NCBI RefSeq assembly: GCF_021026375.1
Contig: NZ_JAJNDB010000001.1
Span: forward strand, 186,001 to 250,000
Direction of reading: 5' to 3'
Length of the DNA stretch: 64,000 nt
Source: Actinomycetospora endophytica
GTDB lineage: Bacteria; Actinomycetota; Actinomycetes; Mycobacteriales; Pseudonocardiaceae
The notes beneath the pieces were generated by a model, which did no database searches, had not been told where the DNA came from, and saw only the letters and a list, made by a program, of their open reading frames with translations. The position numbers and the translations under genes were made by a program. Below are positions 1-64,000 of this stretch, piece after piece; within the stretch, counting starts at the first letter, position 1, and each line of letters begins with the position of its first letter.

Positions 1-1179
1 GGGAGGCCACGCCGGACAGACAGTCCGTGTGCTCGGCCCATTCCTGCGGGGAGTGCGAGACGCCGGTCGGGTTGCGCACGAACAGCATCGCGGTGGGGAC
101 CTCGGTGGCCAGCACGCCGGCGTCGTGGCCGGCGGCGGTGGGCAGCACGGGGAGGTCGCCGAGCGCGGCGAGAATGCGGTCGCGCGGGCCGTCCGGGAAG
201 TCGACCCGCGGCGAGAGCGACTCGGTGGTGACCGTGAGCTCCGTGCCCTCGTCGTCGGCGTGGCGGGTCGCGGCGTCGAACAGCTCGGTGGTCATCGCCT
301 CGAGCACGGTCGGGCTCGGGGCGCGGGCGTCGAGCGTCGCGGTGACCGCGGAGGCGATGGCGTTGGCGCCGTTCGGGGCCACGTACACCTTGCCGAAGGT
401 CGCCACTGCGCCGTGCGCCCAGGCGCGGTCCCGTGCGGCGGTGACGGTCGCCGCGTAGGGCAGCATCGGATCGTGCCGGTCGGTGAGCAGGGTCGCGCCG
501 GCGTGGTTGGCCTCGCCCCGGAACGTCAACTGCCACCGGCCGTGCGGCCAGATCGAGGAGGCCACCGCGACCGGCCGACCCAGCCGGTCGAGCGCGCGGC
601 CCTGCTCGATGTGGAGTTCGACGAACACCCCGACGCGGTCCGCGATCCGGTCGTCGCGGCCCATCCGGTCCGGGTCGATCCCGGCGCCGGCGGCGACCTC
701 GGCGAGCGTCCGGCCCTCGGCGTCGCGCAGGTCCAGCGCCCGCGCCGGGGCCAGCGCCCCCGTCGAGAGCTGAGATCCGACGCAGGCGACCCCGAAGCGG
801 GCGCCCTCCTCGTCGCTGAAGGCGACGACGCCGACGGGCACCCGGGGCCGGTGCCCCTCCCCGCGCAACGCGTCGATCGCCGCGAACGCCGCCACGATCC
901 CCAGCGGGCCGTCGAAGGCGCCGCCGTCGGGCACCGAGTCCAGGTGCGACCCCGTGACGAAGGCGTTCGTCGGGTCGCCGGAGGCGCCCTCGGGCATCCA
1001 CCAGGCCCACAGGTTGCCGTTGTGATCGCGATCGACGTCCATCCCGCGGGTCGTGGCGCACCCGGTGAACCACTCGCGCAGCGTCTGGTCGGCGTCGCCG
1101 AGCACGAAGCGGCGGTAGCCCCCGGTGCGCCGGTCACGACCGACCTCGGCGATGTCCGCCCAGAGGCCGTCGAAGGTGG

Positions 1180-1183
<4 letters not shown>
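1..1183 (-). CDS. M20-family amidohydrolase, allantoate amidohydrolase-like (3' end outside window)
   Basis: Zinc-dependent M20 hydrolase of the allantoate amidohydrolase / N-carbamoyl-amino-acid hydrolase group. About 394 codons are present and the C-terminus runs off the left edge. Metal-site motifs are visible: GSHLDSVP, then [17 protein letters not shown] and ELHIEQG, followed by the lid/dimerisation region and a late AGHDAG motif. The GTG start at 1183-1181 shares bases with the hutU stop (GTGA overlap), so the two are translationally coupled. Because it sits in a histidine-utilisation operon, I infer that it acts on a histidine-pathway intermediate such as N-formyl- or N-formimino-glutamate rather than on allantoate. 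The family assignment is firm; the substrate is inference. Confidence 0.85.
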
Positions 1184-2844
<1,661 letters not shown>

Positions 2845-2921
2845 CGGCTCCTCCTGGGCTTCGGGCGAGCACCAGTGCACTCCGGGCCGGTGGCGGACAC
2901 CAGGGGCACGGCGGAGTTAGC

Positions 2922-2937
2922 GTCTCGGTTCCGAGAC
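2922..2937. promoter_or_regulatory. Candidate IclR operator (7-2-7 inverted repeat)
   Basis: GTCTCGGTTCCGAGAC is a perfect dyad with 7-base arms and a TT centre. It lies 13 bases before the IclR start and 78 bases before hutU, in the divergent promoter region. Autoregulating IclR proteins usually bind palindromes of about this length in such a place. The match to a specific consensus is not established here. Confidence 0.45.
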
Positions 2938-2949
2938 TTTGGAGTCGTC

Positions 2950-3747
2950 ATGCCCAGTAGCGCCTCACCGGCGGTCGGTCGCGCGCTCGACGTGCTGCTC
3001 CACCTCGCGAGCCGACCCGGACCGGTCCCGGGTGCCGCGCTGATCCGCGACCTCGAGCTGCCCCGTTCGACGGCGTACCACCTGCTCACGGTCCTCACCG
3101 AGCGGGGTTTCGTCCTGCACTACCCCGACCAGCACGCCTACGGGCTGGGGGTCGCGTCCTTCGAGATCGGCAGCGCCTATCTGCGGCAGGGTTCGCTGGA
3201 GAACCTGGGCCGTCCCGTCGCACGCCGGCTGGCCCGTCTCAGCGGGACGATCGCGCACCTCGGAATCCTGCACGGAGCCGACTCGCTGTACCTGGTCAAG
3301 GAGCGGCCGGCGGGGCGGACGCGCCCGCCGTCACTGGTCACCGAGGTGGGAGTGCGGCTCCCGGCCTCGCTCACCGCCAACGGCCGGTCGATCCTGGCCC
3401 ACGTCAGCTCGGCGCAGCGGCGCGCCCTGTTCCCGGCCGCGGAGTCGCTGGTCCTGCGCACGAGCTCCGGACCGGCCACCCCGGGCGAGCTGGAGGACCT
3501 GTTGGACGGCGAGCGCGAGCGCGGCTGGTCATGGGAGCTCGGAATGATCACCGAGGGGATGGAGTCGGTCGGGGCGTGCGCCTTCGACCACACCGGCCTC
3601 GCGGTCGCCGCGTTCAGCGTGACGCGACGTGCCGACGTGGCCGCGGGCCGGCCCGACGACCTCGCCGCCCTGGTGCGTTCCAGCGCCGCCCGGCTCACCC
3701 GGGCGTTGTCCGGCTCGGCGCCACCGGGATGGTTCCGGCCCTCGTGA
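2950..3747 (+). CDS. IclR-family transcriptional regulator (probable hut regulator)
   Basis: 265-residue regulator with an N-terminal winged helix-turn-helix (about residues 8-70; VGRALDVLLHLASR, then DLELPRSTAYHLLTVL) and a C-terminal IclR effector domain (about 85-255; ITEGMESVGACAFD late in the domain). The ATG at 2950 begins the conserved domain; the reading frame is open further upstream but that stretch lies in the divergent promoter. The gene sits between hutU (divergent) and hutH (same strand), so local regulation of histidine catabolism is the natural inference. IclR-type hut regulators occur in actinobacteria. The effector cannot be read from sequence. Confidence 0.9.
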   Translation: MPSSASPAVGRALDVLLHLASRPGPVPGAALIRDLELPRSTAYHLLTVLTERGFVLHYPDQHAYGLGVASFEIGSAYLRQGSLENLGRPVARRLARLSGTIAHLGILHGADSLYLVKERPAGRTRPPSLVTEVGVRLPASLTANGRSILAHVSSAQRRALFPAAESLVLRTSSGPATPGELEDLLDGERERGWSWELGMITEGMESVGACAFDHTGLAVAAFSVTRRADVAAGRPDDLAALVRSSAARLTRALSGSAPPGWFRPS

Positions 3748-3835
3748 GTTCTTGTCGGTGCTCGTCAGGTCGCCGGTCTGCGGATTGGCGGCCCGGGACG
3801 TGGTTGCGGGTGGCTCCGTGGAGTGTGCTGGAGGC

Positions 3836-5374
3836 ATGCCTGACGTGGTCATCGGAGTGGGGCCTGTCAGCCCCGAGCAGGTCGTCGCCGTCGCGCGGGA
3901 CGGCGCCGTCGTGCGGCTGGGCCGCGAAGCGGTCGCCGCGATCGACAAGAGCCGCGACGTGATCGAGTCGCTGGCTGAGGAGACGCAGCCCCATTACGGG
4001 GTTTCGACCGGCTTCGGAGCCCTGGCCACCCGGTTCATCCCGGCGGCGCTGCGCTCGCAGCTGCAGGCCGGCGTGGTCCGTTCGCACGCCGCGGGCTCCG
4101 GGCCGGAGGTGGAGTCCGAGGTCGTCCGGGCGCTGATGCTGTTGCGGCTGTCCACGCTGGCCACCGGGCGCACGGGGGTCCGGGTGGAGACGGCCCGGGC
4201 CTACGTCCAGCTGCTCAACGCCGGTCTGACCCCGGTGGTCGGCGAGTACGGCTCGCTCGGCTGCTCCGGCGATCTGGCACCGCTGGCGCACTGCGCACTG
4301 GCCGTCATGGGCGAGGGCGAGGTCCGTGACCGCACCGGGCACCGGCTGCCCGCCGCCGAAGCGCTCGCGGCTCACCGGATCGAGCCGGTCGTGCTCGCCG
4401 AGAAGGAAGGCCTCGCGCTGATCAACGGCACCGACGGCATGCTCGGCATGTTGGTGCTGGCCTGCCACGACCTGCGCGGGCTGCTGCGGGCCGCGGACCT
4501 GGCCGCCGCGATGAGCGTCGAGGCCCTGCTCGGCACCGACGCGGCGTTCGCGGCCGATCTGCAGGCGCTGCGCCCCCATCCCGGGCAGGCCGACTCCGCG
4601 GCGAACCTGGTCGCGCTGCTGGCCGGCTCCCCCATCATGGCCAGCCACCGCGGCCCGGAGTGCACCCGCGTGCAGGACGCCTACTCGTTGCGCTGCGCCC
4701 CGCAGGTCCACGGCGCGGCCCGGGACACCCTGGCCCACGCCGAGCGGGTCGCCCTGACCGAGCTGGCCTCGGCGATCGACAACCCGGTGGTCACCGTCGA
4801 CGGTCGCGTGGTGTCCAACGGCAACTTCCACGGCGCCCCGCTGGCCTACGTGCTCGATTTCCTGGCGATCGCGGTGGCCGACGCGGCGTCGATCGCCGAG
4901 CGACGCACCGACCGGTTGCTCGACGTCGCCCGTAACCACGGCCTGCCCGCGTTCCTGGCCGCCGACCCGGGCGTGGACTCGGGGCACATGATCGCCCAGT
5001 ACACGCAGGCCGCCATCGTCTCCGAGCTCAAGCGCCTCGCCACCCCGGCCTCGGTCGATTCGATCCCGTCCAGCGCCATGCAGGAGGACCACGTCTCGAT
5101 GGGCTGGTCGGCCGCCCGTAAGCTGCGCCGCTCTCTCGACGGGCTGGGACGGGTGCTGGCGGTGGAGGCGCTGACCGCGGCCCGCGCGCTCGACCTGCGC
5201 GCCCCGCTGACCCCGGCTCCGGCCACCGCCGCCGCGGTGGCCGGCCTGCGCAGCGAGGTGCCGGGCCCGGGCGCCGACCGCCACCTCGCACCCGAGATCG
5301 AGTCGGCCCGCAGCCAGGTGATCTCGGGAGCCCTGGTGGCCGCTGTCGAGTCCGTCACCGGCCCCCTCCGTTGA
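3836..5374 (+). CDS. hutH: Histidine ammonia-lyase
   Basis: First enzyme of histidine degradation, deaminating L-histidine to urocanate. 512 residues, normal length. The MIO prosthetic group would form from the Cys-Ser-Gly in YGSLGCSGDLAPLAH; Streptomyces enzymes also carry Cys rather than Ala before Ser-Gly. Other family blocks are HYGVSTGFGALA, INGTDGMLGML, ELASAIDNPVV, SNGNFHGAPLAYVLDF and SSAMQEDHVSMGW. The ATG at 3836 has a GGAG Shine-Dalgarno just upstream; the open frame before it is not part of the family. It follows the IclR gene by 88 bases. Its last 20 bases overlap the 3' end of the opposite-strand SsgA-like gene. Confidence 0.97.
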   Translation: MPDVVIGVGPVSPEQVVAVARDGAVVRLGREAVAAIDKSRDVIESLAEETQPHYGVSTGFGALATRFIPAALRSQLQAGVVRSHAAGSGPEVESEVVRALMLLRLSTLATGRTGVRVETARAYVQLLNAGLTPVVGEYGSLGCSGDLAPLAHCALAVMGEGEVRDRTGHRLPAAEALAAHRIEPVVLAEKEGLALINGTDGMLGMLVLACHDLRGLLRAADLAAAMSVEALLGTDAAFAADLQALRPHPGQADSAANLVALLAGSPIMASHRGPECTRVQDAYSLRCAPQVHGAARDTLAHAERVALTELASAIDNPVVTVDGRVVSNGNFHGAPLAYVLDFLAIAVADAASIAERRTDRLLDVARNHGLPAFLAADPGVDSGHMIAQYTQAAIVSELKRLATPASVDSIPSSAMQEDHVSMGWSAARKLRRSLDGLGRVLAVEALTAARALDLRAPLTPAPATAAAVAGLRSEVPGPGADRHLAPEIESARSQVISGALVAAVESVTGPLR

Positions 5375-5846
5375 ACCTCTCGTCCCGGGCCGAGCAGTTG
5401 GACGGATCCCGGTTCTCCGCCCTCGTCGGGGCGAGGCGCAACATCGCGACGGTGTGGTCGATGTCCAGCCACTCGTGTTCGGTCCCGAAGGCGATGTGCT
5501 CCTGGGTCCGGGCCAGGTATCCGCGCAGTGCGGCGTGAGGTGCGTGGAACACGGCGCGCCCGCCGGGCGATCGCAGTTCGATCTCGACGACGCCGCCGGG
5601 CGCAGGTGTGTCGAGGGGACGAAGGCGGACGTCGCCCTCACCGGCGGACTCGATCAGGCCCTGGGCGAGGAGCCCGCGGGAGAACCGCCACACGACCTCG
5701 CGGGACCGGAGGGTCTGGAACGCGAGCACCACCGCATAGGGGTCGTTCCCGGCGAAACGGAGCTCGACCTGAGCGGGCGCCGGAGGATGGTGGGCCCGCA
5801 CCAGTTCGAAGGTGACGGGACAGCGCACGAGGATGTCGTGTCGCAT
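5355..5846 (-). CDS. SsgA-like (SALP) sporulation/cell-division protein
   Basis: 163-residue member of the SsgA/SsgB family, found only in morphologically complex actinomycetes, where members position the septum or remodel peptidoglycan during sporulation. Diagnostic stretches are NDPYAVVLAFQT, REVVWRFSRGLLAQGL and GEGDVRLRP. The ATG at 5846 is preceded by AAAGG at good spacing; an in-frame ATG at 5861 is a weaker alternative. The C-terminal 25 residues or so are polar and not typical of the core. The stop lies inside the end of hutH (20-base convergent overlap). Family assignment is confident; which SALP subtype is not decidable here. Confidence 0.85.
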   Translation of the reverse strand: MRHDILVRCPVTFELVRAHHPPAPAQVELRFAGNDPYAVVLAFQTLRSREVVWRFSRGLLAQGLIESAGEGDVRLRPLDTPAPGGVVEIELRSPGGRAVFHAPHAALRGYLARTQEHIAFGTEHEWLDIDHTVAMLRLAPTRAENRDPSNCSARDERFNGGGR

Positions 5847-6293
5847 CGCACGGCCTTTCATCGCGAGACGTCTGGTGGTCGAGCGGCGACGGCGTCGAAG
5901 GCGGCCGCCGCTCATGAGCCGGCGACGACCACGCGCGGGGCATCCACCGCGGAATCCGCAGCGCGCGACGCGATGGGCCGCCCCCTCGTGCGGCCCATCG
6001 CCGGCGTTGCCCGGCGGCATGGCCCCACGCGTGATCGCCATGGGTCGGCCGATCCCGGGTGGTGCACTACCTCCGGGCCGGACGACCGGTCCTGCGAGAC
6101 GGGAACGCACCAGTGGTCCTGGCCCGGACCGACCTCGCCTCGCTGTGCCGCGCGCCGATCACGATGACCGGACGCGCGCGTCAGCAGACGTCACGTCGTG
6201 GGCAGGGCCGATGAGGCCTGTCTCGAAGAACTGACCGAGATGTCGATCGCACGACCGCCACCGGCACGACGGCGGGCGGCGGACGGCGAGAGC

Positions 6294-7826
6294 TCAGTCA
6301 GGACCGACGGCGACCTCGGGGAACCACCACGTCCGCCGTCGCCCACAGGCGATCAGCACGAGCGCCGTCAGGATCGCCGGCAGGGCCAGCGGGTCCGTCA
6401 GCATGCCGGTCGGGGCACTCGCGCCGGGGCCCGCCGTGTTGCCGGCGGCCGCGGCCGGGCCCGCGGGTGCGACGGGATCCCCGGGGGCAGGCACGCCGGG
6501 AACCGGGTGCGGCGACACCGGACCCGCCGGTGCCTCGAGGGTCAGCCACGGGGCACTCGGCCAGCCCGCACTCGTCACCGCGTTTCCCGCGGGAGCTGGA
6601 TCGCGCGCGCTTCCACCGGGGAGCACGGATGGCGCCGGACTCGACGCCGCAGACCGATCTGCGCTCGTCGTCTGGGTGCCGGTCAGGGCCAGGGCGGGTG
6701 GCGTGGTCGGCCCGACGCCTCCGACGGTCGCCGTCAGCGCGCCGAGCCGGGCGAGCACCACGGCGGGCGACAGACCGATGGCGCTCCCGCCGAGCGTGGC
6801 CACGTCGTGTGTCAGCACCGTCGTGGTGCGGGTCAGCACGGACACGGTGTCAGTGAGGGTGCTGCCGGTCCGGGCGATCGCTCCCGGGAGACGGACGAGC
6901 GTGCCGCTGGTCTCGGCGACCGCTCCCGGGAGACGGACGAGCGTGCCGCTGGTCTCGGCGACCGCTCCCGGGAGACGGACGAGCGTGCCGCTGGTCTCGG
7001 CGATCGCTCCCGGGAGACGGACGAGCGTGCGTGGCACAGGTACGACCGGGGCGAGCGGCAGGGACGCGACCGGGGCCGCCGCGTGGGCCACCGCGGACGT
7101 CACCGTCGCGGCGGCCGGGAGGGCAGGGTCCAGCACGGGCGCGCTCGTCGTCGTGGCCGTCGTCAGATGGGTCGCGAGCGTCGGTACGCGCTGCGCGACC
7201 GAGCCTCGGGTGGCTGAGGTCGCTGGGCTCACGACGGCCGACGTTGCTCGGCTGAGCGCCGGGTGGATCGTCGGTGACGGGTGTGGCGCGACGGTGTCGT
7301 GGTTGACGACCCGGGCGCGGGATCCTGCGACCGACGACGCCGTGCGGACGAGGTCCGTGGACGTGGTGGCCTCACGGCGTGCCACGCTCGTCGTTCCACC
7401 CGACGTTGTCTTACTCGACGCCGCTTTGCCCGACGTCGCTGCCTTGCCCGACGTCGCTGCTTTGCCCGACGTCGCTGCTTTGCCCGACGTCGCTGCCTTG
7501 CCCGACGTCGCTGCCTTGCCCGACGTCGCTGCCTTGCCCGACGTCGCTGCCTTGCCCGACGTCGCTGCCTTGCCCGACGTCGCTGCCTTGCCCGACGTCG
7601 CCGCGAGCGAGACCGCCTTGCTGGAGACGGCGTGGACCGCCGCAGTCGTCGTGCCGGACGCGGAACCGCCGCCGGACGAATCCCCCGTGCCGGAGTCGGC
7701 CTGGGCGGGACCGGCGAGCAGGAGCCCGGCGAGGAAGAACCCGCCCAACAGCCCACCAAGGCAGACGAGGCGGCGGAGGAGACGAAGCGAAACCTGCTTC
7801 GAGGAGAGGCCCTCGACGACTCCCAC
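6294..7826 (-). CDS. Repeat-rich secreted or cell-envelope protein
   Basis: 510-residue protein of no recognised family. A signal peptide or anchor is evident (two Arg, then a Leu/Gly-rich core ending in AGPAQADSG). It is followed by a Ser/Thr/Ala region with ten perfect AATSGK hexapeptides, a Thr/Ala/Val-rich middle, four tandem 14-residue units of the type TLVRLPGA(I/V)AETSG, a Pro/Ala/Gly-rich stretch and a C-terminal hydrophobic segment with a Cys and basic tail (LPAILTALVLIACGRRR). This layout suggests a wall-spanning or surface protein anchored at the membrane. The GTG start overlaps an AGGAGG motif, so the true start is uncertain. Near-identical nucleotide repeats imply recent expansion. 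Confidence 0.7.
   Translation of the reverse strand: MGVVEGLSSKQVSLRLLRRLVCLGGLLGGFFLAGLLLAGPAQADSGTGDSSGGGSASGTTTAAVHAVSSKAVSLAATSGKAATSGKAATSGKAATSGKAATSGKAATSGKAATSGKAATSGKAATSGKAATSGKAASSKTTSGGTTSVARREATTSTDLVRTASSVAGSRARVVNHDTVAPHPSPTIHPALSRATSAVVSPATSATRGSVAQRVPTLATHLTTATTTSAPVLDPALPAAATVTSAVAHAAAPVASLPLAPVVPVPRTLVRLPGAIAETSGTLVRLPGAVAETSGTLVRLPGAVAETSGTLVRLPGAIARTGSTLTDTVSVLTRTTTVLTHDVATLGGSAIGLSPAVVLARLGALTATVGGVGPTTPPALALTGTQTTSADRSAASSPAPSVLPGGSARDPAPAGNAVTSAGWPSAPWLTLEAPAGPVSPHPVPGVPAPGDPVAPAGPAAAAGNTAGPGASAPTGMLTDPLALPAILTALVLIACGRRRTWWFPEVAVGPD
6880..7030 (-). repeat. Four-copy 42-bp tandem repeat inside the surface protein
   Basis: The sequence CTCCCGGGAGACGGACGAGC recurs with exact 42-base spacing (starting at 6881, 6923, 6965 and 7007). 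On the minus strand it encodes the TLVRLPGA unit. Copies differ only in a few bases, some silent or giving the Ile/Val alternation. The 42-base period keeps frame, so copy-number change would lengthen the protein without breaking it. Confidence 0.85.
7423..7602 (-). repeat. Ten-copy 18-bp tandem repeat (AATSGK coding)
   Basis: Ten exact-length copies of an 18-base unit (GCYTTGCCCGACGTCGCY on the plus strand) run without interruption. The copies vary only at silent positions, C/T after GC and the last base. On the minus strand each codes AATSGK. The array is a candidate hypervariable site for slipped-strand copy-number change. Confidence 0.9.
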
Positions 7827-7965
7827 CTCCTCTCGGCAAAGCCAGGCGGCTCGCGAGCCGGAGGGCTGATCTCCCTCGGCCAGGACCCGCTTCCGGGTCG
7901 TCGAGACGCCGGATGTACACCCCAGAGGACGACAGGTACCGCGTGGTTGTCCGGCGATGTACCAC

Positions 7966-7981
7966 TGTGACCTGAATCACG
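7966..7981. promoter_or_regulatory. Candidate CRP/GlxR-type operator
   Basis: TGTGACCTGAATCACG matches the CRP-family pattern TGTGA-N6-TCACA at nine of ten fixed positions. It lies about 140 bases upstream of the repeat-rich surface protein (minus strand) and about 175 bases upstream of the small membrane protein (plus strand), in the only intergenic gap between them. CRP homologues in mycobacteria control secreted wall enzymes. Binding here is inference. Confidence 0.45.
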
Positions 7982-8154
7982 TACTTCCGGCCTCGAGATG
8001 CGCCGCCAAGACTTAAACCTCGGCGCAAACGGTGTAACTGGTGCAGTCTCTTGAGCTGGCGACGAGTCCGCTGTGGAGTCCGCTGGTGACGGTCGCGGTG
8101 CTAGAGTGCGCGCTCCCGGTCGGGGGCCGATCCTGCGCCCTTCGAGGAGTGCCC

Positions 8155-8328
8155 ATGCGCCGCCGCGGTGTGTCCTTCGGAGGCCTCGTCTGGCTGATCA
8201 TCGGGTTGGTGGTCGCCCTCTCGAACGGCTACGGAATCACCAACTTCTCGAGCCTGGTCTCGTTCTTGCTGGCGCTCTTCCTGTGGCCCCTCGTGCTGCT
8301 CGGCGTGAACCTGCACGTGCAGTTCTGA
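8155..8328 (+). CDS. Small two-helix membrane protein
   Basis: 57-residue protein beginning MRRRGVSFGG, with two hydrophobic segments (about residues 10-24 and 30-50) joined by a short polar turn. The ATG at 8155 has GAGGAG five bases upstream. The function is not recognised. Short proteins of this type, with a basic start and two membrane passes, are common in actinobacteria. It stands alone, divergent from the repeat-rich protein and convergent with the esterase. Confidence 0.65.
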   Translation: MRRRGVSFGGLVWLIIGLVVALSNGYGITNFSSLVSFLLALFLWPLVLLGVNLHVQF

Positions 8329-8365
8329 GCTCACCGGCCACCATGCCCAGGCCGGCCCGGGCGAG

Positions 8366-9235
8366 TCAGTCGAGCCCGAGGACCGTCCCTGCCTGACCGG
8401 CCATGGCCTTCTCGCCGAGCGCGTTGGGGTGGACCGGGACGAAGTTGGTGGAGCCCAGGATCGGCTCGACCCACCGGGTACCGACCGGCTTGCAGGCGTC
8501 GTGGCCGGCAGAAATGGTCGAGACGTCGATGAAGGTGACGCCGGTGCGGGCCGCGGCGCGTTTGACGGCGCTGTTCAGTGTCGCCTGGATGTTGTCGAGG
8601 TAGGGAACGTCGCCGGAGGCGATCGGCATGATCGGGTAGCAGCCCGTCGTGGGCGGCAGGATCTGCAGGTACCCGGAGATCGCGACCCTCGCGTGAGGCG
8701 CCTTCGCCCTCACCTTGGTCAGGGTCGCCACCAGGTTCGGGTAGGTGCTGTTGTTGATGGTGTCGACGAACGAGTTGCCGTACATGTCCTTGCAGGGACT
8801 GCCCTGACCGGCGGTGCGTGCCGCGGCCGTCCCACACTTCTGGATCGTCCCGACGAAGACGCCGTTGTCGTTGCCGCCGATGGTCATCGTGACCAGCCGG
8901 GTCGTGCTGGAGAGCGCGTTGAGCTGTGGCGCCACGCCTGGGTACTGCGAGGTCGTGTAGTCCTTGGTCTCGGCGCCGCTGCAGGAGACGTCGGTGAGCT
9001 GATAGCCGCGGGCAGCGGCCAGATCGTGACCCCAGTTCAGCGACGACTGCGCGCACGCTGGCGGGGCGCCCGGTGCCGGCGGCACGATCCCGGCGCCAGC
9101 GCTGTAGCTGTCGCCCATGTTCACGTACCGCAGCGTGCCGGTGTTCGCGACGGCGACAGCTGGGGCGGCGGCCAGACCGAGGACGGCCAGCAGGGCGACC
9201 GCCGCGCGTGTCACGAATCGTCCGGGCAGATGCAT
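8366..9235 (-). CDS. Secreted SGNH/GDSL-type esterase or lipase
   Basis: 289-residue hydrolase exported by a signal peptide (about residues 1-30, cleavage near AVA-NTG). SGNH blocks are visible: NMGDSYSAGAG with the catalytic Ser in block I, a block III GGND (MTIGGNDNGVF), and VHPN with the catalytic His near the C-terminus. Six or more Cys in the mature part (for example PPACAQ, DVSCSGAE, KCGTA, SPCKD, GCYP, HDACK) fit disulfides as in secreted Streptomyces SGNH lipases. The ATG at 9235 has GAGGGG upstream; an in-frame ATG at 9259 is possible. It probably hydrolyses esters or lipids outside the cell. Confidence 0.9.
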   Translation of the reverse strand: MHLPGRFVTRAAVALLAVLGLAAAPAVAVANTGTLRYVNMGDSYSAGAGIVPPAPGAPPACAQSSLNWGHDLAAARGYQLTDVSCSGAETKDYTTSQYPGVAPQLNALSSTTRLVTMTIGGNDNGVFVGTIQKCGTAAARTAGQGSPCKDMYGNSFVDTINNSTYPNLVATLTKVRAKAPHARVAISGYLQILPPTTGCYPIMPIASGDVPYLDNIQATLNSAVKRAAARTGVTFIDVSTISAGHDACKPVGTRWVEPILGSTNFVPVHPNALGEKAMAGQAGTVLGLD

Positions 9236-9425
9236 CAGGGCGTCCCCTCGACCGGGCATACCCGTGAGGCATTCCTCCGGGCACTCGGGTGATCGCGGCG
9301 GGCCGCGGCGATGTTACGAAGACTCCCGCGACGGGCGGGTGGTTCATCCGGGCCTCGGACGTGCCTCGAACGGGGCGACGCGCCTCACGCGGGGACGGGC
9401 GTCCGCGCCCGCGCCCCAGCGACAC

Positions 9426-9833
9426 TCAGGGGGTGAACGCTTCGGCGACGAGCGCGGTGTCTTCCGATCCACGGTAATAGGCGACCTTACCGTCACGGAA
9501 CCGGAAGTAGTGGTGGAGATTCGTCGCCACGTCCTTGCCGGTGGCGGACACCGTGAATCCGTAGCGAAGGAAGACCATCACGTCCCCGTCGTCGTTCTCG
9601 GCGAAACTCAGTGGCGTGAATTCGTTCACCGGGCCGGTCTTGACGATACCCTCGAAGAAGCTCGGAAGTTCGTTCTTACCGTGCTTGACGCCGTGCCACG
9701 GCCCGATTTCCAGGGCGGAGTCAGCGGCCCAGTCGACATCGTCGGTACACCGGGCGAGGATTGCATCGACATCACCCTGCCCGAAGGCCGCGTAGATGTC
9801 CTTGACGGTTTCCGTGTTCTTTCCAGTGGCCAT
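9426..9833 (-). CDS. NTF2-like / SnoaL-fold protein
   Basis: 135-residue protein with the NTF2-like fold typical of polyketide cyclases, ketosteroid-isomerase relatives and many uncharacterised proteins. Characteristic stretches are TVKDIYAAFGQGDVDAIL at the N-terminus, a W-containing middle (DDVDWAADS) and the closing strands HHYFRFRDGKVAYYRG. The ATG start has CAGGAGCG upstream. No partner gene is near. A catalytic role cannot be assigned. Confidence 0.85.
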   Translation of the reverse strand: MATGKNTETVKDIYAAFGQGDVDAILARCTDDVDWAADSALEIGPWHGVKHGKNELPSFFEGIVKTGPVNEFTPLSFAENDDGDVMVFLRYGFTVSATGKDVATNLHHYFRFRDGKVAYYRGSEDTALVAEAFTP

Positions 9834-10411
9834 GATCCGCTCCTGGTGCGGCGAAGCAACCTCGGAGGGGCGGTAATGAATCTCCGCCGCGCCGGGTCAT
9901 TCTATTCCACTCCGACAGTTCCCGTACACTGCCACGTCCAGCATTCCAACGAGCACTCGGAGTGAAGTGGCTCTTCTTCGGATCTGAACCGTCCATCCGC
10001 GGGCTCCACCGTTTCGCTGCGGATCAGGCGTCCCACCGCGGTGGGCATCAGCTAGCTGTGCTTGCCCAGCAGCCCGACGAAGAAGATCCGATCCCGGGAG
10101 AGCCCGACCTCCACCGGCCTCGGACGCTTCAAGGACGCAGGGCGGTTCCGCCCACGCCAGGGCTTCGTCCTACTCCGCGGGCAGCGCAGAGTTGCGCCGC
10201 GTCGATGCCGTCTTCGAGGTGGTCGTCGTCACGCGGCCAGACCCTTTTGGCTCTCCTGTGCGTCGGTCATTCGGTGCAATGGAGATGGGCCCCAGGGACC
10301 CTTCTTCCCCCGGAAGTGCCGACGAGATGGATACGACGCGGATTCGAGGGCACACTGAGTCATGCACTCGTCACGATGCGTCGTGATCCACAGAAGCCCG
10401 GAGGAGGCGCC
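9834..10411. other. 578-base stretch without a supported gene
   Basis: The reading frame of the following PH-domain gene stays open through part of this stretch, but the translation lacks domain-like composition and codon bias weakens. I see no RNA gene or clear hairpin. It may hold decayed coding sequence plus the promoter of the gene at 10412. Confidence 0.4.
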
Positions 10412-10837
10412 GTGTCTCTCCAGCGCCGCACCGACACCTCAGGTCAGGTGACCGGACCCATCAGGCCCCGGAACCGGGCCGGGCACGTGCAGGGCAAGGG
10501 CCCGGGAGTCCAGGCCATGCGGCGGGACCTCCTGGACGGCGAGCAGATCTACGGAATCTTCGGCGACCGACGGGGCGCCACTCCCCTCGTCGGAATCACC
10601 AACCGCCGCGTTCTGCTGGTGGACGCGGCGTACGACGAGGACCGCGTGGCACTGACCTCGGTGCCATTACGGCAGATCACCAGTTGCTCCTACATCACCG
10701 CATCCGGCACGGCGATCACCGAGTCGACGGTGGTCGGGATCAAGGTGGGGCGCAACATGTTCGAGGTCAGCTGCAACTCCCCCGAGGAGGCGCAAGAAGT
10801 CCACGGCTTGATCATGTGGCATCTGATCGGCCTGTAG
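10412..10837 (+). CDS. Bacterial PH-domain-like protein
   Basis: 141-residue protein whose C-terminal two thirds resemble a bacterial pleckstrin-homology-like domain: LLDGEQIYGIFGDRRG, then GITNRRVLLVDA, a strand with ITSCSYITASGT and a final helix SPEEAQEVHGLIMWHL. Such domains often act as membrane or protein docking modules in stress or envelope proteins. The GTG start at 10412 is preceded by GGAGGAGG, which decides it against the longer open frame. No membrane segment is visible. It has no clear operon partners. Confidence 0.65.
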   Translation: MSLQRRTDTSGQVTGPIRPRNRAGHVQGKGPGVQAMRRDLLDGEQIYGIFGDRRGATPLVGITNRRVLLVDAAYDEDRVALTSVPLRQITSCSYITASGTAITESTVVGIKVGRNMFEVSCNSPEEAQEVHGLIMWHLIGL

Positions 10838-10919
10838 CCCGATCGCAGAGCCCACTCGAGCATCGGGCGCATTCCACTCAGCGTCGGCCTTTCCGATGCC
10901 GCTGCGGCACGATGGGCTG

Positions 10920-13820
10920 ATGGGGAGCGCAGACAGCGGGTCGGTGCGCTTCCTGGACCTCGGCGCACTGATGGTCGAGGTCGACGGACACCTCCGCACT
11001 CCGGGTGGTCGCCGCCCGGCCGCCGCCCTGGCCGTCCTGCTGATCCACGCGAACCGCCCGGTGTCCGTCGACACCCTGAGCGATGCAATCTGGGACGATG
11101 GCCGACCGCGCGCGGTGTCGACGCTCGAGTCGCATCTGTGGCGCCTGCGCCAGGTGCTCGAGCCGGGCCGAGAACCCGGGGAACCGTGGTCGCTCCTCGT
11201 CACCGACCCCGGCGGCTACCGACTGAGTGTCGCGGTGGAGCAGGTGGACTCGTCGCGGTTCGCCGCTCTCGTCGAGGAGGCCGGGAGCCTGCTCGGGCGA
11301 GGGCAGCCCGACCGGGCGCTGCAGCGGTGTGAGTCGGCGCGCGCCCTGTGGCGAGGCCGCCCGCTCGCGCCGGTGGCCGACCAACCGTGGGCGGCGCCCA
11401 CCGTGGCGCGACTGGAGGAGCTGCGCGCTCAGCTCGCGGAGCGACACGTCGACGCGCTGCTCGACCTGGGAGACCCTCAGCGGGCTCTGCTCGAGCTCGA
11501 GCCGGCGCTCGGCGAGCATCCGCTGCGCGAGCACCTGTGGGCGCGGCGCATGCTCGCGGCATTCCGCGCCGGACGCGTCGACGACGCCCTCGCCACCTAC
11601 CACCGGGCCCGGTCGCTGCTCGTCGCCGAGCTCGGCACCGAGCCCACCGACGAGCTCCGCGACCTGCACCGCCGCATGCTCGCGGACGACCCGTCGCTGC
11701 GATCGGTGACGGCCGCCGGACCCACGAATCGGAGCGCACCGGAGCTCGACCTGCCGCGGTGGTCGAGCCGGCTGGTCGGGCGGGACCGCGAGCTCGAGCG
11801 GTTGACGTCGCTCGTCGGCCGATCGTCGCTGGTGACGGTCCACGGCCCGGCCGGAGTGGGGAAGACGCGGCTGGCGGTCGAGGCTGCCCACCGGGTCGCC
11901 GACGCCTTCGCAGACGGCGTGTGGTTCGTCGACCTCGTCGGGGCCCGCGACGGCGACCAGGTCCTCGACGCGATCACCACGGCGCTGTCGCTGGCGGCGC
12001 CGGCCACCGGTTCGCCGTCGGACGCACTGCACGCGTTCCTGCGTGATCGGCGCGGCCTGCTGCTGCTCGACGACTGCGAGCACGTCCTGACCGCGGTGGC
12101 TTCCCTCGTCGAACCGCTGGTCCGCGACGCCCCGGGCCTCGGGCTGGTGGTCACCAGCCGCGAGCGGCTCGACCTCGAGGACGAGACCGCTATGGAGCTG
12201 CCGCCCCTGGTGGTCCCCGACGAGGACGACGCCGGCGGCTCCGCGCTCGATCTGTTCCTGGACCGCTGGGAGGCCGTGACCGGGCCGACGGACCCGGACG
12301 ATCTCGACGAGGCCCGCCGGGTCTGCCGGGCGGTTGAGGGCGTGCCCCTCGCCCTCGAGCTCGCGGCGGCCCGCGCCGCGACCTTCACCCTCGCCGAGAT
12401 CGCCGAGCAGACCGAACAGGACCCGGGCACCCTCTCCGCCCTCGGGCGCCACCGGCACGGAGCCCGACCCGGCGTGTACGCCGCGGTGGAGCGCAGCCAC
12501 CGGTTGCTCGACGACGACGCGCGGCTCCTGCACCGTCGTCTCGCGGTGCTGCCGGGACCGTTCACCGTCGCGGCCGCGGCCGCGGCCGCCGGGATCGCGC
12601 CCGTCGTCGCCGCCGACCTGCTGGCCGACCTGACCCACCGTTCGATGGTCGTCGCCCGCGGCCCGGCGGGCCCGGGCCGCCCGTCGAGGTTCTCGCAGCT
12701 GACCATCGTGCGAGCCCATGCCGCCCGGGCACTGGACGACGCCGGGGAGAAGGCCGCGGCCCAGGATCGACGGGACGCCTGGATCGAACGCCTGGCCACC
12801 GAGGGCCGGCCTCGCCTGGGGACGCCCGAGGAGCTCGCCCGCTCGCGGGCACTCGCCGACGACGCCGCAGCGCTGCGCAGCGCGCTGCAGCACACCCTGA
12901 TCGAGGACCCGTCACCACGCGGCCCGGAGATCATCGCCGGCCTGGGGGCGCTGTTCTGGTTCCAGCACGACGCGACGCTCGAGGGCACGCGGTGGGTCGA
13001 GATCGCCCACACGCTGTGCGCCACCGACCCGGACGACGTCGCGCCGGTCACGGCGTTGCGGGTGTCGATCGGCTCGGCGACGGCGCAGGCGTTCGCGGGA
13101 CGTCTCGACCTCGCCGCACCGCTGTGCGACGGCGCGCTCCGGGACGTCGCGAGGGTTCGTCTCGACCCCGACCAGGAGCTGCTGAGCGGTGACGCCCTCG
13201 TCGTGCTGTCGACGTCCCTCGGTTTCGCGGGCGAGCCGGAGCGGGCCGCCGTTGCCCTCGGTGCCGCCGCCGACATCGTGCGGCGCACCTCGGACCCCAC
13301 GCTCACGCTGGTCCACCGCGTCCGCACCCGCATGGCCGAGCTGGGCCGCAGCGCTCCGGGTGAGGTCCTCGCCGCCCTCGCGGAGGTCTATCGCGAGGCG
13401 TCGTCCGTCGACAACTGGTTCGGCGCCTGGCTGGCGAGCGCGATCGCGCACATGGCCGCGCTGGCCATCGAGGACGCGCACACGGCCCTGCAGTGGTCGG
13501 ACGCCTGCCTGGCCGTCGTCGACCGCACCGGCCGTCGCCAGGCCCCGCTGCAGCTGGAACTGCGGGCCAACACCCTGGCCCAGCTGGGGCGCTACCCCGA
13601 GGCACTGCGCGTCTACGGGGCCGCGATGGCACAGAACGACCGCGCCGGCCTGCCCTGGCCCACCGCCGTCGGCACCGATGTCCTCCTCGAGCGCACCCGT
13701 GCCGCGGTCCCGTCGCACTCGGCGGAACGCATCGGGCGCGGCGTCGCCCGGCTCACGGTCGCGGACTTCCGGACGCCCGCGGTCGCCGACGGCCGGTGGG
13801 AACGACCGGAGCACGCCTGA
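10920..13820 (+). CDS. SARP/AfsR-type regulator with NB-ARC ATPase and TPR-like region
   Basis: 966-residue (or 974 from an ATG at 10896) transcriptional activator. Order: OmpR-type winged helix (about residues 8-95; RRPAAALAVLLIHANRPVSV, then STLESHLWRLRQVLEP), bacterial transcriptional activation domain (about 100-250), NB-ARC-like ATPase (about 265-560; Walker A GPAGVGKT, Walker B LLLLDDCEHVL), and an Ala-rich helical-repeat C-terminus. SARPs of this large type switch on secondary-metabolite or stress genes. The following gene is a tautomerase 114 bases on; no biosynthetic cluster is visible, so the target is unknown. Neither possible start has a strong Shine-Dalgarno. Confidence 0.9.
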   Translation: MGSADSGSVRFLDLGALMVEVDGHLRTPGGRRPAAALAVLLIHANRPVSVDTLSDAIWDDGRPRAVSTLESHLWRLRQVLEPGREPGEPWSLLVTDPGGYRLSVAVEQVDSSRFAALVEEAGSLLGRGQPDRALQRCESARALWRGRPLAPVADQPWAAPTVARLEELRAQLAERHVDALLDLGDPQRALLELEPALGEHPLREHLWARRMLAAFRAGRVDDALATYHRARSLLVAELGTEPTDELRDLHRRMLADDPSLRSVTAAGPTNRSAPELDLPRWSSRLVGRDRELERLTSLVGRSSLVTVHGPAGVGKTRLAVEAAHRVADAFADGVWFVDLVGARDGDQVLDAITTALSLAAPATGSPSDALHAFLRDRRGLLLLDDCEHVLTAVASLVEPLVRDAPGLGLVVTSRERLDLEDETAMELPPLVVPDEDDAGGSALDLFLDRWEAVTGPTDPDDLDEARRVCRAVEGVPLALELAAARAATFTLAEIAEQTEQDPGTLSALGRHRHGARPGVYAAVERSHRLLDDDARLLHRRLAVLPGPFTVAAAAAAAGIAPVVAADLLADLTHRSMVVARGPAGPGRPSRFSQLTIVRAHAARALDDAGEKAAAQDRRDAWIERLATEGRPRLGTPEELARSRALADDAAALRSALQHTLIEDPSPRGPEIIAGLGALFWFQHDATLEGTRWVEIAHTLCATDPDDVAPVTALRVSIGSATAQAFAGRLDLAAPLCDGALRDVARVRLDPDQELLSGDALVVLSTSLGFAGEPERAAVALGAAADIVRRTSDPTLTLVHRVRTRMAELGRSAPGEVLAALAEVYREASSVDNWFGAWLASAIAHMAALAIEDAHTALQWSDACLAVVDRTGRRQAPLQLELRANTLAQLGRYPEALRVYGAAMAQNDRAGLPWPTAVGTDVLLERTRAAVPSHSAERIGRGVARLTVADFRTPAVADGRWERPEHA

Positions 13821-13934
13821 GGACCGTCGGCGCCGTCTTGGAGCCGACCTGGCGCGCCGTTGGAGGCCCCCGGGACATCGTCGTCCCGACGCGGACCCCG
13901 CCCCTGGGGACCGCTCTCGACGGAAGGACATCCG

Positions 13935-14372
13935 ATGCCCGTCTACCAGGTCGTGACCAGCGGAGTGGAGCTCACCGAGGAGCAGCGGGACGCGCTCGCC
14001 ACCCGGTTCACCGATACCCACCACGAGGTCACCGGCGCACCCGACCCCTTCGTCCGGATCGTGTTCCAGCCGCTGCCGCTGGGCCTGATGTACACCGCAG
14101 GCCGCGTCGAGCCGTCGCTCATCCTGAGCGCCGGGTGCCGCGGAGGCCGATCCGAGCAGACCCGCCACGAGCTGATGACCAAGCTCTACGAGGTCATCCA
14201 GGACGTCGTCGGCCTACCGGCGGACCAGGTCGTCGTGGTCGTGAGCGACACCCCCTCCAGCTGGATCATCGAGGCCGGCATGGTGCTGCCCGAGCCGACC
14301 CACGACGCCGAGGCGCTGTGGATGAAGAAGCTCGACGAGATGTTCCCCGGCAAGTACCAGCAGTACGTCTGA
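13935..14372 (+). CDS. Tautomerase-superfamily protein, cis-CaaD-like
   Basis: 145-residue tautomerase-superfamily protein of the cis-3-chloroacrylic acid dehalogenase subgroup, which is about twice the length of 4-oxalocrotonate tautomerase. After Met removal the catalytic Pro1 is exposed (PVYQVV). His28, two Arg in CRGGR (cis-CaaD Arg70/Arg73) and the Glu of IIEAG (cis-CaaD Glu114) are kept, but the position of Tyr103 is Val. It could be a hydratase, dehalogenase or promiscuous tautomerase. The ATG has GGAAGG upstream. It stands convergent to the cupin gene, and no halo-acid pathway is seen nearby. Confidence 0.8.
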   Translation: MPVYQVVTSGVELTEEQRDALATRFTDTHHEVTGAPDPFVRIVFQPLPLGLMYTAGRVEPSLILSAGCRGGRSEQTRHELMTKLYEVIQDVVGLPADQVVVVVSDTPSSWIIEAGMVLPEPTHDAEALWMKKLDEMFPGKYQQYV

Positions 14373-14401
14373 CCGAGGGCATCGACGTCGGCGACCGGAG
14401 C

Positions 14402-14788
14402 TCAGGCGGTCCCGCCATCGGCCTCGAGGATCTCGCTGACGAACTCCGGGCTCTGGTGCAGGGCAAGGCTCTCGTACCGTCCGCCGCCGAGGGTGCGGAA
14501 CGTGTGCGGGGTGTCGGGCGGGATCACCAGGGTCTGGCCGGCGACGGCGACGAACCGCTCCGAGCCGAGGGTGAACATCGCCCGGCCCTGCCGGATCAGG
14601 ATGATCTCGGGATACGGGTGCTGGTGCAGGGGCGGTCCGACGTCCACGCGGGTCGTGCTCAGGTGGATGTAGGAGACCTCGACGCCGTAGGCGCTGCCCT
14701 CGAGTGTCGTCGACCAGTGCGGGGAGTCGCCGGCACCGCCGGGAGCGGTGATGACGTGCGGCTCCGGAGCGTTCGTCGGTGCGGCCAC
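14402..14788 (-). CDS. Cupin-domain protein
   Basis: 128-residue single-domain cupin. Cupin motif 1 is visible as PPLHQHPYPEIILIRQG (two His and the Glu) and motif 2 as PPDTPHTFRTLG (His). These would bind a metal. It lies 25 bases downstream of the SnoaL-like gene on the same strand and is probably co-transcribed with it. The substrate is unknown. Small cupins next to NTF2-like proteins are often cyclases or isomerases, but that is only a suggestion. Confidence 0.85.
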   Translation of the reverse strand: MAAPTNAPEPHVITAPGGAGDSPHWSTTLEGSAYGVEVSYIHLSTTRVDVGPPLHQHPYPEIILIRQGRAMFTLGSERFVAVAGQTLVIPPDTPHTFRTLGGGRYESLALHQSPEFVSEILEADGGTA

Positions 14789-14813
14789 GGCGGCTACCTC
14801 GTCTCGGCGCGGA

Positions 14814-15197
14814 TCAGACCTCGGTGGCGGCGAGGCCGTGGTCGAGGCGGATCGGGGCGAGGGACGAGGGCGACATGAACGCGGTGTTCACCGTGATCAC
14901 CCCGTCGACCACGACGAACGTGTTCGTCCCGACCAGATCGGGTCCGTCGTCGCGGGTGGCTCGCCATGAGACGAACACGACCTCACCCAGCTCGAACACC
15001 TCCATCGCGGGGTCCAGACCCGCCGCGGCGTCCAACGTCGCGGCGTGGACTGCACGGATGTAGTCGTGCCCGCGACCGATCCGGTCCGAGTCGGCGAGCA
15101 CGGCATCCGCGGCGTACCCGGCCACGATCGCGTCGAGATCGCGATCGCGGACCGCGGCCACGTGCTCGTCGAAGACCCGCCTGACGCTCCTGGTCAT
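14814..15197 (-). CDS. SnoaL/NTF2-like protein (ketosteroid-isomerase-type fold)
   Basis: 127-residue NTF2-like protein: VRRVFDEHVAAVRDRDLDAI, then YAADAVLADSDRIGRGHDYI, and the strands VFVSWRATRDDG and GTNTFVVVDGVIT. The ATG at 15197 has GAGAGGGG upstream; the open frame extends further but into the LysR promoter. It is first of a likely two-gene unit with the cupin and is divergent from the LysR gene, whose regulator may control the pair. Confidence 0.8.
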   Translation of the reverse strand: MTRSVRRVFDEHVAAVRDRDLDAIVAGYAADAVLADSDRIGRGHDYIRAVHAATLDAAAGLDPAMEVFELGEVVFVSWRATRDDGPDLVGTNTFVVVDGVITVNTAFMSPSSLAPIRLDHGLAATEV

Positions 15198-15276
15198 CTC
15201 GCGTGCCCCTCTCTCTCGTCCGATCCCGAGGCTAGGGTCATCGCTCATTCGACGGAAACGATGACTATTGATGATC

Positions 15277-15288
15277 GACATCGATGTC
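15277..15288. promoter_or_regulatory. 12-bp palindrome in the LysR / SnoaL divergent promoter
   Basis: GACATCGATGTC is a perfect palindrome 25 bases before the preferred LysR start and 80 bases before the divergent SnoaL-like gene. It is non-coding only if the 15313 start is right. Palindromes of this length occur by chance several times in 64 kb, so the placement is the main argument. Confidence 0.3.
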
Positions 15289-15312
15289 ATCGATGGCGCC
15301 GAGGAGCGGGTC

Positions 15313-16221
15313 ATGCGGTTGACCGGGGTCGATCTCAATCTGCTGGTGGCGTTCGACGCGCTGATGTCCGAGCGCAGCGTGAGCCGAGCCGCCGATCGGC
15401 TGTCGATCGGCCAGCCCGCGATGAGCGCGACGCTCGGGCGCCTGCGGCGCGTCTTCGACGACCCGCTGCTCGTCCGGCAGGGCCGCGGACTCGTGCCCAC
15501 GCCGTTGGCGGAATCGCTGGCCGAGCCGATCCACGAGATCCTCTCGAGGATCGACGAGACGCTGTCGACCGCCCGCTCGGGATTCGACCCGACCACCGAT
15601 CGCCGGAGCTTTTCGGTGATGACCAGCGACTACGTCACGCTGGTGTTCCTGCGGCACCTGCTGACCCAGCTCGACGAGGAGGCGCCCCACATCCGGGTGC
15701 GCGTCCGGCCGGTCACCGCCGACTTCCGCGAACAGCTGCGCCGCAATCTGACCGACCTGATCATCGTCCCGGACGACGTCCTCGGTGACGGCCACGAGTT
15801 CCCCACCCGACCGCTGTTCAGCGATCGGTTCCTGTGCGCGGTGCATCGGGACAACCCGGACATCGGCGGGACGATCACCGTGGAGCAGTTCAGCGAACAG
15901 CCGTACCTGGCGTACAACGTCGGGCCCCTGCCGTCCCTGATCGAGCAGCAGCTCGACGCAGCCGGGATCACCCGCAACCTCGAAATCTCCACCGAGGCCT
16001 TCGTGCTGGCCCCCCACATCCTGCGCGGAACCCGACTGCTCACCGTCCTGCACCGACGTCTCGCCGAGGCGATGCCGGAGGACCTCGGCGTCCGGCTCCT
16101 CGAGCCCCCGATGCCGCTGAAGGGCGTCACCGAGGTCATGGCCTGGGCGCCGCGCCACGAGCACGATCCCGCCCACGCCTGGTTCCGGGAACAGCTCCTC
16201 CGACTCGCCGGACGGCTGTGA
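15313..16221 (+). CDS. LysR-family transcriptional regulator
   Basis: 302-residue LysR regulator of the NodD-like branch. The N-terminal HTH is DLNLLVAFDALMSERSVSRA with IGQPAMSATLGRLRRVF, followed by a type-2 periplasmic-binding-like effector domain (about residues 90-298; SFSVMTSDYVTLVFL). The ATG at 15313 is chosen because GAGGAG stands six bases before it and it gives the normal family length; in-frame ATGs at 15268 and 15271 would add about 15 residues with no Shine-Dalgarno. It is divergent from the SnoaL-cupin pair, its most likely target. Confidence 0.92.
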   Translation: MRLTGVDLNLLVAFDALMSERSVSRAADRLSIGQPAMSATLGRLRRVFDDPLLVRQGRGLVPTPLAESLAEPIHEILSRIDETLSTARSGFDPTTDRRSFSVMTSDYVTLVFLRHLLTQLDEEAPHIRVRVRPVTADFREQLRRNLTDLIIVPDDVLGDGHEFPTRPLFSDRFLCAVHRDNPDIGGTITVEQFSEQPYLAYNVGPLPSLIEQQLDAAGITRNLEISTEAFVLAPHILRGTRLLTVLHRRLAEAMPEDLGVRLLEPPMPLKGVTEVMAWAPRHEHDPAHAWFREQLLRLAGRL

Positions 16222-16769
16222 AGGCGTCTCGGCCACGGCCCCTCTCCGACCGCTCGCACGGCGCGGCGGCCATGCAGGTACAGGGAACCGGAAGCCTGTG
16301 CCTCGCCCGTCGCCGGCACGGGCCCCGAGATCGGTCGCCCCGCACCCGTTCGCAGAGGGCTCCGTGGTGGGAGACGTCGCGCGGGTCGGCGCCCGGGCCG
16401 TTGCGGCGACCACTGAGTCCCGGTGATCATGCGATCCCCGTGAGGATGACGCTGAGCCAATCTTCGGGTTTCGGGTTTCGGATATTCATAACGCTGGGCG
16501 GATACATCGTAAGACCCAAACCCCGTCGATCCGTCACGATCAGCACATCGGCACCACCCGCCCGTCCCCGACGAATGTGCCGTACAACCAGCTGATCATT
16601 TCCACACGATTTCCTGCATGGTCAGCGACACGACACGGCGCGGTTCTCGACTTCCTTGCCGATCGCAATCCCGGATGCGACCCTCGATCCGGCCCGGGTC
16701 GAGCGCTTTCAGATACGTATCTGGGCGAGCTTCTGACCAGCGGCAGAATTCTGGGTCGAGGGGGTTCGG
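16222..16769. other. 548-base non-coding stretch with an AT-richer patch
   Basis: No supported gene. Around 16455-16525 the base composition drops and TTCGGGT occurs in tandem (near 16463-16480), with AAACCC-type complements near 16517. This patch and the rest probably hold the promoter and leader of the exporter operon that follows. I cannot name a regulator. Confidence 0.4.
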
Positions 16770-18335
16770 TTGCCGGCCATTTCATCGGGCTCATCACGCC
16801 GCCGGTCGCTCTGGCTCATCAACGGGGCGGTCCTCCTGATTGTCGTCGTACTGGCCGGAGGTACCGCCTACCTGCTGACGGCGGGGTCACGGAACTCGAC
16901 CGCGAACCTCCGCACGACAGTTCTCGGTCACGGTCCGGTATCGCGAACGGTCACGGCCACCGGCAGCGTGACGAGTGGGACGAGTTCGACGTTGGATTTC
17001 GACACGGCCGGGAAAATCGCGAAGGTCGACGTCGGGCTCGGCGACCACGTCACGAAGGGGCAGGTCCTGGCCGAGCTCGACGACGAGTCCGCGAGCGCGA
17101 ACCTGAATGCCGCCGAGGCCCAGATCCGCGCCGCCGAGGCCCAGCGGACCTCGGCCCAGGCATCGCTCGACGCCGCCTATGCCGCCCAGGCCCAGGCCCA
17201 GCGCAGCTCCGCCACTCCGACCCCCACCCCGACCCCCACCAAGACGCCGGCACCGGCGGCTCCCACGAGTGCTGCGCTCCCGGTCGCTGCCGCCCCGGTG
17301 AGTGCCGCGGCACCCACGGGCACCACAACGAGGGCGGCCGGCACCAGCGCCGCGGCCCCGACCACGGCAGCGGGCACCACCGGCGCCACGACACCGCAGC
17401 AGCTCGCCGCGAACATCGACTCGGCCCGGGCGCAGGTCCGGTCGGCGCAGGCGACGCTCGCCCAGGACAGGGCGACCCAGGTCCAGGATCAGCAGGCGCT
17501 CGACGACCTCCAGCTGATCGCACCCCAGGACGGGACCGTGACCAGCCTGGACGCCCAGGTCGGTCAGATGGTCGGCGCGCAGGGCACCGTCATCAGCTCC
17601 ACCGCGGCCGGCAACCCGACCGGAGGCACGCTGCCGAGCGGGAGCGCGACCTCCAACGGCGGCACCGGCGCCGGCTCCAGCACCAGCGGGACGAGCACCC
17701 AGACCGGCACCGGCGGCACGTCGGGCGCCGCCTCGTCGCAGGGGAACACCGTCACGTCGGGCGCCTCGGCCCCGGCGGTGATGACCGTCGTCGATCTCAA
17801 CGGCCTGCAGGTCAGGGCCAACGTCCCGGAGCTCAACATCGGGTCGGTCGCCAGCGGGCAGCACGCCGACGTCGCCGTCAACGCGCTGCCCGGACAGACC
17901 CTGCCGGGCATCGTCGTCACCGTTGACGCGCTCCCGGGGTCGGGCACCTCGGTCCAGTACGGCACGTCGGTGTCGCTACCCCAGACGCCACCCGGCCTGC
18001 GGGCGGGGATGTCGGCCAATGTCACGATCACCACCCAGTCGGTGCCGAACGCGGCCTTCCTGCCCTCGGTGGCCGTCCGGAGCTCCGGCCCGGGCGCCGC
18101 GACGGGCACGGTCACGGTGCTCACGGGCCCCGACCAGCACACCGAGAACCGGACGGTCGGGCTCGGCCTGAGCTCCAACACCGTCACCCAGATCACCTCC
18201 GGCCTCGCTCCCACCGACCGGGTGGTCCTGCCCTCGGCGACCGCGGCCCCGGCCGGACCCGGCGGCGGTGGTGGCGGCGGGGCCGGCGGTGGCGGTGGTG
18301 CCGGAGGTGGCGGCGGCGGAGGCGGCGTCCGATGA
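16770..18335 (+). CDS. Membrane-fusion (HlyD/MacA-type) subunit of ABC exporter
   Basis: 521-residue periplasmic-adaptor-type protein with one N-terminal membrane segment (about residues 16-36). The biotinyl-lipoyl half motifs are split: GKIAKVDVGLGDHVTKGQVL and LIAPQDGTVTSLDAQVGQMV, around a coiled-coil hairpin rich in Ala/Gln/Ser. The hairpin is interrupted by a Pro/Thr/Ala linker (PTPTPTPTKTPAPAAP), a Gly/Ser/Thr insertion follows the lipoyl half, and the C-terminus is a poly-Gly tail. The TTG start has GAGGGG at eight bases. The stop overlaps the ATPase start (ATGA). With the next two genes it forms a MacAB-like exporter, working in a cell without a classical outer membrane. Confidence 0.88.
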   Translation: MPAISSGSSRRRSLWLINGAVLLIVVVLAGGTAYLLTAGSRNSTANLRTTVLGHGPVSRTVTATGSVTSGTSSTLDFDTAGKIAKVDVGLGDHVTKGQVLAELDDESASANLNAAEAQIRAAEAQRTSAQASLDAAYAAQAQAQRSSATPTPTPTPTKTPAPAAPTSAALPVAAAPVSAAAPTGTTTRAAGTSAAAPTTAAGTTGATTPQQLAANIDSARAQVRSAQATLAQDRATQVQDQQALDDLQLIAPQDGTVTSLDAQVGQMVGAQGTVISSTAAGNPTGGTLPSGSATSNGGTGAGSSTSGTSTQTGTGGTSGAASSQGNTVTSGASAPAVMTVVDLNGLQVRANVPELNIGSVASGQHADVAVNALPGQTLPGIVVTVDALPGSGTSVQYGTSVSLPQTPPGLRAGMSANVTITTQSVPNAAFLPSVAVRSSGPGAATGTVTVLTGPDQHTENRTVGLGLSSNTVTQITSGLAPTDRVVLPSATAAPAGPGGGGGGGAGGGGGAGGGGGGGGVR

Positions 18336-19063
18336 CCGGCCCCGGGCCGAGGCCCGAGCCCCCGGTGATCGACGTGCGGGCCCTGACCAAGGTCTACGGC
18401 GAGGGTGAGTACGCCGTTCGCGCCCTGCGCGGCGTGGACCTGGTCGTCGCGCGCGGCGAGTACGTCGCGGTGGTCGGTCAGTCCGGGTCGGGCAAGTCCA
18501 CGCTGCTCAACGTCCTGGGCTGCCTGGACACGCCCACGTCCGGCCGGTTCCGGCTGGAGGGCATGAACGTCGCCGACCTGAGCGACCGCCAGCAGTCGGT
18601 CCTGCGCAACCGGCAGATCGGGTTCGTGTTCCAGTCCTTCAACCTGATCCCGCGGACGACGGCCCTCGCCAACGTCGAGCTCCCGCTGATCTACGCCGGG
18701 GTGGGACGGCGGGTGCGGCGCGCGCGGGCGCGCGCGGCACTGACCCTGGTCGGCCTGGAGGACCGACAGAGCCATCGACCCAACGAGCTCTCCGGCGGTC
18801 AGCAGCAGCGGGTGGCCGTCGCACGGGCGCTCGTGGCATCCCCGGCCCTGCTGCTGGCCGACGAGCCCACCGGGAACCTCGACTCGGAGTCGACGGCGGA
18901 GCTGCTGGATCTGTTCGACGGCCTGCACGCCGCGGGCCGCACGATCGTCCTGATCACGCACGACAGTCAGGTCGCCGCACGGGCCGACCGGGTCGTGACG
19001 GTCACCGACGGACGGCTGACGGACCCGTCCCGGCCGGTGATGGCCGGCGAGCCCCGGGCATGA
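18332..19063 (+). CDS. MacB/LolD-type ABC transporter ATP-binding protein
   Basis: 243-residue ATPase. Walker A is GQSGSGKS, the Q-loop is in GFVFQSFNLIPRTTALANVE, the signature is LSGGQQQRVAVARAL, Walker B is LLLADEPTGNLDSES and the switch His is in VLITHD. The LolD/MacB/FtsE-like GCLDTPTSG stretch is present. It is coupled to its neighbours by ATGA overlaps on both sides, so it is produced together with the fusion protein and the permease. Substrates of such exporters include peptides, lipids and antibiotics; which applies here is unknown. Confidence 0.95.
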   Translation: MTGPGPRPEPPVIDVRALTKVYGEGEYAVRALRGVDLVVARGEYVAVVGQSGSGKSTLLNVLGCLDTPTSGRFRLEGMNVADLSDRQQSVLRNRQIGFVFQSFNLIPRTTALANVELPLIYAGVGRRVRRARARAALTLVGLEDRQSHRPNELSGGQQQRVAVARALVASPALLLADEPTGNLDSESTAELLDLFDGLHAAGRTIVLITHDSQVAARADRVVTVTDGRLTDPSRPVMAGEPRA

Positions 19064-20268
19064 GCGTCCTGGAGAGTGTCCGCTTCGCCGTGCGGGCGCT
19101 CGTGACCAACCGGCTGCGGTCGCTGCTGACGATGCTCGGGATCGCGATCGGCATCGGCGCGGTGATCCTGCTGACGGCGCTCGGCAACGGTGCCCAGGCC
19201 TTCATCAGCAACCAGATCACCGGCCTCGGCGGCAACAGCATCACGGTGCTGCCCCGCCAACCACCACGGAACACCGGCCTCTCGGGACGCCCGCTGGACG
19301 CCGCCGACCTGGAGGCCCTCTCCGACCGGCAGGGCACCCCGGACATCGCCACGGTCTCGCCGGTCGTGACCACCGCCCCGACGACGACCGCGGGCGCGAA
19401 CTCGTCGAGCGCGACCCTGCTGGGCGCCGAACCCGCCTACTTCGCCGCGACCAACGCGAAGATCGCGACGGGAGCACCGTTCACCCAGCAGGACGTCGAC
19501 CAGGCCGCGAAGGTCGTCGTGCTCGGCCAACAGGTCGTCACCGACCTCTACGGCCTGGGCGCCGACGCCCTCGGCCGGCAGGTGCAGTTCGACGGGGTGC
19601 CCTTCACGGTGGTCGGCACGCTGGTGTCGTCGGGTCAGGGCGGCCCCGGCGGGGCCGTGGACTCGAGCGCGATCGCCCCCCTGACGACGGTGCAGTCCTC
19701 GCTGACCGGCTACGGCAACTTCTCGCGCCTGGTGGTCCAGTCGACCTCGGCCGCGACGCAGACCGGGGCGACCGCCGAGATCGAGAACATCCTCGATCGC
19801 CTGCACGGCGTCACCAACCCGAACGACCGCGACTACCAGGTGTCGAGCTCGGCGCAGCTCGCCTCGGTGATCAGCTCGACCCTTTCCACGTTCACGCTGC
19901 TGCTCGGTGCGATCGGTGGCATCTCGCTGCTGGTCGGCGGGATCGGGATCACCAACATCATGCTCGTCTCGGTGACCGAGCGGACCCGCGAGATCGGTAT
20001 CCGGAAAGCGGTCGGAGCACCGCCGTCGGCGATCCTCGCCCAGTTCCTCATCGAGGCGGTGATCCTCAGCCTGCTCGGCGGCATCGTCGGTGTGCTGGTC
20101 GGGCTGTCGAGCCTGTTCATCCACATCGGCGGGTTCACCCCGATCGTGCTGCCCGTCGCCGTCGTCGCGGCGATCGTCATCTCCGGGGCGATCGGCGTCT
20201 TCTTCGGCGCCTTCCCCGCGCGGCGGGCGGCCCACCTGCCGCCCATCGAAGCGCTCCGTCGGGAGTGA
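19060..20268 (+). CDS. MacB-type ABC transporter permease
   Basis: 402-residue permease with one N-terminal membrane helix (LRSLLTMLGIAIGIGAVILL), a large extracytoplasmic MacB_PCD region (about residues 45-265) and three C-terminal helices of the FtsX domain. Landmarks are GIGITNIMLVSVTERTREIG, a family hallmark, and IRKAVGAPPSAILAQFLIEA. The extracytoplasmic domain contacts the HlyD-type subunit in mechanotransmission exporters. It starts inside the end of the ATPase gene. Confidence 0.95.
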   Translation: MSVLESVRFAVRALVTNRLRSLLTMLGIAIGIGAVILLTALGNGAQAFISNQITGLGGNSITVLPRQPPRNTGLSGRPLDAADLEALSDRQGTPDIATVSPVVTTAPTTTAGANSSSATLLGAEPAYFAATNAKIATGAPFTQQDVDQAAKVVVLGQQVVTDLYGLGADALGRQVQFDGVPFTVVGTLVSSGQGGPGGAVDSSAIAPLTTVQSSLTGYGNFSRLVVQSTSAATQTGATAEIENILDRLHGVTNPNDRDYQVSSSAQLASVISSTLSTFTLLLGAIGGISLLVGGIGITNIMLVSVTERTREIGIRKAVGAPPSAILAQFLIEAVILSLLGGIVGVLVGLSSLFIHIGGFTPIVLPVAVVAAIVISGAIGVFFGAFPARRAAHLPPIEALRRE

Positions 20269-20320
20269 TCCCCATGAGCTCCCTCGGTCCCGACGACCCG
20301 CCCCGCAGACGGAGGCACCC

Positions 20321-20884
20321 ATGAACACACCACCGCATCCGGGCCACGAGGGCGCCGGGAACAGGCCGTACGACGACGAGGCCGACACCGACGGGCTGCC
20401 GGCCGCGACGAGCGGCGAACCGGCCGGCTCCGCGCGGGCCCCCGTCCGGGTCTCCGACGAACGACGAGCCGACGCCGTCGCCACCCTCGACGAGCCGCTC
20501 GACTCCGGGGACCTCGTCGCCCGCGTCCATCGCCCCGGCCTGGCCCGCTCGACCCGCCTCCTGCTGACGGTGCTGGCGGTCGTCGCACTTCTCGCGCTCG
20601 GCACCTGGATCGGCCGGGCGACCGTGCGCCGCACCGGCCCCGGCTCGATGCCCGACGTCGTCGGCACCGTCGAGTCGGCGACCGGCGGCGCCAACGGACA
20701 GATCACCGTGCGGGCACCGGACGGCACGATGACGGTGTTCATCACGACCTCCGGCACGAAGGTGGCGGTTGCGAGTCCCGGCGGGATCGGCGGTGTAGAG
20801 CCGGGCCAGAACGTCACCGTCAGCAGCCAGCAGGACCGGCTGGGCGGCACCGAAGCCACGCTCGTCCAACTACGGACGCCCTGA
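20321..20884 (+). CDS. Membrane-anchored small protein, DUF5666-like, with the exporter
   Basis: 187-residue protein: an acidic, disordered N-terminal half (about 1-80), one membrane helix (about 82-104; LLLTVLAVVALLALGTWIG), then an extracytoplasmic beta-rich domain with DVVGTVESATG, GQITVRAPDGTMTVFITTSG and QNVTVSSQQ. This resembles DUF5666-type domains. The ATG has GGAGG upstream and lies 52 bases after the permease, so it is probably part of the exporter operon, perhaps as an accessory or sensor. The function is inferred from position. Confidence 0.7.
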   Translation: MNTPPHPGHEGAGNRPYDDEADTDGLPAATSGEPAGSARAPVRVSDERRADAVATLDEPLDSGDLVARVHRPGLARSTRLLLTVLAVVALLALGTWIGRATVRRTGPGSMPDVVGTVESATGGANGQITVRAPDGTMTVFITTSGTKVAVASPGGIGGVEPGQNVTVSSQQDRLGGTEATLVQLRTP

Positions 20885-21159
20885 CAGGAGGTCGGACCGC
20901 AACGAGCCGGAGATGGCGCTGTGCCCGCAGGGTGTCCTTCGGCCGAGGATGCTGCACGGCGCCCTGCACACGACCGGGGGGACCGAGGGAGCCCGGGATG
21001 CCCGCACCCACCGCACCGCGCCGATCACCGACGAGCCGACGGGACCGGGGCGATCGGAACCCCGGCGTACTCCGCGCCGTCCCTCCCGACGATGCCGGTG
21101 CACCGACTCCAGCGCACCACCCCGTCGGCTCCGCCCTGACGCTGCGTGGGCAGGACGCG
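20885..21159. other. Intergenic stretch after the exporter operon, no gene seen
   Basis: Several short frames are open on both strands but none has a convincing start, domain or codon pattern. I saw no hairpin here that would serve as a terminator. Confidence 0.4.
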
Positions 21160-21390
21160 ATGAGTGCGACTGCTCCGCTGGCGGCGGTGGCAGCCTCGGC
21201 GGGGGCGGTCGCGGAGGCCGCGGCCGGGCTGCTGCTCAGTGCGGCGGGTCTGGCCGCCGACACCCTCGTCGCCGTGCTCTCGCCGACGGAGGTCGCCGCC
21301 GAGGTGATGACCCGTGCTGCGGACTCCTATCGCGGCAGTGACCGCGACCGGTCGACCGCAGCCGGTCCTCGACCTGGTCCCGGTTCCTGA
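21160..21390 (+). CDS. Possible small Ala-rich protein
   Basis: 76-residue candidate with an amphipathic Ala-rich N-terminal half (PLAAVAASAGAVAEAAAGLL), a middle helix DTLVAVLSPTEVAAEVMTRA and a polar Gly/Pro tail. An AGGA motif precedes the ATG. No family is recognised and the stretch could be a chance frame. It lies alone between the exporter operon and the glycosylase gene. Confidence 0.35.
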   Translation: MSATAPLAAVAASAGAVAEAAAGLLLSAAGLAADTLVAVLSPTEVAAEVMTRAADSYRGSDRDRSTAAGPRPGPGS

Positions 21391-21607
21391 CCGTCGGGGC
21401 CGAGGCCGCGCCCCGGCGCCGCGCCGGTCGTCGAGCCCGCACGTTCGGCGCAGGTCAGCTCGTGGACAGGCGCTGGAGCCGTGGGCGACCGTGGGTCATG
21501 CCTGAGGCGGTCCTCCCGATCCGACCCTGACCGACGCCCGCGCCCCGCTCAGGTGGTCCCGCCTGCCGCGCTGAACCCGGACACCGAGGAAGGCTGGCTG
21601 ATCGACG

Positions 21608-22249
21608 ATGGAGACCCGCCCCACCTACTCCGACGGCCGCCCGCTGATCGCTGCCGATCAGCACCTGGCCGAGCGCGACCACACGATGCGCCGTCTGATC
21701 GAACGCCTCGGGCCCGTGAGCCTCGAGATCGACGACGCGGCCGGGGACCGATTCGCGGCGCTGATCCTGGCCATCGTCAGCCAACAGCTCTCGACCCGGG
21801 TCGCGCGCGCCATCTACGGGCGACTTCTCGACCAGTTCGACGGCCGGGTACCCACGGCCGCCCAGCTCCTCGCCGCCGACCCGGACCCGCTGCGCGAAGC
21901 GGCGGGCCTGTCCCACGCGAAGAGCCGCGCCCTGAGCTCGCTGGCCGAGCATGTCGAGGCCGGGAAGCTCGATCTCTCCGCTCTGCCCGAGATGCCCGAC
22001 GACGATGTGCGGGCTGCGCTCACCGCGGTGACCGGGATCGGCGCGTGGACGACGGACATGTTCCTCATCTTCAACCTGCACCGGTCCGACGTCCTCGCCG
22101 CCGGCGACCTCGGAATCCGCAAAGCCGTGCAGCGCGAGTACGACCTCGGCGACCTCCCGGACACGCCCACGACGACCCGTCTGGCCGAACCGTGGCGGCC
22201 CCATCGCACCCGCGCCTGCCTCTACCTGTGGCGAAGCCTGGAGACCTGA
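21608..22249 (+). CDS. DNA-3-methyladenine glycosylase II-like (HhH-GPD)
   Basis: 213-residue base-excision-repair glycosylase that removes alkylated bases. The helix-hairpin-helix is TAVTGIGAWTTDMFLIF, followed by the GPD-type loop with the catalytic Asp in LAAGDLGIRKAV. An earlier signature is ALILAIVSQQLSTRVARAIY. The length fits the short bacterial AlkA type that lacks the N-terminal domain. It is monocistronic, followed after 125 bases by the carotenoid oxygenase. Confidence 0.92.
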   Translation: METRPTYSDGRPLIAADQHLAERDHTMRRLIERLGPVSLEIDDAAGDRFAALILAIVSQQLSTRVARAIYGRLLDQFDGRVPTAAQLLAADPDPLREAAGLSHAKSRALSSLAEHVEAGKLDLSALPEMPDDDVRAALTAVTGIGAWTTDMFLIFNLHRSDVLAAGDLGIRKAVQREYDLGDLPDTPTTTRLAEPWRPHRTRACLYLWRSLET

Positions 22250-22374
22250 CCAGCAGGGCGTCGGGAGAACAACGCCTGCCCCACCAACTCACGTCGGCGC
22301 CGCCGCTCGACGTCGTGGCCGGCCGAGGGGGAAGCTCGGCGTCTGACCCGTCACCGATGCTGATCGGAGCGAGC

Positions 22375-23892
22375 ATGGACGTCGAGATCGTGGGGCGGAT
22401 GCTGTCGACGCTGCCCGCGGACGACGATCATCCCTATCGCACCGGACCGTGGCGACCGCAGACCACCGAGTGGCGGGCCGACGATCTCCGTGTCGTCCAG
22501 GGCGAGATCCCCACCGACCTCGACGGCGTGTACCTGCGCAACACCGAGAACCCGCTGCATCCCGCGGTGCGGAACTACCACCCCTTCGACGGCGACGGCA
22601 TGGTCCACGTCGTCGGGTTCCGGGACGGAAGCGCGTTCTACCGCAACCGGTTCGTCCGCACCGACGGGCTGCTGGCCGAGGCCGACGCGGGCGGCGCCCA
22701 GTGGGCCGGGGTGTCCGAGATGCCGTCGTGGTCCCCGCGTGAGGACGGCTGGGGCGCCCGCGAGCGGATGAAGGACGCGTCGAGCACCGACATCGTGGTG
22801 CACCGCGGAACCGCACTGACCAGCTTCTACCTGTGCGGGGACCTATACCGGGTCGACCCGTTCACCGCCGAGACCCGCGGCAAGGAGACCTGGGGCGGCG
22901 GGTTCCCCCTGGACTGGGGCGTGTCCGCGCACCCCAAGGCGGACGAGCGCACCGGGGAGCTGCTGTTCTTCAACTACGGGAAGCAGGCGCCCTACATGCA
23001 CTACGGCGTCGTCGACGCCGACAATGCCCTGTCGCACTACATCGACGTGCCACTGCCCGGCCCGCGACTGCCGCACGACATGGCGTTCACCGAGAACTAC
23101 GCGATCCTCAACGACTTCCCGCTGTTCTGGGACCCGTCGTTGCTCGGCCAGGGCGTCCACGCTCCGCGATGGCACCGGGACGTGCCCTCGCGCTTCGCGG
23201 TCATCCCCCGCCGCGGCCGCACCGAGGACATCCGCTGGTTCGAGGCGGAGTCGACCTTCGTCCTGCACTTCACCAACGCCTACGAGGACGGCGACGAGAT
23301 CGTCCTCGACGGCTTCTTCCAGGGCGACCCCGAGCCTCAGGACAACGGGATGGGCACCAAGTGGCAGCGGGCGTTCCGCTACCTCGCCCTGGACCGCATG
23401 CAGACCCGCCTGCACCGGTGGCGCCTGAACCTGACGAACGGCCAGGTCCGCGAGGAACAGCTCACCGACTCGATCACCGAGTTCGGCATGATCAACGGCG
23501 CGCGGGCCGGTCAGCCCTACCGCTACGCGTGGGCCGCCACCGGCGAACCCGGATGGTTCCTGTTCGACGGCCTGGTGCGCCACGACCTGCACACCGGCGC
23601 CGAGGAGCGGCTGCGCTTCGGCGACGGGATCTACGGCAGCGAGACCGCGATGGCACCCCGGGTCGGGAGTACCGGCGAGGACGACGGCTACCTGGTCACG
23701 CTGGTCACCGACATGAACGCCGACGCGTCGTTCTGCCTGGTCCTCGACGCCGCCCGCGTCGCCGACGGGCCGGTGTGCACGCTCGAGCTCCCCGAGCGGA
23801 TCTCCAGCGGAACCCACTCCACCTGGGCCGACGGGCGGGAGCTGCGCCGGTGGCACACCGCCGACACCGCTGCCGCCGCGATCGGTCTCTAG
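22375..23892 (+). CDS. Carotenoid cleavage oxygenase family protein
   Basis: 505-residue seven-bladed-propeller dioxygenase of the RPE65 / lignostilbene dioxygenase family. It cleaves a C=C bond of carotenoids, apocarotenoids or stilbenes with a non-haem iron held by four His. Candidate ligands lie in VSAHPKAD, LPHDMAFTENYAIL, FVLHFTNAYEDGDE and GTHSTWADG. The N-terminal block GVYLRNTENPLHP and FDGDGMVH are typical. The ATG at 22375 has GGAG upstream; an in-frame ATG at 22357 is possible. The substrate cannot be read from sequence, and no carotenoid genes are adjacent. Confidence 0.92.
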   Translation: MDVEIVGRMLSTLPADDDHPYRTGPWRPQTTEWRADDLRVVQGEIPTDLDGVYLRNTENPLHPAVRNYHPFDGDGMVHVVGFRDGSAFYRNRFVRTDGLLAEADAGGAQWAGVSEMPSWSPREDGWGARERMKDASSTDIVVHRGTALTSFYLCGDLYRVDPFTAETRGKETWGGGFPLDWGVSAHPKADERTGELLFFNYGKQAPYMHYGVVDADNALSHYIDVPLPGPRLPHDMAFTENYAILNDFPLFWDPSLLGQGVHAPRWHRDVPSRFAVIPRRGRTEDIRWFEAESTFVLHFTNAYEDGDEIVLDGFFQGDPEPQDNGMGTKWQRAFRYLALDRMQTRLHRWRLNLTNGQVREEQLTDSITEFGMINGARAGQPYRYAWAATGEPGWFLFDGLVRHDLHTGAEERLRFGDGIYGSETAMAPRVGSTGEDDGYLVTLVTDMNADASFCLVLDAARVADGPVCTLELPERISSGTHSTWADGRELRRWHTADTAAAAIGL

Positions 23893-24008
23893 ACCGGTTG
23901 CCCGCGCACATACCTCCGCGTGCCGACCCGACGTGGCTGATGAGTCCCTTGACCGCGCCGACGCCGCCAAGCACGGTGTGACGACCGTCATAGTATTCGA
24001 GGTTTGCG

Positions 24009-24413
24009 ATGACCGAGACCATCCGGGAAGGCGCCGCCCGCGACGACGTGCAGGCGCGAAACCGCCAATTCATGGACGCCTTCGCCGCCGGCGACGCGGC
24101 CCGCGTGGCGTCGCTCTACACGGAGGACGCGGTGGTCCTCCCGCCGGACGCGCCCATGATCACGGGTCGGGCCCACGTCGAGGAGTTCTGGCGCGGTCTG
24201 ATGAACGCGGGAGTTCGGGAGGTCGGCCTCGAGACCCTGCGGCTCGACGGTTCCGCCGAGCTGCTGCACGAGATCGGCCGCGCGACCATCACGGTGCGGC
24301 CGGCGGACGGCGAGACGATGACGCAGCTGGCGAAGTACGTCGTCGTGTGGGAGCGCAAGCCTGCGGGAGAGTGGCAACTGGCCGTCGACATCTGGAACGC
24401 GCAGCCCACGTGA
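24009..24413 (+). CDS. SnoaL/DUF4440-type NTF2-like protein
   Basis: 134-residue NTF2-like protein: ARNRQFMDAFAAGDAARVASL, YTEDAVVLPPDAPMITGRA, EFWRGLMNAGV and the closing WQLAVDIWN. This is the YybH/DUF4440 subgroup, often annotated as ketosteroid isomerase-like. No known active-site set is evident. It stands between the carotenoid oxygenase and the F420-type oxidoreductase with gaps of about 110 bases on each side. Confidence 0.85.
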   Translation: MTETIREGAARDDVQARNRQFMDAFAAGDAARVASLYTEDAVVLPPDAPMITGRAHVEEFWRGLMNAGVREVGLETLRLDGSAELLHEIGRATITVRPADGETMTQLAKYVVVWERKPAGEWQLAVDIWNAQPT

Positions 24414-24522
24414 CCGCTCGACCGGGCCAGTACGGGGCACCTTCACCCCACCGAGGATCGTTCAGTCCGGGCCTCACCTCGGGGCGAGCGGGGCGACTCC
24501 TGCCGGCAGTACCATCCCGGCC

Positions 24523-24951
24523 GTGCCTCACGACCTGGTCCTCAAGGCGATGAACGGTGTCCACCGCGTGCTCGTGGGCGCCACCGGCGGCAGGGTCGGC
24601 TGGGAGTTCGGCGGGATGCCCGCCCTCGAGCTGACGACCATCGGACGCAAATCAGGTCAGAAGCGCTCCGTGATGCTCACGGTGCCGTTGGTCGAGGGCG
24701 AGACGTACGTCGTCGTCGCCTCTCGCGGCGGCGACGACATCCATCCGGCCTGGTTCCTCAACCTCCGGGCGAACCCCGACGTCGAGGTGTCCCTCAAGGG
24801 CGGGCCTACCGAGAAGTGGCGGGCCACCGTCGCCTCGCCGGAGGAGCGCGCACGGATGTGGCCCCTCATCGCGGACAAGTACTCCAACTACCGCGGCTAT
24901 CAGGAGCGCACCCGGCGCGAGATTCCGCTGGTCCTGTTGACGCGCGCCTGA
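24523..24951 (+). CDS. Deazaflavin (F420)-dependent nitroreductase family protein
   Basis: 142-residue protein of the Ddn/FDOR family, which uses reduced F420 to reduce quinones, enones or nitro compounds. Signatures: GMPALELTTIGRKSGQKRSV, a typical stretch with two basic residues, PLVEGETYVVVASRGG, HPAWFLNLRANPDVEV and a C-terminal YSNYRGYQERTRREIP. The start is GTG. F420 use is a marker of actinobacteria. A role in quinone protection or steroid/aromatic metabolism is possible but not shown. Confidence 0.9.
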   Translation: MPHDLVLKAMNGVHRVLVGATGGRVGWEFGGMPALELTTIGRKSGQKRSVMLTVPLVEGETYVVVASRGGDDIHPAWFLNLRANPDVEVSLKGGPTEKWRATVASPEERARMWPLIADKYSNYRGYQERTRREIPLVLLTRA

Positions 24952-25211
24952 GCGCGGACGACGGCCCGCCTGCCGTCACTCGACGCCGCTGCGCAGCGGC
25001 TCGGGAGCCGGTTCGGGCCCCGGCAACCGGTCGCATTCGGCGGCGATCTACGCGACGGCGTGGGGAGCGCGGTCGCGAACATGTCGCGCACCCTTCCGCC
25101 AACGTCCAGTGCCGCTGGGAACACCCACCGGAACCGCAGGCGATCATCATCGCGCGAGGGGCTCGGCCACGCGTCCGGGTAGCCGATCGAACCCAGGGAC
25201 ATCCCTGCGAT

Positions 25212-26147
25212 CTACGAGCCCCCGTCCGCGGCGGCCCGCGCCCGCGCCCGTTCCCGCTGTTCCTCGAACCGCACGGCCTGGGCGTCGATCCGGCCGAGGA
25301 ACGTGGCGAGCTCGGTACGGGCCTGCTCGCCCTCGGCGTCGAGGCCCTCGAGCTCGAAGACCTTCCAGTGCCGCAGCAGGGGCCACACCACCTCGTCGTG
25401 GTGGACACGCAGGTCATAGATTCCGGTGTGGGCGATCTGGACCGCCTTGCGGGTGAAGCCCGGGATGATCACGCCCGGCATCGCGAACCCGACGACCTCG
25501 TCGGTGATGGCCCGCAGGGTCGCGGTCGGCGCGATCTCGAGGGCCGCGCTCGTCAGGTTCCGGTAGAAGACCATGTGCAGGTTCTCGTCCGTGGAGACCC
25601 GGGTGAGCAGCTTCTCGGCGACGGGATCCCCCGCGAACCGGCCGGTGTTGCGGTGCGACACCCGGGTGGCGAGCTCCTGGAAGGAGACGTAGGCGAGCAC
25701 GTGCAGGATCGGCTTCTCCGCCGAGTCGAACCCGGACTGCATCACCTTCATCCGCGCCTGTTCCAGCTCGTCCGGGTCGACGCCGCGCGTCACGAGCAGG
25801 TAGTCACGGATGCAGTAGGCGTGTCGTGCCTCCTCGGCGGTCCACCGGTGCACCCACGTCCCCCAGGCCCCTTCCCGGCCGAAGGCCCGCTCGATCTCCC
25901 GGTGGTAGCTGGGCAGGTTGTCCTCGGTGAGCAGGTTGACCTCGAGCGCCGTGCGGGCCGCCGGCGACAGGGCAGACTGCTCGGGGTCCCAGGCCTGCCC
26001 GCCGAGGTCGGCGAAGTCGCGGCCGAGACTCCACGGGATGTACTCGTGGGGCATCCAGTCCTTCGCGGCCCCGAGGTGCCGGTCGAGGTTCTCGGCGACC
26101 ACGGGCTCGAGGTCGAGGAGCAGGCGGGTGCTGTCCAGGATCGTCAT
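25212..26147 (-). CDS. Acyl-ACP desaturase (DesA-like diiron)
   Basis: 311-residue soluble desaturase of the stearoyl-ACP type. It introduces a double bond in an acyl chain carried by ACP, using reduced ferredoxin and O2. Diiron ligands fall in LLTEDNLPSYH, the RWTAEEARHAYCIRDY helix, SFQELATRVSHRN and the second EExxH-like motif STDENLHMVFYRN. The length matches mycobacterial DesA proteins. The ATG at 26147 has GAGG upstream; the frame is open further but into non-family sequence. It is divergent from the EEP-family gene, with a 14-bp palindrome in the promoter region. Confidence 0.93.
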   Translation of the reverse strand: MTILDSTRLLLDLEPVVAENLDRHLGAAKDWMPHEYIPWSLGRDFADLGGQAWDPEQSALSPAARTALEVNLLTEDNLPSYHREIERAFGREGAWGTWVHRWTAEEARHAYCIRDYLLVTRGVDPDELEQARMKVMQSGFDSAEKPILHVLAYVSFQELATRVSHRNTGRFAGDPVAEKLLTRVSTDENLHMVFYRNLTSAALEIAPTATLRAITDEVVGFAMPGVIIPGFTRKAVQIAHTGIYDLRVHHDEVVWPLLRHWKVFELEGLDAEGEQARTELATFLGRIDAQAVRFEEQRERARARAAADGGS

Positions 26148-26214
26148 CGTTGCCTCGGTTCTGCCGAAGACCGGATCGGGGCTCGAGCGTAAGGCCCCGC
26201 AGGCCCGCAAGATG

Positions 26215-26228
26215 ATCGTCGCGACGAT
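26215..26228. promoter_or_regulatory. 14-bp perfect palindrome upstream of the desaturase
   Basis: ATCGTCGCGACGAT lies 68-81 bases before the desaturase start and 73 before the divergent EEP-family gene. It could be a regulator dyad such as a TetR-type fatty-acid sensor site. A few perfect 14-mers are expected by chance in this window, so support is positional only. Confidence 0.3.
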
Positions 26229-26300
26229 GGTCGGACGCCGGGTGGCGGATTGGTCGCCCGGATCCCGAACGGACAGGGGTGGCCGGCACGAACGTCGACC

Positions 26301-27119
26301 GTGGGTGGTGAGCTCCCCGAGCGGGGAAGACGCGCGCTGCGGGTGGCGTCGCTGAACATCGCTGCCGGCCGCGGGCCTGACGGGCGGGCGGACCCGCACC
26401 GGTTGTGGTCGGCCCTGCAGGAGTTGGACGCCGACGTGCTGGCCCTGCAGGAGGTGGACCGCGGCCAGGAACGCTCCGGCCGGATCGACCAGGCCGAGCT
26501 GGCCGCCGCCGTCGTCGGGGTGACGGGACCCGAGCACGTGCGGTTCGAGGCGACCGTGGGTCGTCTCCCGGCCGCTCGTCGAGGACGCGACACCGGGCCG
26601 ACGCGCCACCGCGAGCCCGCGGCCATGAGCACCGCGACCTCAGTCAGCAGCCCCGGCTACGGCATCGCGCTGGTCAGCCGGGTCCCCGTCCGCCGGTGGC
26701 GGCGCGTGGAGCTACCCGGGTTCCCGGCGCGGCCGTGGCGCAGCGAACCCCGCGTCGCCCTGGCCGCGGTGCTCGCCGAACCCGCCCCGGTCCGCACCAT
26801 CGTCACCACCCACCTGTCGGTCGTGCCCGCGCTCAACGCGATACAGGCCCGTCGTCTTGCCGCCGCCCTCTCCGACCTGCCCGGGCCGGTGATCCTGCTC
26901 GGCGACCTCAACCTGCCGGCCGCGATCCCCGCTCGGCTGCTGCCGGCCTGGCGGCCCCTGGGGCGGGGCTCGACCTACCCCCGACCGCGTCCCCGACTCC
27001 GGTTGGACCAGGCCCTGCTCCGCGACCCCGGCCGCGCCGGGCCACCGGCGGACTGGACCGCCGGCGTCGTGCCCACCGGGATCTCCGACCACTGCGCGGT
27101 GACCGTCGACCTCGCCTGA
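26301..27119 (+). CDS. Endonuclease/exonuclease/phosphatase (EEP) family protein
   Basis: About 272 residues. EEP-fold hallmarks are ASLNIAAG at the start, LQELDADVLALQEVD with the metal-binding Glu, TTHLSVVPALNAIQARRLA, VILLGDLNLP with the DxN pair, and the closing GISDHCAVTVDL with the catalytic Asp-His. The family covers nucleases, lipid and inositol phosphatases and sphingomyelinases; the substrate is unknown. The start is uncertain: GTG at 26301 is used, with TTG at 26250 and GTG at 26343 as alternatives, and none has a good Shine-Dalgarno. Confidence 0.85.
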   Translation: MGGELPERGRRALRVASLNIAAGRGPDGRADPHRLWSALQELDADVLALQEVDRGQERSGRIDQAELAAAVVGVTGPEHVRFEATVGRLPAARRGRDTGPTRHREPAAMSTATSVSSPGYGIALVSRVPVRRWRRVELPGFPARPWRSEPRVALAAVLAEPAPVRTIVTTHLSVVPALNAIQARRLAAALSDLPGPVILLGDLNLPAAIPARLLPAWRPLGRGSTYPRPRPRLRLDQALLRDPGRAGPPADWTAGVVPTGISDHCAVTVDLA

Positions 27120-27206
27120 ACGACCCAACGGAGCCATCGGCTCGCGCTGCTCCCGTGGGGGACACTGCGCTGACCCCTTCTCCGGGCGCGCCGTACAGGA
27201 GAGTCG

Positions 27207-28445
27207 ATGGACCACGACGTCAACGTCTTCGATCCGTCGGTGTTCGCGCGCGGCATCCCCCACGAGGCACTGCGGCGGTTGCGTGACGAGGCCCCGGTCG
27301 CGTGGCAGGACGAGCACGCGATCGGCGACTGGTCCGCCGGGCCCGGCTTCTGGGCGGTCACCCGCTACGACGACGTGCACTCCGTGCTGCGCAGTCCCGA
27401 GCTGTTCAGCTCCTGGCTGGGCGCGACGCAGATCCGTGACCCCGAGCCGGAGGACCTGCCCTTCATCCGCCGGATGATCCTCAACATGGACCCGCCGGAG
27501 CACCAGCGGCTGCGCCGCCTCGTGACCGGCGCCTTCACCCGCCGTCGTCTCGACCGCTTCTCCGACGACGTCGCCGCGCGGGCCCGCGGCCTGCTCACCG
27601 AGGTGGCCGGGGACAAGAGTTGCGACCTGCCGGTCCAGGTCACCGACGCGTTCCCGCTCGCGAATCTCGCCGAGCTGATGGGCGTCCCGGAGTCCGACCG
27701 GCACCTGCTGCTGACCTGGACCAACCGGGTCATCGGCTACCAGGATCCTGAGCATGCCGAGGTGGTCCGCGACGAGCGCGGGCGCCCGGTCAACCCACGC
27801 TCGCCCGCCATGCTCGCCGAGATGTTCGCCTACGCCGGCGAGCTCGCCGACCACAAGCGCCGCCACCCCGTCGACGACGTCATGACGGCCTTGGTGCAGG
27901 CCCGCATCGACGGGGAGTCCCTCGACGACGCCGAGCTGCAGATGTTCTTCTTCCTCCTCACGATCGCCGGCAACGACACCGTGCGCTCCGCCCTCCCCGG
28001 CGGGGTGCTGGCGCTGGTGGAGCACCCCGAGCAGTACGCGCGCCTGCGTGAGGACCGGGACGCGCTCCCGCGCGCGATCGAGGAGATGCTGCGCCTGCAC
28101 CCGCCGGTGCTGACCTTCCGACGGACCGCCACCCGCGACACCACCCTGGGCGGAGCGGACATCGCAGCGGGCGACAAGGTCGTCGTGTACCACGTCTCGG
28201 CGCACCACGACGAGCGCCACTTCGACGACCCGTTCCGCTTCGACGTCGACCGCGACCCGTGCGATCACCTCGCCTTCGGGCAGGGCCCCCACCTCTGCCT
28301 CGGCGCGCACTTCGCGCGGCTGCAGATGCGGGCGTTCTTCACCGCCTTCCTCGACGTGCTCCCATCGGTCGAGCTCGACGGCGACCCGCGCCGCCTGACG
28401 TCGAACTTCATCAACGGCCTGACGCACCTGCCGCTGCGCTGGTGA
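27207..28445 (+). CDS. Cytochrome P450
   Basis: 412-residue soluble class-I P450. The I-helix oxygen motif is LLTIAGNDTVRSAL, the K-helix ExxR is in AIEEMLRLHPPV and the haem-binding loop is FGQGPHLCLGAHFARL with the axial Cys. Helix-C HQRLRR is present. An actinobacterial ferredoxin/reductase pair would supply electrons; none is encoded here. It is followed 16 bases later by homogentisate dioxygenase and then fumarylacetoacetase, so it is likely co-transcribed with tyrosine/homogentisate degradation and may hydroxylate a precursor that feeds it. That role is inference. Confidence 0.95.
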   Translation: MDHDVNVFDPSVFARGIPHEALRRLRDEAPVAWQDEHAIGDWSAGPGFWAVTRYDDVHSVLRSPELFSSWLGATQIRDPEPEDLPFIRRMILNMDPPEHQRLRRLVTGAFTRRRLDRFSDDVAARARGLLTEVAGDKSCDLPVQVTDAFPLANLAELMGVPESDRHLLLTWTNRVIGYQDPEHAEVVRDERGRPVNPRSPAMLAEMFAYAGELADHKRRHPVDDVMTALVQARIDGESLDDAELQMFFFLLTIAGNDTVRSALPGGVLALVEHPEQYARLREDRDALPRAIEEMLRLHPPVLTFRRTATRDTTLGGADIAAGDKVVVYHVSAHHDERHFDDPFRFDVDRDPCDHLAFGQGPHLCLGAHFARLQMRAFFTAFLDVLPSVELDGDPRRLTSNFINGLTHLPLRW

Positions 28446-28461
28446 GAAGGAGGACGAGACC

Positions 28462-29694
28462 ATGCCGTTCTACCGTCGGGTGGGCGAGATCCCGCACAAG
28501 CGGCACACCCAGCACCGCAGCCCCGCGGGCGACCTGTACTCCGAGGAGCTCATGGGCGAGGAGGGCTTCAGCTCGGACTCCTCGCTGCTCTACCACGTCG
28601 CGATCCCCTCGGCGGTCGTCGACGCGACCCCGTGGGACCCGGGCGAGCTCGGCACGACGATGAACCAGCCGCTGCTGCCCCGGCACCTCGCGCTGCACAC
28701 CCTGTTCGAAGGCCAGGAGTGGAAGTCCGCGGACCCGGTGACCAGCCGCCGGCTCGTGCTCGGCAACGCCGACGTCCGCATCTCCTACGTCGTCACCGGG
28801 GAGACCTCCCCGCTCTACCGCAACGCCGTCGGCGACGAATGCATCTACGTCGAGTCCGGCGACGGCGTCGTCGAGACCGTCTTCGGCACGCTCACGGTGA
28901 CCTCCGGCGACTACCTGGTCCTGCCGCGCTCGACCACCCACCGCTGGCTGCCCTCCGGCGACGAGCCGCTGCGCTGCTACGTCATCGAGGCCAACTCCCA
29001 CATCGGGCCCGCCGCCCGCTACCTCTCGCGCCACGGCCAGTTCCTCGAGCACTCGCCCTACTGCGAGCGCGACCTCACCGGCCCGACCACGCCCCTCGTC
29101 GTCGACGACGCCGTCCTGCACCGTGACGTCGAGGTCCTCGTCAAGCACCGCGACTCCCGCGGCGGCGTCACCGGCACCCGCTACGTCGTCCCGACCCATC
29201 CCTTCGACGTCGTCGGCTGGGACGGGTGCCTCTACCCGTTCACCGTCAACGTGGCCGACTTCGAGCCGATCACCGGGCGGGTGCACCAACCGCCGCCGGT
29301 GCACCAGGTCTTCGAGGCGACGAACCTCGTGATCTGCAACTTCGTGCCCCGCAAGGTCGACTACCACCCCGGCTCGGTGCCGGTGCCCTACTACCACTCC
29401 AACGTCGACTCCGACGAGGTCATGTTCTACTGCGGCGGGAACTACGAGGCCCGCCGCGGCTCCGGCATCGGGCAGGGCTCGGTGAGCCTGCACCCCGGCG
29501 GCCACTCCCACGGCCCCCAGCCCGGCGCGGTCGAGCGCTCGCTGGGCGTCGAGTACTTCGACGAGCTGGCCGTCATGGTCGACACGTTCCGGCCGCTCGA
29601 GCTCGGCGAGGGTGGCCGCGCCGCCGACGACGGCCGCTACGCCTGGACCTGGTCCGGTCGCGGTCCCGAGGGCGAGCTCGGCCCGCTCACGTGA
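28462..29694 (+). CDS. hmgA: Homogentisate 1,2-dioxygenase
   Basis: 410-residue Fe(II) ring-cleavage dioxygenase that opens homogentisate to maleylacetoacetate. Metal ligands are visible in PYYHSNVDSDEVMFYCGGNY (His and Glu) and in HPGGHSHGPQPG (His). Other family blocks are MPFYRRVGEIPHKRHTQ and DVVGWDGCLYPF. An AAGGAGG Shine-Dalgarno precedes the ATG. It is 16 bases after the P450 and overlaps fumarylacetoacetase by GTGA, so an operon is clear. The isomerase and 4-hydroxyphenylpyruvate dioxygenase are not within the window. Confidence 0.97.
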   Translation: MPFYRRVGEIPHKRHTQHRSPAGDLYSEELMGEEGFSSDSSLLYHVAIPSAVVDATPWDPGELGTTMNQPLLPRHLALHTLFEGQEWKSADPVTSRRLVLGNADVRISYVVTGETSPLYRNAVGDECIYVESGDGVVETVFGTLTVTSGDYLVLPRSTTHRWLPSGDEPLRCYVIEANSHIGPAARYLSRHGQFLEHSPYCERDLTGPTTPLVVDDAVLHRDVEVLVKHRDSRGGVTGTRYVVPTHPFDVVGWDGCLYPFTVNVADFEPITGRVHQPPPVHQVFEATNLVICNFVPRKVDYHPGSVPVPYYHSNVDSDEVMFYCGGNYEARRGSGIGQGSVSLHPGGHSHGPQPGAVERSLGVEYFDELAVMVDTFRPLELGEGGRAADDGRYAWTWSGRGPEGELGPLT

Positions 29695-30929
29695 CGGGTC
29701 CCGACGACGGGTACGGGGTCGCCTCCCTGCCCTTCGGCGTCTTCGACGCCGGCGGCGGCCGGCACCTCGGCGTGGCGCTCGGCGACGAGGTCGTCGACGT
29801 CGGGGCGCTCGCCGTCGCCCGCCGCTCGGGGTTGGTCGACGTGCTCGACGCCTCGTCGCTGAACCCGCTGCTCGCCGCGCCGCCCGAGGTGTGGCGTGAG
29901 GTGCGGGCCGACCTGCGGGAATGGCTGGGCGAGCCCCGGTGGCGTTCCACGCCCGCCGCACGCGCCGTGGTCCACCCCCGGCACGCCGTCCGGATGCACC
30001 TGCCGTTCACCGTCGGCGACTACGTCGACTTCTACGCCAGCGAGCACCACGCCACGAACGTCGGACGCATCCTGCGCCCGGGTACCGCGCCGTTGACGCC
30101 GAACTGGAAGCACGTGCCCATCGGGTATCACGGCCGGGGCGGGTCCGTCGTCGTCAGCGGCACCCCCGTGCGCCGTCCCCGCGGGCAGCGCAAGCCCGAC
30201 GACGAACCTCCGGTCTTCGGGCCGTCCGAGCGGCTCGACTTCGAGGCGGAGGTCGGCTTCGTGGTCGGCTCCCGGACCGAGACGGGTCAGCCGATCCCCG
30301 TCGCCGAGGCCGCCGAGCACATCTTCGGCGTGGTCCTGGTCAACGACTGGTCCGCCCGCGACATCCAGGCCTGGGAGTACGTGCCGCTCGGCCCGTTCCT
30401 CGGCAAGTCCTTCGCGACCTCGATCTCGGCGTGGGTCGTGCCCTGGGACGCCCTCGCCGACGCCCACGTCGCCCCTCCCCCGCGGGACACCTCGCCGCTG
30501 CCCTACCTCGTCGATCCGCACGACACCGGGCTGGATCTCGACCTCGAGGTCGCGCTCAACGGGCACGTGATCTCACGGCCCCGGTACCGCACCACCTACT
30601 GGACCCCGGCCCAGCAGCTCGCCCACCTGACCTCGAACGGCGCGCCCACCCGGCCCGGCGACCTGTTCGCGAGCGGGACGGTCAGCGGGCCGGTGCGCGA
30701 GGAGTTCGGGTGCCTGCTCGAACTCGCCTGGGGCGGCCAGGACCCGCTCACCCTGGCCGACGGCACCCGGCGCAGCTTCCTCCTCGACGGCGACGAGCTC
30801 ACGATCACCGCCCGAGCGCCGGGGCCGGCCGGCAGCACCGTCGCGCTCGGCCCGGTGACCGGCACCGTCCTGCCGTCGGACCCCTCCCGGCCGGCTCGCG
30901 CGACATCCCCTACGACTGGAGGTCGATGA
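29691..30929 (+). CDS. fahA: Fumarylacetoacetase
   Basis: 412-residue full-length FAH that hydrolyses fumarylacetoacetate to fumarate and acetoacetate, the last step of tyrosine degradation. Family blocks are DYVDFYASEHHATNVGRI, NWKHVPIGYHGR, RLDFEAEVGFVVG with metal-binding Glu, and NDWSARDIQAWEYVPLGPFL. The GTG start overlaps the hmgA stop. The last 20 bases overlap the 3' end of the convergent quinone oxidoreductase. Confidence 0.97.
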   Translation: MTGPDDGYGVASLPFGVFDAGGGRHLGVALGDEVVDVGALAVARRSGLVDVLDASSLNPLLAAPPEVWREVRADLREWLGEPRWRSTPAARAVVHPRHAVRMHLPFTVGDYVDFYASEHHATNVGRILRPGTAPLTPNWKHVPIGYHGRGGSVVVSGTPVRRPRGQRKPDDEPPVFGPSERLDFEAEVGFVVGSRTETGQPIPVAEAAEHIFGVVLVNDWSARDIQAWEYVPLGPFLGKSFATSISAWVVPWDALADAHVAPPPRDTSPLPYLVDPHDTGLDLDLEVALNGHVISRPRYRTTYWTPAQQLAHLTSNGAPTRPGDLFASGTVSGPVREEFGCLLELAWGGQDPLTLADGTRRSFLLDGDELTITARAPGPAGSTVALGPVTGTVLPSDPSRPARATSPTTGGR

Positions 30930-31872
30930 CGACCTTGCCGTGCACGTGCCGCGCGGCCTGGAGCTCGACCGCGGCGCGGATCTGCTCGACCGGATAGCTC
31001 GCCGCGATGGGCACCCGGAGCCGGCCCGCCGCGACCAGGCCGGCGATCTCCTCGATGGCGCCGGGAGCGGCGTTCGCGCCGTTCGCCGCGGTGATTCCGT
31101 CGACCTGGGCGGCGATGGTGGTGATGCGCTCGTCGGGCACGCCGAGCTCGCGGGCCGCGTGCACCGTCTCCGTCCCGTACAGATCGATGGCCGCGGTGAC
31201 GCCGGCGGGCGCCGCGGCGCGGACCCGGTCGGCCAGGCCGTCGCCGTACGTGACCGGCTCGGCCCCGAGGTCGCGCAGGGCATCGGCCGACGTCGCCGAT
31301 CCCGTCCCGATCACGCGCGCGCCCGCGAGGCGGGCGAGCTGGACGGCGAACACGCCGACGCCGCCTCCCGCGGCGCCGACGAGCAGGGTGTCGCCCTCGC
31401 CGGGGTCGACGACGGCGAGGGCGGCGGCGGCCGTACTGCCGGCGATGGCGAGGGTGGACGCGGTGCGGTCGTCGACGCCGTCGGGGGTGCGGTGGGCATT
31501 GCCGCCCGGGGCGATGGTTCCCACCGCGTCCACCACCACGTGGTCGGCGACCGCGCGGGAGAGGACACCGCCGAACACCCGGTCGCCGGGGGCGAACCCG
31601 GTCACGCCGTCTCCGACCTGGTCCACCACGCCGGCGTAGTCCGTGCCGAACCCGGACGGCAGGGTCAGGCCGAACCGGGCGGCGGTGTCCGCGTCGGAGG
31701 TCATGAACCAGTCCATGGGGTTCAGGCCGGCCGCGGTGACCCGCACACGCATCTGCCCCGGACCGGGCTGCGGCACGGGGACGTCGCGGACGGACAGGAC
31801 CTCGGGACCGCCGAACACCTCGAGCAGGACCGCTCTGCTCGTGGTGTCGACACCTTCTTCGTACACGCTCAC
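30910..31872 (-). CDS. NADPH:quinone oxidoreductase-like zinc-type alcohol dehydrogenase (MDR)
   Basis: 320-residue MDR-superfamily oxidoreductase. Visible are the GroES-like N-terminal domain (GPEVLSVRDVPVPQPGPGQM, then AAGLNPMDWFM), the Rossmann nucleotide site LLVGAAGGGVGVFAVQLARL, and the C-terminal KVVIDL. The catalytic-zinc Cys/His residues are absent, as in quinone oxidoreductases and enoyl reductases. The GTG start at 31872 has GAGGAG four bases upstream. It is divergent from a TetR gene with two matching dyads between them, so it is the probable target of that repressor, plausibly as a detoxification gene. Confidence 0.93.
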   Translation of the reverse strand: MSVYEEGVDTTSRAVLLEVFGGPEVLSVRDVPVPQPGPGQMRVRVTAAGLNPMDWFMTSDADTAARFGLTLPSGFGTDYAGVVDQVGDGVTGFAPGDRVFGGVLSRAVADHVVVDAVGTIAPGGNAHRTPDGVDDRTASTLAIAGSTAAAALAVVDPGEGDTLLVGAAGGGVGVFAVQLARLAGARVIGTGSATSADALRDLGAEPVTYGDGLADRVRAAAPAGVTAAIDLYGTETVHAARELGVPDERITTIAAQVDGITAANGANAAPGAIEEIAGLVAAGRLRVPIAASYPVEQIRAAVELQAARHVHGKVVIDLQS

Positions 31873-31891
31873 CGGTCTCCTCGGGCGACGA

Positions 31892-31911
31892 AAGCGGACT
31901 ATGCTCCGCTT
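31892..31911. promoter_or_regulatory. TetR-type operator, copy 1 (perfect 7-6-7 dyad)
   Basis: AAGCGGACTATGCTCCGCTT has perfect 7-base arms AAGCGGA / TCCGCTT around a 6-base spacer. It lies 20 bases upstream of the quinone oxidoreductase GTG, where bound repressor would block transcription of that gene. A second copy sits 34 bases away. Confidence 0.65.
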
Positions 31912-31925
31912 ACCAAGACCAGCAT

Positions 31926-31945
31926 AACCGGAGCGTGTTCCGCTT
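31926..31945. promoter_or_regulatory. TetR-type operator, copy 2
   Basis: AACCGGAGCGTGTTCCGCTT keeps the same 7-6-7 architecture as copy 1, with one mismatch in the left arm (AACCGGA) and an exact right arm. It ends on the first base of the TTG start codon of the regulator. This suggests autorepression at or next to the ribosome-binding region. Confidence 0.6.
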
Positions 31946-32538
31946 TGACAGAGTCCGAGGCTCGCGGTCGTCGAGCGGACGCGGCCCGCAACCGCGCGCA
32001 GCTCCTGGACGTGGCGGCCCGTGTGTTCGTCTCCGCCGACGCGGAGCCGTCGATGCGCGCGATCGCACGCGAGGCCGGGGTCGGTATCGGCACCCTCTAC
32101 CGGCACTTCCCCACCCGCGAGGCCCTGGTCGACGCGGTCTACCGCGACCAGGTGGCACGACTGACGGTCGGCGCCCGCGAGCTGCTCGCCGGACTGTCCC
32201 CGCCCGCGGCGCTGCGACGCTGGATGGACCTGTTCGGGGACTGGATCGCGACCAAGAACGGCATGCTCGACACGCTGCACGCGATGATCGAATCGGGCGA
32301 GATCGCCCATGCCCGCACCCGGACCGAGCTGCTCGCGGCCATCGACGAGATCCTCGACGCGGGCCGCGCGACCGGCGAGCTCCGCGCGGACGTCACCGCT
32401 GACGACGTCGCGGCCGGTCTGATCGGCATCTTCACCGTGGCGACCCCGCCCGAGCACGCCGCCCGGGCGGGCCGACTGCTGGACATCCTGATGCAGGGCC
32501 TCCGGGCGACATCCTCGACCGGTCGGGAGTCGCCGTGA
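31945..32538 (+). CDS. TetR-family transcriptional regulator
   Basis: 197-residue repressor. The N-terminal HTH is AARNRAQLLDVAARVFVSAD with MRAIAREAGVGIGTLYRHFP and the capping TREALVDAVY. The C-terminal ligand domain (about 80-190) is of the type annotated as TetR_C with SbtR-like helices. The TTG start is preceded by GGAG (spacing 11), and no other start fits between the upstream dyads. It is divergent from the quinone oxidoreductase. Its stop overlaps a GTG that opens a truncated DUF1772 frame (GTGA). Confidence 0.93.
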   Translation: MTESEARGRRADAARNRAQLLDVAARVFVSADAEPSMRAIAREAGVGIGTLYRHFPTREALVDAVYRDQVARLTVGARELLAGLSPPAALRRWMDLFGDWIATKNGMLDTLHAMIESGEIAHARTRTELLAAIDEILDAGRATGELRADVTADDVAAGLIGIFTVATPPEHAARAGRLLDILMQGLRATSSTGRESP

Positions 32539-32665
32539 CCGCGGTGTCGGTTCTCGCTGTCATCTTCGCCGGGCTGTTGGCAGGCGAAGAGTTCGTCGTC
32601 CGCTGGGGCGTCGCCCCGGCGATGCGGACCCTGCCTGATCCCGCCCATCTCCGGACCCGCCGCCT
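32535..32665 (+). pseudogene. Truncated DUF1772-like gene remnant
   Basis: A GTG overlapping the TetR stop opens a frame whose first 43 or so residues (VLAVIFAGLLAGEEFVVRWG, then VAPAMRTLPDPAHLRTR) look like the N-terminus of a DUF1772/anthrone-oxygenase-type membrane protein, with a hydrophobic helix followed by the GEEF motif. After that the frame continues in unrelated proline-rich sequence and the remaining three helices are missing. I read it as a 3'-deleted remnant. Confidence 0.5.
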
Positions 32666-32970
32666 TTCCAACGCGCCGCCGACCGGCGGCGTCCCATCCG
32701 ATTCACGACTGATCATGTCGCCCCCTGACCTACACATCGCACACGACTGTTCTCCAGTTCGTGCCGTCGTCCCGCCACAACCGTTCCCCTGTTGGAGCCA
32801 ACACTTCCCAGCGGGGCCGGCACATCCCCCGGGTGTCCACTCCCATGTTCGGTGACGATTCGTCGTTCATCGCTCCGCCTCACATTCCGATTGCCGGTGA
32901 CGCAAGGAGCGGAGCGTTCGGAAGGCGTTCGCACGACCGGTCCCCGGTGGCGGGGGTCGAGACTGGCCGG
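32666..32970. other. About 300 bases with no gene; follows the DUF1772 remnant
   Basis: Less GC-rich than its neighbours, with no domain-like translation on either strand. It is likely scar sequence from loss of the DUF1772 3' end plus the promoter of the DUF1275 gene. Confidence 0.4.
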
Positions 32971-33693
32971 ATGCAGGAGCATCCCGCCGCAGCGACGCGC
33001 CGCGAACTCCCGGTCACGGTTGCGCTGGCCGTCCTGACGATGACGGCGGGTGCCGCCGACGTGATCGGTTTCCTGTCCCTGGGCGGGGTCTTCACCGCTC
33101 TGCAGACCGGGAACGTGCTGTTCCTGGCCTTCGCCCTGCTGGGCATGGGATCGACCCCGGCCTGGCGGCCCGCGTTGTCGCTGGTGGCCTTCACGGTCGG
33201 CGCCGCCCTCGGCTCGGCGGTGATCAGTACGTCGGGGACGAAGCGCTGGTTCCCGATGGTGATGGGTGCCGAGGGCGTACTTCTCGGCGCGGCCGGCGCG
33301 ACCGCCCTCCGCGTGGGTGTCGGCTCGCCGCCCATCAGCCCACATCCCGCGGTGATCTGCCTCGTCGCGTTGGCCATGGGGCTGCAGTCGATGGCGGCGT
33401 TGCGGGCCCGGGTCCCGGGGATGTCGACCCAACTGATCCAGGTCTCCCTGGTCACCCTCGTCGACGCGGTCGTATCGCCCGGCGGCGACGGGCGGCGCCG
33501 ACCGCGCGACGCCGGACATCTGACGCGCACCCGGCACTCGATCACCATCGGCGGGGTCTTCGTCGGGGGTCTGCTCGGTGCCCTGTTGACCAGATGGGGG
33601 TCGGGCCCCGCGCTGCTCGTACTCGCCGCCGCGGTGCTGATCAGCGCATCCGGATACGCGATGGTGCCTCGGTATCGGCCCCCGGCGACCTGA
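32971..33693 (+). CDS. YoaK/DUF1275-family membrane protein
   Basis: 240-residue integral membrane protein with about six hydrophobic helices. Family features are LTMTAGAADVIGFLSLGGVF near the N-terminus, TALQTGNVLFLAFAL, and MGLQSMAALRARVPGMSTQL, followed by GVFVGGLLGALL. DUF1275 proteins are small transporter-like proteins of unknown substrate. The ATG at 32971 starts the conserved part; its Shine-Dalgarno is poor. It is convergent with the YrhK-like gene. Confidence 0.88.
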   Translation: MQEHPAAATRRELPVTVALAVLTMTAGAADVIGFLSLGGVFTALQTGNVLFLAFALLGMGSTPAWRPALSLVAFTVGAALGSAVISTSGTKRWFPMVMGAEGVLLGAAGATALRVGVGSPPISPHPAVICLVALAMGLQSMAALRARVPGMSTQLIQVSLVTLVDAVVSPGGDGRRRPRDAGHLTRTRHSITIGGVFVGGLLGALLTRWGSGPALLVLAAAVLISASGYAMVPRYRPPAT

Positions 33694-33742
33694 ATCGGCT
33701 GTCAGAGGCCCGAGAACGCCCCGTGACCTCCACCGGGCGGCG

Positions 33743-34048
33743 TCAGAAGTCGGTGTCCGCGTCGCTCGGCGCACCACTGGGCGCCGAGAGGCGCTGGAGA
33801 TGCCAGTAGCGACTGACCCGGATCAGTGGTCGGACGAGCAGTTCGATGCTGCCCAGGATGAACAGCCACGTCCCGGCGGTGGTCGTCGTGCCGAACAGGA
33901 ACAGGACGCTTCCGACGATGAACCAGAGGCCGATCAGGATGTCGTTCACCGTGCCCAGCGCCTCGTACCTGCGCCGCAGGATCAGCTCGTGGTGGCCGAT
34001 GACGATCGTGTACGGACCGGCCGGCGTCGGGAGAACAGGGTCGCTCAT
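33743..34048 (-). CDS. YrhK-domain small membrane protein
   Basis: 101-residue protein with two membrane helices: GLWFIVGSVLFLFGTTTTAG and WLFILGSIELLVRPLI. The preceding LILRRRYEALGTVND and the paired helices match the YrhK domain, which is of unknown function. The ATG at 34048 begins MSDPVLPTP; the open frame upstream is not family-like. It is convergent with DUF1275 and divergent from the small acidic protein. Confidence 0.75.
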   Translation of the reverse strand: MSDPVLPTPAGPYTIVIGHHELILRRRYEALGTVNDILIGLWFIVGSVLFLFGTTTTAGTWLFILGSIELLVRPLIRVSRYWHLQRLSAPSGAPSDADTDF

Positions 34049-34175
34049 GGAGTGATGCTGGACCGCCGGGAGTCGCACGAACAGCATGCGGACCGCCCGA
34101 CCTGGACCGAGGACGCCCCCCGGTGCACCCGGGCAGGCGCTGGCCTGGCCGCTCCCGTCGGGGCACGCTCGGAGC

Positions 34176-34400
34176 ATGAGCGACCGACCGTTCGAGCAGT
34201 CGATGTACCCGCACTACGCCGCCGAGAGCGCCGATGCGCGAGACAATCCGGTCGGCCTCGGGGAGCACCTCGCCGAGGACACGGCGGGCGCGGGCACGCA
34301 CGACCCGGAGGAGCTCGGCGGCGCCGATCTCGCCGATGAGCTGGAAGGTCGGCCCACTCCGCCGTTCCGGACCCCGCACCCGGACCACGAGTCCTCCTGA
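34176..34400 (+). CDS. Small acidic hypothetical protein
   Basis: 74 residues, rich in Asp/Glu and His, with no membrane segment or known domain: MSDRPFEQSMYPHYAAES, a Leu-rich acidic middle and a Pro/His tail. GGAG stands five bases before the ATG. It is probably disordered. It ends 13 bases before the stop of the convergent gene at 34414. Confidence 0.55.
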   Translation: MSDRPFEQSMYPHYAAESADARDNPVGLGEHLAEDTAGAGTHDPEELGGADLADELEGRPTPPFRTPHPDHESS

Positions 34401-34413
34401 CCCGGCGCGACGG

Positions 34414-34929
34414 TCACGATTTCCGTTGTCGGACCTGTGACCCCAGGAACGTCCCCGCGATGACCGCGAGCAGCTCGTCCCGAGCTGCGCGATGGGACTG
34501 CGACGGCCCCGAGCCCGCCACTCCGAAGACCGCCTCCGTGCCGTCGCTCTTCTCGATGCCCAGCGTCGGGGTGCTCGTCCACGGGGCAGCGCTGATGGGG
34601 CGCGCCCCGACGATCTCGCCCGCTCCCCGACCGGTGCACTCCGCTCCGCCCGGGTGTGTGCCGACGATGTAGACGGGTGAGCCGTCGGAGACCGCGCAGC
34701 CGTACTGGAGGAGCCAGTCGACCAGGCCGAGGCTCCAGGGCTCGAACAGGACCCGGTGGCTGGTCGCCACCAGCTCGCCGTCGCTGGCCAGCCCCACGGC
34801 GGCCTGCGCTCGGACGAGCTCCCGTTCGTCGACGAGACAGCACCCGGTGGCTGTGCCGGGGACCACACATTCCGAGATCCACGAATCGAAGTCGGACACC
34901 GTCCCCACGGTGCGCGATGTCGTCGCCAT
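34414..34929 (-). CDS. Hypothetical protein, unrecognised
   Basis: 171 residues with no family I recognise. The translation looks protein-like: a mixed alpha/beta N-terminal half with DSWISECVVPGTATGCCLVD, the strand ATSHRVLFEPWSLGLVDWLL, and a C-terminal helix RDELLAVIAGTFLG. Four Cys occur, three close together near the N-terminus. There is no signal peptide. It lies downstream, on the same strand, of the lysine-rich microprotein and its hairpin, but 320 non-coding bases separate them. Confidence 0.6.
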   Translation of the reverse strand: MATTSRTVGTVSDFDSWISECVVPGTATGCCLVDERELVRAQAAVGLASDGELVATSHRVLFEPWSLGLVDWLLQYGCAVSDGSPVYIVGTHPGGAECTGRGAGEIVGARPISAAPWTSTPTLGIEKSDGTEAVFGVAGSGPSQSHRAARDELLAVIAGTFLGSQVRQRKS

Positions 34930-35250
34930 CGTCTGCGCACGTTCGGAGAATGGACGATGAATACGGAGTCGTCGCCATTCGGATCTCGCCGCCCGTACGC
35001 GCGAGGCGTGTGGCCCCGATGTCGCAAGATCTGAGACTCATGGCGACTTTCTCGGCCCGGAGATCTGACCGAACCGCCGCCTCGTGCCGCCGCGAGGCCG
35101 ACGCCCACGGCCACGTCGGACTGTGGGGCGGGCAGTGGCGGACCCCCGGCGAGAGCACGGGGCCGATCGCCTGCTTCCCGGAGCCGCCTCGCATCATCGA
35201 GCCCGCAGGCGCGTTCGCGGCTGATCGTGGGATCCCGGATGATGACCCAC
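34930..35250. other. About 320 bases without a supported gene
   Basis: Open frames exist on the plus strand but lack a Shine-Dalgarno and domain-like sequence. On the minus strand this would be the leader of the 34414-34929 gene, beyond the hairpin at 35251-35281. Confidence 0.4.
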
Positions 35251-35281
35251 GCCGCGCCCCCGTCAGGAGCGGGGGCGCGGC
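35251..35281 (-). terminator. Strong GC hairpin after the lysine-rich microprotein
   Basis: GCCGCGCCCCC and GGGGGCGCGGC form a perfect 11-bp stem with a 9-base loop, 34 bases beyond the microprotein stop. There is no T-run, as is usual for actinobacterial terminators. Its place makes it the terminator (or an attenuator) of the minus-strand transcript. Confidence 0.65.
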
Positions 35282-35315
35282 GCTGCCCATCCCGTGAGGT
35301 GGCGGGCGGCTCGCG

Positions 35316-35366
35316 TCACTTCTTCTTCTTGCCCTTCTTCTTCTTGTCCTTCTTCTTCTTCCCCAT
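35316..35366 (-). CDS. 16-residue lysine-rich microprotein
   Basis: The minus strand reads MGKKKKDKKKKGKKKK then TGA: twelve Lys out of sixteen, in three tetralysine blocks separated by Asp and Gly. It has an unusually good ribosome-binding site, AGGGGGTGATC (35371-35381), ten of eleven bases matching the full anti-16S complement AGGAGGTGATC, four bases before the ATG. A -35/-10 pair lies 40-68 bases upstream and a perfect hairpin 34 bases downstream, so this is a complete small transcription unit. All lysines are AAG. It may bind nucleic acid or anionic lipid, or act as a ribosome-stalling leader; no function is known to me. Confidence 0.6.
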   Translation of the reverse strand: MGKKKKDKKKKGKKKK

Positions 35367-35401
35367 GGATGATCACCCCCTCCCCTGCTCTCGACAACGC
35401 C

Positions 35402-35447
35402 GGTCAAGGTATCGTTGACCACTATCTCGGTCAAGGAGTCGTTGACA
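35402..35447. promoter_or_regulatory. Tandem GGTCAA-N7-TTGAC dyads over the divergent promoters
   Basis: Copy A (35402-35420) is GGTCAA-GGTATCG-TTGACC, perfect 6-base arms. Copy B (35429-35447) is GGTCAA-GGAGTCG-TTGACA, one arm base different. They are 27 bases apart centre to centre. On the minus strand TTGACC (35434-35429), 17 bases and TACCTT (35411-35406) form a good promoter for the microprotein, with the two dyads covering the -35 and -10. The HTH protein starting at 35451 is the obvious candidate binder. Confidence 0.6.
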
Positions 35448-35450
35448 TCC

Positions 35451-35699
35451 GTGTCTCAGAAGAAGGCATTCGCCCAGCTCAGGAAGGCGCTCGACGCACT
35501 CGAGTCCGCCGATGGGCCGCGCGAACGGCTCAGCGCCGTTCGTCGGTTGCGCCAGACGGCCGAGGAGCTCGAGGGCGACCTCGTCGAGGAGGCGCGATCG
35601 GCCGGTCTGCGCTGGTCCGACATCGGCGAGCTCTACGGGACCAGCAAGCAGGGCGTGCAGCAGCGGTTCCGGCGGCGCATCGGGAAGGCCGCCGAGTAG
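35451..35699 (+). CDS. Small HTH protein, probable autoregulator
   Basis: 82 residues. The N-terminal half is a charged helix pair (AFAQLRKALDALESADG, ERLSAVRRLRQTAEELEGDL). The C-terminal half is a clear helix-turn-helix, ARSAGLRWSDIGELYGTSKQ followed by GVQQRFRRR, like those in sigma-4-type or Clp-N-type actinobacterial proteins. The start is uncertain: GTG at 35451 has AAGGAG twelve bases upstream, and in-frame TTGs exist at 35415 and 35442. It is divergent from the lysine-rich microprotein with tandem dyads between, and convergent with the channel-like gene. Confidence 0.75.
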   Translation: MSQKKAFAQLRKALDALESADGPRERLSAVRRLRQTAEELEGDLVEEARSAGLRWSDIGELYGTSKQGVQQRFRRRIGKAAE

Positions 35700-35702
35700 G
35701 CG

Positions 35703-36785
35703 TCAGCGGCGGACCCGGCGTCGGGTGAGCGGGGCGCGGCGGAAGGGGATCGGTCGATCGCCCGACCACGGTGCGGTGGGGGCGCGACACAGCGAGGCGA
35801 AGCGGAGCAGGACGGCGTCGTAGTTCACGCGCCAGCCGGCGAAGTCGCGCCATGCCTGGTCGCGGTCGGGCCGCAGCGGCGCGCCGGCCGCGCTCAGCTC
35901 GCGACACGCGTCGTCGAACTCGTCCCTGGTGATCGAGACGGGGTCGGTGGGCGACGGCTCGGGGTCGTAGGGCATCAGGTAGAAGTCGCCGACGCGCTGC
36001 AGTGCCAGGTAGCCCGACCGCAGGCAGAGTTCGGCCGCGGGTCGGCGTCCCAGGTCGAGGGTCGACGAGGTGAGCGCGGCGGCGTCCAGGACGGCGCCGG
36101 CGGCCGTCACCCATGAGCGGTCCGGCTGCGGTGATCGGAACAGGACGAGGCTGGGTGCCGTGCTGTGGGTCTCCTCGATGTCGGCGAACCAGCGCTGCCA
36201 CTCCGCCCAGAACCCGTCCAGTTCCTCGAGGCCGTCGATCCGGGCCAACCGCGCGAGGAGGGCGGCGGCCGACGGAGGCCGGCCCGCCTGGGTCTCGAGT
36301 GCGGTGACCATCACCTCGCGCCGGGAGAACGACGCGTAGATCGACGGCAGGTACGACACGAGCAGCGCCAACAGGGCGAGCCCCAGGACCGCCTCGGCGA
36401 ACACCAGCGCCGCCGTCGACACCGTCGCGGGCGCTCGGAAGCCCAGGGTCAGCAGCGACGACCCGCTCTCCAGGAATGCTCCGTCCCACGACTGACCGGT
36501 GGCCCGGAAGATCGCCATGAACCCGGCCAGCACCAGCGCCAGCCACACGACCGGCAGGCAGAGCAGGCTCAGCGGCGCGTAGAGCGCGAGCAGGCGCTCC
36601 CGCCGCGCGCTGTCACGCAGCCGGCCGACCGGCTCGAACACCAGACCTACCAGCACGAACACCCACCGGGTGATGAACACCGGCGTCGCCCGGGGCACGG
36701 CCAGGGTCTGCGCGGCGGAGAGCGCGGTCGCCGCCACGACCGCCGCACCCACCAGCCCGAGGAGCACTGCCAGCGCCGTCTGCAC
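35703..36785 (-). CDS. Ion-channel-like membrane protein
   Basis: 360 residues: four hydrophobic helices in the first 150 (start VLLGLVGAAVVAATALSAAQ), then a soluble C-terminal domain of about 210 residues. Between helices three and four, SGSSLLTLGFRAP resembles the pore helix and filter of ion-transport-2 channels (T-x-G-F). The soluble part has W-rich helices (ELDGFWAEWQRWFADIEETH) and could be a gating or sensor domain. The ion selectivity is not predictable. The only near neighbour is the small HTH gene, whose stop is three bases from this stop. Confidence 0.65.
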   Translation of the reverse strand: MQTALAVLLGLVGAAVVAATALSAAQTLAVPRATPVFITRWVFVLVGLVFEPVGRLRDSARRERLLALYAPLSLLCLPVVWLALVLAGFMAIFRATGQSWDGAFLESGSSLLTLGFRAPATVSTAALVFAEAVLGLALLALLVSYLPSIYASFSRREVMVTALETQAGRPPSAAALLARLARIDGLEELDGFWAEWQRWFADIEETHSTAPSLVLFRSPQPDRSWVTAAGAVLDAAALTSSTLDLGRRPAAELCLRSGYLALQRVGDFYLMPYDPEPSPTDPVSITRDEFDDACRELSAAGAPLRPDRDQAWRDFAGWRVNYDAVLLRFASLCRAPTAPWSGDRPIPFRRAPLTRRRVRR

Positions 36786-36983
36786 CGGAGCATCGTGCCC
36801 GTCTGGCGCCGCATCGTGCCGGGACGAGCCGCCGCCGGCTGACCCTCAGTCCCGGCGCCGGTGATCGACGACCGGAGGGCCGACCTTCGGGGCCACGTCG
36901 CCTCGCGGCGAGACCCGGGCAACCGTGTCGCCCCGGACCTGACGCTCCTGGCCGCGCTGCGGATCGGGCAGCGGCACGGTGGT

Positions 36984-37223
36984 TCAGGCCGCGGCGATGA
37001 TGTAGAGCGAGTACACGAGGATCGCCGCGACGGCGGCGAAGCAGGCCCCGGCCACGGCGGTGCTCATGGCGACCCCGAGGCCCCGGCCGTTCTGCCCGCC
37101 GTCCAGGGCGCGACGACGGGAGCTGAGCCCGATCGCGCCGAGGGCGAACAGGACGACCACGACGACGCCCACCGCCAGCGACACGACGCTGACCAGGCCC
37201 AGGGCCGCCCACTCGATCTTCAT
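36984..37223 (-). CDS. Small two-helix membrane protein next to PiT
   Basis: 79 residues with two hydrophobic helices (about 7-30 and 53-77) and a basic/polar loop SSRRRALDGGQNGRG between. It begins 25 bases after the phosphate transporter stop on the same strand, so it is likely co-transcribed. It may be a transporter accessory subunit; that is position-based inference. Confidence 0.7.
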   Translation of the reverse strand: MKIEWAALGLVSVVSLAVGVVVVVLFALGAIGLSSRRRALDGGQNGRGLGVAMSTAVAGACFAAVAAILVYSLYIIAAA

Positions 37224-37248
37224 CGCCGATGCTCCCCTTCGATGGGTG

Positions 37249-38379
37249 TCAGGCCGCTGCCGGGGCCGTCTGGTCGATCGACGGGACGTCGTTGACGTTG
37301 TCGGCAGTGACCGGATTGCGCTTCGACCACGCGTAGATCCCGCCCGACGCGGCGATCAGCACCACCGCGACCAGGATCGTGCCCAGCGGGCCCTTGCCCG
37401 CGGTCCACGCCGCGACGGCACCGACGGCGGCGGCGGCCGGCAGCGTCAGCACCCACGCGATGGCCATCTGCCCGGCGACACCCCACTGGACCTGGGCCAG
37501 CCGCCGGCCCGCGCCCGCCCCGAAGATCGAGCCCGTGCAGACCTGGGTGGTCGAGAGCGCGAAGCCGAGGTGGGCCGAGGCGAGGATGACGGTGGCCGAG
37601 GCGGTCTCGGCCGCGAAGCCCTGCCGCGTCTGGATGTCGCTGATCCGCTTGCCGAGGGTCTGGATGATCCGCCAGCCGCCCACGTAGGTCCCGAGCCCGA
37701 TGGCCACCCCGCAGGAGAGGATGACCCAGAACGGCGGCCCGGCGTTCGGCGAGAGGATGCCGGCGCTGATCAGGGTCAGCGTGATCACGCCCATGGTCTT
37801 CTGGGCGTCGCTGGTGCCGTGGGCCAGCGCGACCGTGGACGCGCTGAGAATCTGGCCGAAACGGAAGGTCGTCGAGATCGTCTCCGGATCGGACCGCTCG
37901 GTCATCCGGTAGGTCAGGTACGTCGCGATCAGGGCGATCAGCCCGGCGAGCAGCGGGGAGATCACCGCCGGCAGGACGATCTTCGAGATGACCGCGCCGA
38001 AGTTCACCGCGTCGGCACCGGCGGCGACGACGGTCGCGCCGATGAGGCCGCCGAACAGCGCGTGCGACGAGCTGGACGGCAGGCCGACCAGCCAGGTGAC
38101 GAGGTTCCACAGGATCGCTCCGACCAGCCCCGCGAAGATCACCACCGGGGTGATCTTCGCGTCGTCCACCAGGCCGTTGGAGATGGTCTTCGCGACCTCG
38201 ATCGAGAGGAAGGCGCCCACCACGTTGAGCACCCCGGCGACGGCGACCGCGACGCGCGGCGGCATCGCTCGCGTGGCGATCGACGTCGCCATCGCGTTGG
38301 CCGTGTCGTGGAAGCCGTTCGTGAAGTCGAAGGCGAGCGCGGTCACCACCACGGCGATCACGATCAGTGACACGGTCAT
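37249..38379 (-). CDS. PiT-family inorganic phosphate transporter
   Basis: 376-residue cation/phosphate symporter of the PiT (PHO-4) family. The duplicated signature is present: ALAFDFTNGFHDTANAMATS at the N-terminus and VALAHGTSDAQKTMGVITL in the second half, with GLPSSSSHALFGGLIGA and ASAHLGFALSTTQVCTGSIF as the paired loop motifs. About ten membrane helices. The ATG at 38379 starts the conserved region. No PhoU-like DUF47 gene, the usual partner, is adjacent; a small membrane protein follows instead. Confidence 0.95.
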   Translation of the reverse strand: MTVSLIVIAVVVTALAFDFTNGFHDTANAMATSIATRAMPPRVAVAVAGVLNVVGAFLSIEVAKTISNGLVDDAKITPVVIFAGLVGAILWNLVTWLVGLPSSSSHALFGGLIGATVVAAGADAVNFGAVISKIVLPAVISPLLAGLIALIATYLTYRMTERSDPETISTTFRFGQILSASTVALAHGTSDAQKTMGVITLTLISAGILSPNAGPPFWVILSCGVAIGLGTYVGGWRIIQTLGKRISDIQTRQGFAAETASATVILASAHLGFALSTTQVCTGSIFGAGAGRRLAQVQWGVAGQMAIAWVLTLPAAAAVGAVAAWTAGKGPLGTILVAVVLIAASGGIYAWSKRNPVTADNVNDVPSIDQTAPAAA

Positions 38380-38597
38380 CGGAATCCCCGCCCCCCGCAC
38401 GTCGCGGGCATCGGGCGAGGGATCCGCCCCGACGACGGCCCCTGGTGCCCGGGCCCGGTCCAGCCCGGTGGGCGAGAGTCTGCTTCCAGGGCGAAGTCCG
38501 GGTGACGCTCCTCTAGCTCCCGGTGAACACGGGATAACCGCAGATCACGGAATCGCACATCCGGCGGAATTGACGCTGCCGAATCGTCGCAGCGCAA

Positions 38598-39176
38598 CTA
38601 CGGACCGTGAGACGCGTTCGACCTTCCGTCCGCGTCGCCCGCGAGGATCCAGGTGTCGCGAGCGGGAAGGTCGAGCTCGGGGCGGGCCGGGGTTGCCCCG
38701 GCGCCGACGAGCTCGTACCCGAGGCGTTCGGCGATCTCCCGCACGACGCCGTCGTCGGCGGGCACGGTCAGGCGCAGGCGATCGCAGCCCGCGCGGCAGG
38801 CGATCTCGGAGGCCGACTCCAGGGCGACCACGACGTGGCTCCTGACCACGGGCTGCCCGGTCAGCAGTGGGGCGATCGCGACGGTGTCGGCCCCGGGGAA
38901 CGAGAGCATGACGCCGAGGCGCGCGCGGCCGTGGTGGCAGACGACCAGGATCTCGACCTCCGAGTCCGCCGCGAGTGCGTCGACGGATTCGATCAGCAGC
39001 CGGGCCAGGCCGGTGGCGTCTCCGGACACGAGCCGGGCCAGGTCGGCGCCGTCCATGACGCGCGGGTGGAGGGCACGGCGGCCGGCCGCACCGCAGCGGC
39101 AGCGTCCGGCGGGCTCGGTCTGCCGCGTCACAGCGCCTCCGGCCGAGCCCGTGTCGACGACGGGGTGCGACGTCAC
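38598..39176 (-). CDS. Hypothetical protein with Cys-rich N-terminus
   Basis: 192 residues, no family recognised. Near the N-terminus CRCGAAG may bind metal. The remainder looks like one alpha/beta domain: ARLLIESVDALAADSEVEIL, VCHHGRARLGVMLSFPGADT, then a half resembling the end of an acetyltransferase-like fold (DGVVREIAERLGYELVGAG). A GNAT relationship is only a guess. It is divergent from the first SpoIIE-type gene, with 234 bases between. Confidence 0.55.
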   Translation of the reverse strand: MTSHPVVDTGSAGGAVTRQTEPAGRCRCGAAGRRALHPRVMDGADLARLVSGDATGLARLLIESVDALAADSEVEILVVCHHGRARLGVMLSFPGADTVAIAPLLTGQPVVRSHVVVALESASEIACRAGCDRLRLTVPADDGVVREIAERLGYELVGAGATPARPELDLPARDTWILAGDADGRSNASHGP

Positions 39177-39410
39177 GGCCGAACGGTGGCCTCGGTCTGG
39201 ACAGCTGTCAAGTTTTTCCTGGACGACTGGTCAGACGCGCCGGTACGGCAGCCCGCGACGGACTCGTCCATCGGGGGCGTCGTCGCGGAGTTCCCGGCGC
39301 CGGCCGGCTCGACCTACTATCCGGGCTGATCGCCCGTCGATGGTTCGTGGCGCCGGACTCGGGCTGACCCACGAGGACGCCGGAATCTCGACGCGGGGAC
39401 GGAGCGGGAC

Positions 39411-41447
39411 GTGCCGGATCGCGACGACGAGCTGCGGCGCACGGTGGGAGAGGCCGGCCAGGTACGACAGGCGTTCGAGGAGCTGCCGCTGATGATGGCG
39501 GCGATGGACGGACCGGAGCTGCGGTTCGTCGCGGCGAACGCGGCGTACCGGGCTCTGGCCGGCAGCTCGGCATTCATCGGTGAGCCCCTGCGCGGTGTCT
39601 TTCCCGAGGTCGGCGGGCAGCAGGTCTTCGAGGCGGTCGAGCGTGTCTACGCCACCGCTGAGCCCTACTCGATGCACGAGTGGCGGATGCAGTTCGGGAT
39701 GGACGACAGCGGGCAGCCCAAGGAGCTGTTCCTCGACGTCCACCTGGTGCCGCGCTTCACGGCCGAGGGCGAGAAACGCGGTGTCGTCGGCTACATCACC
39801 GACGTCACGGCGCTGGTCACGGCACGGCTCGCCGCGCAGACCAAGGCCGCCGAGGTCGAGCGCCGGTACGAGCAGGCGCGCGACGTGATCGCGTTGCTGC
39901 AGCGTGAGCTGCTCTCGCCGGGACTGCCGGTCCTGCCCGGGGTGCGCGTCGCCGCCAGCTACCTGCTCGCCGACGCCGAGACCGCCGCGGGCGGCGACTG
40001 GTTCGACGCGCTGCCGCTGTCCGACGGCCGCGTGGGACTGGTGGTCGGTGACGTGGTCGGGCACGGGGTCGCGGCGTCCGCGGTGATGGGACAGCTGCGA
40101 GCGATCGCGGCCGAGCGGCTCCACAGCGGCGCGACCATCGCCGACGCGCTGGCCGCCGTCGACGCCGTCGCCGACCGGGTGCCGGGAGCTCGGGCAGCGA
40201 CGGTGTGCGCCGCCGTGCTGGACCCGGCCACCGGCGCACTGTCCTACTGCACGGCCGGGCACCCGCCGCCGCTGGTCGTTCCGGTATCGGGCGAACCCGG
40301 GTACCTGCCCATCTCCGGGGCGGGTCCGCTGGGCACCGGGTCGGAGTTCCCGCTGGCGAAGGCCGTGCTCGAGGTCGGTGACGTGCTGCTCTGCTACACC
40401 GACGGGATCATCGAGCGTCCCGGCCGGACGCGTGTGGAGAGCACGGCGGAGCTCACCCGGGTCGCCGCGGACGGTGCCGCCGGGCGGGGCTTCCACACCG
40501 GCGAGTTCTCCGCGGTCGAGCGGGTGTGCACGCAGACCCTGGAGCTGCTGGTGCGAGCGACCGGACACGGCGACGACATCACCCTGCTGGCCGTTCAGCG
40601 CCGCGAGCCCCTTCCTCCTCTGGAGCTCACGCTGCCCGCCGAGCCGGAGACCGTCGGAGTCCTTCGCGCCCAGCTCCGTGCCTGGCTCGTCGAACTGGGG
40701 GTGAGCCCGGACGATCTCTTCCGCGTGCCGCACGCGGTGAACGAACTGGTCACCAACGCCGTCGACCATGCCTATCCCGACGGCGACCCGGGCCCGGTGT
40801 CGTTGTCGGCGAGCGTGGACACGACCGGGACACTCCACGCCTCCGTCTCCGACCGGGGGACGTCCGCGGCCGACGGTCCCGACGGCGTCGACGACCTCCG
40901 CGCGCTACCGCTGCACGTCGAGCGCGGCCGGGGGTTGGCCATGACCCGCCGACTCCTCGACCTCCTCGACCTCGAGCAGGGAGGGCAGGGCACGACCGCG
41001 ACGATCAGCCACCGGCTCTCACGACCGGCCCGGCTGTTGACCGCCGACGACGTGCGCGGTGTGGTGGCCCCTGCCTCGCCGGGCATCCGGGCCGAGTTCC
41101 TGCTGATCCTCGACGAGTCCTCGGGGCGGGGCCCACGCATCCGACTCTCCGGACCGGTCGATGCGGACAACGCCACGAAGCTGAGGACCGCGCTCGCGGG
41201 CCACACCCTCGGCGGGCCGGATCAGCTCGTCGTCAACCTGAGCGACGTGACGCTGTTGGCCAGCGCCGGTATCGCCGTGCTGGCCGCCGCACGCACCCGA
41301 GCCGCGGCCGGAATGCTGCAGCTGTACGCCGCCGTGGGGAGCGAGGCGGACCAGGTCCTGACCCTCGTCGGCTTCGACCACACCACCGAGGACCCCGATC
41401 GGCAGCCACCGAACCACCAGGTCAACGCGACGACGGACGCGGGCTGA
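39411..41447 (+). CDS. PAS - SpoIIE phosphatase - HATPase - STAS signalling protein (1)
   Basis: 678 residues combining all partner-switching activities. PAS sensor (about 20-140; PLMMAAMDGPELRFVAANAA), PP2C/SpoIIE phosphatase (about 165-395; GGDWFDALPL, VVGDVVGHG, YTDGIIE and GDDITLL supply metal Asp residues), RsbW/SpoIIAB-type kinase domain (about 405-530; N-box AVNELVTNAVDHAY, G-box RGRGLAMTRRLL), and a C-terminal STAS domain (about 565-665; LLASAGIAVL keeps the phosphoacceptor Ser). It probably controls a sigma factor or anti-sigma partner through stress input. The GTG start has GGAG upstream. A close paralogue follows. Confidence 0.92.
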   Translation: MPDRDDELRRTVGEAGQVRQAFEELPLMMAAMDGPELRFVAANAAYRALAGSSAFIGEPLRGVFPEVGGQQVFEAVERVYATAEPYSMHEWRMQFGMDDSGQPKELFLDVHLVPRFTAEGEKRGVVGYITDVTALVTARLAAQTKAAEVERRYEQARDVIALLQRELLSPGLPVLPGVRVAASYLLADAETAAGGDWFDALPLSDGRVGLVVGDVVGHGVAASAVMGQLRAIAAERLHSGATIADALAAVDAVADRVPGARAATVCAAVLDPATGALSYCTAGHPPPLVVPVSGEPGYLPISGAGPLGTGSEFPLAKAVLEVGDVLLCYTDGIIERPGRTRVESTAELTRVAADGAAGRGFHTGEFSAVERVCTQTLELLVRATGHGDDITLLAVQRREPLPPLELTLPAEPETVGVLRAQLRAWLVELGVSPDDLFRVPHAVNELVTNAVDHAYPDGDPGPVSLSASVDTTGTLHASVSDRGTSAADGPDGVDDLRALPLHVERGRGLAMTRRLLDLLDLEQGGQGTTATISHRLSRPARLLTADDVRGVVAPASPGIRAEFLLILDESSGRGPRIRLSGPVDADNATKLRTALAGHTLGGPDQLVVNLSDVTLLASAGIAVLAAARTRAAAGMLQLYAAVGSEADQVLTLVGFDHTTEDPDRQPPNHQVNATTDAG

Positions 41448-41582
41448 CGCCCGGGGACCGGACCATGGTGACCGGCGTCTCAAAGAGCGAGGCGTCCACG
41501 TCGACGACGTGCATGCTCCCGGCCATCGGCGCGCTCGCAACCCCCGACACGCGAGCCGGAACCGACGGGCAGGTGATCACTC

Positions 41583-41762
41583 GTGCATTCGCACCTGGGA
41601 CGGATTCTGGTCCCCACCGACGTGCCAGGCAGGACCGAACTGGCCCAGCACCCGATTCCCGCCACCGTCATCCCGGAACGGCCCTGGTGGCCGACGTGGA
41701 TCGCCGGGGACGAGGACGGCCGCATCCGCCGCGAGTACGCGGAGCGCTCCGCCACCTGGTGA
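41583..41762 (+). CDS. Candidate 59-residue small protein between the SpoIIE paralogues
   Basis: GTG start with a strong extended ribosome-binding site AGGTGATC ending four bases before it, the same geometry as the lysine-rich microprotein. The translation begins HSHLGRILVPTDVPGR, continues TELAQHPIPATVIPERPWWP, and ends DGRIRREYAERSATW. It has no cysteine and two adjacent Trp, and no family is known. It could be a short accessory of the phosphatase genes; the surrounding bases hold nothing else convincing. Confidence 0.45.
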   Translation: MHSHLGRILVPTDVPGRTELAQHPIPATVIPERPWWPTWIAGDEDGRIRREYAERSATW

Positions 41763-41921
41763 GCACGACGGGTCGCGGTGTCTCCGTCGCGTCGGGGTTC
41801 CGTCGCCGCGCCGCCGGACGGCCCCTCGCGCACGGCCGTCCGCCAGCGGATAGTGTGTCCCGCGCCACAAGGGGGCTTTGGGGCGAGGAGCCACGAGGGG
41901 GCCTGAGGCGAGGAGTTGGCC
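41763..41921. promoter_or_regulatory. Leader region of the second SpoIIE-type gene
   Basis: Contains GGCGAGGAG twice (near 41882 and 41907); the second copy is the ribosome-binding site of the next gene. No clear promoter hexamers are seen. Confidence 0.3.
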
Positions 41922-43886
41922 ATGGCCGAGGACCTGGGATCCCACCGGGAGCTCTCCCACGCGTTCGGTGACCTCGACGCCGTCGCAGCGAGCTTCGAGC
42001 AACAGCTCGATCCGGTGCTGGTCTTCCGTGGCCCGGAGCACGTGTTCGCGGCGCTGAACGCCGCCGGGCGGCGGATGTTCGGACACCGCCCGGTGCTGGG
42101 GCGCACGTATCGCGAGAGCGTCGGTGACGCCGACGGACCGCCTCTGACCGAGCTGCTCGACGAGGCCTTCCACACCGCCCGGCCGGTCACGGCGCGCGAG
42201 CAGCCGGTCATGATCCGGCCGTCCGCCGAGCAGCCGGCCGTCCAGCACTTCCTGACCATCAGCGTGAGGGCGATCTTCGACGGCGACGGGCGGGTCGTCG
42301 GAGTCACCTGCCACATCGCGAACGTCACCGGTGAGACCGTCGAGCGGCGCGCCGAGCGGTCCCGGACGGACGAGGCCCGGCAGCACTACCTGGAGAGCCG
42401 CGACATGGTGGTGGCGCTGCAGCGCAGCCTGCTGCCCGCCGATCTGCCGGTACTGCCCGGATCGCAGCTGGCCGCGCGGTACCTCGTCGCCGGCAGCGAG
42501 CTGACCGCGGGCGGGGACTGGTTCGACGTGATCCTGCAGCCCGAAGGGCGGATGGGCCTCGTCGTCGGGGACGTCGTGGGACACGGGGCACGGGCCTCGG
42601 CGACGATGGGCCAGCTGCGGGCGGTCCTGGCCGCCTATCTGATCGAGGGCGCCACCGTGGACGAGGCGCTGGCCCGGTTGGACCGGTTCGTCGCCCGCCT
42701 CCCCGCGGCCACGGCGACCACGGTCTGCCTCGGCGTGCTCGACCCGAACACCCGTGCGCTGTCCTACGCCTCCTGCGGCCACCTGCCGCCGCTGCTGATC
42801 CCTGCCGCCGGGGAGGCCTACTACCTGCCGACGGTCCCCGGCGGCCCCCTCGGAACCGCCGGCCCGCCCCCGAAGGCCCAGACGGTCCAGCTCGAGCTCG
42901 GCGACGTGCTGTTGCTCTACACCGACGGCCTCATCGAGCGCGCGGACCGCAGCCTGGACGTCGGACGCTCGCAGCTGCGGCAGTGCGCCGCCGAGGCCCT
43001 CGCGGATCGCGACGCCGGGGCGGTCGGTGGAGCGACGGTCGACCGGGTGTGCGAGATCGCGGTGAATCGGATGACCGAGGGTGGATACACCGACGACGTC
43101 AGTCTGCTCGGCTGCGAGCTGACCACAACGATCAGCGCGCCCTTCCACGCCGAGCTGCCGGCGGAGACGGAAGCGCTCGCGACCCTGCGCGGCACCTCGG
43201 GCGCCTGGTTGAGCACCCTGGGCGCCTGCCACGACGACGTCGAGTCCCTCCACCTGGCCTTGGGCGAAGCGGTCGCCAACTGCATCGAGCACGCCTACCT
43301 CACCGATCCCGGCCGGATCACCGTCGACGGCTATCTGGACACCGCCGGCCGCGCCTGTCTCACCGTCTCCGACCGCGGATCGTGGCGGGCCCCTACTGCC
43401 GATCCGGGCGGCCGGGGCCGCGGCCTGGTGATGCTGCGACGGTTCATGGACAGCGTCGAGGTCGACACCGATGGCCCTGGTACCACCGTGCTGATGGAAC
43501 GCACCCTCCGTCGCTACCCGGTGCTCGCCGTCGCCGGCGGCGGACCCTCGGACGGCCCGACACCCGAGCGGCCGTTCTCCGTCGAGACCACCGGCTCCGA
43601 TCCGCTCCAGGTCCGTGTCACCGGCGTCGTCGACATGGCGACCACGCCGGCACTGCGACGCCATCTCGAACGTGCCACCCGCGGCGGAGCCCTCCCCGTC
43701 ACCCTCGACCTCACCGCCGTCGACCAGCTCGCCAGCGCCGCTGTGCTCCTGCTGCACGAGCTCGCCGAACAGGCCGCCGTGGACGACCGACCGCTCCGGA
43801 TCATCGCGCCCCCGGGAGCGACCGCGAGCCAGGTCCTGGAACTGTCCGGTCTCGATCACCTCGTCGAACCGGACCTCGACGACTGA
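41922..43886 (+). CDS. PAS - SpoIIE phosphatase - HATPase - STAS signalling protein (2)
   Basis: 654-residue paralogue of the preceding protein with the same order: PAS-like N-terminus (about 20-140; PVLVFRGPEHVFAALNAAGR), PP2C/SpoIIE (about 165-385; GGDWFDVILQ, VVGDVVGHG, YTDGLIE, TDDVSLL), RsbW-type ATPase (about 400-525; ALGEAVANCIEHAYL, GRGRGLVMLRRFM), and STAS (about 545-650; QLASAAVLLLHEL, Ser kept but the following Gly replaced by Ala). The ATG at 41922 has AGGAG six bases upstream, better than the TTG at 41916. Two such complete modules in tandem suggest duplication and divergence of sensory input. Confidence 0.92.
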   Translation: MAEDLGSHRELSHAFGDLDAVAASFEQQLDPVLVFRGPEHVFAALNAAGRRMFGHRPVLGRTYRESVGDADGPPLTELLDEAFHTARPVTAREQPVMIRPSAEQPAVQHFLTISVRAIFDGDGRVVGVTCHIANVTGETVERRAERSRTDEARQHYLESRDMVVALQRSLLPADLPVLPGSQLAARYLVAGSELTAGGDWFDVILQPEGRMGLVVGDVVGHGARASATMGQLRAVLAAYLIEGATVDEALARLDRFVARLPAATATTVCLGVLDPNTRALSYASCGHLPPLLIPAAGEAYYLPTVPGGPLGTAGPPPKAQTVQLELGDVLLLYTDGLIERADRSLDVGRSQLRQCAAEALADRDAGAVGGATVDRVCEIAVNRMTEGGYTDDVSLLGCELTTTISAPFHAELPAETEALATLRGTSGAWLSTLGACHDDVESLHLALGEAVANCIEHAYLTDPGRITVDGYLDTAGRACLTVSDRGSWRAPTADPGGRGRGLVMLRRFMDSVEVDTDGPGTTVLMERTLRRYPVLAVAGGGPSDGPTPERPFSVETTGSDPLQVRVTGVVDMATTPALRRHLERATRGGALPVTLDLTAVDQLASAAVLLLHELAEQAAVDDRPLRIIAPPGATASQVLELSGLDHLVEPDLDD

Positions 43887-44066
43887 TCCGGGTCACTCCG
43901 GAGATTCCCGACCGCGTTGACGCGAGCCTTCGCGGTCTTTTCGTCATCAGGGAGTTCCGGACCACCGGCAACGAGCACACACTCGTCACCGATCGCTCGT
44001 GCTACTCCTGATTCCGGCACCGCGATCGGATGGTCAGCAGGTTCCCGTTACTGGAGGTCGTCGACG

Positions 44067-44897
44067 ATGAGCGAGGAATCGTCCGGCACCGGGCCCGTCG
44101 CAGGTGTCGTGGTGGGGGTGGACGACTCCCACAGTGCGCGAGCCGCGGTGGCGTGGGCGGCGGCCGCCGCCCGTCGACGCGGGCTCGGCCTGCACCTGGT
44201 CGAGGTCCTGCCCGGGCCGGGAGTCGAGACCGGGACACCGCACGGGAGGGCGCGGGCGCTGCTCCACCAGGCGCAGGGGATCGCGCGGACGATCAGCCCC
44301 GACCTCACGATCACCGTCCGCACCCTGCCCGGGCGGGTGGGTCCCGCCCTCGTCAGCTATGCCGCCGACGCCGGGCTGCTCGTCGTCGGGTCGAACGGTC
44401 CCGGCGGGCCCATCCCGCTGTCGCTGGGTTCCATCCTCGGCGAGGTGACCACGCGCTGTCGGTGCCCGGTGATCCTGGTGCCCGCCAGGAGGGAGCTGCG
44501 GCCGCGAGTCGACGACGCCCCGGTGGTGGTCGCGCTCGACGACGGTCCGGACGGTCGGCGGGCGCTGGAGTTCGCCGCCGAGACCGCCCACCGCTACGGA
44601 GCCGCCCTGTCGGTCCTGGCCGGGACGACCGCTCCGAACCGTGAGGACTCGGGCGGACCCTCGGTCGGGCCCCCGCCTCCGGCCGAGCTCGACCAGCTGC
44701 ATGACAGCTATCCGGGCCTGGAGATCCGTACCGAGACCGTGACCGGCCGACTCGGAGACGAGCTGCTCAACGCGGGCTCGCGGGCCCAGCTGATCGTCGT
44801 GGCCGCCCGCCGGCGCGGCTCCGGAGGCGGCCAGGCGTCCGGCTGGACGCGACACTTCCTGCCCGTCCTGAGCGCCTGCCCGGTCGCGGTCGTGTGA
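44067..44897 (+). CDS. Tandem-domain universal stress protein
   Basis: 276 residues, two UspA domains (about 10-140 and 150-275). Domain 1 has GVVVGVDDSHSARAAVAWAA and the ATP-binding-type loop VVGSNGPGG followed by PVILVPA. Domain 2 starts VVVALDDGPDGRRALEFAAE and has a weaker glycine motif (VAARRRGSGGG). USPs bind ATP or cAMP in actinobacteria and help stress or hypoxia survival. GGAGG precedes the ATG. It lies 180 bases after the second SpoIIE-type gene, in line with a general stress-response region. Confidence 0.9.
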   Translation: MSEESSGTGPVAGVVVGVDDSHSARAAVAWAAAAARRRGLGLHLVEVLPGPGVETGTPHGRARALLHQAQGIARTISPDLTITVRTLPGRVGPALVSYAADAGLLVVGSNGPGGPIPLSLGSILGEVTTRCRCPVILVPARRELRPRVDDAPVVVALDDGPDGRRALEFAAETAHRYGAALSVLAGTTAPNREDSGGPSVGPPPPAELDQLHDSYPGLEIRTETVTGRLGDELLNAGSRAQLIVVAARRRGSGGGQASGWTRHFLPVLSACPVAVV

Positions 44898-44950
44898 CCG
44901 CCGGGGCCCACCAGCCCGATCCCCGGCGGTCGTCACCGGCTTCGCGCCGG
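44898..44950. terminator. Bidirectional terminator between convergent genes
   Basis: CCGCCGGGG (44898-44906) pairs perfectly with CCCCGGCGG (44921-44929) around a 14-base loop, followed by a second small hairpin CCGGC-TTCGC-GCCGG (44936-44950). It sits between the convergent USP and SRPBCC genes and can terminate both. Confidence 0.65.
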
Positions 44951-44964
44951 CCAGGCTCCCGACG

Positions 44965-45402
44965 TCAGCCGAGCTGCTTCCGCAGACCGGCGATCCCGCC
45001 GCCGAACACGTCCTGGGCGAAGACGCGGTTGAGCTCCTCCTCCTGCCCGGCGTCGGCGTCGTACTCGGCCCACCACTCCACGAAGGTCTCGCCGGTGTCG
45101 GTGACCGGGCTGACCCGGACGGTGGCGACGTAGCGGCGGACGCCGAACGGGTTCGCCCCGGTGAACGTGTAGGTGAGGGTGCGGCCGGGGTCGTCCAGGA
45201 CGAGCAACCGCTCGTCGAAGGGGTCGCCGCCGTCGGCGAGAGTCAGCCTGCGGACCGCGCCGACCTGCCCGTCGACGCCCTCGACCAGTTCGCTGTGCCC
45301 GATCGCGGGCAGGAAGGCGGGCAGGTCGTTGTAGGCCCGGATCTGGGCCCAGACCCGGTCGACGGGCGCGGCGACGACTCCACTGGCGTACGGACGCGGC
45401 AT
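44965..45402 (-). CDS. SRPBCC-family (START/Bet v 1-like) protein
   Basis: 145-residue lipid- or ligand-binding helix-grip protein. Typical sequence: VVAAPVDRVWAQIRAYNDLP at the start, PFDERLLVLDDPGRTLTYTF, FVEWWAEYDADAG and a long C-terminal helix ending GGGIAGLRKQLG. The ATG at 45402 with GGAG five bases upstream is preferred over the GTG at 45408. The ligand is unknown. It is separated from upstream genes by a long gap, so it is probably monocistronic. Confidence 0.88.
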   Translation of the reverse strand: MPRPYASGVVAAPVDRVWAQIRAYNDLPAFLPAIGHSELVEGVDGQVGAVRRLTLADGGDPFDERLLVLDDPGRTLTYTFTGANPFGVRRYVATVRVSPVTDTGETFVEWWAEYDADAGQEEELNRVFAQDVFGGGIAGLRKQLG

Positions 45403-45835
45403 GGTCACTCCAAGGGTGTCAGGTGGTTGCTCTTGAGCGGGCGAGCCGGTGTCGCCCCTCGGTGCAGGGGTCGGCCGGGGGGAGCGTGCCTGCTTCCGGC
45501 GCGTGGCGGCAACCTCAGAGGTTGGCTGGCCCGCCGGGCGTCAGCATGCGCAGGTGTGTGCGCTGCCCGTGACGGGTGAAGGCACCGGGACGGTGTATGC
45601 GGGCTGGGTCAGGTGGCCCAACCGTCGGTGTTCACGGGGATCACCGTCGCCGCGTCGAGAACGGCAGCGGCCTGGGCCGCGACCGGGCGTCGACGCAGAC
45701 GTGATGGTCCACGTGCTCGGCGCATCCGGTCTGGACCACTGGGCAAGATCCGACCGGTGGCTCCGGATCTCCCCTTCCCCGGCCGTGATGTGCTGCGGTT
45801 GCTGTCCTCCGGAGGCGGGCGGGAGGGTGTGACCG
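45403..45835. other. 433-base stretch without a supported gene
   Basis: Divergent promoter region between the SRPBCC and YbjQ-like genes. Frames are open on both strands but none looks like protein. No obvious dyad or RNA structure stood out. Confidence 0.4.
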
Positions 45836-46672
45836 GTGGCCGGGCACGAGCTTCCTCTGAGGTCGGACGCCGGCCATGGACGATCGTCCCCGAACGGGCT
45901 CTGGACATCGCTGGCACCGTCACCGTCGTTGCTGGCCGGCCAATCGGCCGAGCTGGATCCCATCGGTGATGTCACGGGGGCCGTCGCGATCCGGATCGAC
46001 TGGCGCGGGTCCGGCCCCGTCGACCCCTGGACCGGCCGGACCCGCTACAAGACCACCACCTCGGGCGGCGGCAGCGGTTCGCACGGCCACCGGCCGTATG
46101 CCCGCGCGGTGAACCACGCGCACTCCGAGGCGCTCCGCCGGCTCGTGGCCGAGGCCTCCGACGAGGAGGCCGACGGCGTGGTGGACCTGGACCACCACGT
46201 CGTCGAACACGACGACGGACTGCTGGAGGTGGTGCTTCGGGGCACCGCGGTCCGGGCCCGCACCGCCCAGCGACCGGGCCGGGTGTTCACCACGGACCTC
46301 GGCGCCGGCCAGGTCGGAACCCTGATCCGGCAGCACTGGGTGCCGGTCACCGCGGTGTGGGGCTTCTCGGTCGGGGTGCGACCAACCGACTGGTCCGCGG
46401 CCCAGCAACGTCGCCGGAGCGCGCCGCCGCAGGAGGTCGTCGGCCGGAGCGATCTCCTGACCCGTACCCGGGCCGATGCCCGCGATCAGCTCGCCGACCG
46501 TGCCCGCCGGGCCGGAGCCGACGGAATCCTCACCTCGACGATGACGCTGCGGGAACGCAGTGAGATGGTCTGCGAAGCCTTGATCCGCGGAACCGCCATC
46601 GCCCGGTTCGCACCGGGTGACCCCACACCGGACGACATCGCGCCGCTGACCGTCATGCCCCTGCGCTCGTAG
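45836..46672 (+). CDS. YbjQ/UPF0145-like heavy-metal-binding domain protein
   Basis: 278 residues with two related halves: the second begins VNHAHSEALRRLVAEASDEE, ADGVVDLDHHVVEHDDGLLE and the last ADRARRAGADGILTSTMTLR. Each has the YbjQ-type pattern of a helix with GADG(I/V) followed by beta strands and a G-T-A(V/I) ending (LRGTAVRA, IRGTAIAR). The GTG start has GGGAGGG at eight bases. Metal binding is a family label, not proven. Similar double-domain proteins occur across actinobacteria. Confidence 0.7.
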   Translation: MAGHELPLRSDAGHGRSSPNGLWTSLAPSPSLLAGQSAELDPIGDVTGAVAIRIDWRGSGPVDPWTGRTRYKTTTSGGGSGSHGHRPYARAVNHAHSEALRRLVAEASDEEADGVVDLDHHVVEHDDGLLEVVLRGTAVRARTAQRPGRVFTTDLGAGQVGTLIRQHWVPVTAVWGFSVGVRPTDWSAAQQRRRSAPPQEVVGRSDLLTRTRADARDQLADRARRAGADGILTSTMTLRERSEMVCEALIRGTAIARFAPGDPTPDDIAPLTVMPLRS

Positions 46673-46687
46673 TGCGGCATCCGGCCG

Positions 46688-47353
46688 TCAGGGTGTCGAC
46701 GACAGCGCGTCCCAGCGGAGCCGGAGGTCCTCGGCGTACGCGTCGGGGCCGGCGAACGCCGCGTCGTGGATCCCGGACCTCGCGACCTCGATGTCTCCGG
46801 TGGACCCGACGCGCAGCATGGTGGTCGACCCGTGCTGGCGGGCCGGGTCGCGCTCGGCGTCGCCGTCGAGCACGAGCACGTCGTCGCCGAAGGCAGCGGC
46901 GGCCTGGGTCGCCGTGACCGCCGTCGCCCCTCCGGTGGCGTTGGCGCTGCTCATGAACACCCAGCCGAACGCCGTCAGGATCTCGGCGAGGTCGGGGCGC
47001 CACGGCGCGGCGGTGAAGAACACCCAGCCGTCGCGCACCGCCGGCGCCAACCAGTCCGGGACCGGATCGGCGACGGGCACCAGCACGCTGACCGTCTCGG
47101 ACCCGACGAGCCACCGCAGCTGAGCCGTCGCCGTCTCGGTGACGGCCAGATGACGATCGAGCACGTCGAGGTCGCGCACGCTCAGCCCGACGGGTTGGTC
47201 CGCGGCGCGGCCCTTCGTGGTGTTCACGACGGGGCCGGTCGTCGCCGTGACGACGTACCCCGCCGGAGACGGCAGCGGCAGCACCACCGGTCCACCGCCA
47301 CGAAGCACCTCGACCGCCTCGGCCACCGTCGCGGCATCGATCCGCCGGATCAT
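46688..47353 (-). CDS. Sua5/YciO/YrdC-family protein
   Basis: 221 residues of the YrdC fold, which in tRNA t6A synthesis forms threonylcarbamoyl-AMP. Visible: VEVLRGGGPVVLPLPSPAGY, the basic KGRAADQPVGLSV motif, VFMSSANATGG in place of the usual SSANPSG, and STTMLRV in place of STVVDL. These substitutions suggest a divergent paralogue rather than the essential Sua5. GGAGGG precedes the ATG. It is convergent with the YbjQ-like gene. Confidence 0.85.
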   Translation of the reverse strand: MIRRIDAATVAEAVEVLRGGGPVVLPLPSPAGYVVTATTGPVVNTTKGRAADQPVGLSVRDLDVLDRHLAVTETATAQLRWLVGSETVSVLVPVADPVPDWLAPAVRDGWVFFTAAPWRPDLAEILTAFGWVFMSSANATGGATAVTATQAAAAFGDDVLVLDGDAERDPARQHGSTTMLRVGSTGDIEVARSGIHDAAFAGPDAYAEDLRLRWDALSSTP

Positions 47354-47498
47354 CTCGTTCCCTCCGCCTCGCCGTCGTGCCCGTCCTCTCGATCTTCGAT
47401 GGTGCCCCTGAGCTCGCCGCGACGACGTCGAACCGATGCGATCCGTGGCGAAGGTCGCGGAGCTCAACAGTGGGGTTGGCGCCGTCGGCGGCTGGACC

Positions 47499-47527
47499 TT
47501 GACGACCTGTTTCGGTCAGCGTCTAAT
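47499..47527 (+). promoter_or_regulatory. Sigma-70-type promoter of the YCII gene
   Basis: TTGACG, a 17-base spacer and TCTAAT match the housekeeping consensus at five of six positions in each hexamer. The predicted start point is about 45 bases before the ATG at 47579. It is one of the cleanest promoters in the window. Confidence 0.6.
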
Positions 47528-47578
47528 TCGTCTATAACCGAAATCATCGGTAGCGGACCGCTCCGGAGGAGGCTCACG

Positions 47579-47896
47579 ATGACGAAGTTCCTGGTGCTGT
47601 ACCGGGCGAAGATCTCGGCCACCGAGCAGATGAGCGCCAGTGACCCCGAGCAGGCGCAGGCCGGCATGGACGCGTGGATGGCGTGGGCGACCCGCGCCGG
47701 AGATGCGGTGGTCGACCTGGGCTCCCCACTCGCCGTCGTGGAGCCCGCGGGGGACGACGCCGACCCGATCGGCGGCTATTCCATCCTGCAGGCCGAGTCC
47801 CGCGAGGCACTGGCCGCCGTGCTCGAAGGTCACCCGCACACCGTCTGGGGCGGCACCATCGAGACCCTCGAGATGCTGTCCATGCCGGGAATGTGA
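47579..47896 (+). CDS. YCII-related (DGPF-type) protein
   Basis: 105-residue ferredoxin-like-fold protein: MTKFLVLYRAKISATEQM, a middle with DLGSPLAVVEPAGDDADP and GGYSILQAESREALAAVLEG, ending HPHTVWGGTIETLEML. The YCII His and Asp residues appear at the expected places. The family is thought to include small dehydratase-like enzymes and is often linked to extracytoplasmic-function sigma factors, though none is adjacent here. GGAGGAGG precedes the ATG. Confidence 0.88.
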   Translation: MTKFLVLYRAKISATEQMSASDPEQAQAGMDAWMAWATRAGDAVVDLGSPLAVVEPAGDDADPIGGYSILQAESREALAAVLEGHPHTVWGGTIETLEMLSMPGM

Positions 47897-48677
47897 CCCG
47901 ACGGGTTGGTCGCTGAGATCACGGTTCCTGCCCGGAATGACGCCGCCCACCGATCTCGTTGCCCGATCCGACCTGAATTGGGCGCCGATCGATCCTCGCC
48001 TTTCGCGTTCGGGATGACGAATGCGCTCGTCGGATAACCGGGCACCGTCAACAGATCCAGGATCCGACATCCCGGTGAATCGTCCGCTGACCTGGGTGAC
48101 TCGCGAACGATCCGATCGGTCAAACGATCGGGCGCAACCCGCTCGGCCTGCCGTTCGCCCGTCGAGCCGCCCCCCGGAGATGTCGGAGGAGCCCGGAGAG
48201 CGAGCACGATCCGCGCCCCTTCCCGAGTGATCGTGACGTTTTCGATACCTATTCCGTGGCGCCTGATCCCGTCCGCCGGGGTGCCATGGAATCGCCCCAC
48301 ATCGTCGGCCACGTCATTGAACGACATCGCCCGAGAAATGTGATGTTCCACTGCGCCGTGGACTCGTGGTATGAGTAATTGACCGCGCCCGAACGGCGAC
48401 CGGCGATCAATGCCGAGGTGGGCGGGCGATGCGTCAATGGGGGGATCGCGTGTCGGATTCGGGATGCAGTGGGCGCTCTGGTCGATCACGGGGCGATCGG
48501 TCGTCCGCCGGTGCCGTGGCAGGAATGCGCCGATCAGGATCGGTAACGGATCGAGGTCGACGAGGCGGCGCTCATCGCTTCCGACCCGCGGCGAGGACCA
48601 GGACGACCGAGGAGGACCTCGCCCGACAGGCCGGTCCCGGATGGACACCCCGCCTCGATCGCGACGTTCCGGACGGC
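47897..48677. other. 780-base stretch, no supported gene
   Basis: Lower GC than surrounding genes, with a mixed codon pattern in all frames. A minus-strand frame contains a protein-like run (AMSFNDVADDVGRFHGTPAD, about 48280-48340) but without a start, Shine-Dalgarno or conserved family. It may be decayed coding sequence. Confidence 0.4.
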
Positions 48678-49199
48678 ATGCCCACCCCCGGCCGCGGCCG
48701 TCACCAGGAGGCGGGCCAGGGCGCCTGCCTCATGGAGTACGTCTCCCTGCTGGTGGGGGAGGCGTTCTCCGATCGGCCGACGTGCACCCACCCTGCGCTC
48801 GCCGAGTTCGCGCGCGGGGTCAACGACCGCCTGTCGGACGACGGCCGAGCCAGCCTGTTCAGCCGGGCCCCCGTCGTGGCCACCATCGGCCCACGAGCCC
48901 CGGGTGTGGCCGCGGCAGTGGCCACCGCCGCCCTCGCCGACCTCGGCCCCGACCGCCCGGGCGGCGGCCTCGATCCGGATGAGAGCCACCTTCTGCAGAG
49001 CCGACTGATGCGGTTGCGTCGCCGCGATCGGCCCGGCCGCCACCGGTGGGGCCGTCACCGCGACCGCATCGCCGCCCGTGAACTGATCCACGTCGGCCTC
49101 GAGCGCACGCGCCGCATGCCGCCCGGGCCTGCCCGCGACCGAATCCTGCTGCGGCTCTTCGACCACGCCCTGCTCGCCGTCCCTCGCACCCCCGCGTGA
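48678..49199 (+). CDS. Conserved actinobacterial hypothetical protein
   Basis: 173 residues. The N-terminal third GACLMEYVSLLVGEAFSDRP, TCTHPALAEFARGVND recalls small actinobacterial proteins that share a CLMEY...PxCTHPxL motif. The two Cys and the His could bind metal. The C-terminal two thirds are Arg-rich helices. The ATG at 48678 is chosen because it opens just before the conserved motif; longer in-frame starts exist. It is followed 50 bases later by the protein kinase. Confidence 0.6.
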   Translation: MPTPGRGRHQEAGQGACLMEYVSLLVGEAFSDRPTCTHPALAEFARGVNDRLSDDGRASLFSRAPVVATIGPRAPGVAAAVATAALADLGPDRPGGGLDPDESHLLQSRLMRLRRRDRPGRHRWGRHRDRIAARELIHVGLERTRRMPPGPARDRILLRLFDHALLAVPRTPA

Positions 49200-49249
49200 T
49201 CGGAACCGGGAACAGCAGCGGACCGACGGCGCGTGTCTGAGAGGTCGCG

Positions 49250-50371
49250 ATGGTGGAGGACCCGGCAGGGACCCGGCCCGACCCGGACGCCCGCCCCGGA
49301 CGCCCGTGGCGGTCGGGGACCTCGGCGCGGTGGTTGGCCGCTCTACGCCACCACCGTGGTCGGCGCCCATCCACCATCGATCCGGCCGAGCGGGCTCCCG
49401 CCGCCACCGAACCCCGCGCGAGGGTGGCCGCCGCGGACGAGGAATCGTTGACCGGCCGGCGGATCGGGTTCTACGAGGTCGGGGACCTCCTCCACGACGG
49501 GACCCTGAGCCGGGTCTATCGAGCCTCCGACCCCCGGCTCGACCGGGCCGTCGCGCTCAAGCTGATCGCCCGGCGTCACGCGCACGACGAGGAGCTCCGT
49601 CGGCTGTTCGTGGCCGAGGCCCGCCACACCGCCGCGGTCGAGCACCCGCACATCGTGCCGGTCTACGACCACGGCAGAACCACCGACGACGCGCCGTATC
49701 TCGTGATGCGCTACATCCTCGGCGGCACCTTCGCCGACCTCATCGCCTGCCACCCGTTGCCGCTGAGCCGCTTGCTCGTCGTCGGCGGTCAGGTCGCGGG
49801 CGCGCTGGACGCGGTGCACGCCGCGGGTCTGGTCCACCTCGACGTCAAACCGGCCAACATCCTGGTCAGCACGTCTCACCGGACCGGCTCCGACGCCGGC
49901 GGCGACTACGTGTACCTCGCCGACTTCGGCCTCGCACGCCCCGACGGAACGGTCCCCGCCGCGCCCGCCGGGGCGTTCCTCGGGTCTCCGGCCTACGCGG
50001 CCCCCGAACACCTCCGCGGCCACTCGATCGGTCCTGCCGCCGATCTCTACTCCCTCGGCTGCGTGCTGCATACGGCGCTCACCGGTCGTGCTCCCTATCT
50101 CGGAACGGTCCCCGAGATCGTCTCCGGACATCTCACCGGCGGCGCCGATCAGCCACCAAGCCGGCTGCGTGCCGCCCACCGACCGCCGCCGGAGCCCGGC
50201 CTCGCCGCGGGCCCCGCCACCGACGCCGTGTTCGCGCGCGCCCTGGCCGCCGACCCCGCCGACCGCCCCGCCACCGCCGCCGACCTGCTCGCCGGGCTGC
50301 ACGCCGCGCTGGCGGACGACGCGAGCGCGGCCGGGTGGCGGGGCCCGGAGAACGACGGGGTCGAGGGGTAG
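49250..50371 (+). CDS. Soluble Ser/Thr protein kinase (non-RD, degenerate Gly loop)
   Basis: 373 residues. A basic, disordered N-terminus of about 70 residues is followed by a Hanks-type kinase domain (about 72-345). Catalytic Lys in AVALKLIARR, catalytic loop VHLDVKPANILV and DFG in YLADFGLARP, with APE in YAAPEHL. The Arg of HRD is Leu, so it is a non-RD kinase, and the Gly-rich loop is degenerate (LLHDGTLSRVYRA). There is no membrane segment or PASTA domain, unlike PknB. It is convergent with the decayed thiolase-like gene. Confidence 0.92.
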   Translation: MVEDPAGTRPDPDARPGRPWRSGTSARWLAALRHHRGRRPSTIDPAERAPAATEPRARVAAADEESLTGRRIGFYEVGDLLHDGTLSRVYRASDPRLDRAVALKLIARRHAHDEELRRLFVAEARHTAAVEHPHIVPVYDHGRTTDDAPYLVMRYILGGTFADLIACHPLPLSRLLVVGGQVAGALDAVHAAGLVHLDVKPANILVSTSHRTGSDAGGDYVYLADFGLARPDGTVPAAPAGAFLGSPAYAAPEHLRGHSIGPAADLYSLGCVLHTALTGRAPYLGTVPEIVSGHLTGGADQPPSRLRAAHRPPPEPGLAAGPATDAVFARALAADPADRPATAADLLAGLHAALADDASAAGWRGPENDGVEG

Positions 50372-50389
50372 CCAGTCGCCCTCGTGAGG

Positions 50390-51575
50390 TCAGCCGGTGA
50401 GGACGACGCCGGCGCTGCGCAGCAGCGGCGATCCGTCGAGCGCCACCGCGGTGTGTGCGTCGGACACCTGCCGCGGCCCGGCCCGCCCGCTCACCTGCCG
50501 CACGGCCTCGATGAGGTGCCCCATCCCGTGCAGGCGTCCCTCGGAGAGGCTGCCGCCGAACGTGTTCACCGGGAGGGTCCCGGTCCGCGCGATCCGGCCG
50601 TCCCGCACGAACGCGTGCGCCTCCCCCTCGCCGCAGAACCCCGCGGCCTCGAGCCAGTAGTAGACGGAAGGGCTGAACCCGTCGTACAGCTGGGCCACGT
50701 CCATGTCCGACGGTCCCAGACCCGTACGCGACCACAACGCGTCCGTCGTGGTCCGGCCCGCGGCGACGTAGTCGTCGAGCATGTAGAGCGGCTGGGCCAG
50801 CGGCGCCCGGCGCACCGTCTGCTGCGCGTAGGCGCCGACGTACGCCGGGCGGTCGACGAGATCGCGGGCCCGCTCGCTCGTGGTGAGCACCAGCGCGGCG
50901 CATCCCTGCACCGGGACGTCACAGTCGTAGAGGCACAGCGGGTCGGCGATCATCCGGGCGCCGAGGTAGTCGTCCCGGGTCAGCTCCCGATCGCGGAAGA
51001 TCGCCTGCGGGTTGAGCCGCGCACCCTCCCGCTGGGTGACCGCGAGCTCGGCCATCGCCTCCCGCGAGGCCCCGTGACGGTGCAGGTAGCGCTGGTAGGC
51101 GACGGCGTGGGTCTGGACGATCCCGGTGAAGCCGTACGGCGCGGTGAATTGCTGATCGCCGCCGACGCGGTCCTCGGTCCAGGCGCCGTAGGACCCCGGC
51201 GGCCGGGCGCATCGCCCGCCACACGAGCACGTACCGGCACACCCCGGCGAGCAGCGCGTCGACCGCCTCCACCACCGCGCTCGCGACCATCCCGTCGGAG
51301 ACCTGCGCGTACCAGCCGATCGCGCCCGAGGAGAAGAGGTGGTCGAGCAGGTAGCCGGCGCTCACCAGGTCGACGCCGTCCTGGCGGGCGGCGCCGTGGA
51401 ACGGCTGGTCGGGATAGGTGGCGAGGCCGTCGACGTCGTCGACCGTCAGGTTCGCGTCGGCCAGCGCGGCCCGGCAGGCGTCCAGCGCGAGCGCACCGAG
51501 CGGCCGCGGATCCGCCCGCACGATCTCCGAGACGCCGCACCCGACGACGGCCGTCCGCCCGGCTCCCTCCCACAC
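50390..51575 (-). pseudogene. Thiolase-like (Ltp2/SCP-x type) gene with a frameshift
   Basis: The N-terminal part (AGRTAVVGCGVSEIVRADPR to RYVLVWRAMRPAAG) and the C-terminal part (SYGAWTEDRVGGDQQFTAPY to the end) are in different frames. They join at a CCCC run (plus-strand 51194-51197) where one base is extra. Repaired, it gives about 394 residues, normal for the family. It lacks the thiolase nucleophile Cys and carries QLYDGFSP and SEGRLHG, as in Ltp2 retro-aldolases of steroid side-chain degradation. The partner DUF35 gene ends just upstream. Either a true inactivation or a sequencing error. Confidence 0.8.
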
Positions 51576-51580
51576 CGGGA

Positions 51581-51976
51581 TCAGCCCTCCGCCGGCTCGA
51601 ACTGGGGCAGCACGAGGTCGTCCGCCACGTGCTCGAACCACACCCGCACCGCGGCGCCGATCTGCACCCACCCCGGACGCGGACCCGGCAGGCCGCCGAC
51701 CAGCAGCAACCCGTCCTGCACGGTCAGCGCCACGACGACGTTCGTGTGCGGCCGGCCATCCGCGCCCCGCCCCGGCACCGTCGTGTGCGAGTGGACCCGG
51801 CCCTCACCCGGCACCTCCCGATGGTCCAGCTCCTCCCCCGCGCACCACGGGCAGAGCACCCGCGGCGGGTGGTGGAACCGGCGGCAGCGCAGGCAGTGGC
51901 GTAGCACCAGCCGGTGCCGGCGGGCGCCGTCCCAGAACGGCGCACTCAGCTCGTCGGGGACGGGACGGATCGGCAC
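51581..51976 (-). CDS. DUF35 OB-fold / zinc-ribbon protein
   Basis: 131 residues. The N-terminal rubredoxin-like zinc ribbon (CLRCRRFHHPPRVLCPWC; two CxxC pairs) is followed by an OB-fold (GRVHSHTTVPGRG onward, ending VRVWFEHVADDLVLPQFEPA). DUF35 proteins bind CoA esters and pair with thiolase-like enzymes, as ChsH2 pairs with Ltp2. It is six bases upstream of the frameshifted thiolase-like gene and downstream of the acyl-CoA ligase fragment, all on the minus strand. Confidence 0.9.
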   Translation of the reverse strand: MPIRPVPDELSAPFWDGARRHRLVLRHCLRCRRFHHPPRVLCPWCAGEELDHREVPGEGRVHSHTTVPGRGADGRPHTNVVVALTVQDGLLLVGGLPGPRPGWVQIGAAVRVWFEHVADDLVLPQFEPAEG

Positions 51977-51979
51977 GGA

Positions 51980-52325
51980 TCACCTCGTGACGCCTCGGGC
52001 CCACTCGGCCTTGAGCTCCTGCTTGGCCACCTTGCCCGACGTCGTCCGGGGGATGTCCTCGGCCCGCCGGAACACCACGTGCGCCGGGACCTTGAACCGG
52101 GACGCGAGCGCCCCGACGTGGGCCCGCAGCGTCTCCGCGTCGAGCCCACCGGACGCCACGACGAACGCCGCCGCGATCTCTCCCTGGACCCGGTCGGGCA
52201 CCCCGAGCACGTAGGCCTCGGAGACCTGCGGGTGCATCAGGAGCAGCCCCTCGACCTCGGCCGGGGACACGTTGATCCCGCCGGTCTTGATCATCTCCTT
52301 GACCCGGTCGCGCCGACCGTCCGGA
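51980..52325 (-). pseudogene. C-terminal fragment of an acyl-CoA synthetase
   Basis: Only the C-terminal cap domain remains. Sequence starts at GRRDRVKEMIKTGGINVSPA and runs through SEAYVLGVPDRVQGEIAAAF to the catalytic-Lys motif DIPRTTSGKVAKQELK. The large N-terminal AMP-binding domain (about 400 residues) is gone. Upstream of about 52325 the frame turns into unrelated sequence, so a deletion or insertion breakpoint lies there. It belonged to the ligase/DUF35/thiolase operon. Confidence 0.85.
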
Positions 52326-52562
52326 ACCGGACGGCCACCCGCTGTCCTGGGAGGAGCTGTGGGAACAGCTGCTGTGGCGGGCACGGATCACGCTCGACGG
52401 ACCCCGGGCGGCGTGCCCGAGCCCGGCGGCGAAACGGCAGGCGATGGTCGTGCTGCTCGGGGCGGGCGGCGGTGCTCTGGACCGCGCTCTGGATGCTCCT
52501 CGGCGTGCTCGCGCCCTGAGCCGGACCCTGGACTCCGGGCCCGACATGACGAGGATGACCGC
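52326..52562. other. Junction sequence between the ligase fragment and DUF6092 gene
   Basis: Carries no recognised family. A plus-strand frame reads GHPLSWEELWEQLLWRARIT, which is protein-like but short and without a start, possibly the tail of a lost gene that replaced the ligase N-terminus. Confidence 0.35.
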
Positions 52563-52877
52563 ATGGCCACTGCCTGGGTCCTCGACGAGGACGACGCGCT
52601 CGAACTCCTCGCCTACCTCATCACCGCGGCCCGCACCCAGGTCGACGAGGCCGCCGAGTACGGACCGATGCGCCTGCTGACCGCGGCCCATCGGCTCGCC
52701 GAAGCCATGGCGCCGCGCTCCTCCCCGGCCACCGCCGAGACGCTGAACGGGCCTCTCGCCGAGATGCCGTTGCTCGCCGTGCCCCGGGAGCAACGCGACG
52801 AGTACGTCGAGGATCTCGACGCCGTCTGCCGGTCGCTGGCCGCGCACCTCACCGCCCGCTACGGCGGCACGCCGTGA
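52563..52877 (+). CDS. DUF6092-like small protein
   Basis: 104 residues, acidic and helical: WVLDEDDALELLAYLITAAR, TQVDEAAEYGPMRLLTAAHR, then PAEMPLL-type linkers and a last helix DAVCRSLAAHLTARYG. It looks like DUF6092 proteins, which have no known function. The stop overlaps the GTG start of the nitroreductase gene, so the two are coupled. Confidence 0.65.
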   Translation: MATAWVLDEDDALELLAYLITAARTQVDEAAEYGPMRLLTAAHRLAEAMAPRSSPATAETLNGPLAEMPLLAVPREQRDEYVEDLDAVCRSLAAHLTARYGGTP

Positions 52878-53437
52878 ACGACCCCGTCCTCGACGCGATC
52901 CGCCGACGGCGGGTCACCCGGTCCATGACCGACGAGCCGGTCGCCCGGGAACAGATCGAGACGATCCTCGAGGCCGCGCGGTGGGCGCCGACCGCCGGGA
53001 ACCGACACCTCCAGCGGTTCGTCGCGACCACCGATCCCGCCACGCTGCGCGTGCTGCGCATGGTGTCGCCCGGGATGATCCCGCGCCCGGCCGCCGCCGC
53101 CGTCGTCGTCTGCGTCGACCGGGAGCTCGTCGCGCGCTACGGCTTCCCGACGACGGCGCCGGGTCCCTGGATCGACGTCGGCACCGCGACGGCGACGATC
53201 CTGCTCGCCGCCCAGGCGGTCGGTCTCGGCGCCGGTCCGGTGAGCTCGTTCAGCCGGGCCGCGGTCGCCGTCGTCCTCGATCTCCCCGGGTCCTGGAGCC
53301 CGGAGCTGATCATCTGCCTCGGCCATCCCGCGGCCGACCAGCCCCGGCCGATGCAGCGGCCCCGCGCGCTCGGCTGGCGGGACCTCACCCGGTGGGTTCC
53401 CGACGACGACCCGGGTCCTGCCGCGGACGCGAGGTAG
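52874..53437 (+). CDS. Nitroreductase-family protein
   Basis: 187 residues of the FMN nitroreductase fold: DAIRRRRVTRSMTDEPVARE, the ARWAPTAGNRHLQRFVATTD phosphate/FMN site, and DVGTATATILLAAQAVGLGA, a typical helix. Such enzymes reduce nitro groups, quinones or flavin substrates, or dehalogenate. The GTG start overlaps the DUF6092 gene by GTGA, pointing to a joint role. It ends one base before the convergent alpha/beta hydrolase stop region. Confidence 0.9.
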   Translation: MNDPVLDAIRRRRVTRSMTDEPVAREQIETILEAARWAPTAGNRHLQRFVATTDPATLRVLRMVSPGMIPRPAAAAVVVCVDRELVARYGFPTTAPGPWIDVGTATATILLAAQAVGLGAGPVSSFSRAAVAVVLDLPGSWSPELIICLGHPAADQPRPMQRPRALGWRDLTRWVPDDDPGPAADAR

Positions 53438-54148
53438 TCACCCGACGGCGGCCGGGGAGGAGCTGATCGCCCGGGCGGCGGATCGGATCACGTCGGCCAC
53501 CTCGTCCGGGTGGGAGAGCATCGGCACGTGGCTGCTGTCGAGCTCGTAGGTCGTGGCCTGCATGCGCCGGGCGCAGAACCGCTCCAGCTCGGGGTGGACG
53601 GTGCGGTCGTCGCGCGCCACGACGTACCAGCTGGGCTTGGACCCCCAGGCCGTGCCGGCCACCCGCTGGTTGAACAGGTCGGTGTCGGGCACGCCCTGCG
53701 TGGCCCAGACGATCTGCTGTTCCTGCGAGGGCAGGTCGCCGGCGAAGCACTCGATGCCGCTCGGGCGCAGCCAGATGCGGCCGTCGGCGACCTCGATGTG
53801 GGCGAAGACGTCCGTCGTCGGGAACTTGTCCTGCAGCGTCTGTGAGGTCTCGTCCTCGTCGGGAGCGAGCGCGGCGAGGTAGACGAGCCCGGCGACGCGG
53901 TCGTCGGCGCCGGCCGCGGTGATCACGGTCCCGCCGTACGAGTGGCCCACCAGGACGGCGGGGCTCGACACCCGGCCCAGGGCCCGGTGCACGGCCGCCA
54001 CGTCGCCCTCGAGGGTGTCGAGGCTGTTCTGGGCGGACAGGACCTCGAAGCCGTCGGCGCGCAGCAGCGACATGACTTTCGCGAAGCACGAACCGTCGGC
54101 CCACAGGCCGTGGGCGAACACGATGCTGGGCTTGGTCGAGGTGGGCAT
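53438..54148 (-). CDS. Alpha/beta hydrolase
   Basis: 236 residues. The nucleophile elbow is VGHSYGG (Ser), the oxyanion hole FAHGLWADGS, and the catalytic His lies in DSSHVPMLSHP. The acid is probably the Asp in VARDDRTVHP. It resembles the small methyl-esterase/hydroxynitrile-lyase-like group of bacterial hydrolases. It is divergent from a GlxA-type regulator across a 68-base gap, which suggests local control. Confidence 0.92.
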   Translation of the reverse strand: MPTSTKPSIVFAHGLWADGSCFAKVMSLLRADGFEVLSAQNSLDTLEGDVAAVHRALGRVSSPAVLVGHSYGGTVITAAGADDRVAGLVYLAALAPDEDETSQTLQDKFPTTDVFAHIEVADGRIWLRPSGIECFAGDLPSQEQQIVWATQGVPDTDLFNQRVAGTAWGSKPSWYVVARDDRTVHPELERFCARRMQATTYELDSSHVPMLSHPDEVADVIRSAARAISSSPAAVG

Positions 54149-54216
54149 CGGTGGGCTCCTCCGGAGGATGCGCTCGGGTCGATTCCCGACGCTGCTCCCT
54201 CCCGGGGGCGTCCGCC

Positions 54217-55233
54217 ATGACGCAATACCCTCGGATCCGGACTTCGGCGCATACTGCCGAGGTGGCCAGGACGGTGGCGCTGCTCGCGTACGACGGGGCG
54301 CAGTCGCTCGACGTCACCGGCCCCGCCGAGGTCTTCGCGATCGCGAACCAGGAGGCCGGCACCGAGCTCTACCGCGTCGTCGTCCTCTCGCCCGACGGCG
54401 CCGAGGTGGTGTGCAGTTCGGGCCTGACGCTCGGGGCCCGGTCGTCGTTGGGCGATCACGACGGTGCGATCGACACCTTCGTCGTGCCCGGGAGCCCCAC
54501 CTGGGAGCGGGCGATGCACGACGAGGCGCTGATCTCGGCGGTGGCCGCGGGGACCGGGCGGAGCCGCCGGGTCGCCGCCGTGTGCGGCGGCGCGTTCCTC
54601 CTGGGCGCGGTGGGTCTGCTGGACGGGAAGCGCGCGACGACCCACTGGGCGTGTCTCGACGACCTGGAGCGCTGCTTCCCGACGGCGAAGGTCGAGCGCG
54701 GGCCGATCTTCACCCAGGACGGTGCGGTCTTCACCTCGGCCGGGGTCACGGCGGGCATCGACCTGGCGCTCGCCCTCGTGGAGGACGACCGCGGCCCGGG
54801 TCTCGCCCGGAAGGTCGCGCGGTTCCTCGTCGTCTTCCTGCAGCGGCCCGGGAGCCAGGACCAGTTCAGCGCCCGGATGCGCCAGGAGCCCCCGGCGCAC
54901 TCCGCGCTGCGCGGTCTGCTGGACACCATCGTCGACGACCCGACCGGGGATCACAGCCTCGCGGCGCTGAGCGTGCGGGCAGGGTACAGCGAACGACATC
55001 TCGCCCGGCTGTTCGTGCGGGAGCTGGGGACCTCGCCGTCCCGGTACGTCGACGAGGTGCGCCTCGAGGCCGCCCGGACCCTGCTGGAGGCCGGAGACGC
55101 CTCGATGGAGGTGGTCGCGCAGCGGTCCGGTCTGGGCTCGGCCGAGACCCTCCGGCGACGGTTCACCCAGGAGGTCGGCATTCCCCCGGGCGCGTATCGA
55201 CGGCGTTTCCAGACGACCGGTGTGTCCCGGTAG
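54217..55233 (+). CDS. GlxA-type transcriptional regulator (DJ-1/PfpI + AraC)
   Basis: 338 residues: a DJ-1/PfpI-like sensor domain (about 18-185; VALLAYDGAQSLDVTGPAEV, VAAVCGGAFLLGAVGLLDGK with the elbow Cys) and an AraC double HTH (about 225-330; LAALSVRAGYSERHLARLFV, MEVVAQRSGLGSAETLRRRF). Such regulators often control the hydrolase or oxidoreductase beside them. It is divergent from the alpha/beta hydrolase. Its last 14 bases overlap the LuxR gene that follows. Confidence 0.93.
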   Translation: MTQYPRIRTSAHTAEVARTVALLAYDGAQSLDVTGPAEVFAIANQEAGTELYRVVVLSPDGAEVVCSSGLTLGARSSLGDHDGAIDTFVVPGSPTWERAMHDEALISAVAAGTGRSRRVAAVCGGAFLLGAVGLLDGKRATTHWACLDDLERCFPTAKVERGPIFTQDGAVFTSAGVTAGIDLALALVEDDRGPGLARKVARFLVVFLQRPGSQDQFSARMRQEPPAHSALRGLLDTIVDDPTGDHSLAALSVRAGYSERHLARLFVRELGTSPSRYVDEVRLEAARTLLEAGDASMEVVAQRSGLGSAETLRRRFTQEVGIPPGAYRRRFQTTGVSR

Positions 55234-57901
55234 CCCCGGGCCGGCCGGCGCACCCGGGCCCGACCTGTACGGCCGCGACCGGGAGCTGGCGTGGCTCTCG
55301 ACCTGGTACGAGCGGGCACGCGCCGGCCGGGCCGGGCGGGCCCTGGTCCTGGGGCCGGGCGGGATCGGCAAGACCGCGCTGGTCGACGCCTTCGCCGCGC
55401 GGGCGCCCGGAGCGGTCGTCGTGCGGGTGGAGGCCGACGGCGACCCGGCCGCCGGCGCGTTCCTCGATCTGGTGCACATCGCGCTGGGGGGCAAGGGCGG
55501 GCGGGGCGCCGTGGAGTCGGTGGCCGGTGTGCTGGCCGAGCTCGGCGCCGTCCAGGAACGCGGTCCGGTCGTCGTCGCGCTGCACGATCTGCACGACGTC
55601 GACGACGCCTCGGCCCAGGTGCTCGCGCGCACCTTCCGACGGCTGCGCCACGACCACGTCCTGATCCTGGCCACGAGCCGCTCGGCGGCGCTCTCGCCGG
55701 TCTGGACCCGACTGTTCGCCGACGGGCCGGAGGCGGGCACCCTGCCGCTGGACGGTCTCGATCAGCAGGGTGTCCGCGACCTCGTCGAGCAGGTGCGACC
55801 GGGACGCTGGAGCCGAGCGGCCGTCACCCGGCTCCACGAGGACACGCAGGGACACCCGCTCCACCTCACGACGCTGCTGCGTGAGCTCTCCGACGAGGCC
55901 CTGCTCGGGGACGAGCCGCTGCCCGCCCCGCGGACGCTGGCCGACGACGTCGCGACGGTGACGGAGCGGCTGTCCCCGGCCGCGCGCCGGCTGCTCGCCT
56001 GCCTGGCGGTCCTCGACCGACCCGCGGGCCGGAGCCTGCTGGCGCGCTTCGACGAGCTCGCCTCGGTGCCGCTGCCGCCCGCGGCCCGCGAGCTGGCCGA
56101 CGCCGGACTGGTCGACGGTGCGGACGTCGGGGTGCGGCCCGTCCTGCGGATCCACCACCCGCTGGTCCGCTCCGCGGTCTACGCCGCGCTCGCGCCCGAT
56201 CAGCGCGTCCGCGTGCACCTCGACGCGGCGCGCGCCGTCGGCGGCACGGCCGCGCTCACGCACCGGGCGGCCGCCGCGGACGGCCGCCCCGACCCGGACC
56301 TGGCGTCCGAGCTGGAGGCCGCGGCGGACGCCGACCCGGCCGACGGGCGGGCCGGGGCGACCCGACTGCTCGCCGCGGCCGAGCTGAGCGCCTCGGGGGC
56401 CGAGGCCGAGCGACGACTGCTCGCCGCCTGCCTGTTGCTCGTCGACGCCTACGACACCGACCGCCTCCGGGCGCTCGCCCCGACGGTGCACGACACCCGG
56501 CCCGGCCCCGAGCGCGAGATCGTGCTGGGCTTCCTGGCCAGCCAGGACTTCGACCCCGCGGCGGCCGTCCACCTGCGGCAGGCGTTCGACACCTCCGACG
56601 CGGACCGCGAGGTGAGGGCTCTGGCCGGGGTCCGTCTCGCCCTGGAGCACGTCTTCCGCGGTCGCGGCCGCGATGCCGCCGACGTCGCCGTCGAGGTGAC
56701 CGCGCTGACCCGTCGTCCGATCCGCGCCGAGCAGGCGGTGATCCTGCAGGCGGTGGGCCGGGCCCAGCACGCGGGCCCGGACGACGGGCTGGCGCTGCTC
56801 GACGGGCACCTGCTGGGGGCGCTGGGCGCCGACCCCGCCATCACGGCCGGGACCCTGCACCTGGCCGCCGGGAGGGTCGCCGTCGCCGGAGCGCACCTGG
56901 ACGAGGGGCTCGGCCGGGTGCGACGCGGAGCGGAATCGACCAGCACCCATCGCGCGCACTGCCATCGGGTGGAGGTCCTCTACCGCACCGGCCGGTGGGA
57001 CCTCGCCGAGGCCGAGGCCGACATCGCGCTCGACTGGTTCGCCGACGGCGACCGGCCGTGGGCGGAGTCCCTCGCCAACGCGGTGGCCGCCCTCGTCCCG
57101 GCCGCGCGCGCCCAGCAGGACCGGGCCGGTGAGTTCCTCGGCGTCGCCCGCGCGTCGCTCGCCCGGACGTTCAACGCCCAGGGCGCGCACGCGATCGCGC
57201 TCGCCGAGGCGACCCTGCGCCGCGCACTCGGCGATGCGGCCGGGATGGAGCGGGCGCTGCGGACGCTGCCGGAGATCGCGGCGCGGGGCGGGATGGCGTC
57301 GGCGCCGTTCGCGCCGTGGCGACCGCTGCACGCCGAGGCGTTGGTGGCGACCGGCGACGTGGCGGGCGCGCGTGGGGCCCTGCGCTCCTGGCCACGGGCC
57401 GGCTCGCCGCTGTGGTTCCGTCTCGCCCGTCACCAGCTCCAGGCCCGCATCGCCCTCGCGACGGGGGACGCCCCCACGGCGGAGACCGCGCTACGGGCCG
57501 GGATCGCGCTCGCCGAGCGGCACGGCGAAGAGGTCGCCGACGAGTGCCCGGTCGAGCTCGCCGAACTCCGGGTCCTGCTCGGGTCGCTGCCCCACGTCAC
57601 GGACGGTCCCGAACAGCTCGCGGCCGCCCGACCGGTCTTCCTCGCCCTCGCGGCGACCCCGTGGCTGGAGCGCATCCGGGCCGCCACCGCCCACGCCGTG
57701 TCCGACGACGCCCCGGGCGACCGCACCCTGACGCCGCGGGAACGCCAGGTGGCCGGCCTCGTCGCCCTGGGCATGACGAGCCGGGAGGCCGCGGAAGCCC
57801 TCTGGGTCACCCCCAAGGCCGTCGACTACCACCTGGGGAACGTCTACACGAAGCTCGGACTGACCTCCCGCCGTCAGCTCCGTGGTCGTTCCTTCTCCTG
57901 A
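55220..57901 (+). CDS. LAL-type LuxR-family regulator
   Basis: 893-residue regulator: N-terminal AAA/NACHT-like ATPase (about 15-270; Walker A GPGGIGKT, and VVVALHDLHDVDDAS as Walker B), a long helical-repeat middle, and a C-terminal LuxR HTH (about 833-890; LTPRERQVAGLVALGMTSRE then VDYHLGNVYTKLGL). LAL regulators activate antibiotic or catabolic clusters. The GTG start overlaps the GlxA-type gene by 14 bases with a weak Shine-Dalgarno, so translation is probably coupled. Confidence 0.93.
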   Translation: MCPGSPGPAGAPGPDLYGRDRELAWLSTWYERARAGRAGRALVLGPGGIGKTALVDAFAARAPGAVVVRVEADGDPAAGAFLDLVHIALGGKGGRGAVESVAGVLAELGAVQERGPVVVALHDLHDVDDASAQVLARTFRRLRHDHVLILATSRSAALSPVWTRLFADGPEAGTLPLDGLDQQGVRDLVEQVRPGRWSRAAVTRLHEDTQGHPLHLTTLLRELSDEALLGDEPLPAPRTLADDVATVTERLSPAARRLLACLAVLDRPAGRSLLARFDELASVPLPPAARELADAGLVDGADVGVRPVLRIHHPLVRSAVYAALAPDQRVRVHLDAARAVGGTAALTHRAAAADGRPDPDLASELEAAADADPADGRAGATRLLAAAELSASGAEAERRLLAACLLLVDAYDTDRLRALAPTVHDTRPGPEREIVLGFLASQDFDPAAAVHLRQAFDTSDADREVRALAGVRLALEHVFRGRGRDAADVAVEVTALTRRPIRAEQAVILQAVGRAQHAGPDDGLALLDGHLLGALGADPAITAGTLHLAAGRVAVAGAHLDEGLGRVRRGAESTSTHRAHCHRVEVLYRTGRWDLAEAEADIALDWFADGDRPWAESLANAVAALVPAARAQQDRAGEFLGVARASLARTFNAQGAHAIALAEATLRRALGDAAGMERALRTLPEIAARGGMASAPFAPWRPLHAEALVATGDVAGARGALRSWPRAGSPLWFRLARHQLQARIALATGDAPTAETALRAGIALAERHGEEVADECPVELAELRVLLGSLPHVTDGPEQLAAARPVFLALAATPWLERIRAATAHAVSDDAPGDRTLTPRERQVAGLVALGMTSREAAEALWVTPKAVDYHLGNVYTKLGLTSRRQLRGRSFS

Positions 57902-58004
57902 CCTGCGAGTCCTGGGGACTTTCCCCAGGGTTTGCGCGGTCGCGCGGGCGGACCGTCGTCCGCAGGACCGGCTCGGGCAGCCGGGACGACGCGAGGAGGA
58001 CACC

Positions 58005-58538
58005 ATGGACCCGGCCGCCTACGGCCCGGCCTTCCTGCCGGTCATCGCCCTCATCGGCGCCCTGATCCACATCGGCGTGATGAAGCACCGCACCCGGGAG
58101 CGGGTCCTGACGATCGCCCTGCTGTGGACCTTCGGGGTCGCCGTCGGGCTCAGCGAGGTGGTGACCGCCGGGTCGCACTTCTTCGCCCCCGCGGCCACGG
58201 CCGCCCAGATCGGGTTCCCGGCCGGGAACCCGTTCCAGTGGGAGGTCGCCTGCGCGAACCTGGCCTTCGCCGTGGCCGGGATCGCCTGCGTGTGGGCGCG
58301 CAGTCTCTGGAACGGGACCGCGGTCGGCTTCGTCGTCTACTTCTGGGGCTGCGGGGTCGGGCACATCGACCAGTACGTCAACCACGGCAACACCGCCCCG
58401 TACAACTGGGGACCGATCGTGGTGGTCGTCTTCCTCGTGCCCGCGGTGCTCGCCGCCCTCCTCATCGCCCTGCGTATGACGCAGCACCGCGCGGCGCCGG
58501 CCGGTCAGCACGAGCAGGCCGATCTCGTGCGCTCCTGA
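58005..58538 (+). CDS. DUF6790-like membrane protein
   Basis: 177 residues with four to five helices: FLPVIALIGALIHIGVMKHR, ALLWTFGVAVGLSEVVTAGS, VACANLAFAVAGIACVWA and VVVVFLVPAVLAALLIAL. Conserved polar residues are PFQWEVACANLAF and HIDQYVNHGNTAPYN. These match DUF6790 proteins of unknown function. GAGGAGG precedes the ATG. Confidence 0.72.
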   Translation: MDPAAYGPAFLPVIALIGALIHIGVMKHRTRERVLTIALLWTFGVAVGLSEVVTAGSHFFAPAATAAQIGFPAGNPFQWEVACANLAFAVAGIACVWARSLWNGTAVGFVVYFWGCGVGHIDQYVNHGNTAPYNWGPIVVVVFLVPAVLAALLIALRMTQHRAAPAGQHEQADLVRS

Positions 58539-58954
58539 GCAGGACGTCCGACCGTGTCGATTCTGGACAGAAATGACCGTCCGGCGGGAACCATTGTCCT
58601 CCCCGCGAATCGTCTGGCCCTCGGACGTGGCCGCGAGTTGGTACGTCCGAGTGATCTGCTCACCGCTGACACAGCAACGAGCCGCAGATTGCCACCAGGA
58701 CGACCAGGATCGTCTGGTCCGATCGCCACGACTACTCGCGCGAACGGCTGTGTTCAACCGTGTCTCGGCTGATCAGGTGTGCGGGCCGCGATCGCGAGAG
58801 TTCTCCAATCGTCGACGGACATGCGTTTTTCGCACGTTGAGTGTCGATGACGACCACTCGTATGGTGTGGCGGCCACCCGTTCGGCCGATCGACCGGGCA
58901 CCGAAGAATACGGGTGGCCATATTCGATACAGCGACCGTGCGGGAGAACGCCGG
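58539..58954. other. 416-base promoter region of the roadblock operon
   Basis: No gene seen. An AT-richer patch around 58826-58866 contains TTGAGT (58837-58842), an 18-base spacer and TATGGT (58861-58866), a possible promoter of the genes that follow. Confidence 0.4.
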
Positions 58955-59824
58955 GTGACGAGTGATGCACGGATGGTCCACGACTCGGGCCCGCGTCGTC
59001 TCTCGGTGCGCGTTCCGCAGGCCGCCCTGGCCGGGAAGCGGGAGTACTGGGAGTGGCGCCGTCCTGATACCCGCGCACCGACGGAGCCGCCATCACGGTC
59101 CGGATACGCGGATTCCCTCCGCGGCTCGGTACCGCCGGCGGGTCCGCCATTCGACGACGGCGGTGGGGGCGCCCCTCGCGACGGCGGCGCGGTCGACCTC
59201 GAGGCTCTCCTGGCCCTGACGGCGCTGCCGGGCGGCGAGGCGCTCTGCGTTGTCGACGACGCCGGACGGCGTCTCGCGGAGACGGGTGACGTCGGCGACG
59301 CGTCCGCGCTGCTGGAGTGGGTCCGTCACCTCGGGACGGTCGCCGGAGCGCGGGGAGAGGCCCTCGACGACGTCGTCGTCGTGGCGTCCCCGGCGTACCA
59401 CCTCCTTCGTCGCGTGACATCGGACGGCGGGTCTCCGATATGGGTCTACCTGCGGTTGCGCCGACCCGGCGGCAACCTGGCCATGGCGCGCAACCACCTC
59501 GCGGACCTGGCTCGCCGGGGTCGGCGTCGAGCCCTCCCCGCGTCCCCGACACCGACCGGGCCGCGCGGCATGCCGAAGCTCCCCGCGAGGGTTCGGCTGC
59601 CGGCCACGGCCCACGCGGTGCCCGCGCCGACGCCGGACATCGATCCCGCCGGGCCGCTGGAGGAGACGACGCACGTGCTCCTGACCAGGTGCCTCGGCGC
59701 CCTCCGCAATCTCGTCCTCGGTCCGCAGGTCGGACCGACACCGCCGAGAGGCGGCCATGCCGAGGACCCGTCACCGACGACGGGCCCCGTCCGCACGACC
59801 TATCACAGGGAGAACCATGGCTGA
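58955..59824 (+). CDS. Roadblock/longin-like protein, first of the operon
   Basis: 289 residues. A basic, disordered N-terminus is followed by one alpha/beta domain (about 88-190): VDLEALLALTALPGGEALCV, VDDAGRRLAETGDV, PIWVYLRLRRPGGNLAMARN. The last motif, NLAMAR, recurs exactly in the next protein, which is a roadblock-like domain. The C-terminal third is Pro-rich. The GTG has GGGAGAA at eight bases. The stop overlaps the next gene by 8 bases. Roadblock proteins regulate small GTPases or motors; the actual partner is unknown. Confidence 0.6.
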   Translation: MTSDARMVHDSGPRRLSVRVPQAALAGKREYWEWRRPDTRAPTEPPSRSGYADSLRGSVPPAGPPFDDGGGGAPRDGGAVDLEALLALTALPGGEALCVVDDAGRRLAETGDVGDASALLEWVRHLGTVAGARGEALDDVVVVASPAYHLLRRVTSDGGSPIWVYLRLRRPGGNLAMARNHLADLARRGRRRALPASPTPTGPRGMPKLPARVRLPATAHAVPAPTPDIDPAGPLEETTHVLLTRCLGALRNLVLGPQVGPTPPRGGHAEDPSPTTGPVRTTYHRENHG

Positions 59825-60257
59825 CATCGATTACGTTCTCGGCGCCGCTGCGAACATCAAGGGGGCGTTCGCGGTCGCGGTCGTCGATTACGAGAGCGGA
59901 ATGACACTCGGTTCCCGTGGCGGGAGCGCCGAGTTCGACCTCGACGTGGCGGCTCCGGGCAACAGCGAGGTCGTCCGCGCGAAGTTCGACGTCATGCAGA
60001 AACTGGGACTCCGCGAGACGATCGAAGACATCCTGATCACGCTGGACTCGCAGTACCACATCATCCGCCCGATCTACTCGAACAACGAGGACAAGCTCTT
60101 CATCTATCTCGTGCTGAACCGCCAGCAGGCGAACCTCGCGATGGCACGCCGCGATCTGCGACTGATCGCCCAGCGCTTCTTCATGGACGACCCGAGCGCC
60201 GGGCCCGCCCTGACCGCCGGACACGAGCAGGGCTACTACCAGGGCGGACGGCGCTAG
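59817..60257 (+). CDS. Roadblock/longin-like protein
   Basis: 146 residues, the most compact of the three: DIDYVLGAAANIKGAFAVAV, VDYESGMTLGSR, IEDILITLDSQYHIIRPIYS, KLFIYLVLNRQQANLAMARR. This reads as one roadblock/longin fold plus a C-terminal tail with several Gly and Tyr. The ATG has GGGAGAA upstream. It is followed after 28 bases by a third related protein. In conservon operons such a protein works with a histidine kinase-like and a GTPase protein; neither is present here. Confidence 0.7.
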   Translation: MADIDYVLGAAANIKGAFAVAVVDYESGMTLGSRGGSAEFDLDVAAPGNSEVVRAKFDVMQKLGLRETIEDILITLDSQYHIIRPIYSNNEDKLFIYLVLNRQQANLAMARRDLRLIAQRFFMDDPSAGPALTAGHEQGYYQGGRR

Positions 60258-60285
60258 CGGCGCGAGCGATCCCGGGGGGAACGAG

Positions 60286-60933
60286 TTGGCGCGTCATCGC
60301 CACATACTGTGCGTCCCCTCCGACGGCCTCTCGACGGTCCTGGAGCGGCTCCTGGCCCAGCACCGGATCCTCGCGGCGACGCTGCTCGACGCGTCGAGCG
60401 GACTCGTCCTCGACGGCTACGTCGTGGACACCGGGTGGGCCGACCTCGAGCAGCTCGCGGCCGGGCACGCCGACCTGGTGCGCGGCGCCTCGGCGATCGA
60501 GAGTGCCCTGTCGCGCGGCCCCTGGGACCGGGCGGGCGAGCTCACGGTCGACGCCGCCGACGGATGGCACCACCTGCTGCAGCCGGTGCCCGACCCGCAC
60601 GGCGACCGCCTGGTCCTCGTGATCCTGGTGCACGGCGGGGCGGGCGCCGTCCGCCGGGCGAGGCGACGCCTGCGCACCGTCTCTCCCGAGGCGATCACGG
60701 CCGGGCCCTCCCTGAGTCGGCGTCCGGTCGCCGGGACCTGGCTTCCCTCCACCCCGGAACACCCGCCGACCACCTCCGCCACCGAGCGCGGGCCGACCGC
60801 TGCGGCGGGGGGCCGGGACGACGTCATGACCGCTCGCCTCGACTCGCGGCCGCTGGCGGCCATGGCCCCGTCGTCCCCCGAGGAATCACCTCCCTCGGGA
60901 CCGCCACCGCCCGTGTCGGCCGATCAACCGTGA
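60286..60933 (+). CDS. Roadblock/longin-like protein with Pro-rich tail
   Basis: 215 residues. The first 125 or so resemble the preceding proteins: LLAQHRILAATLLDASSGLV, LDGYVVDTGWADLEQLAAGH, DRLVLVILVHGGAGAVRRAR. The rest is a low-complexity Pro/Thr/Ser tail. TTG start with GGGGGGA upstream. Ten bases separate it from the next gene. Confidence 0.6.
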   Translation: MARHRHILCVPSDGLSTVLERLLAQHRILAATLLDASSGLVLDGYVVDTGWADLEQLAAGHADLVRGASAIESALSRGPWDRAGELTVDAADGWHHLLQPVPDPHGDRLVLVILVHGGAGAVRRARRRLRTVSPEAITAGPSLSRRPVAGTWLPSTPEHPPTTSATERGPTAAAGGRDDVMTARLDSRPLAAMAPSSPEESPPSGPPPPVSADQP

Positions 60934-60942
60934 GGCTGCGCC

Positions 60943-61347
60943 GTGCCTGAGCACCGACCACCGATCCCGCTGCCCCCGGCGGCGCCCCGACCCCCGGGCA
61001 TACCCGTCGAAGTGGCGGGAGAACGCCCCGGGAGGACCCACGCCCTGGTCCGGGTCGCCGCCATGCGGTGGTTGCGGGTCACCTCCTGCACCGACCGCCG
61101 CGATCACTTCGTGACGGTCTACGACATGGAGGAGGCCGTCGGCCACGGCGGCCCACCGATCGCGCTGTGCCGACAGCCGATCGTCCCCGGCCCGTTGGCG
61201 ATGAGCCCCGGTCGGCTCTGTCCCCGCTGCCGGGACGCCGCCCTCGGACGGGGCGCTCCGCGGAGATCGTTGGCGGAGCGGCTACGGCGGTGGTGCCGCA
61301 GTATCGGGTCCGTCGGCGCCCGTCGTGGACGCGTCCGACGCCTCTGA
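60943..61347 (+). CDS. Cys-pair protein closing the roadblock operon
   Basis: 134 residues. Pro-rich first third, then WLRVTSCTDRRDHFVTVYD, ALCRQPIVPGPLAMS and RLCPRCRDAAL. The Cys in CTD, CRQ and CPRC could form a zinc site. Similar small Cys proteins occur in Pseudonocardiaceae. The GTG start lies ten bases after the third roadblock-like gene. The C-terminus is Arg-rich and might bind nucleic acid. Confidence 0.6.
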   Translation: MPEHRPPIPLPPAAPRPPGIPVEVAGERPGRTHALVRVAAMRWLRVTSCTDRRDHFVTVYDMEEAVGHGGPPIALCRQPIVPGPLAMSPGRLCPRCRDAALGRGAPRRSLAERLRRWCRSIGSVGARRGRVRRL

Positions 61348-61382
61348 CGAACCGGGGCCGGTCCGCGGGACTTGAGTGTGTC

Positions 61383-61739
61383 GTGGGGGCATGCCTTCTC
61401 CTCCCTCGGCACGGCGGGCTCACTGTCGCCCGCCGCCCGGTGACCGGCCTGATCTGGAACCTCGTGCATGGCGGCGGGCACGGCTGGCGGGACGATCCGC
61501 GCTCCCGGCGCGCGCACGACATCGCCACCTCCGGAGCGGCCCTCGTGTTCGCCGCGCGGTTCGTGGTCAGCCAGTGGCTCTACTCGGCGGACTCGACCGG
61601 TGGGCTCGCGATCGCCCGGGCCTCGATGGGCCTCCCGCTGACGGCGCTGGTGGCGGTCGTCATGCTCTGGGCCTTCCGGCGGACCACGCTCCGCCTCGTC
61701 ACCCCGGCACCGATCCGACGAACCCGACCGACGGTGTGA
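61383..61739 (+). pseudogene. Truncated DUF3159 membrane protein
   Basis: Only the C-terminal half of a DUF3159 protein is present: RRPVTGLIWNLVHGGGHGW, ALVFAARFVVSQWLYSADST and MGLPLTALVAVVMLWAFRR, three helices where the full protein has six. No earlier part exists on this strand, which belongs to the Cys-pair gene. The GTG at 61383 is a possible start, so a short product may still be made. The 5' part was probably lost by deletion. Confidence 0.55.
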
Positions 61740-61997
61740 TCCGCGCAACTCCCCGCTGGAGTGTGCCGCAGCGGCACGCCCGACGGTCTCTCCCGACACC
61801 GGCCGCCGCCGCTCCCGCGCACCACACCCAGCGCCACAACCATCGCAGCCACCACGACTCGGACGACGGGCTCCCGGCATCGCCTCGGCCCACCGCTCAC
61901 CACTCCTCGGCTCGGCCCCCGCGGTCGGCGGTTCTCCGGGGGCTACCCGATCTCCTCGCGCTCGCCCCGACGATCGACACGGTTGCAGACTGGGGCG
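61740..61997. other. Promoter region of the IclR gene, no gene seen
   Basis: 258 bases with scattered AC-rich repeats (CACCAC-type) and no convincing frame. It probably holds the control site of the IclR gene and the pathway after it. Confidence 0.35.
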
Positions 61998-62780
61998 ATG
62001 GCGCGGTCGCCGTCGGGTGAGTCGGTCCTGGAGCGGGTGGTGCGCATCCTGGAGGCATTCACCCCCGAGGCCCAGGTCCTGGGCGTCGGCGAGGTGGCCC
62101 GTCGGGCCGATCTGCCGGTGGCCACGGCGTCGAGGATGGTCGCGGACCTCGTCGAACACGGGCTCCTGACCCGCGAGTCCACGGGGCGGGTACGGATGGG
62201 GACCCGGCTCTGGGAGCTGGCGTCCCGGGCGTCGCCGACGCTGTCGATGCGCGAGCTCGCGATGCCGGTGCTCGAGGAGCTGCTCCGGGCGGTCGGCCAC
62301 CACGCCCAGCTCGGACTGCTCGACGGCGAGGAGGTGCTCTTCGCCGAGCGGCTCTCCGCCGAGGGTGCGGTCGTCAACTACACGCGGATCGCCGCCCGGC
62401 TCCCCCTGCACGCATCGTCGTCGGGCCTGGTGCTGCTGGCCCACGCGCCCGGGGATCTCCAGGAGCGCATCCTGACGGGGAAGCTGGCCCGGTTCACCAG
62501 CGAGACCATCACCGACGGCGCCGAGCTGCGCCGGCGTCTTGCCGACATCCGCCGCGAGGGCTTCGTCCTGTGCGCGGGCCACCTCCACCTGGAAGCGACC
62601 GGCATCGCGGTCCCGGTGCGCGACGAGACCGGCCACGTCGTCGCGGCGGTGTCGGTGATCGTGCCCAACGACGACCGCGCCCGCGGCCACGTGCCGCTCC
62701 TGACGGCCGGTGCCCGCGAGATCCAACGACGCCTCCGTCGGGCGGTCGGCGAGGCCGACGACATCGGTCTCATTGAATGA
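61998..62780 (+). CDS. IclR-family regulator of the aromatic demethylation locus
   Basis: 260 residues: winged HTH (about 8-70; SVLERVVRILEAFTPEAQVL, RRADLPVATASRMVADLVEH) and effector domain (about 80-250; ending ATGIAVPVRDETGHVVAAVS). It lies 70 bases upstream of a VanB-type reductase and a P450 on the same strand, so it probably controls them. Aromatic-acid pathways are often under IclR regulators of the PcaR/PobR type. Confidence 0.92.
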   Translation: MARSPSGESVLERVVRILEAFTPEAQVLGVGEVARRADLPVATASRMVADLVEHGLLTRESTGRVRMGTRLWELASRASPTLSMRELAMPVLEELLRAVGHHAQLGLLDGEEVLFAERLSAEGAVVNYTRIAARLPLHASSSGLVLLAHAPGDLQERILTGKLARFTSETITDGAELRRRLADIRREGFVLCAGHLHLEATGIAVPVRDETGHVVAAVSVIVPNDDRARGHVPLLTAGAREIQRRLRRAVGEADDIGLIE

Positions 62781-62850
62781 GAACGCCGTTCCGTGCCCGA
62801 TACGCGGCTCGGCATCCTCGGTGGCGACGTCGGCGCACGAGGAGGTCGGG

Positions 62851-63843
62851 ATGCCGGGGACGACACGGGCCGCGCCGGGCACCGGCACCGTCGGGGAGGC
62901 GGTGGACCGCCTCGTCGTCACCGGGATGTCGACCGCGGCGCAGGACGTCGTGTCCCTGACGCTGACCCGCCCGGACGGCGGCCGGCTCCCGGACTGGGCA
63001 CCGGGTGCACACATCGACGTGACGCTCGCGAACGGTGAGACGCGGCAGTACTCGCTCTGCGGCGACCGCTGGGACGCCCACACCTTCCGGGTCGCGGTGC
63101 TCCGCGAGACCGACGGGCGCGGCGGCTCCGCGTTCGTCCACGACGAGCTCGCCGTCGGGGACGAGGTGCTCCTCGGCGGTCCCCGCAACAACTTCCCGCT
63201 GGCGCCCTCGCCGCGCTACCTGTTCATCGCCGGGGGCATCGGCATCACCCCGATCCTCCCGATGATCCACCAGGCCGATCTCGTCGGCGCCGACTGGACG
63301 CTGCTCTACGGTGGCCGCCGCCGCGCCTCGATGGCCTTCCTCGACGACCTCGCCGTCCACGGCGAGCGGGTGGAGATCGTCCCGCAGGACGAGGCCGGAC
63401 TCCTCCCGCTCGGGACGTGGCTCGGCGCGCCGCGCGGCGACACCGTCGTCTACTGCTGCGGCCCGGGCCCGTTGCTCGACGCCGTCGAGCACGCCATGAC
63501 CGGCGCCGGATGGGCGCCGCATCGGCTGCGCACCGAGCGGTTCACCGCTGCCGAGGTCGGCGCCCCGGTGCGCGACGAACCGTTCACCGTCGAGCTGGCC
63601 CGCACCGGCACCACCGTCGTCGTCGGACCTCGACTCTCGGTGCTCGAGGCCGCCCGGCAGGCGGGTGCGACGACGTTGTCGTCCTGCGAGCGGGGGACCT
63701 GCGGCACCTGCGAGACCACGGTGCTCGACGGCCTGCCCGACCACCGTGACTCGATCCTGGCCGACCACGAGCGCGCCGCGGGTGACTGCATGTTCCCGTG
63801 CGTGTCCCGGTCGTGCACCGACCGACTCGTGCTCGACCTGTAG
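62851..63843 (+). CDS. PDR/VanB-type oxidoreductase (FMN, NAD(P)H, 2Fe-2S)
   Basis: 330-residue phthalate-dioxygenase-reductase-type protein. N-terminal flavin-binding barrel (about 15-115; TRQYSLCGDRWD), NAD(P)H domain (about 120-235; LFIAGGIGITPILPMIHQA, YCCGPGPLLDAV), C-terminal plant-type 2Fe-2S domain with CERGTCGTCETTVL and a fourth Cys in GDCMFPC. It would pass electrons from NAD(P)H to the P450 encoded 10 bases downstream. GGAGG precedes the ATG. Confidence 0.93.
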   Translation: MPGTTRAAPGTGTVGEAVDRLVVTGMSTAAQDVVSLTLTRPDGGRLPDWAPGAHIDVTLANGETRQYSLCGDRWDAHTFRVAVLRETDGRGGSAFVHDELAVGDEVLLGGPRNNFPLAPSPRYLFIAGGIGITPILPMIHQADLVGADWTLLYGGRRRASMAFLDDLAVHGERVEIVPQDEAGLLPLGTWLGAPRGDTVVYCCGPGPLLDAVEHAMTGAGWAPHRLRTERFTAAEVGAPVRDEPFTVELARTGTTVVVGPRLSVLEAARQAGATTLSSCERGTCGTCETTVLDGLPDHRDSILADHERAAGDCMFPCVSRSCTDRLVLDL

Positions 63844-63853
63844 GAGGACCGCG

Positions 63854-64000
63854 ATGACCACCACCCTCCGCCCGGTCCCGGCCGTCGGCGCCGTCGACCC
63901 GTTCTCCCCCGAGGTCCTCGGGGATCCGCTGCCGTTCCACGCCGCACTGCGCGACGCCGGGCCGGTCGTCCCCCTCTCCCGCTACGACGGCCTGTACGGC
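63854..64000 (+). CDS. Cytochrome P450, CYP199-like (5' end only)
   Basis: The first 49 codons are in the window. VDPFSPEVLGDPLPFHAALR, DAGPVVPLSRYDGLYG match the start of CYP199A-type P450s (PFSLDFF...LRDAGPVV), which demethylate methoxybenzoates and related aromatic acids. The ATG has AGGAGG upstream, and the gene is coupled with the reductase. The haem loop is outside the window, so the assignment rests on the N-terminus and context. Confidence 0.75.
   Translation, partial: MTTTLRPVPAVGAVDPFSPEVLGDPLPFHAALRDAGPVVPLSRYDGLYG

What the first reader, a model, noticed from the sequence alone, without database searches (positions are those of the whole stretch)
35251..35451. Complete transcription unit for a 16-residue, 12-lysine microprotein
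The minus strand carries MGKKKKDKKKKGKKKK with a ribosome-binding site matching the full anti-16S complement at ten of eleven bases, a -35/-10 pair at 17-base spacing upstream and a perfect 11-bp hairpin 34 bases downstream. A gene this short with every expression signal in place is unusual. It may be a nucleic-acid or membrane binding peptide, or a lysine-codon leader.
Basis: partly seen in the sequence, partly recalled or inferred. Interest (0 to 1): 0.75.

Follow-up and report, generated by a model that had tools for sequence, protein, structure and literature searches.

The report
Conserved polylysine microprotein beside predicted repressor
A 16-residue, almost pure-lysine protein gene in this actinobacterium looks real: relatives of it recur in other genera, most of them beside the same small predicted repressor gene and its likely binding sites, so it belongs to a conserved family of very short genes whose job is still unknown.

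Summary
MGKKKKDKKKKGKKKK (35316-35366, minus) has a strong ribosome-binding site and a 13-bp hairpin behind it. I catalogued 23 such microproteins in 23 genomes of four families of one order: 12-20 aa, net charge +8 to +12. Seventeen of the 23 lie divergent to a small helix-turn-helix gene, four beside Lsr2, one before polyphosphate kinase, one with neither. In a survey anchored on the regulator and blind to lysine, 14 of 21 strong regulator loci in another genus encode the microprotein; the other 7 encode a ~95-aa protein in its place. The shared promoter holds palindromes GTCAA-N7-TTGAC. That is the operator published for ClpC2, and the regulator's best solved relative is RelI, an antitoxin related to ClpC2. 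So the regulator kind is known; the polylysine product matched no family searched. Best reading: a self-repressed two-gene module that, when released, makes a polycationic disordered peptide which binds polyanions. Gene reality and divergent layout are well supported; the repressor's DNA binding is inferred; the peptide's function is a guess. Lysine-leader attenuation is unlikely; a toxin-antitoxin-like role is not excluded.

The parts
35316..35366 (-). polylysine microprotein gene, MGKKKKDKKKKGKKKK, net charge +11
   Evidence: sequence; 22 homologues catalogued
35371..35381 (-). ribosome-binding site AGGGGGTGATC (10 of 11 to AGGAGGTGATC)
   Evidence: sequence; duplex energy -25.3 kcal/mol with the 16S tail, the strongest of 23
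35406..35411 (-). -10-like TACCTT of the microprotein promoter, inside the proximal palindrome
   Evidence: a TAnnnT lies in at least one palindrome of 23 of 25 HTH loci examined
35429..35434 (-). -35-like TTGACC, overlapping the distal palindrome; 17-base spacer
   Evidence: a TTGA -35 at 16-18 bases is present in 13 of 25 HTH loci, not in the other 12
35403..35419 (.). operator-like palindrome 1, GTCAAGGTATCGTTGAC
   Evidence: same motif as the published ClpC2 operator CGTCAAC-n5-GTTGACG
35430..35446 (.). operator-like palindrome 2, GTCAAGGAGTCGTTGAC, 27 bases from the first
35250..35282 (-). hairpin, 13 perfect pairs, 7-base loop; likely transcript end
   Evidence: no T-run
35451..35699 (+). 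divergent small HTH protein (82 aa from GTG; an earlier TTG at 35415 is possible), predicted repressor of the ClpC2/RelI kind
   Evidence: profile match to RelI E 1.1e-10 and Rv2667 E 0.0012; alignment A1; tree

Best explanation
This is a self-regulated two-gene module. A small HTH protein of the ClpC2/RelI kind (35451-35699, plus) binds GTCAA-N7-TTGAC palindromes that cover promoter elements between it and the microprotein gene, so it represses both itself and the microprotein. When repression is lifted, a transcript of about 150 nt is made that ends at the GC-rich hairpin and is translated from a very strong ribosome-binding site into a 16-residue disordered peptide of charge +11. The peptide most likely acts by binding a polyanion, with nucleic acid (nucleoid or ribosome) first and polyphosphate second. 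Shown here: the gene, its conservation, the divergent layout, the palindromes and their overlap with -35/-10-like hexamers. Inferred from published work on ClpC2: dimer DNA binding and self-repression. Guess: the inducing signal, the disorder and the polyanion target.
For: Conservation: 23 microproteins in 23 genomes, four families, 12-20 aa, charge +8 to +12, lysine codons AAG 253 / AAA 7, synonymous GAC/GAT and GGC/GGT/GGG/GGA variation, stops TAG 12 / TGA 11: the peptide is kept while codons and stop vary. Regulator-anchored survey that did not look for lysine: 21 strong HTH loci in 62 genomes, 14 with the microprotein. All 21 have at least 2 exact palindromes. The HTH is the gene that recurs most often in the fetched neighbourhoods: 10 of 16 sources, 9 of the 15 that hold a free-standing microprotein. 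ClpC2 is shown by others to bind CGTCAAC-n5-GTTGACG, covering its putative -35 and -10, with a transcript suggested to be leaderless (PMC10030653 passages); RelI is the best solved relative of this HTH. Polyanion idea: composition; Lsr2 beside the gene in four f13 genomes (Pfam on one; N-terminus read in three, and in the DNA of the fourth); ppk1 141 bases downstream in one; polyphosphate is reported to bind polylysine and K/S/acidic stretches (PMC12345225 passages).
Against: No expression, binding or phenotype data exist here. The module is sporadic: of 18 genomes of the window's genus only this one has the microprotein by pattern, and one other (G010) a strong HTH hit with a lysine-rich fused variant. 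In 7 of 21 HTH loci the microprotein is absent and a ~95-aa protein takes its place, so the HTH does not need it. Four microproteins stand beside Lsr2 without exact palindromes, and one (G175) has no HTH near. A -35-like hexamer at the right spacing is seen in only 13 of 25 HTH loci. RelI itself is reported to lack evidence of DNA binding and of inverted repeats upstream.
Confidence: 0.5

Rival explanations
1. Toxin-antitoxin-like module: the HTH, a relative of the RelI antitoxin, neutralises and represses a small toxic partner, which is the polylysine peptide (or the ~95-aa protein where that replaces it).
For: HTH profile matches RelI at E 1.1e-10; RelI is a proven antitoxin (PMC13284704 abstract and passages). 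Sporadic distribution, swapped partner genes, HTH tree that places the window's copy with five copies of another genus (98/97), as for mobile addiction modules.
Against: Genes are divergent, not an operon. No RelS-like gene beside it: the HTH gene ends at 35699 and the convergent 360-aa ORF begins at 35703. Two ~95-aa proteins searched have no PDB match naming a toxin and no PADLOC family. A bare polylysine peptide has no evident fold or active site.
Confidence: 0.2
2. Secreted or cell-surface acting cationic peptide (signal or antimicrobial) with the HTH as its sensor.
For: Divergent regulator-plus-short-peptide layout resembles Rgg/SHP-type pairs (recalled, not tested); strong positive charge.
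Against: No hydrophobic stretch or signal-like sequence in the 23 peptides; no transporter-like or modifying-enzyme cluster stood out among genes recurring in the neighbourhoods, though those clusters were not all annotated.
Confidence: 0.1
3. Lysine-codon leader peptide that attenuates a downstream gene.
For: Short lysine ORF followed by a hairpin; in 3 of 21 g5 HTH loci a ~95-aa gene follows the microprotein.
Against: Next gene convergent in 4 of 13 loci with downstream sequence, window included (the script lists a fifth, L094, but a same-strand acyl-CoA-dehydrogenase-like ORF follows there). The four downstream genes given to Pfam are not recognised as lysine genes; the rest were not annotated. 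In the window 386 bases separate the gene from an ORF without a family.
Confidence: 0.05
4. The functional product is the RNA (small RNA with hairpin), the ORF being incidental.
For: The 80 bases behind the stop fold better than shuffles (z below -2) in 21 of 23.
Against: A perfect stem of 9 or more pairs is found in 13 of 23 only, with differing sequences, while frame, start, charge and ribosome-binding site are kept; no Rfam family at gathering score here, best weak hit E 0.18.
Confidence: 0.05

Closest known systems
ClpC2 (PMC10030653, passages read; that Rv2667 is ClpC2 is recalled)
   Same: Related HTH region; same operator motif GTCAA-N7-TTGAC, two copies over the promoter; in 13 of 25 HTH loci here a palindrome lies 2 bases from the chosen HTH start, as in clpC2.
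   Different: The HTH here is about 80-100 aa and shows no Clp_N domain; it has a divergent polylysine gene, of which a scan finds none in nine ClpC2-like loci.
RelI antitoxin of RelS-RelI (Rv2664; PMC13284704, abstract and passages read)
   Same: Short HTH protein related to ClpC2, profile E 1.1e-10.
   Different: RelI is encoded in an operon with RelS and is reported without inverted repeats; here palindromes are present, no RelS-like neighbour was seen and the partner is a divergent polylysine ORF or a ~95-aa protein.
Lysine-rich disordered stretches that bind polyphosphate (PASK-like, PMC12345225, passages read)
   Same: Composition rich in K with D and S.
   Different: There they are parts of larger proteins; here the stretch is the whole protein with its own promoter. 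Binding not tested.
CrsL (PMC12709188, outline and abstract read)
   Same: Very small disordered actinobacterial protein linked to transcription.
   Different: 5.7 kDa CarD partner; no sequence comparison made here.

Membership tests
ClpC2/RelI-type small HTH regulators | homologous HTH region | tested here: met
   RelI E 1.1e-10, Rv2667 E 0.0012 with profile A1; window protein alone 0.006 and 0.0029
ClpC2/RelI-type small HTH regulators | ClpC2 operator CGTCAAC-n5-GTTGACG at own promoter | tested here: met
   GTCAA-N7-TTGAC twice at 35403-35446 and at least twice in 21 of 21 g5 loci; the outer C/G and inner C/G of the published form vary
ClpC2/RelI-type small HTH regulators | binds that DNA and represses itself | not testable with these tools
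   needs EMSA and reporter assays
ClpC2 proper | Clp_N domain | tested here: not met
   no Pfam domain above cut-off in the window protein, whereas a ClpC2-like relative has Clp_N (L028)
RelS-RelI toxin-antitoxin system | RelS gene in an operon with the HTH | tested here: not met
   HTH gene ends at 35699, next ORF convergent from 35703; neighbours searched gave no RelS-like match
lysine leader/attenuator | downstream lysine gene under control | tested here: not met
   next gene convergent in 4 of 13 loci; four downstream genes scanned are not recognised as lysine genes
any named microprotein family | match in Pfam or PHROGs | tested here: inconclusive
   0 families for the one 20-aa member long enough to scan; the other 22 are under the tool's minimum length

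The most novel reading that the evidence does not exclude
Bacteria encode a dedicated family of free-standing polylysine proteins, 12-20 residues and among the shortest genes with their own promoter, repressor and transcript end, made on demand to neutralise or condense polyanions (DNA, ribosomal RNA or polyphosphate) in actinobacteria, and attached in different lineages to ClpC2/RelI-type repressors, to Lsr2 and to polyphosphate kinase.
Probability: 0.35. Interest if true: 0.85.

Novelty: new variant of a known kind. Interest (0 to 1): 0.66.

Why it matters
Genes this short are usually skipped by annotation, so a whole conserved family can be missed. Here the ribosome-binding site, regulator, operators and recurrence across four families make one such gene credible, and the published ClpC2 operator gives a direct handle for turning it on and finding what it does. 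If the peptide binds DNA, ribosomes or polyphosphate, it would be a minimal polyanion-binding protein under dedicated control.

Tried and rejected
Chance lysine tract: rejected by the control scans and by conservation. Phage or plasmid cargo: no DNA match of 34380-37300 in plasmids or of 35200-35720 in phages, no protein match for the HTH in phages, five distant HTH matches in plasmids (two opened: one lies in a longer CDS, one before a Clp_N gene), none for one g5 HTH or one ~95-aa protein, none in viral contigs. Wider spread: 396 phylum genomes gave 14 pattern matches in 13 genomes, of which only the window's is of this kind; two others are short lysine ORFs of 13 and 37 aa without a clear ribosome-binding site. 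The genome-contig scan gave 4 lysine-rich stretches, seen only in passing. The pattern searches fix the start and first lysines, so they miss variants; the regulator-anchored survey was made in one genus only. One search's first scan for lysine ORFs took only the first start of each frame and so missed one (L007); try every start. Structure: the HTH predicted alone (pLDDT 84, four helices) has no PDB fold match at E 0.001 or better. Insertion site: in two same-genus relatives only the 360-aa gene is shared, plus a weak 27-32% match. Dropped as ordinary before counting: L049, L061, L067. For G302 the catalogue script chose an upstream GTG (18 aa); the inner GTG gives 15 aa. Not in print: the listings of searches of the open-access library showed no paper on this peptide; that library omits most subscription journals.

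Full report
What is there. The minus strand of the window at 35366-35316 encodes MGKKKKDKKKKGKKKK. The ribosome-binding site pairs with the 16S tail at -25.3 kcal/mol, the strongest of the 23 genes compared. A hairpin of 13 perfect pairs begins 33 bases after the stop. The promoter hexamers TTGACC and TACCTT, 17 bases apart, would start a transcript about 32 bases before the ATG; a generic promoter scan does not pass them and the hairpin has no T-run. The window is 72.5% GC.

Is it chance. In the whole 7-Mb genome (AAR)4 occurs four times: three in this gene, one in a frame open for 452 codons. In 255,319 bases (the window and 15 loci, 14 of them fetched because they hold a homologue), both strands, 15 ORFs of 9-30 aa with at least 40% lysine were found and all 15 are this gene or its homologues. 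The same scan finds none in nine ClpC2-like loci, eight HTH loci without the gene, or four loci around a neighbouring gene in two same-genus relatives.

Homologues. A pattern with ribosome-binding site and lysine codons hit 4 of 249 genomes of the family; in genus g5 8 of 62 genomes, 7 of them microproteins and one an ordinary protein; a pattern without ribosome-binding site hit 9 of 397 genomes of the order against 1 for the reversed pattern, 8 being microproteins and one an ordinary ORF, and 13 of 396 genomes of the phylum against 4 for the reversed pattern, only the window's being of this kind. In genus g32 all 4 sampled genomes have it; the one genome of another genus of that family does not. 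With the regulator-anchored finds the catalogue holds 23 microproteins in 23 genomes: 12-20 aa, composed almost only of K, D, G and S after M-G/A, charge +8 to +12, each ending in at least three lysines before the stop. Lysine codons are AAG 253 and AAA 7; other codons vary synonymously; stops are TAG 12 and TGA 11. The 80 bases behind the stop fold better than shuffled copies (z below -2, single-base shuffles) in 21 of 23; a perfect stem of 9 or more pairs is found in 13 of 23. This is what selection on a peptide looks like.

The regulator. The microprotein gene is divergent to an ORF for a small HTH protein, 84 bases away from the GTG at 35451 or 48 from the TTG at 35415. Relatives in nine other loci align with invariant W, Y, KQ and QQRF positions. 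Searching 62 g5 genomes with that alignment gave 21 hits of at least 95 bits, one per genome, and then a gap to 51 bits. I then read what lies divergent to each, without requiring lysine beforehand: 14 of 21 have a lysine microprotein 61-117 bases from the HTH start, 7 of 21 have a protein of 93-106 aa instead, and in 3 of the 14 that protein family follows the microprotein. All 21 have at least two exact GTCAA-N7-TTGAC palindromes at this place. In 25 HTH loci (these 21, the window, two of f4, and G010) a TAnnnT lies in a palindrome in 23, and a TTGA hexamer 16-18 bases before it in 13, so the promoter reading is good for about half. In the window's genome there are three exact palindromes; two are these and the third lies within long ORFs of another contig; the reversed control gives one. 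So the regulator appears dedicated to this module. In a tree of 25 HTHs the window's copy falls in a supported set (98/97) with five g5 copies, away from the G010 copy of its own genus, whose long branch makes its place unsure; its ribosome-binding region GGGGGTGATCATCC is identical in G293 and G280. Horizontal transfer is likely. The partner labels need 6 changes on that tree against 10.0 in shuffles.

Neighbourhoods. In 16 fetched neighbourhoods the HTH recurs in 10, 9 of them with a free-standing microprotein. The next most frequent cluster, in 6 of 16 and at varying positions, looks like the very common short-chain dehydrogenases (recalled, not scanned); clusters of 4 are local synteny of the f13 genomes.

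What kind of regulator. No Pfam or NCBIfam family passes its cut-off and PADLOC has no hit; PHROGs gives an HTH family at 4.8e-8. The profile matches two solved proteins well: RelI (9sdc, E 1.1e-10) and Rv2667 (8ada, E 0.0012). RelI is the antitoxin of RelS-RelI, described as a short relative of the ClpC2 HTH (PMC13284704, abstract and passages). Rv2667 is ClpC2 (recalled). ClpC2 was shown to bind CGTCAAC-n5-GTTGACG over its own putative -35 and -10 and to repress itself, with a transcript suggested to be leaderless (PMC10030653, passages). That operator is the palindrome found here. In nine loci of relatives (L008, L011, L014, L020, L027, L028, L029, L031, L033) HTH genes of 235-271 aa carry the same pair; Clp_N was confirmed by Pfam in the one scanned (L028). 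DNA binding by the window's HTH is therefore a strong inference, not a result. The RelI paper reports no evidence that RelI itself binds DNA and no inverted repeats upstream, which counts against carrying the idea over blindly.

Other settings of the microprotein. In four f13 genomes it is divergent to an Lsr2 gene (Pfam on one of four; N-terminus MARKELVILTDDLDNSEI read in three, and in the DNA of the fourth), without exact palindromes. In one f10 genome it precedes polyphosphate kinase by 141 bases. In G175 no HTH is near. In G010, of the window's genus, the divergent ORF is a 160-aa coiled-coil-like protein that begins VGKNKKKAKSNG. A Dps/ferritin-like gene lies beyond the HTH in three related g5 loci (Pfam on one). 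These neighbours suggest, but do not show, a link to the nucleoid or polyphosphate.

Function. A leader peptide is unlikely because the next gene is convergent in 4 of 13 loci with held downstream sequence, window included; a fifth, L094, is listed so by the script but has a same-strand acyl-CoA-dehydrogenase-like ORF. An RNA function is unlikely because the hairpins differ while the frame is kept. A toxin-antitoxin-like role is possible because of RelI kinship, sporadic presence and swapped partners. A polyanion-binding peptide is my first choice on composition and neighbours; polyphosphate is reported to bind polylysine and K/S/acidic stretches (PMC12345225, passages). Iterated AAA is reported to lower expression more than iterated AAG (PMC4363877, start of abstract in listing), in keeping with the codon choice, though GC content alone would explain it.

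Novelty. The regulator belongs to a known kind. The polylysine product matched no family where it could be scanned (one of 23 long enough), and the listings of ten paper searches showed no report of it.

Noticed in passing
L108:1829-2113, L113, L115, L117-L120, L085:7213-7512: A ~95-aa protein family (AVDxAIxALR...LPxGL...DCHRAG...SARL) takes the microprotein's place, or follows it, behind the same palindromes; the two members scanned match no Pfam, PADLOC or NCBIfam family.
   Followed up: partly
L008, L011, L014, L020, L027, L028, L029, L031, L033: ClpC2-like genes with paired GTCAA-N7-TTGAC sites near the start codon, so the cassette's palindromes may also be read by ClpC2.
   Followed up: partly
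L099:7219-7732 (G010): In a species of the window's genus the divergent ORF is a coiled-coil-like protein with a lysine-rich N-terminus, as if the microprotein were fused.
   Followed up: partly
G286, G293, G282: Many GTCAATGATTCATTGAC-like sites in some g5 genomes away from the cassette; on G282 contig C3 a pair of sites recurs about 12 kb apart. Possibly another regulon.
   Followed up: no
window 25765-25832 +: Rfam ASdes hit (43.2 bits, above gathering), possibly sequence of a desaturase gene rather than an RNA.
   Followed up: no
window 37249-38400 -: PHO4-type phosphate transporter gene about 1.9 kb from the microprotein; any phosphate link was not examined.
   Followed up: no
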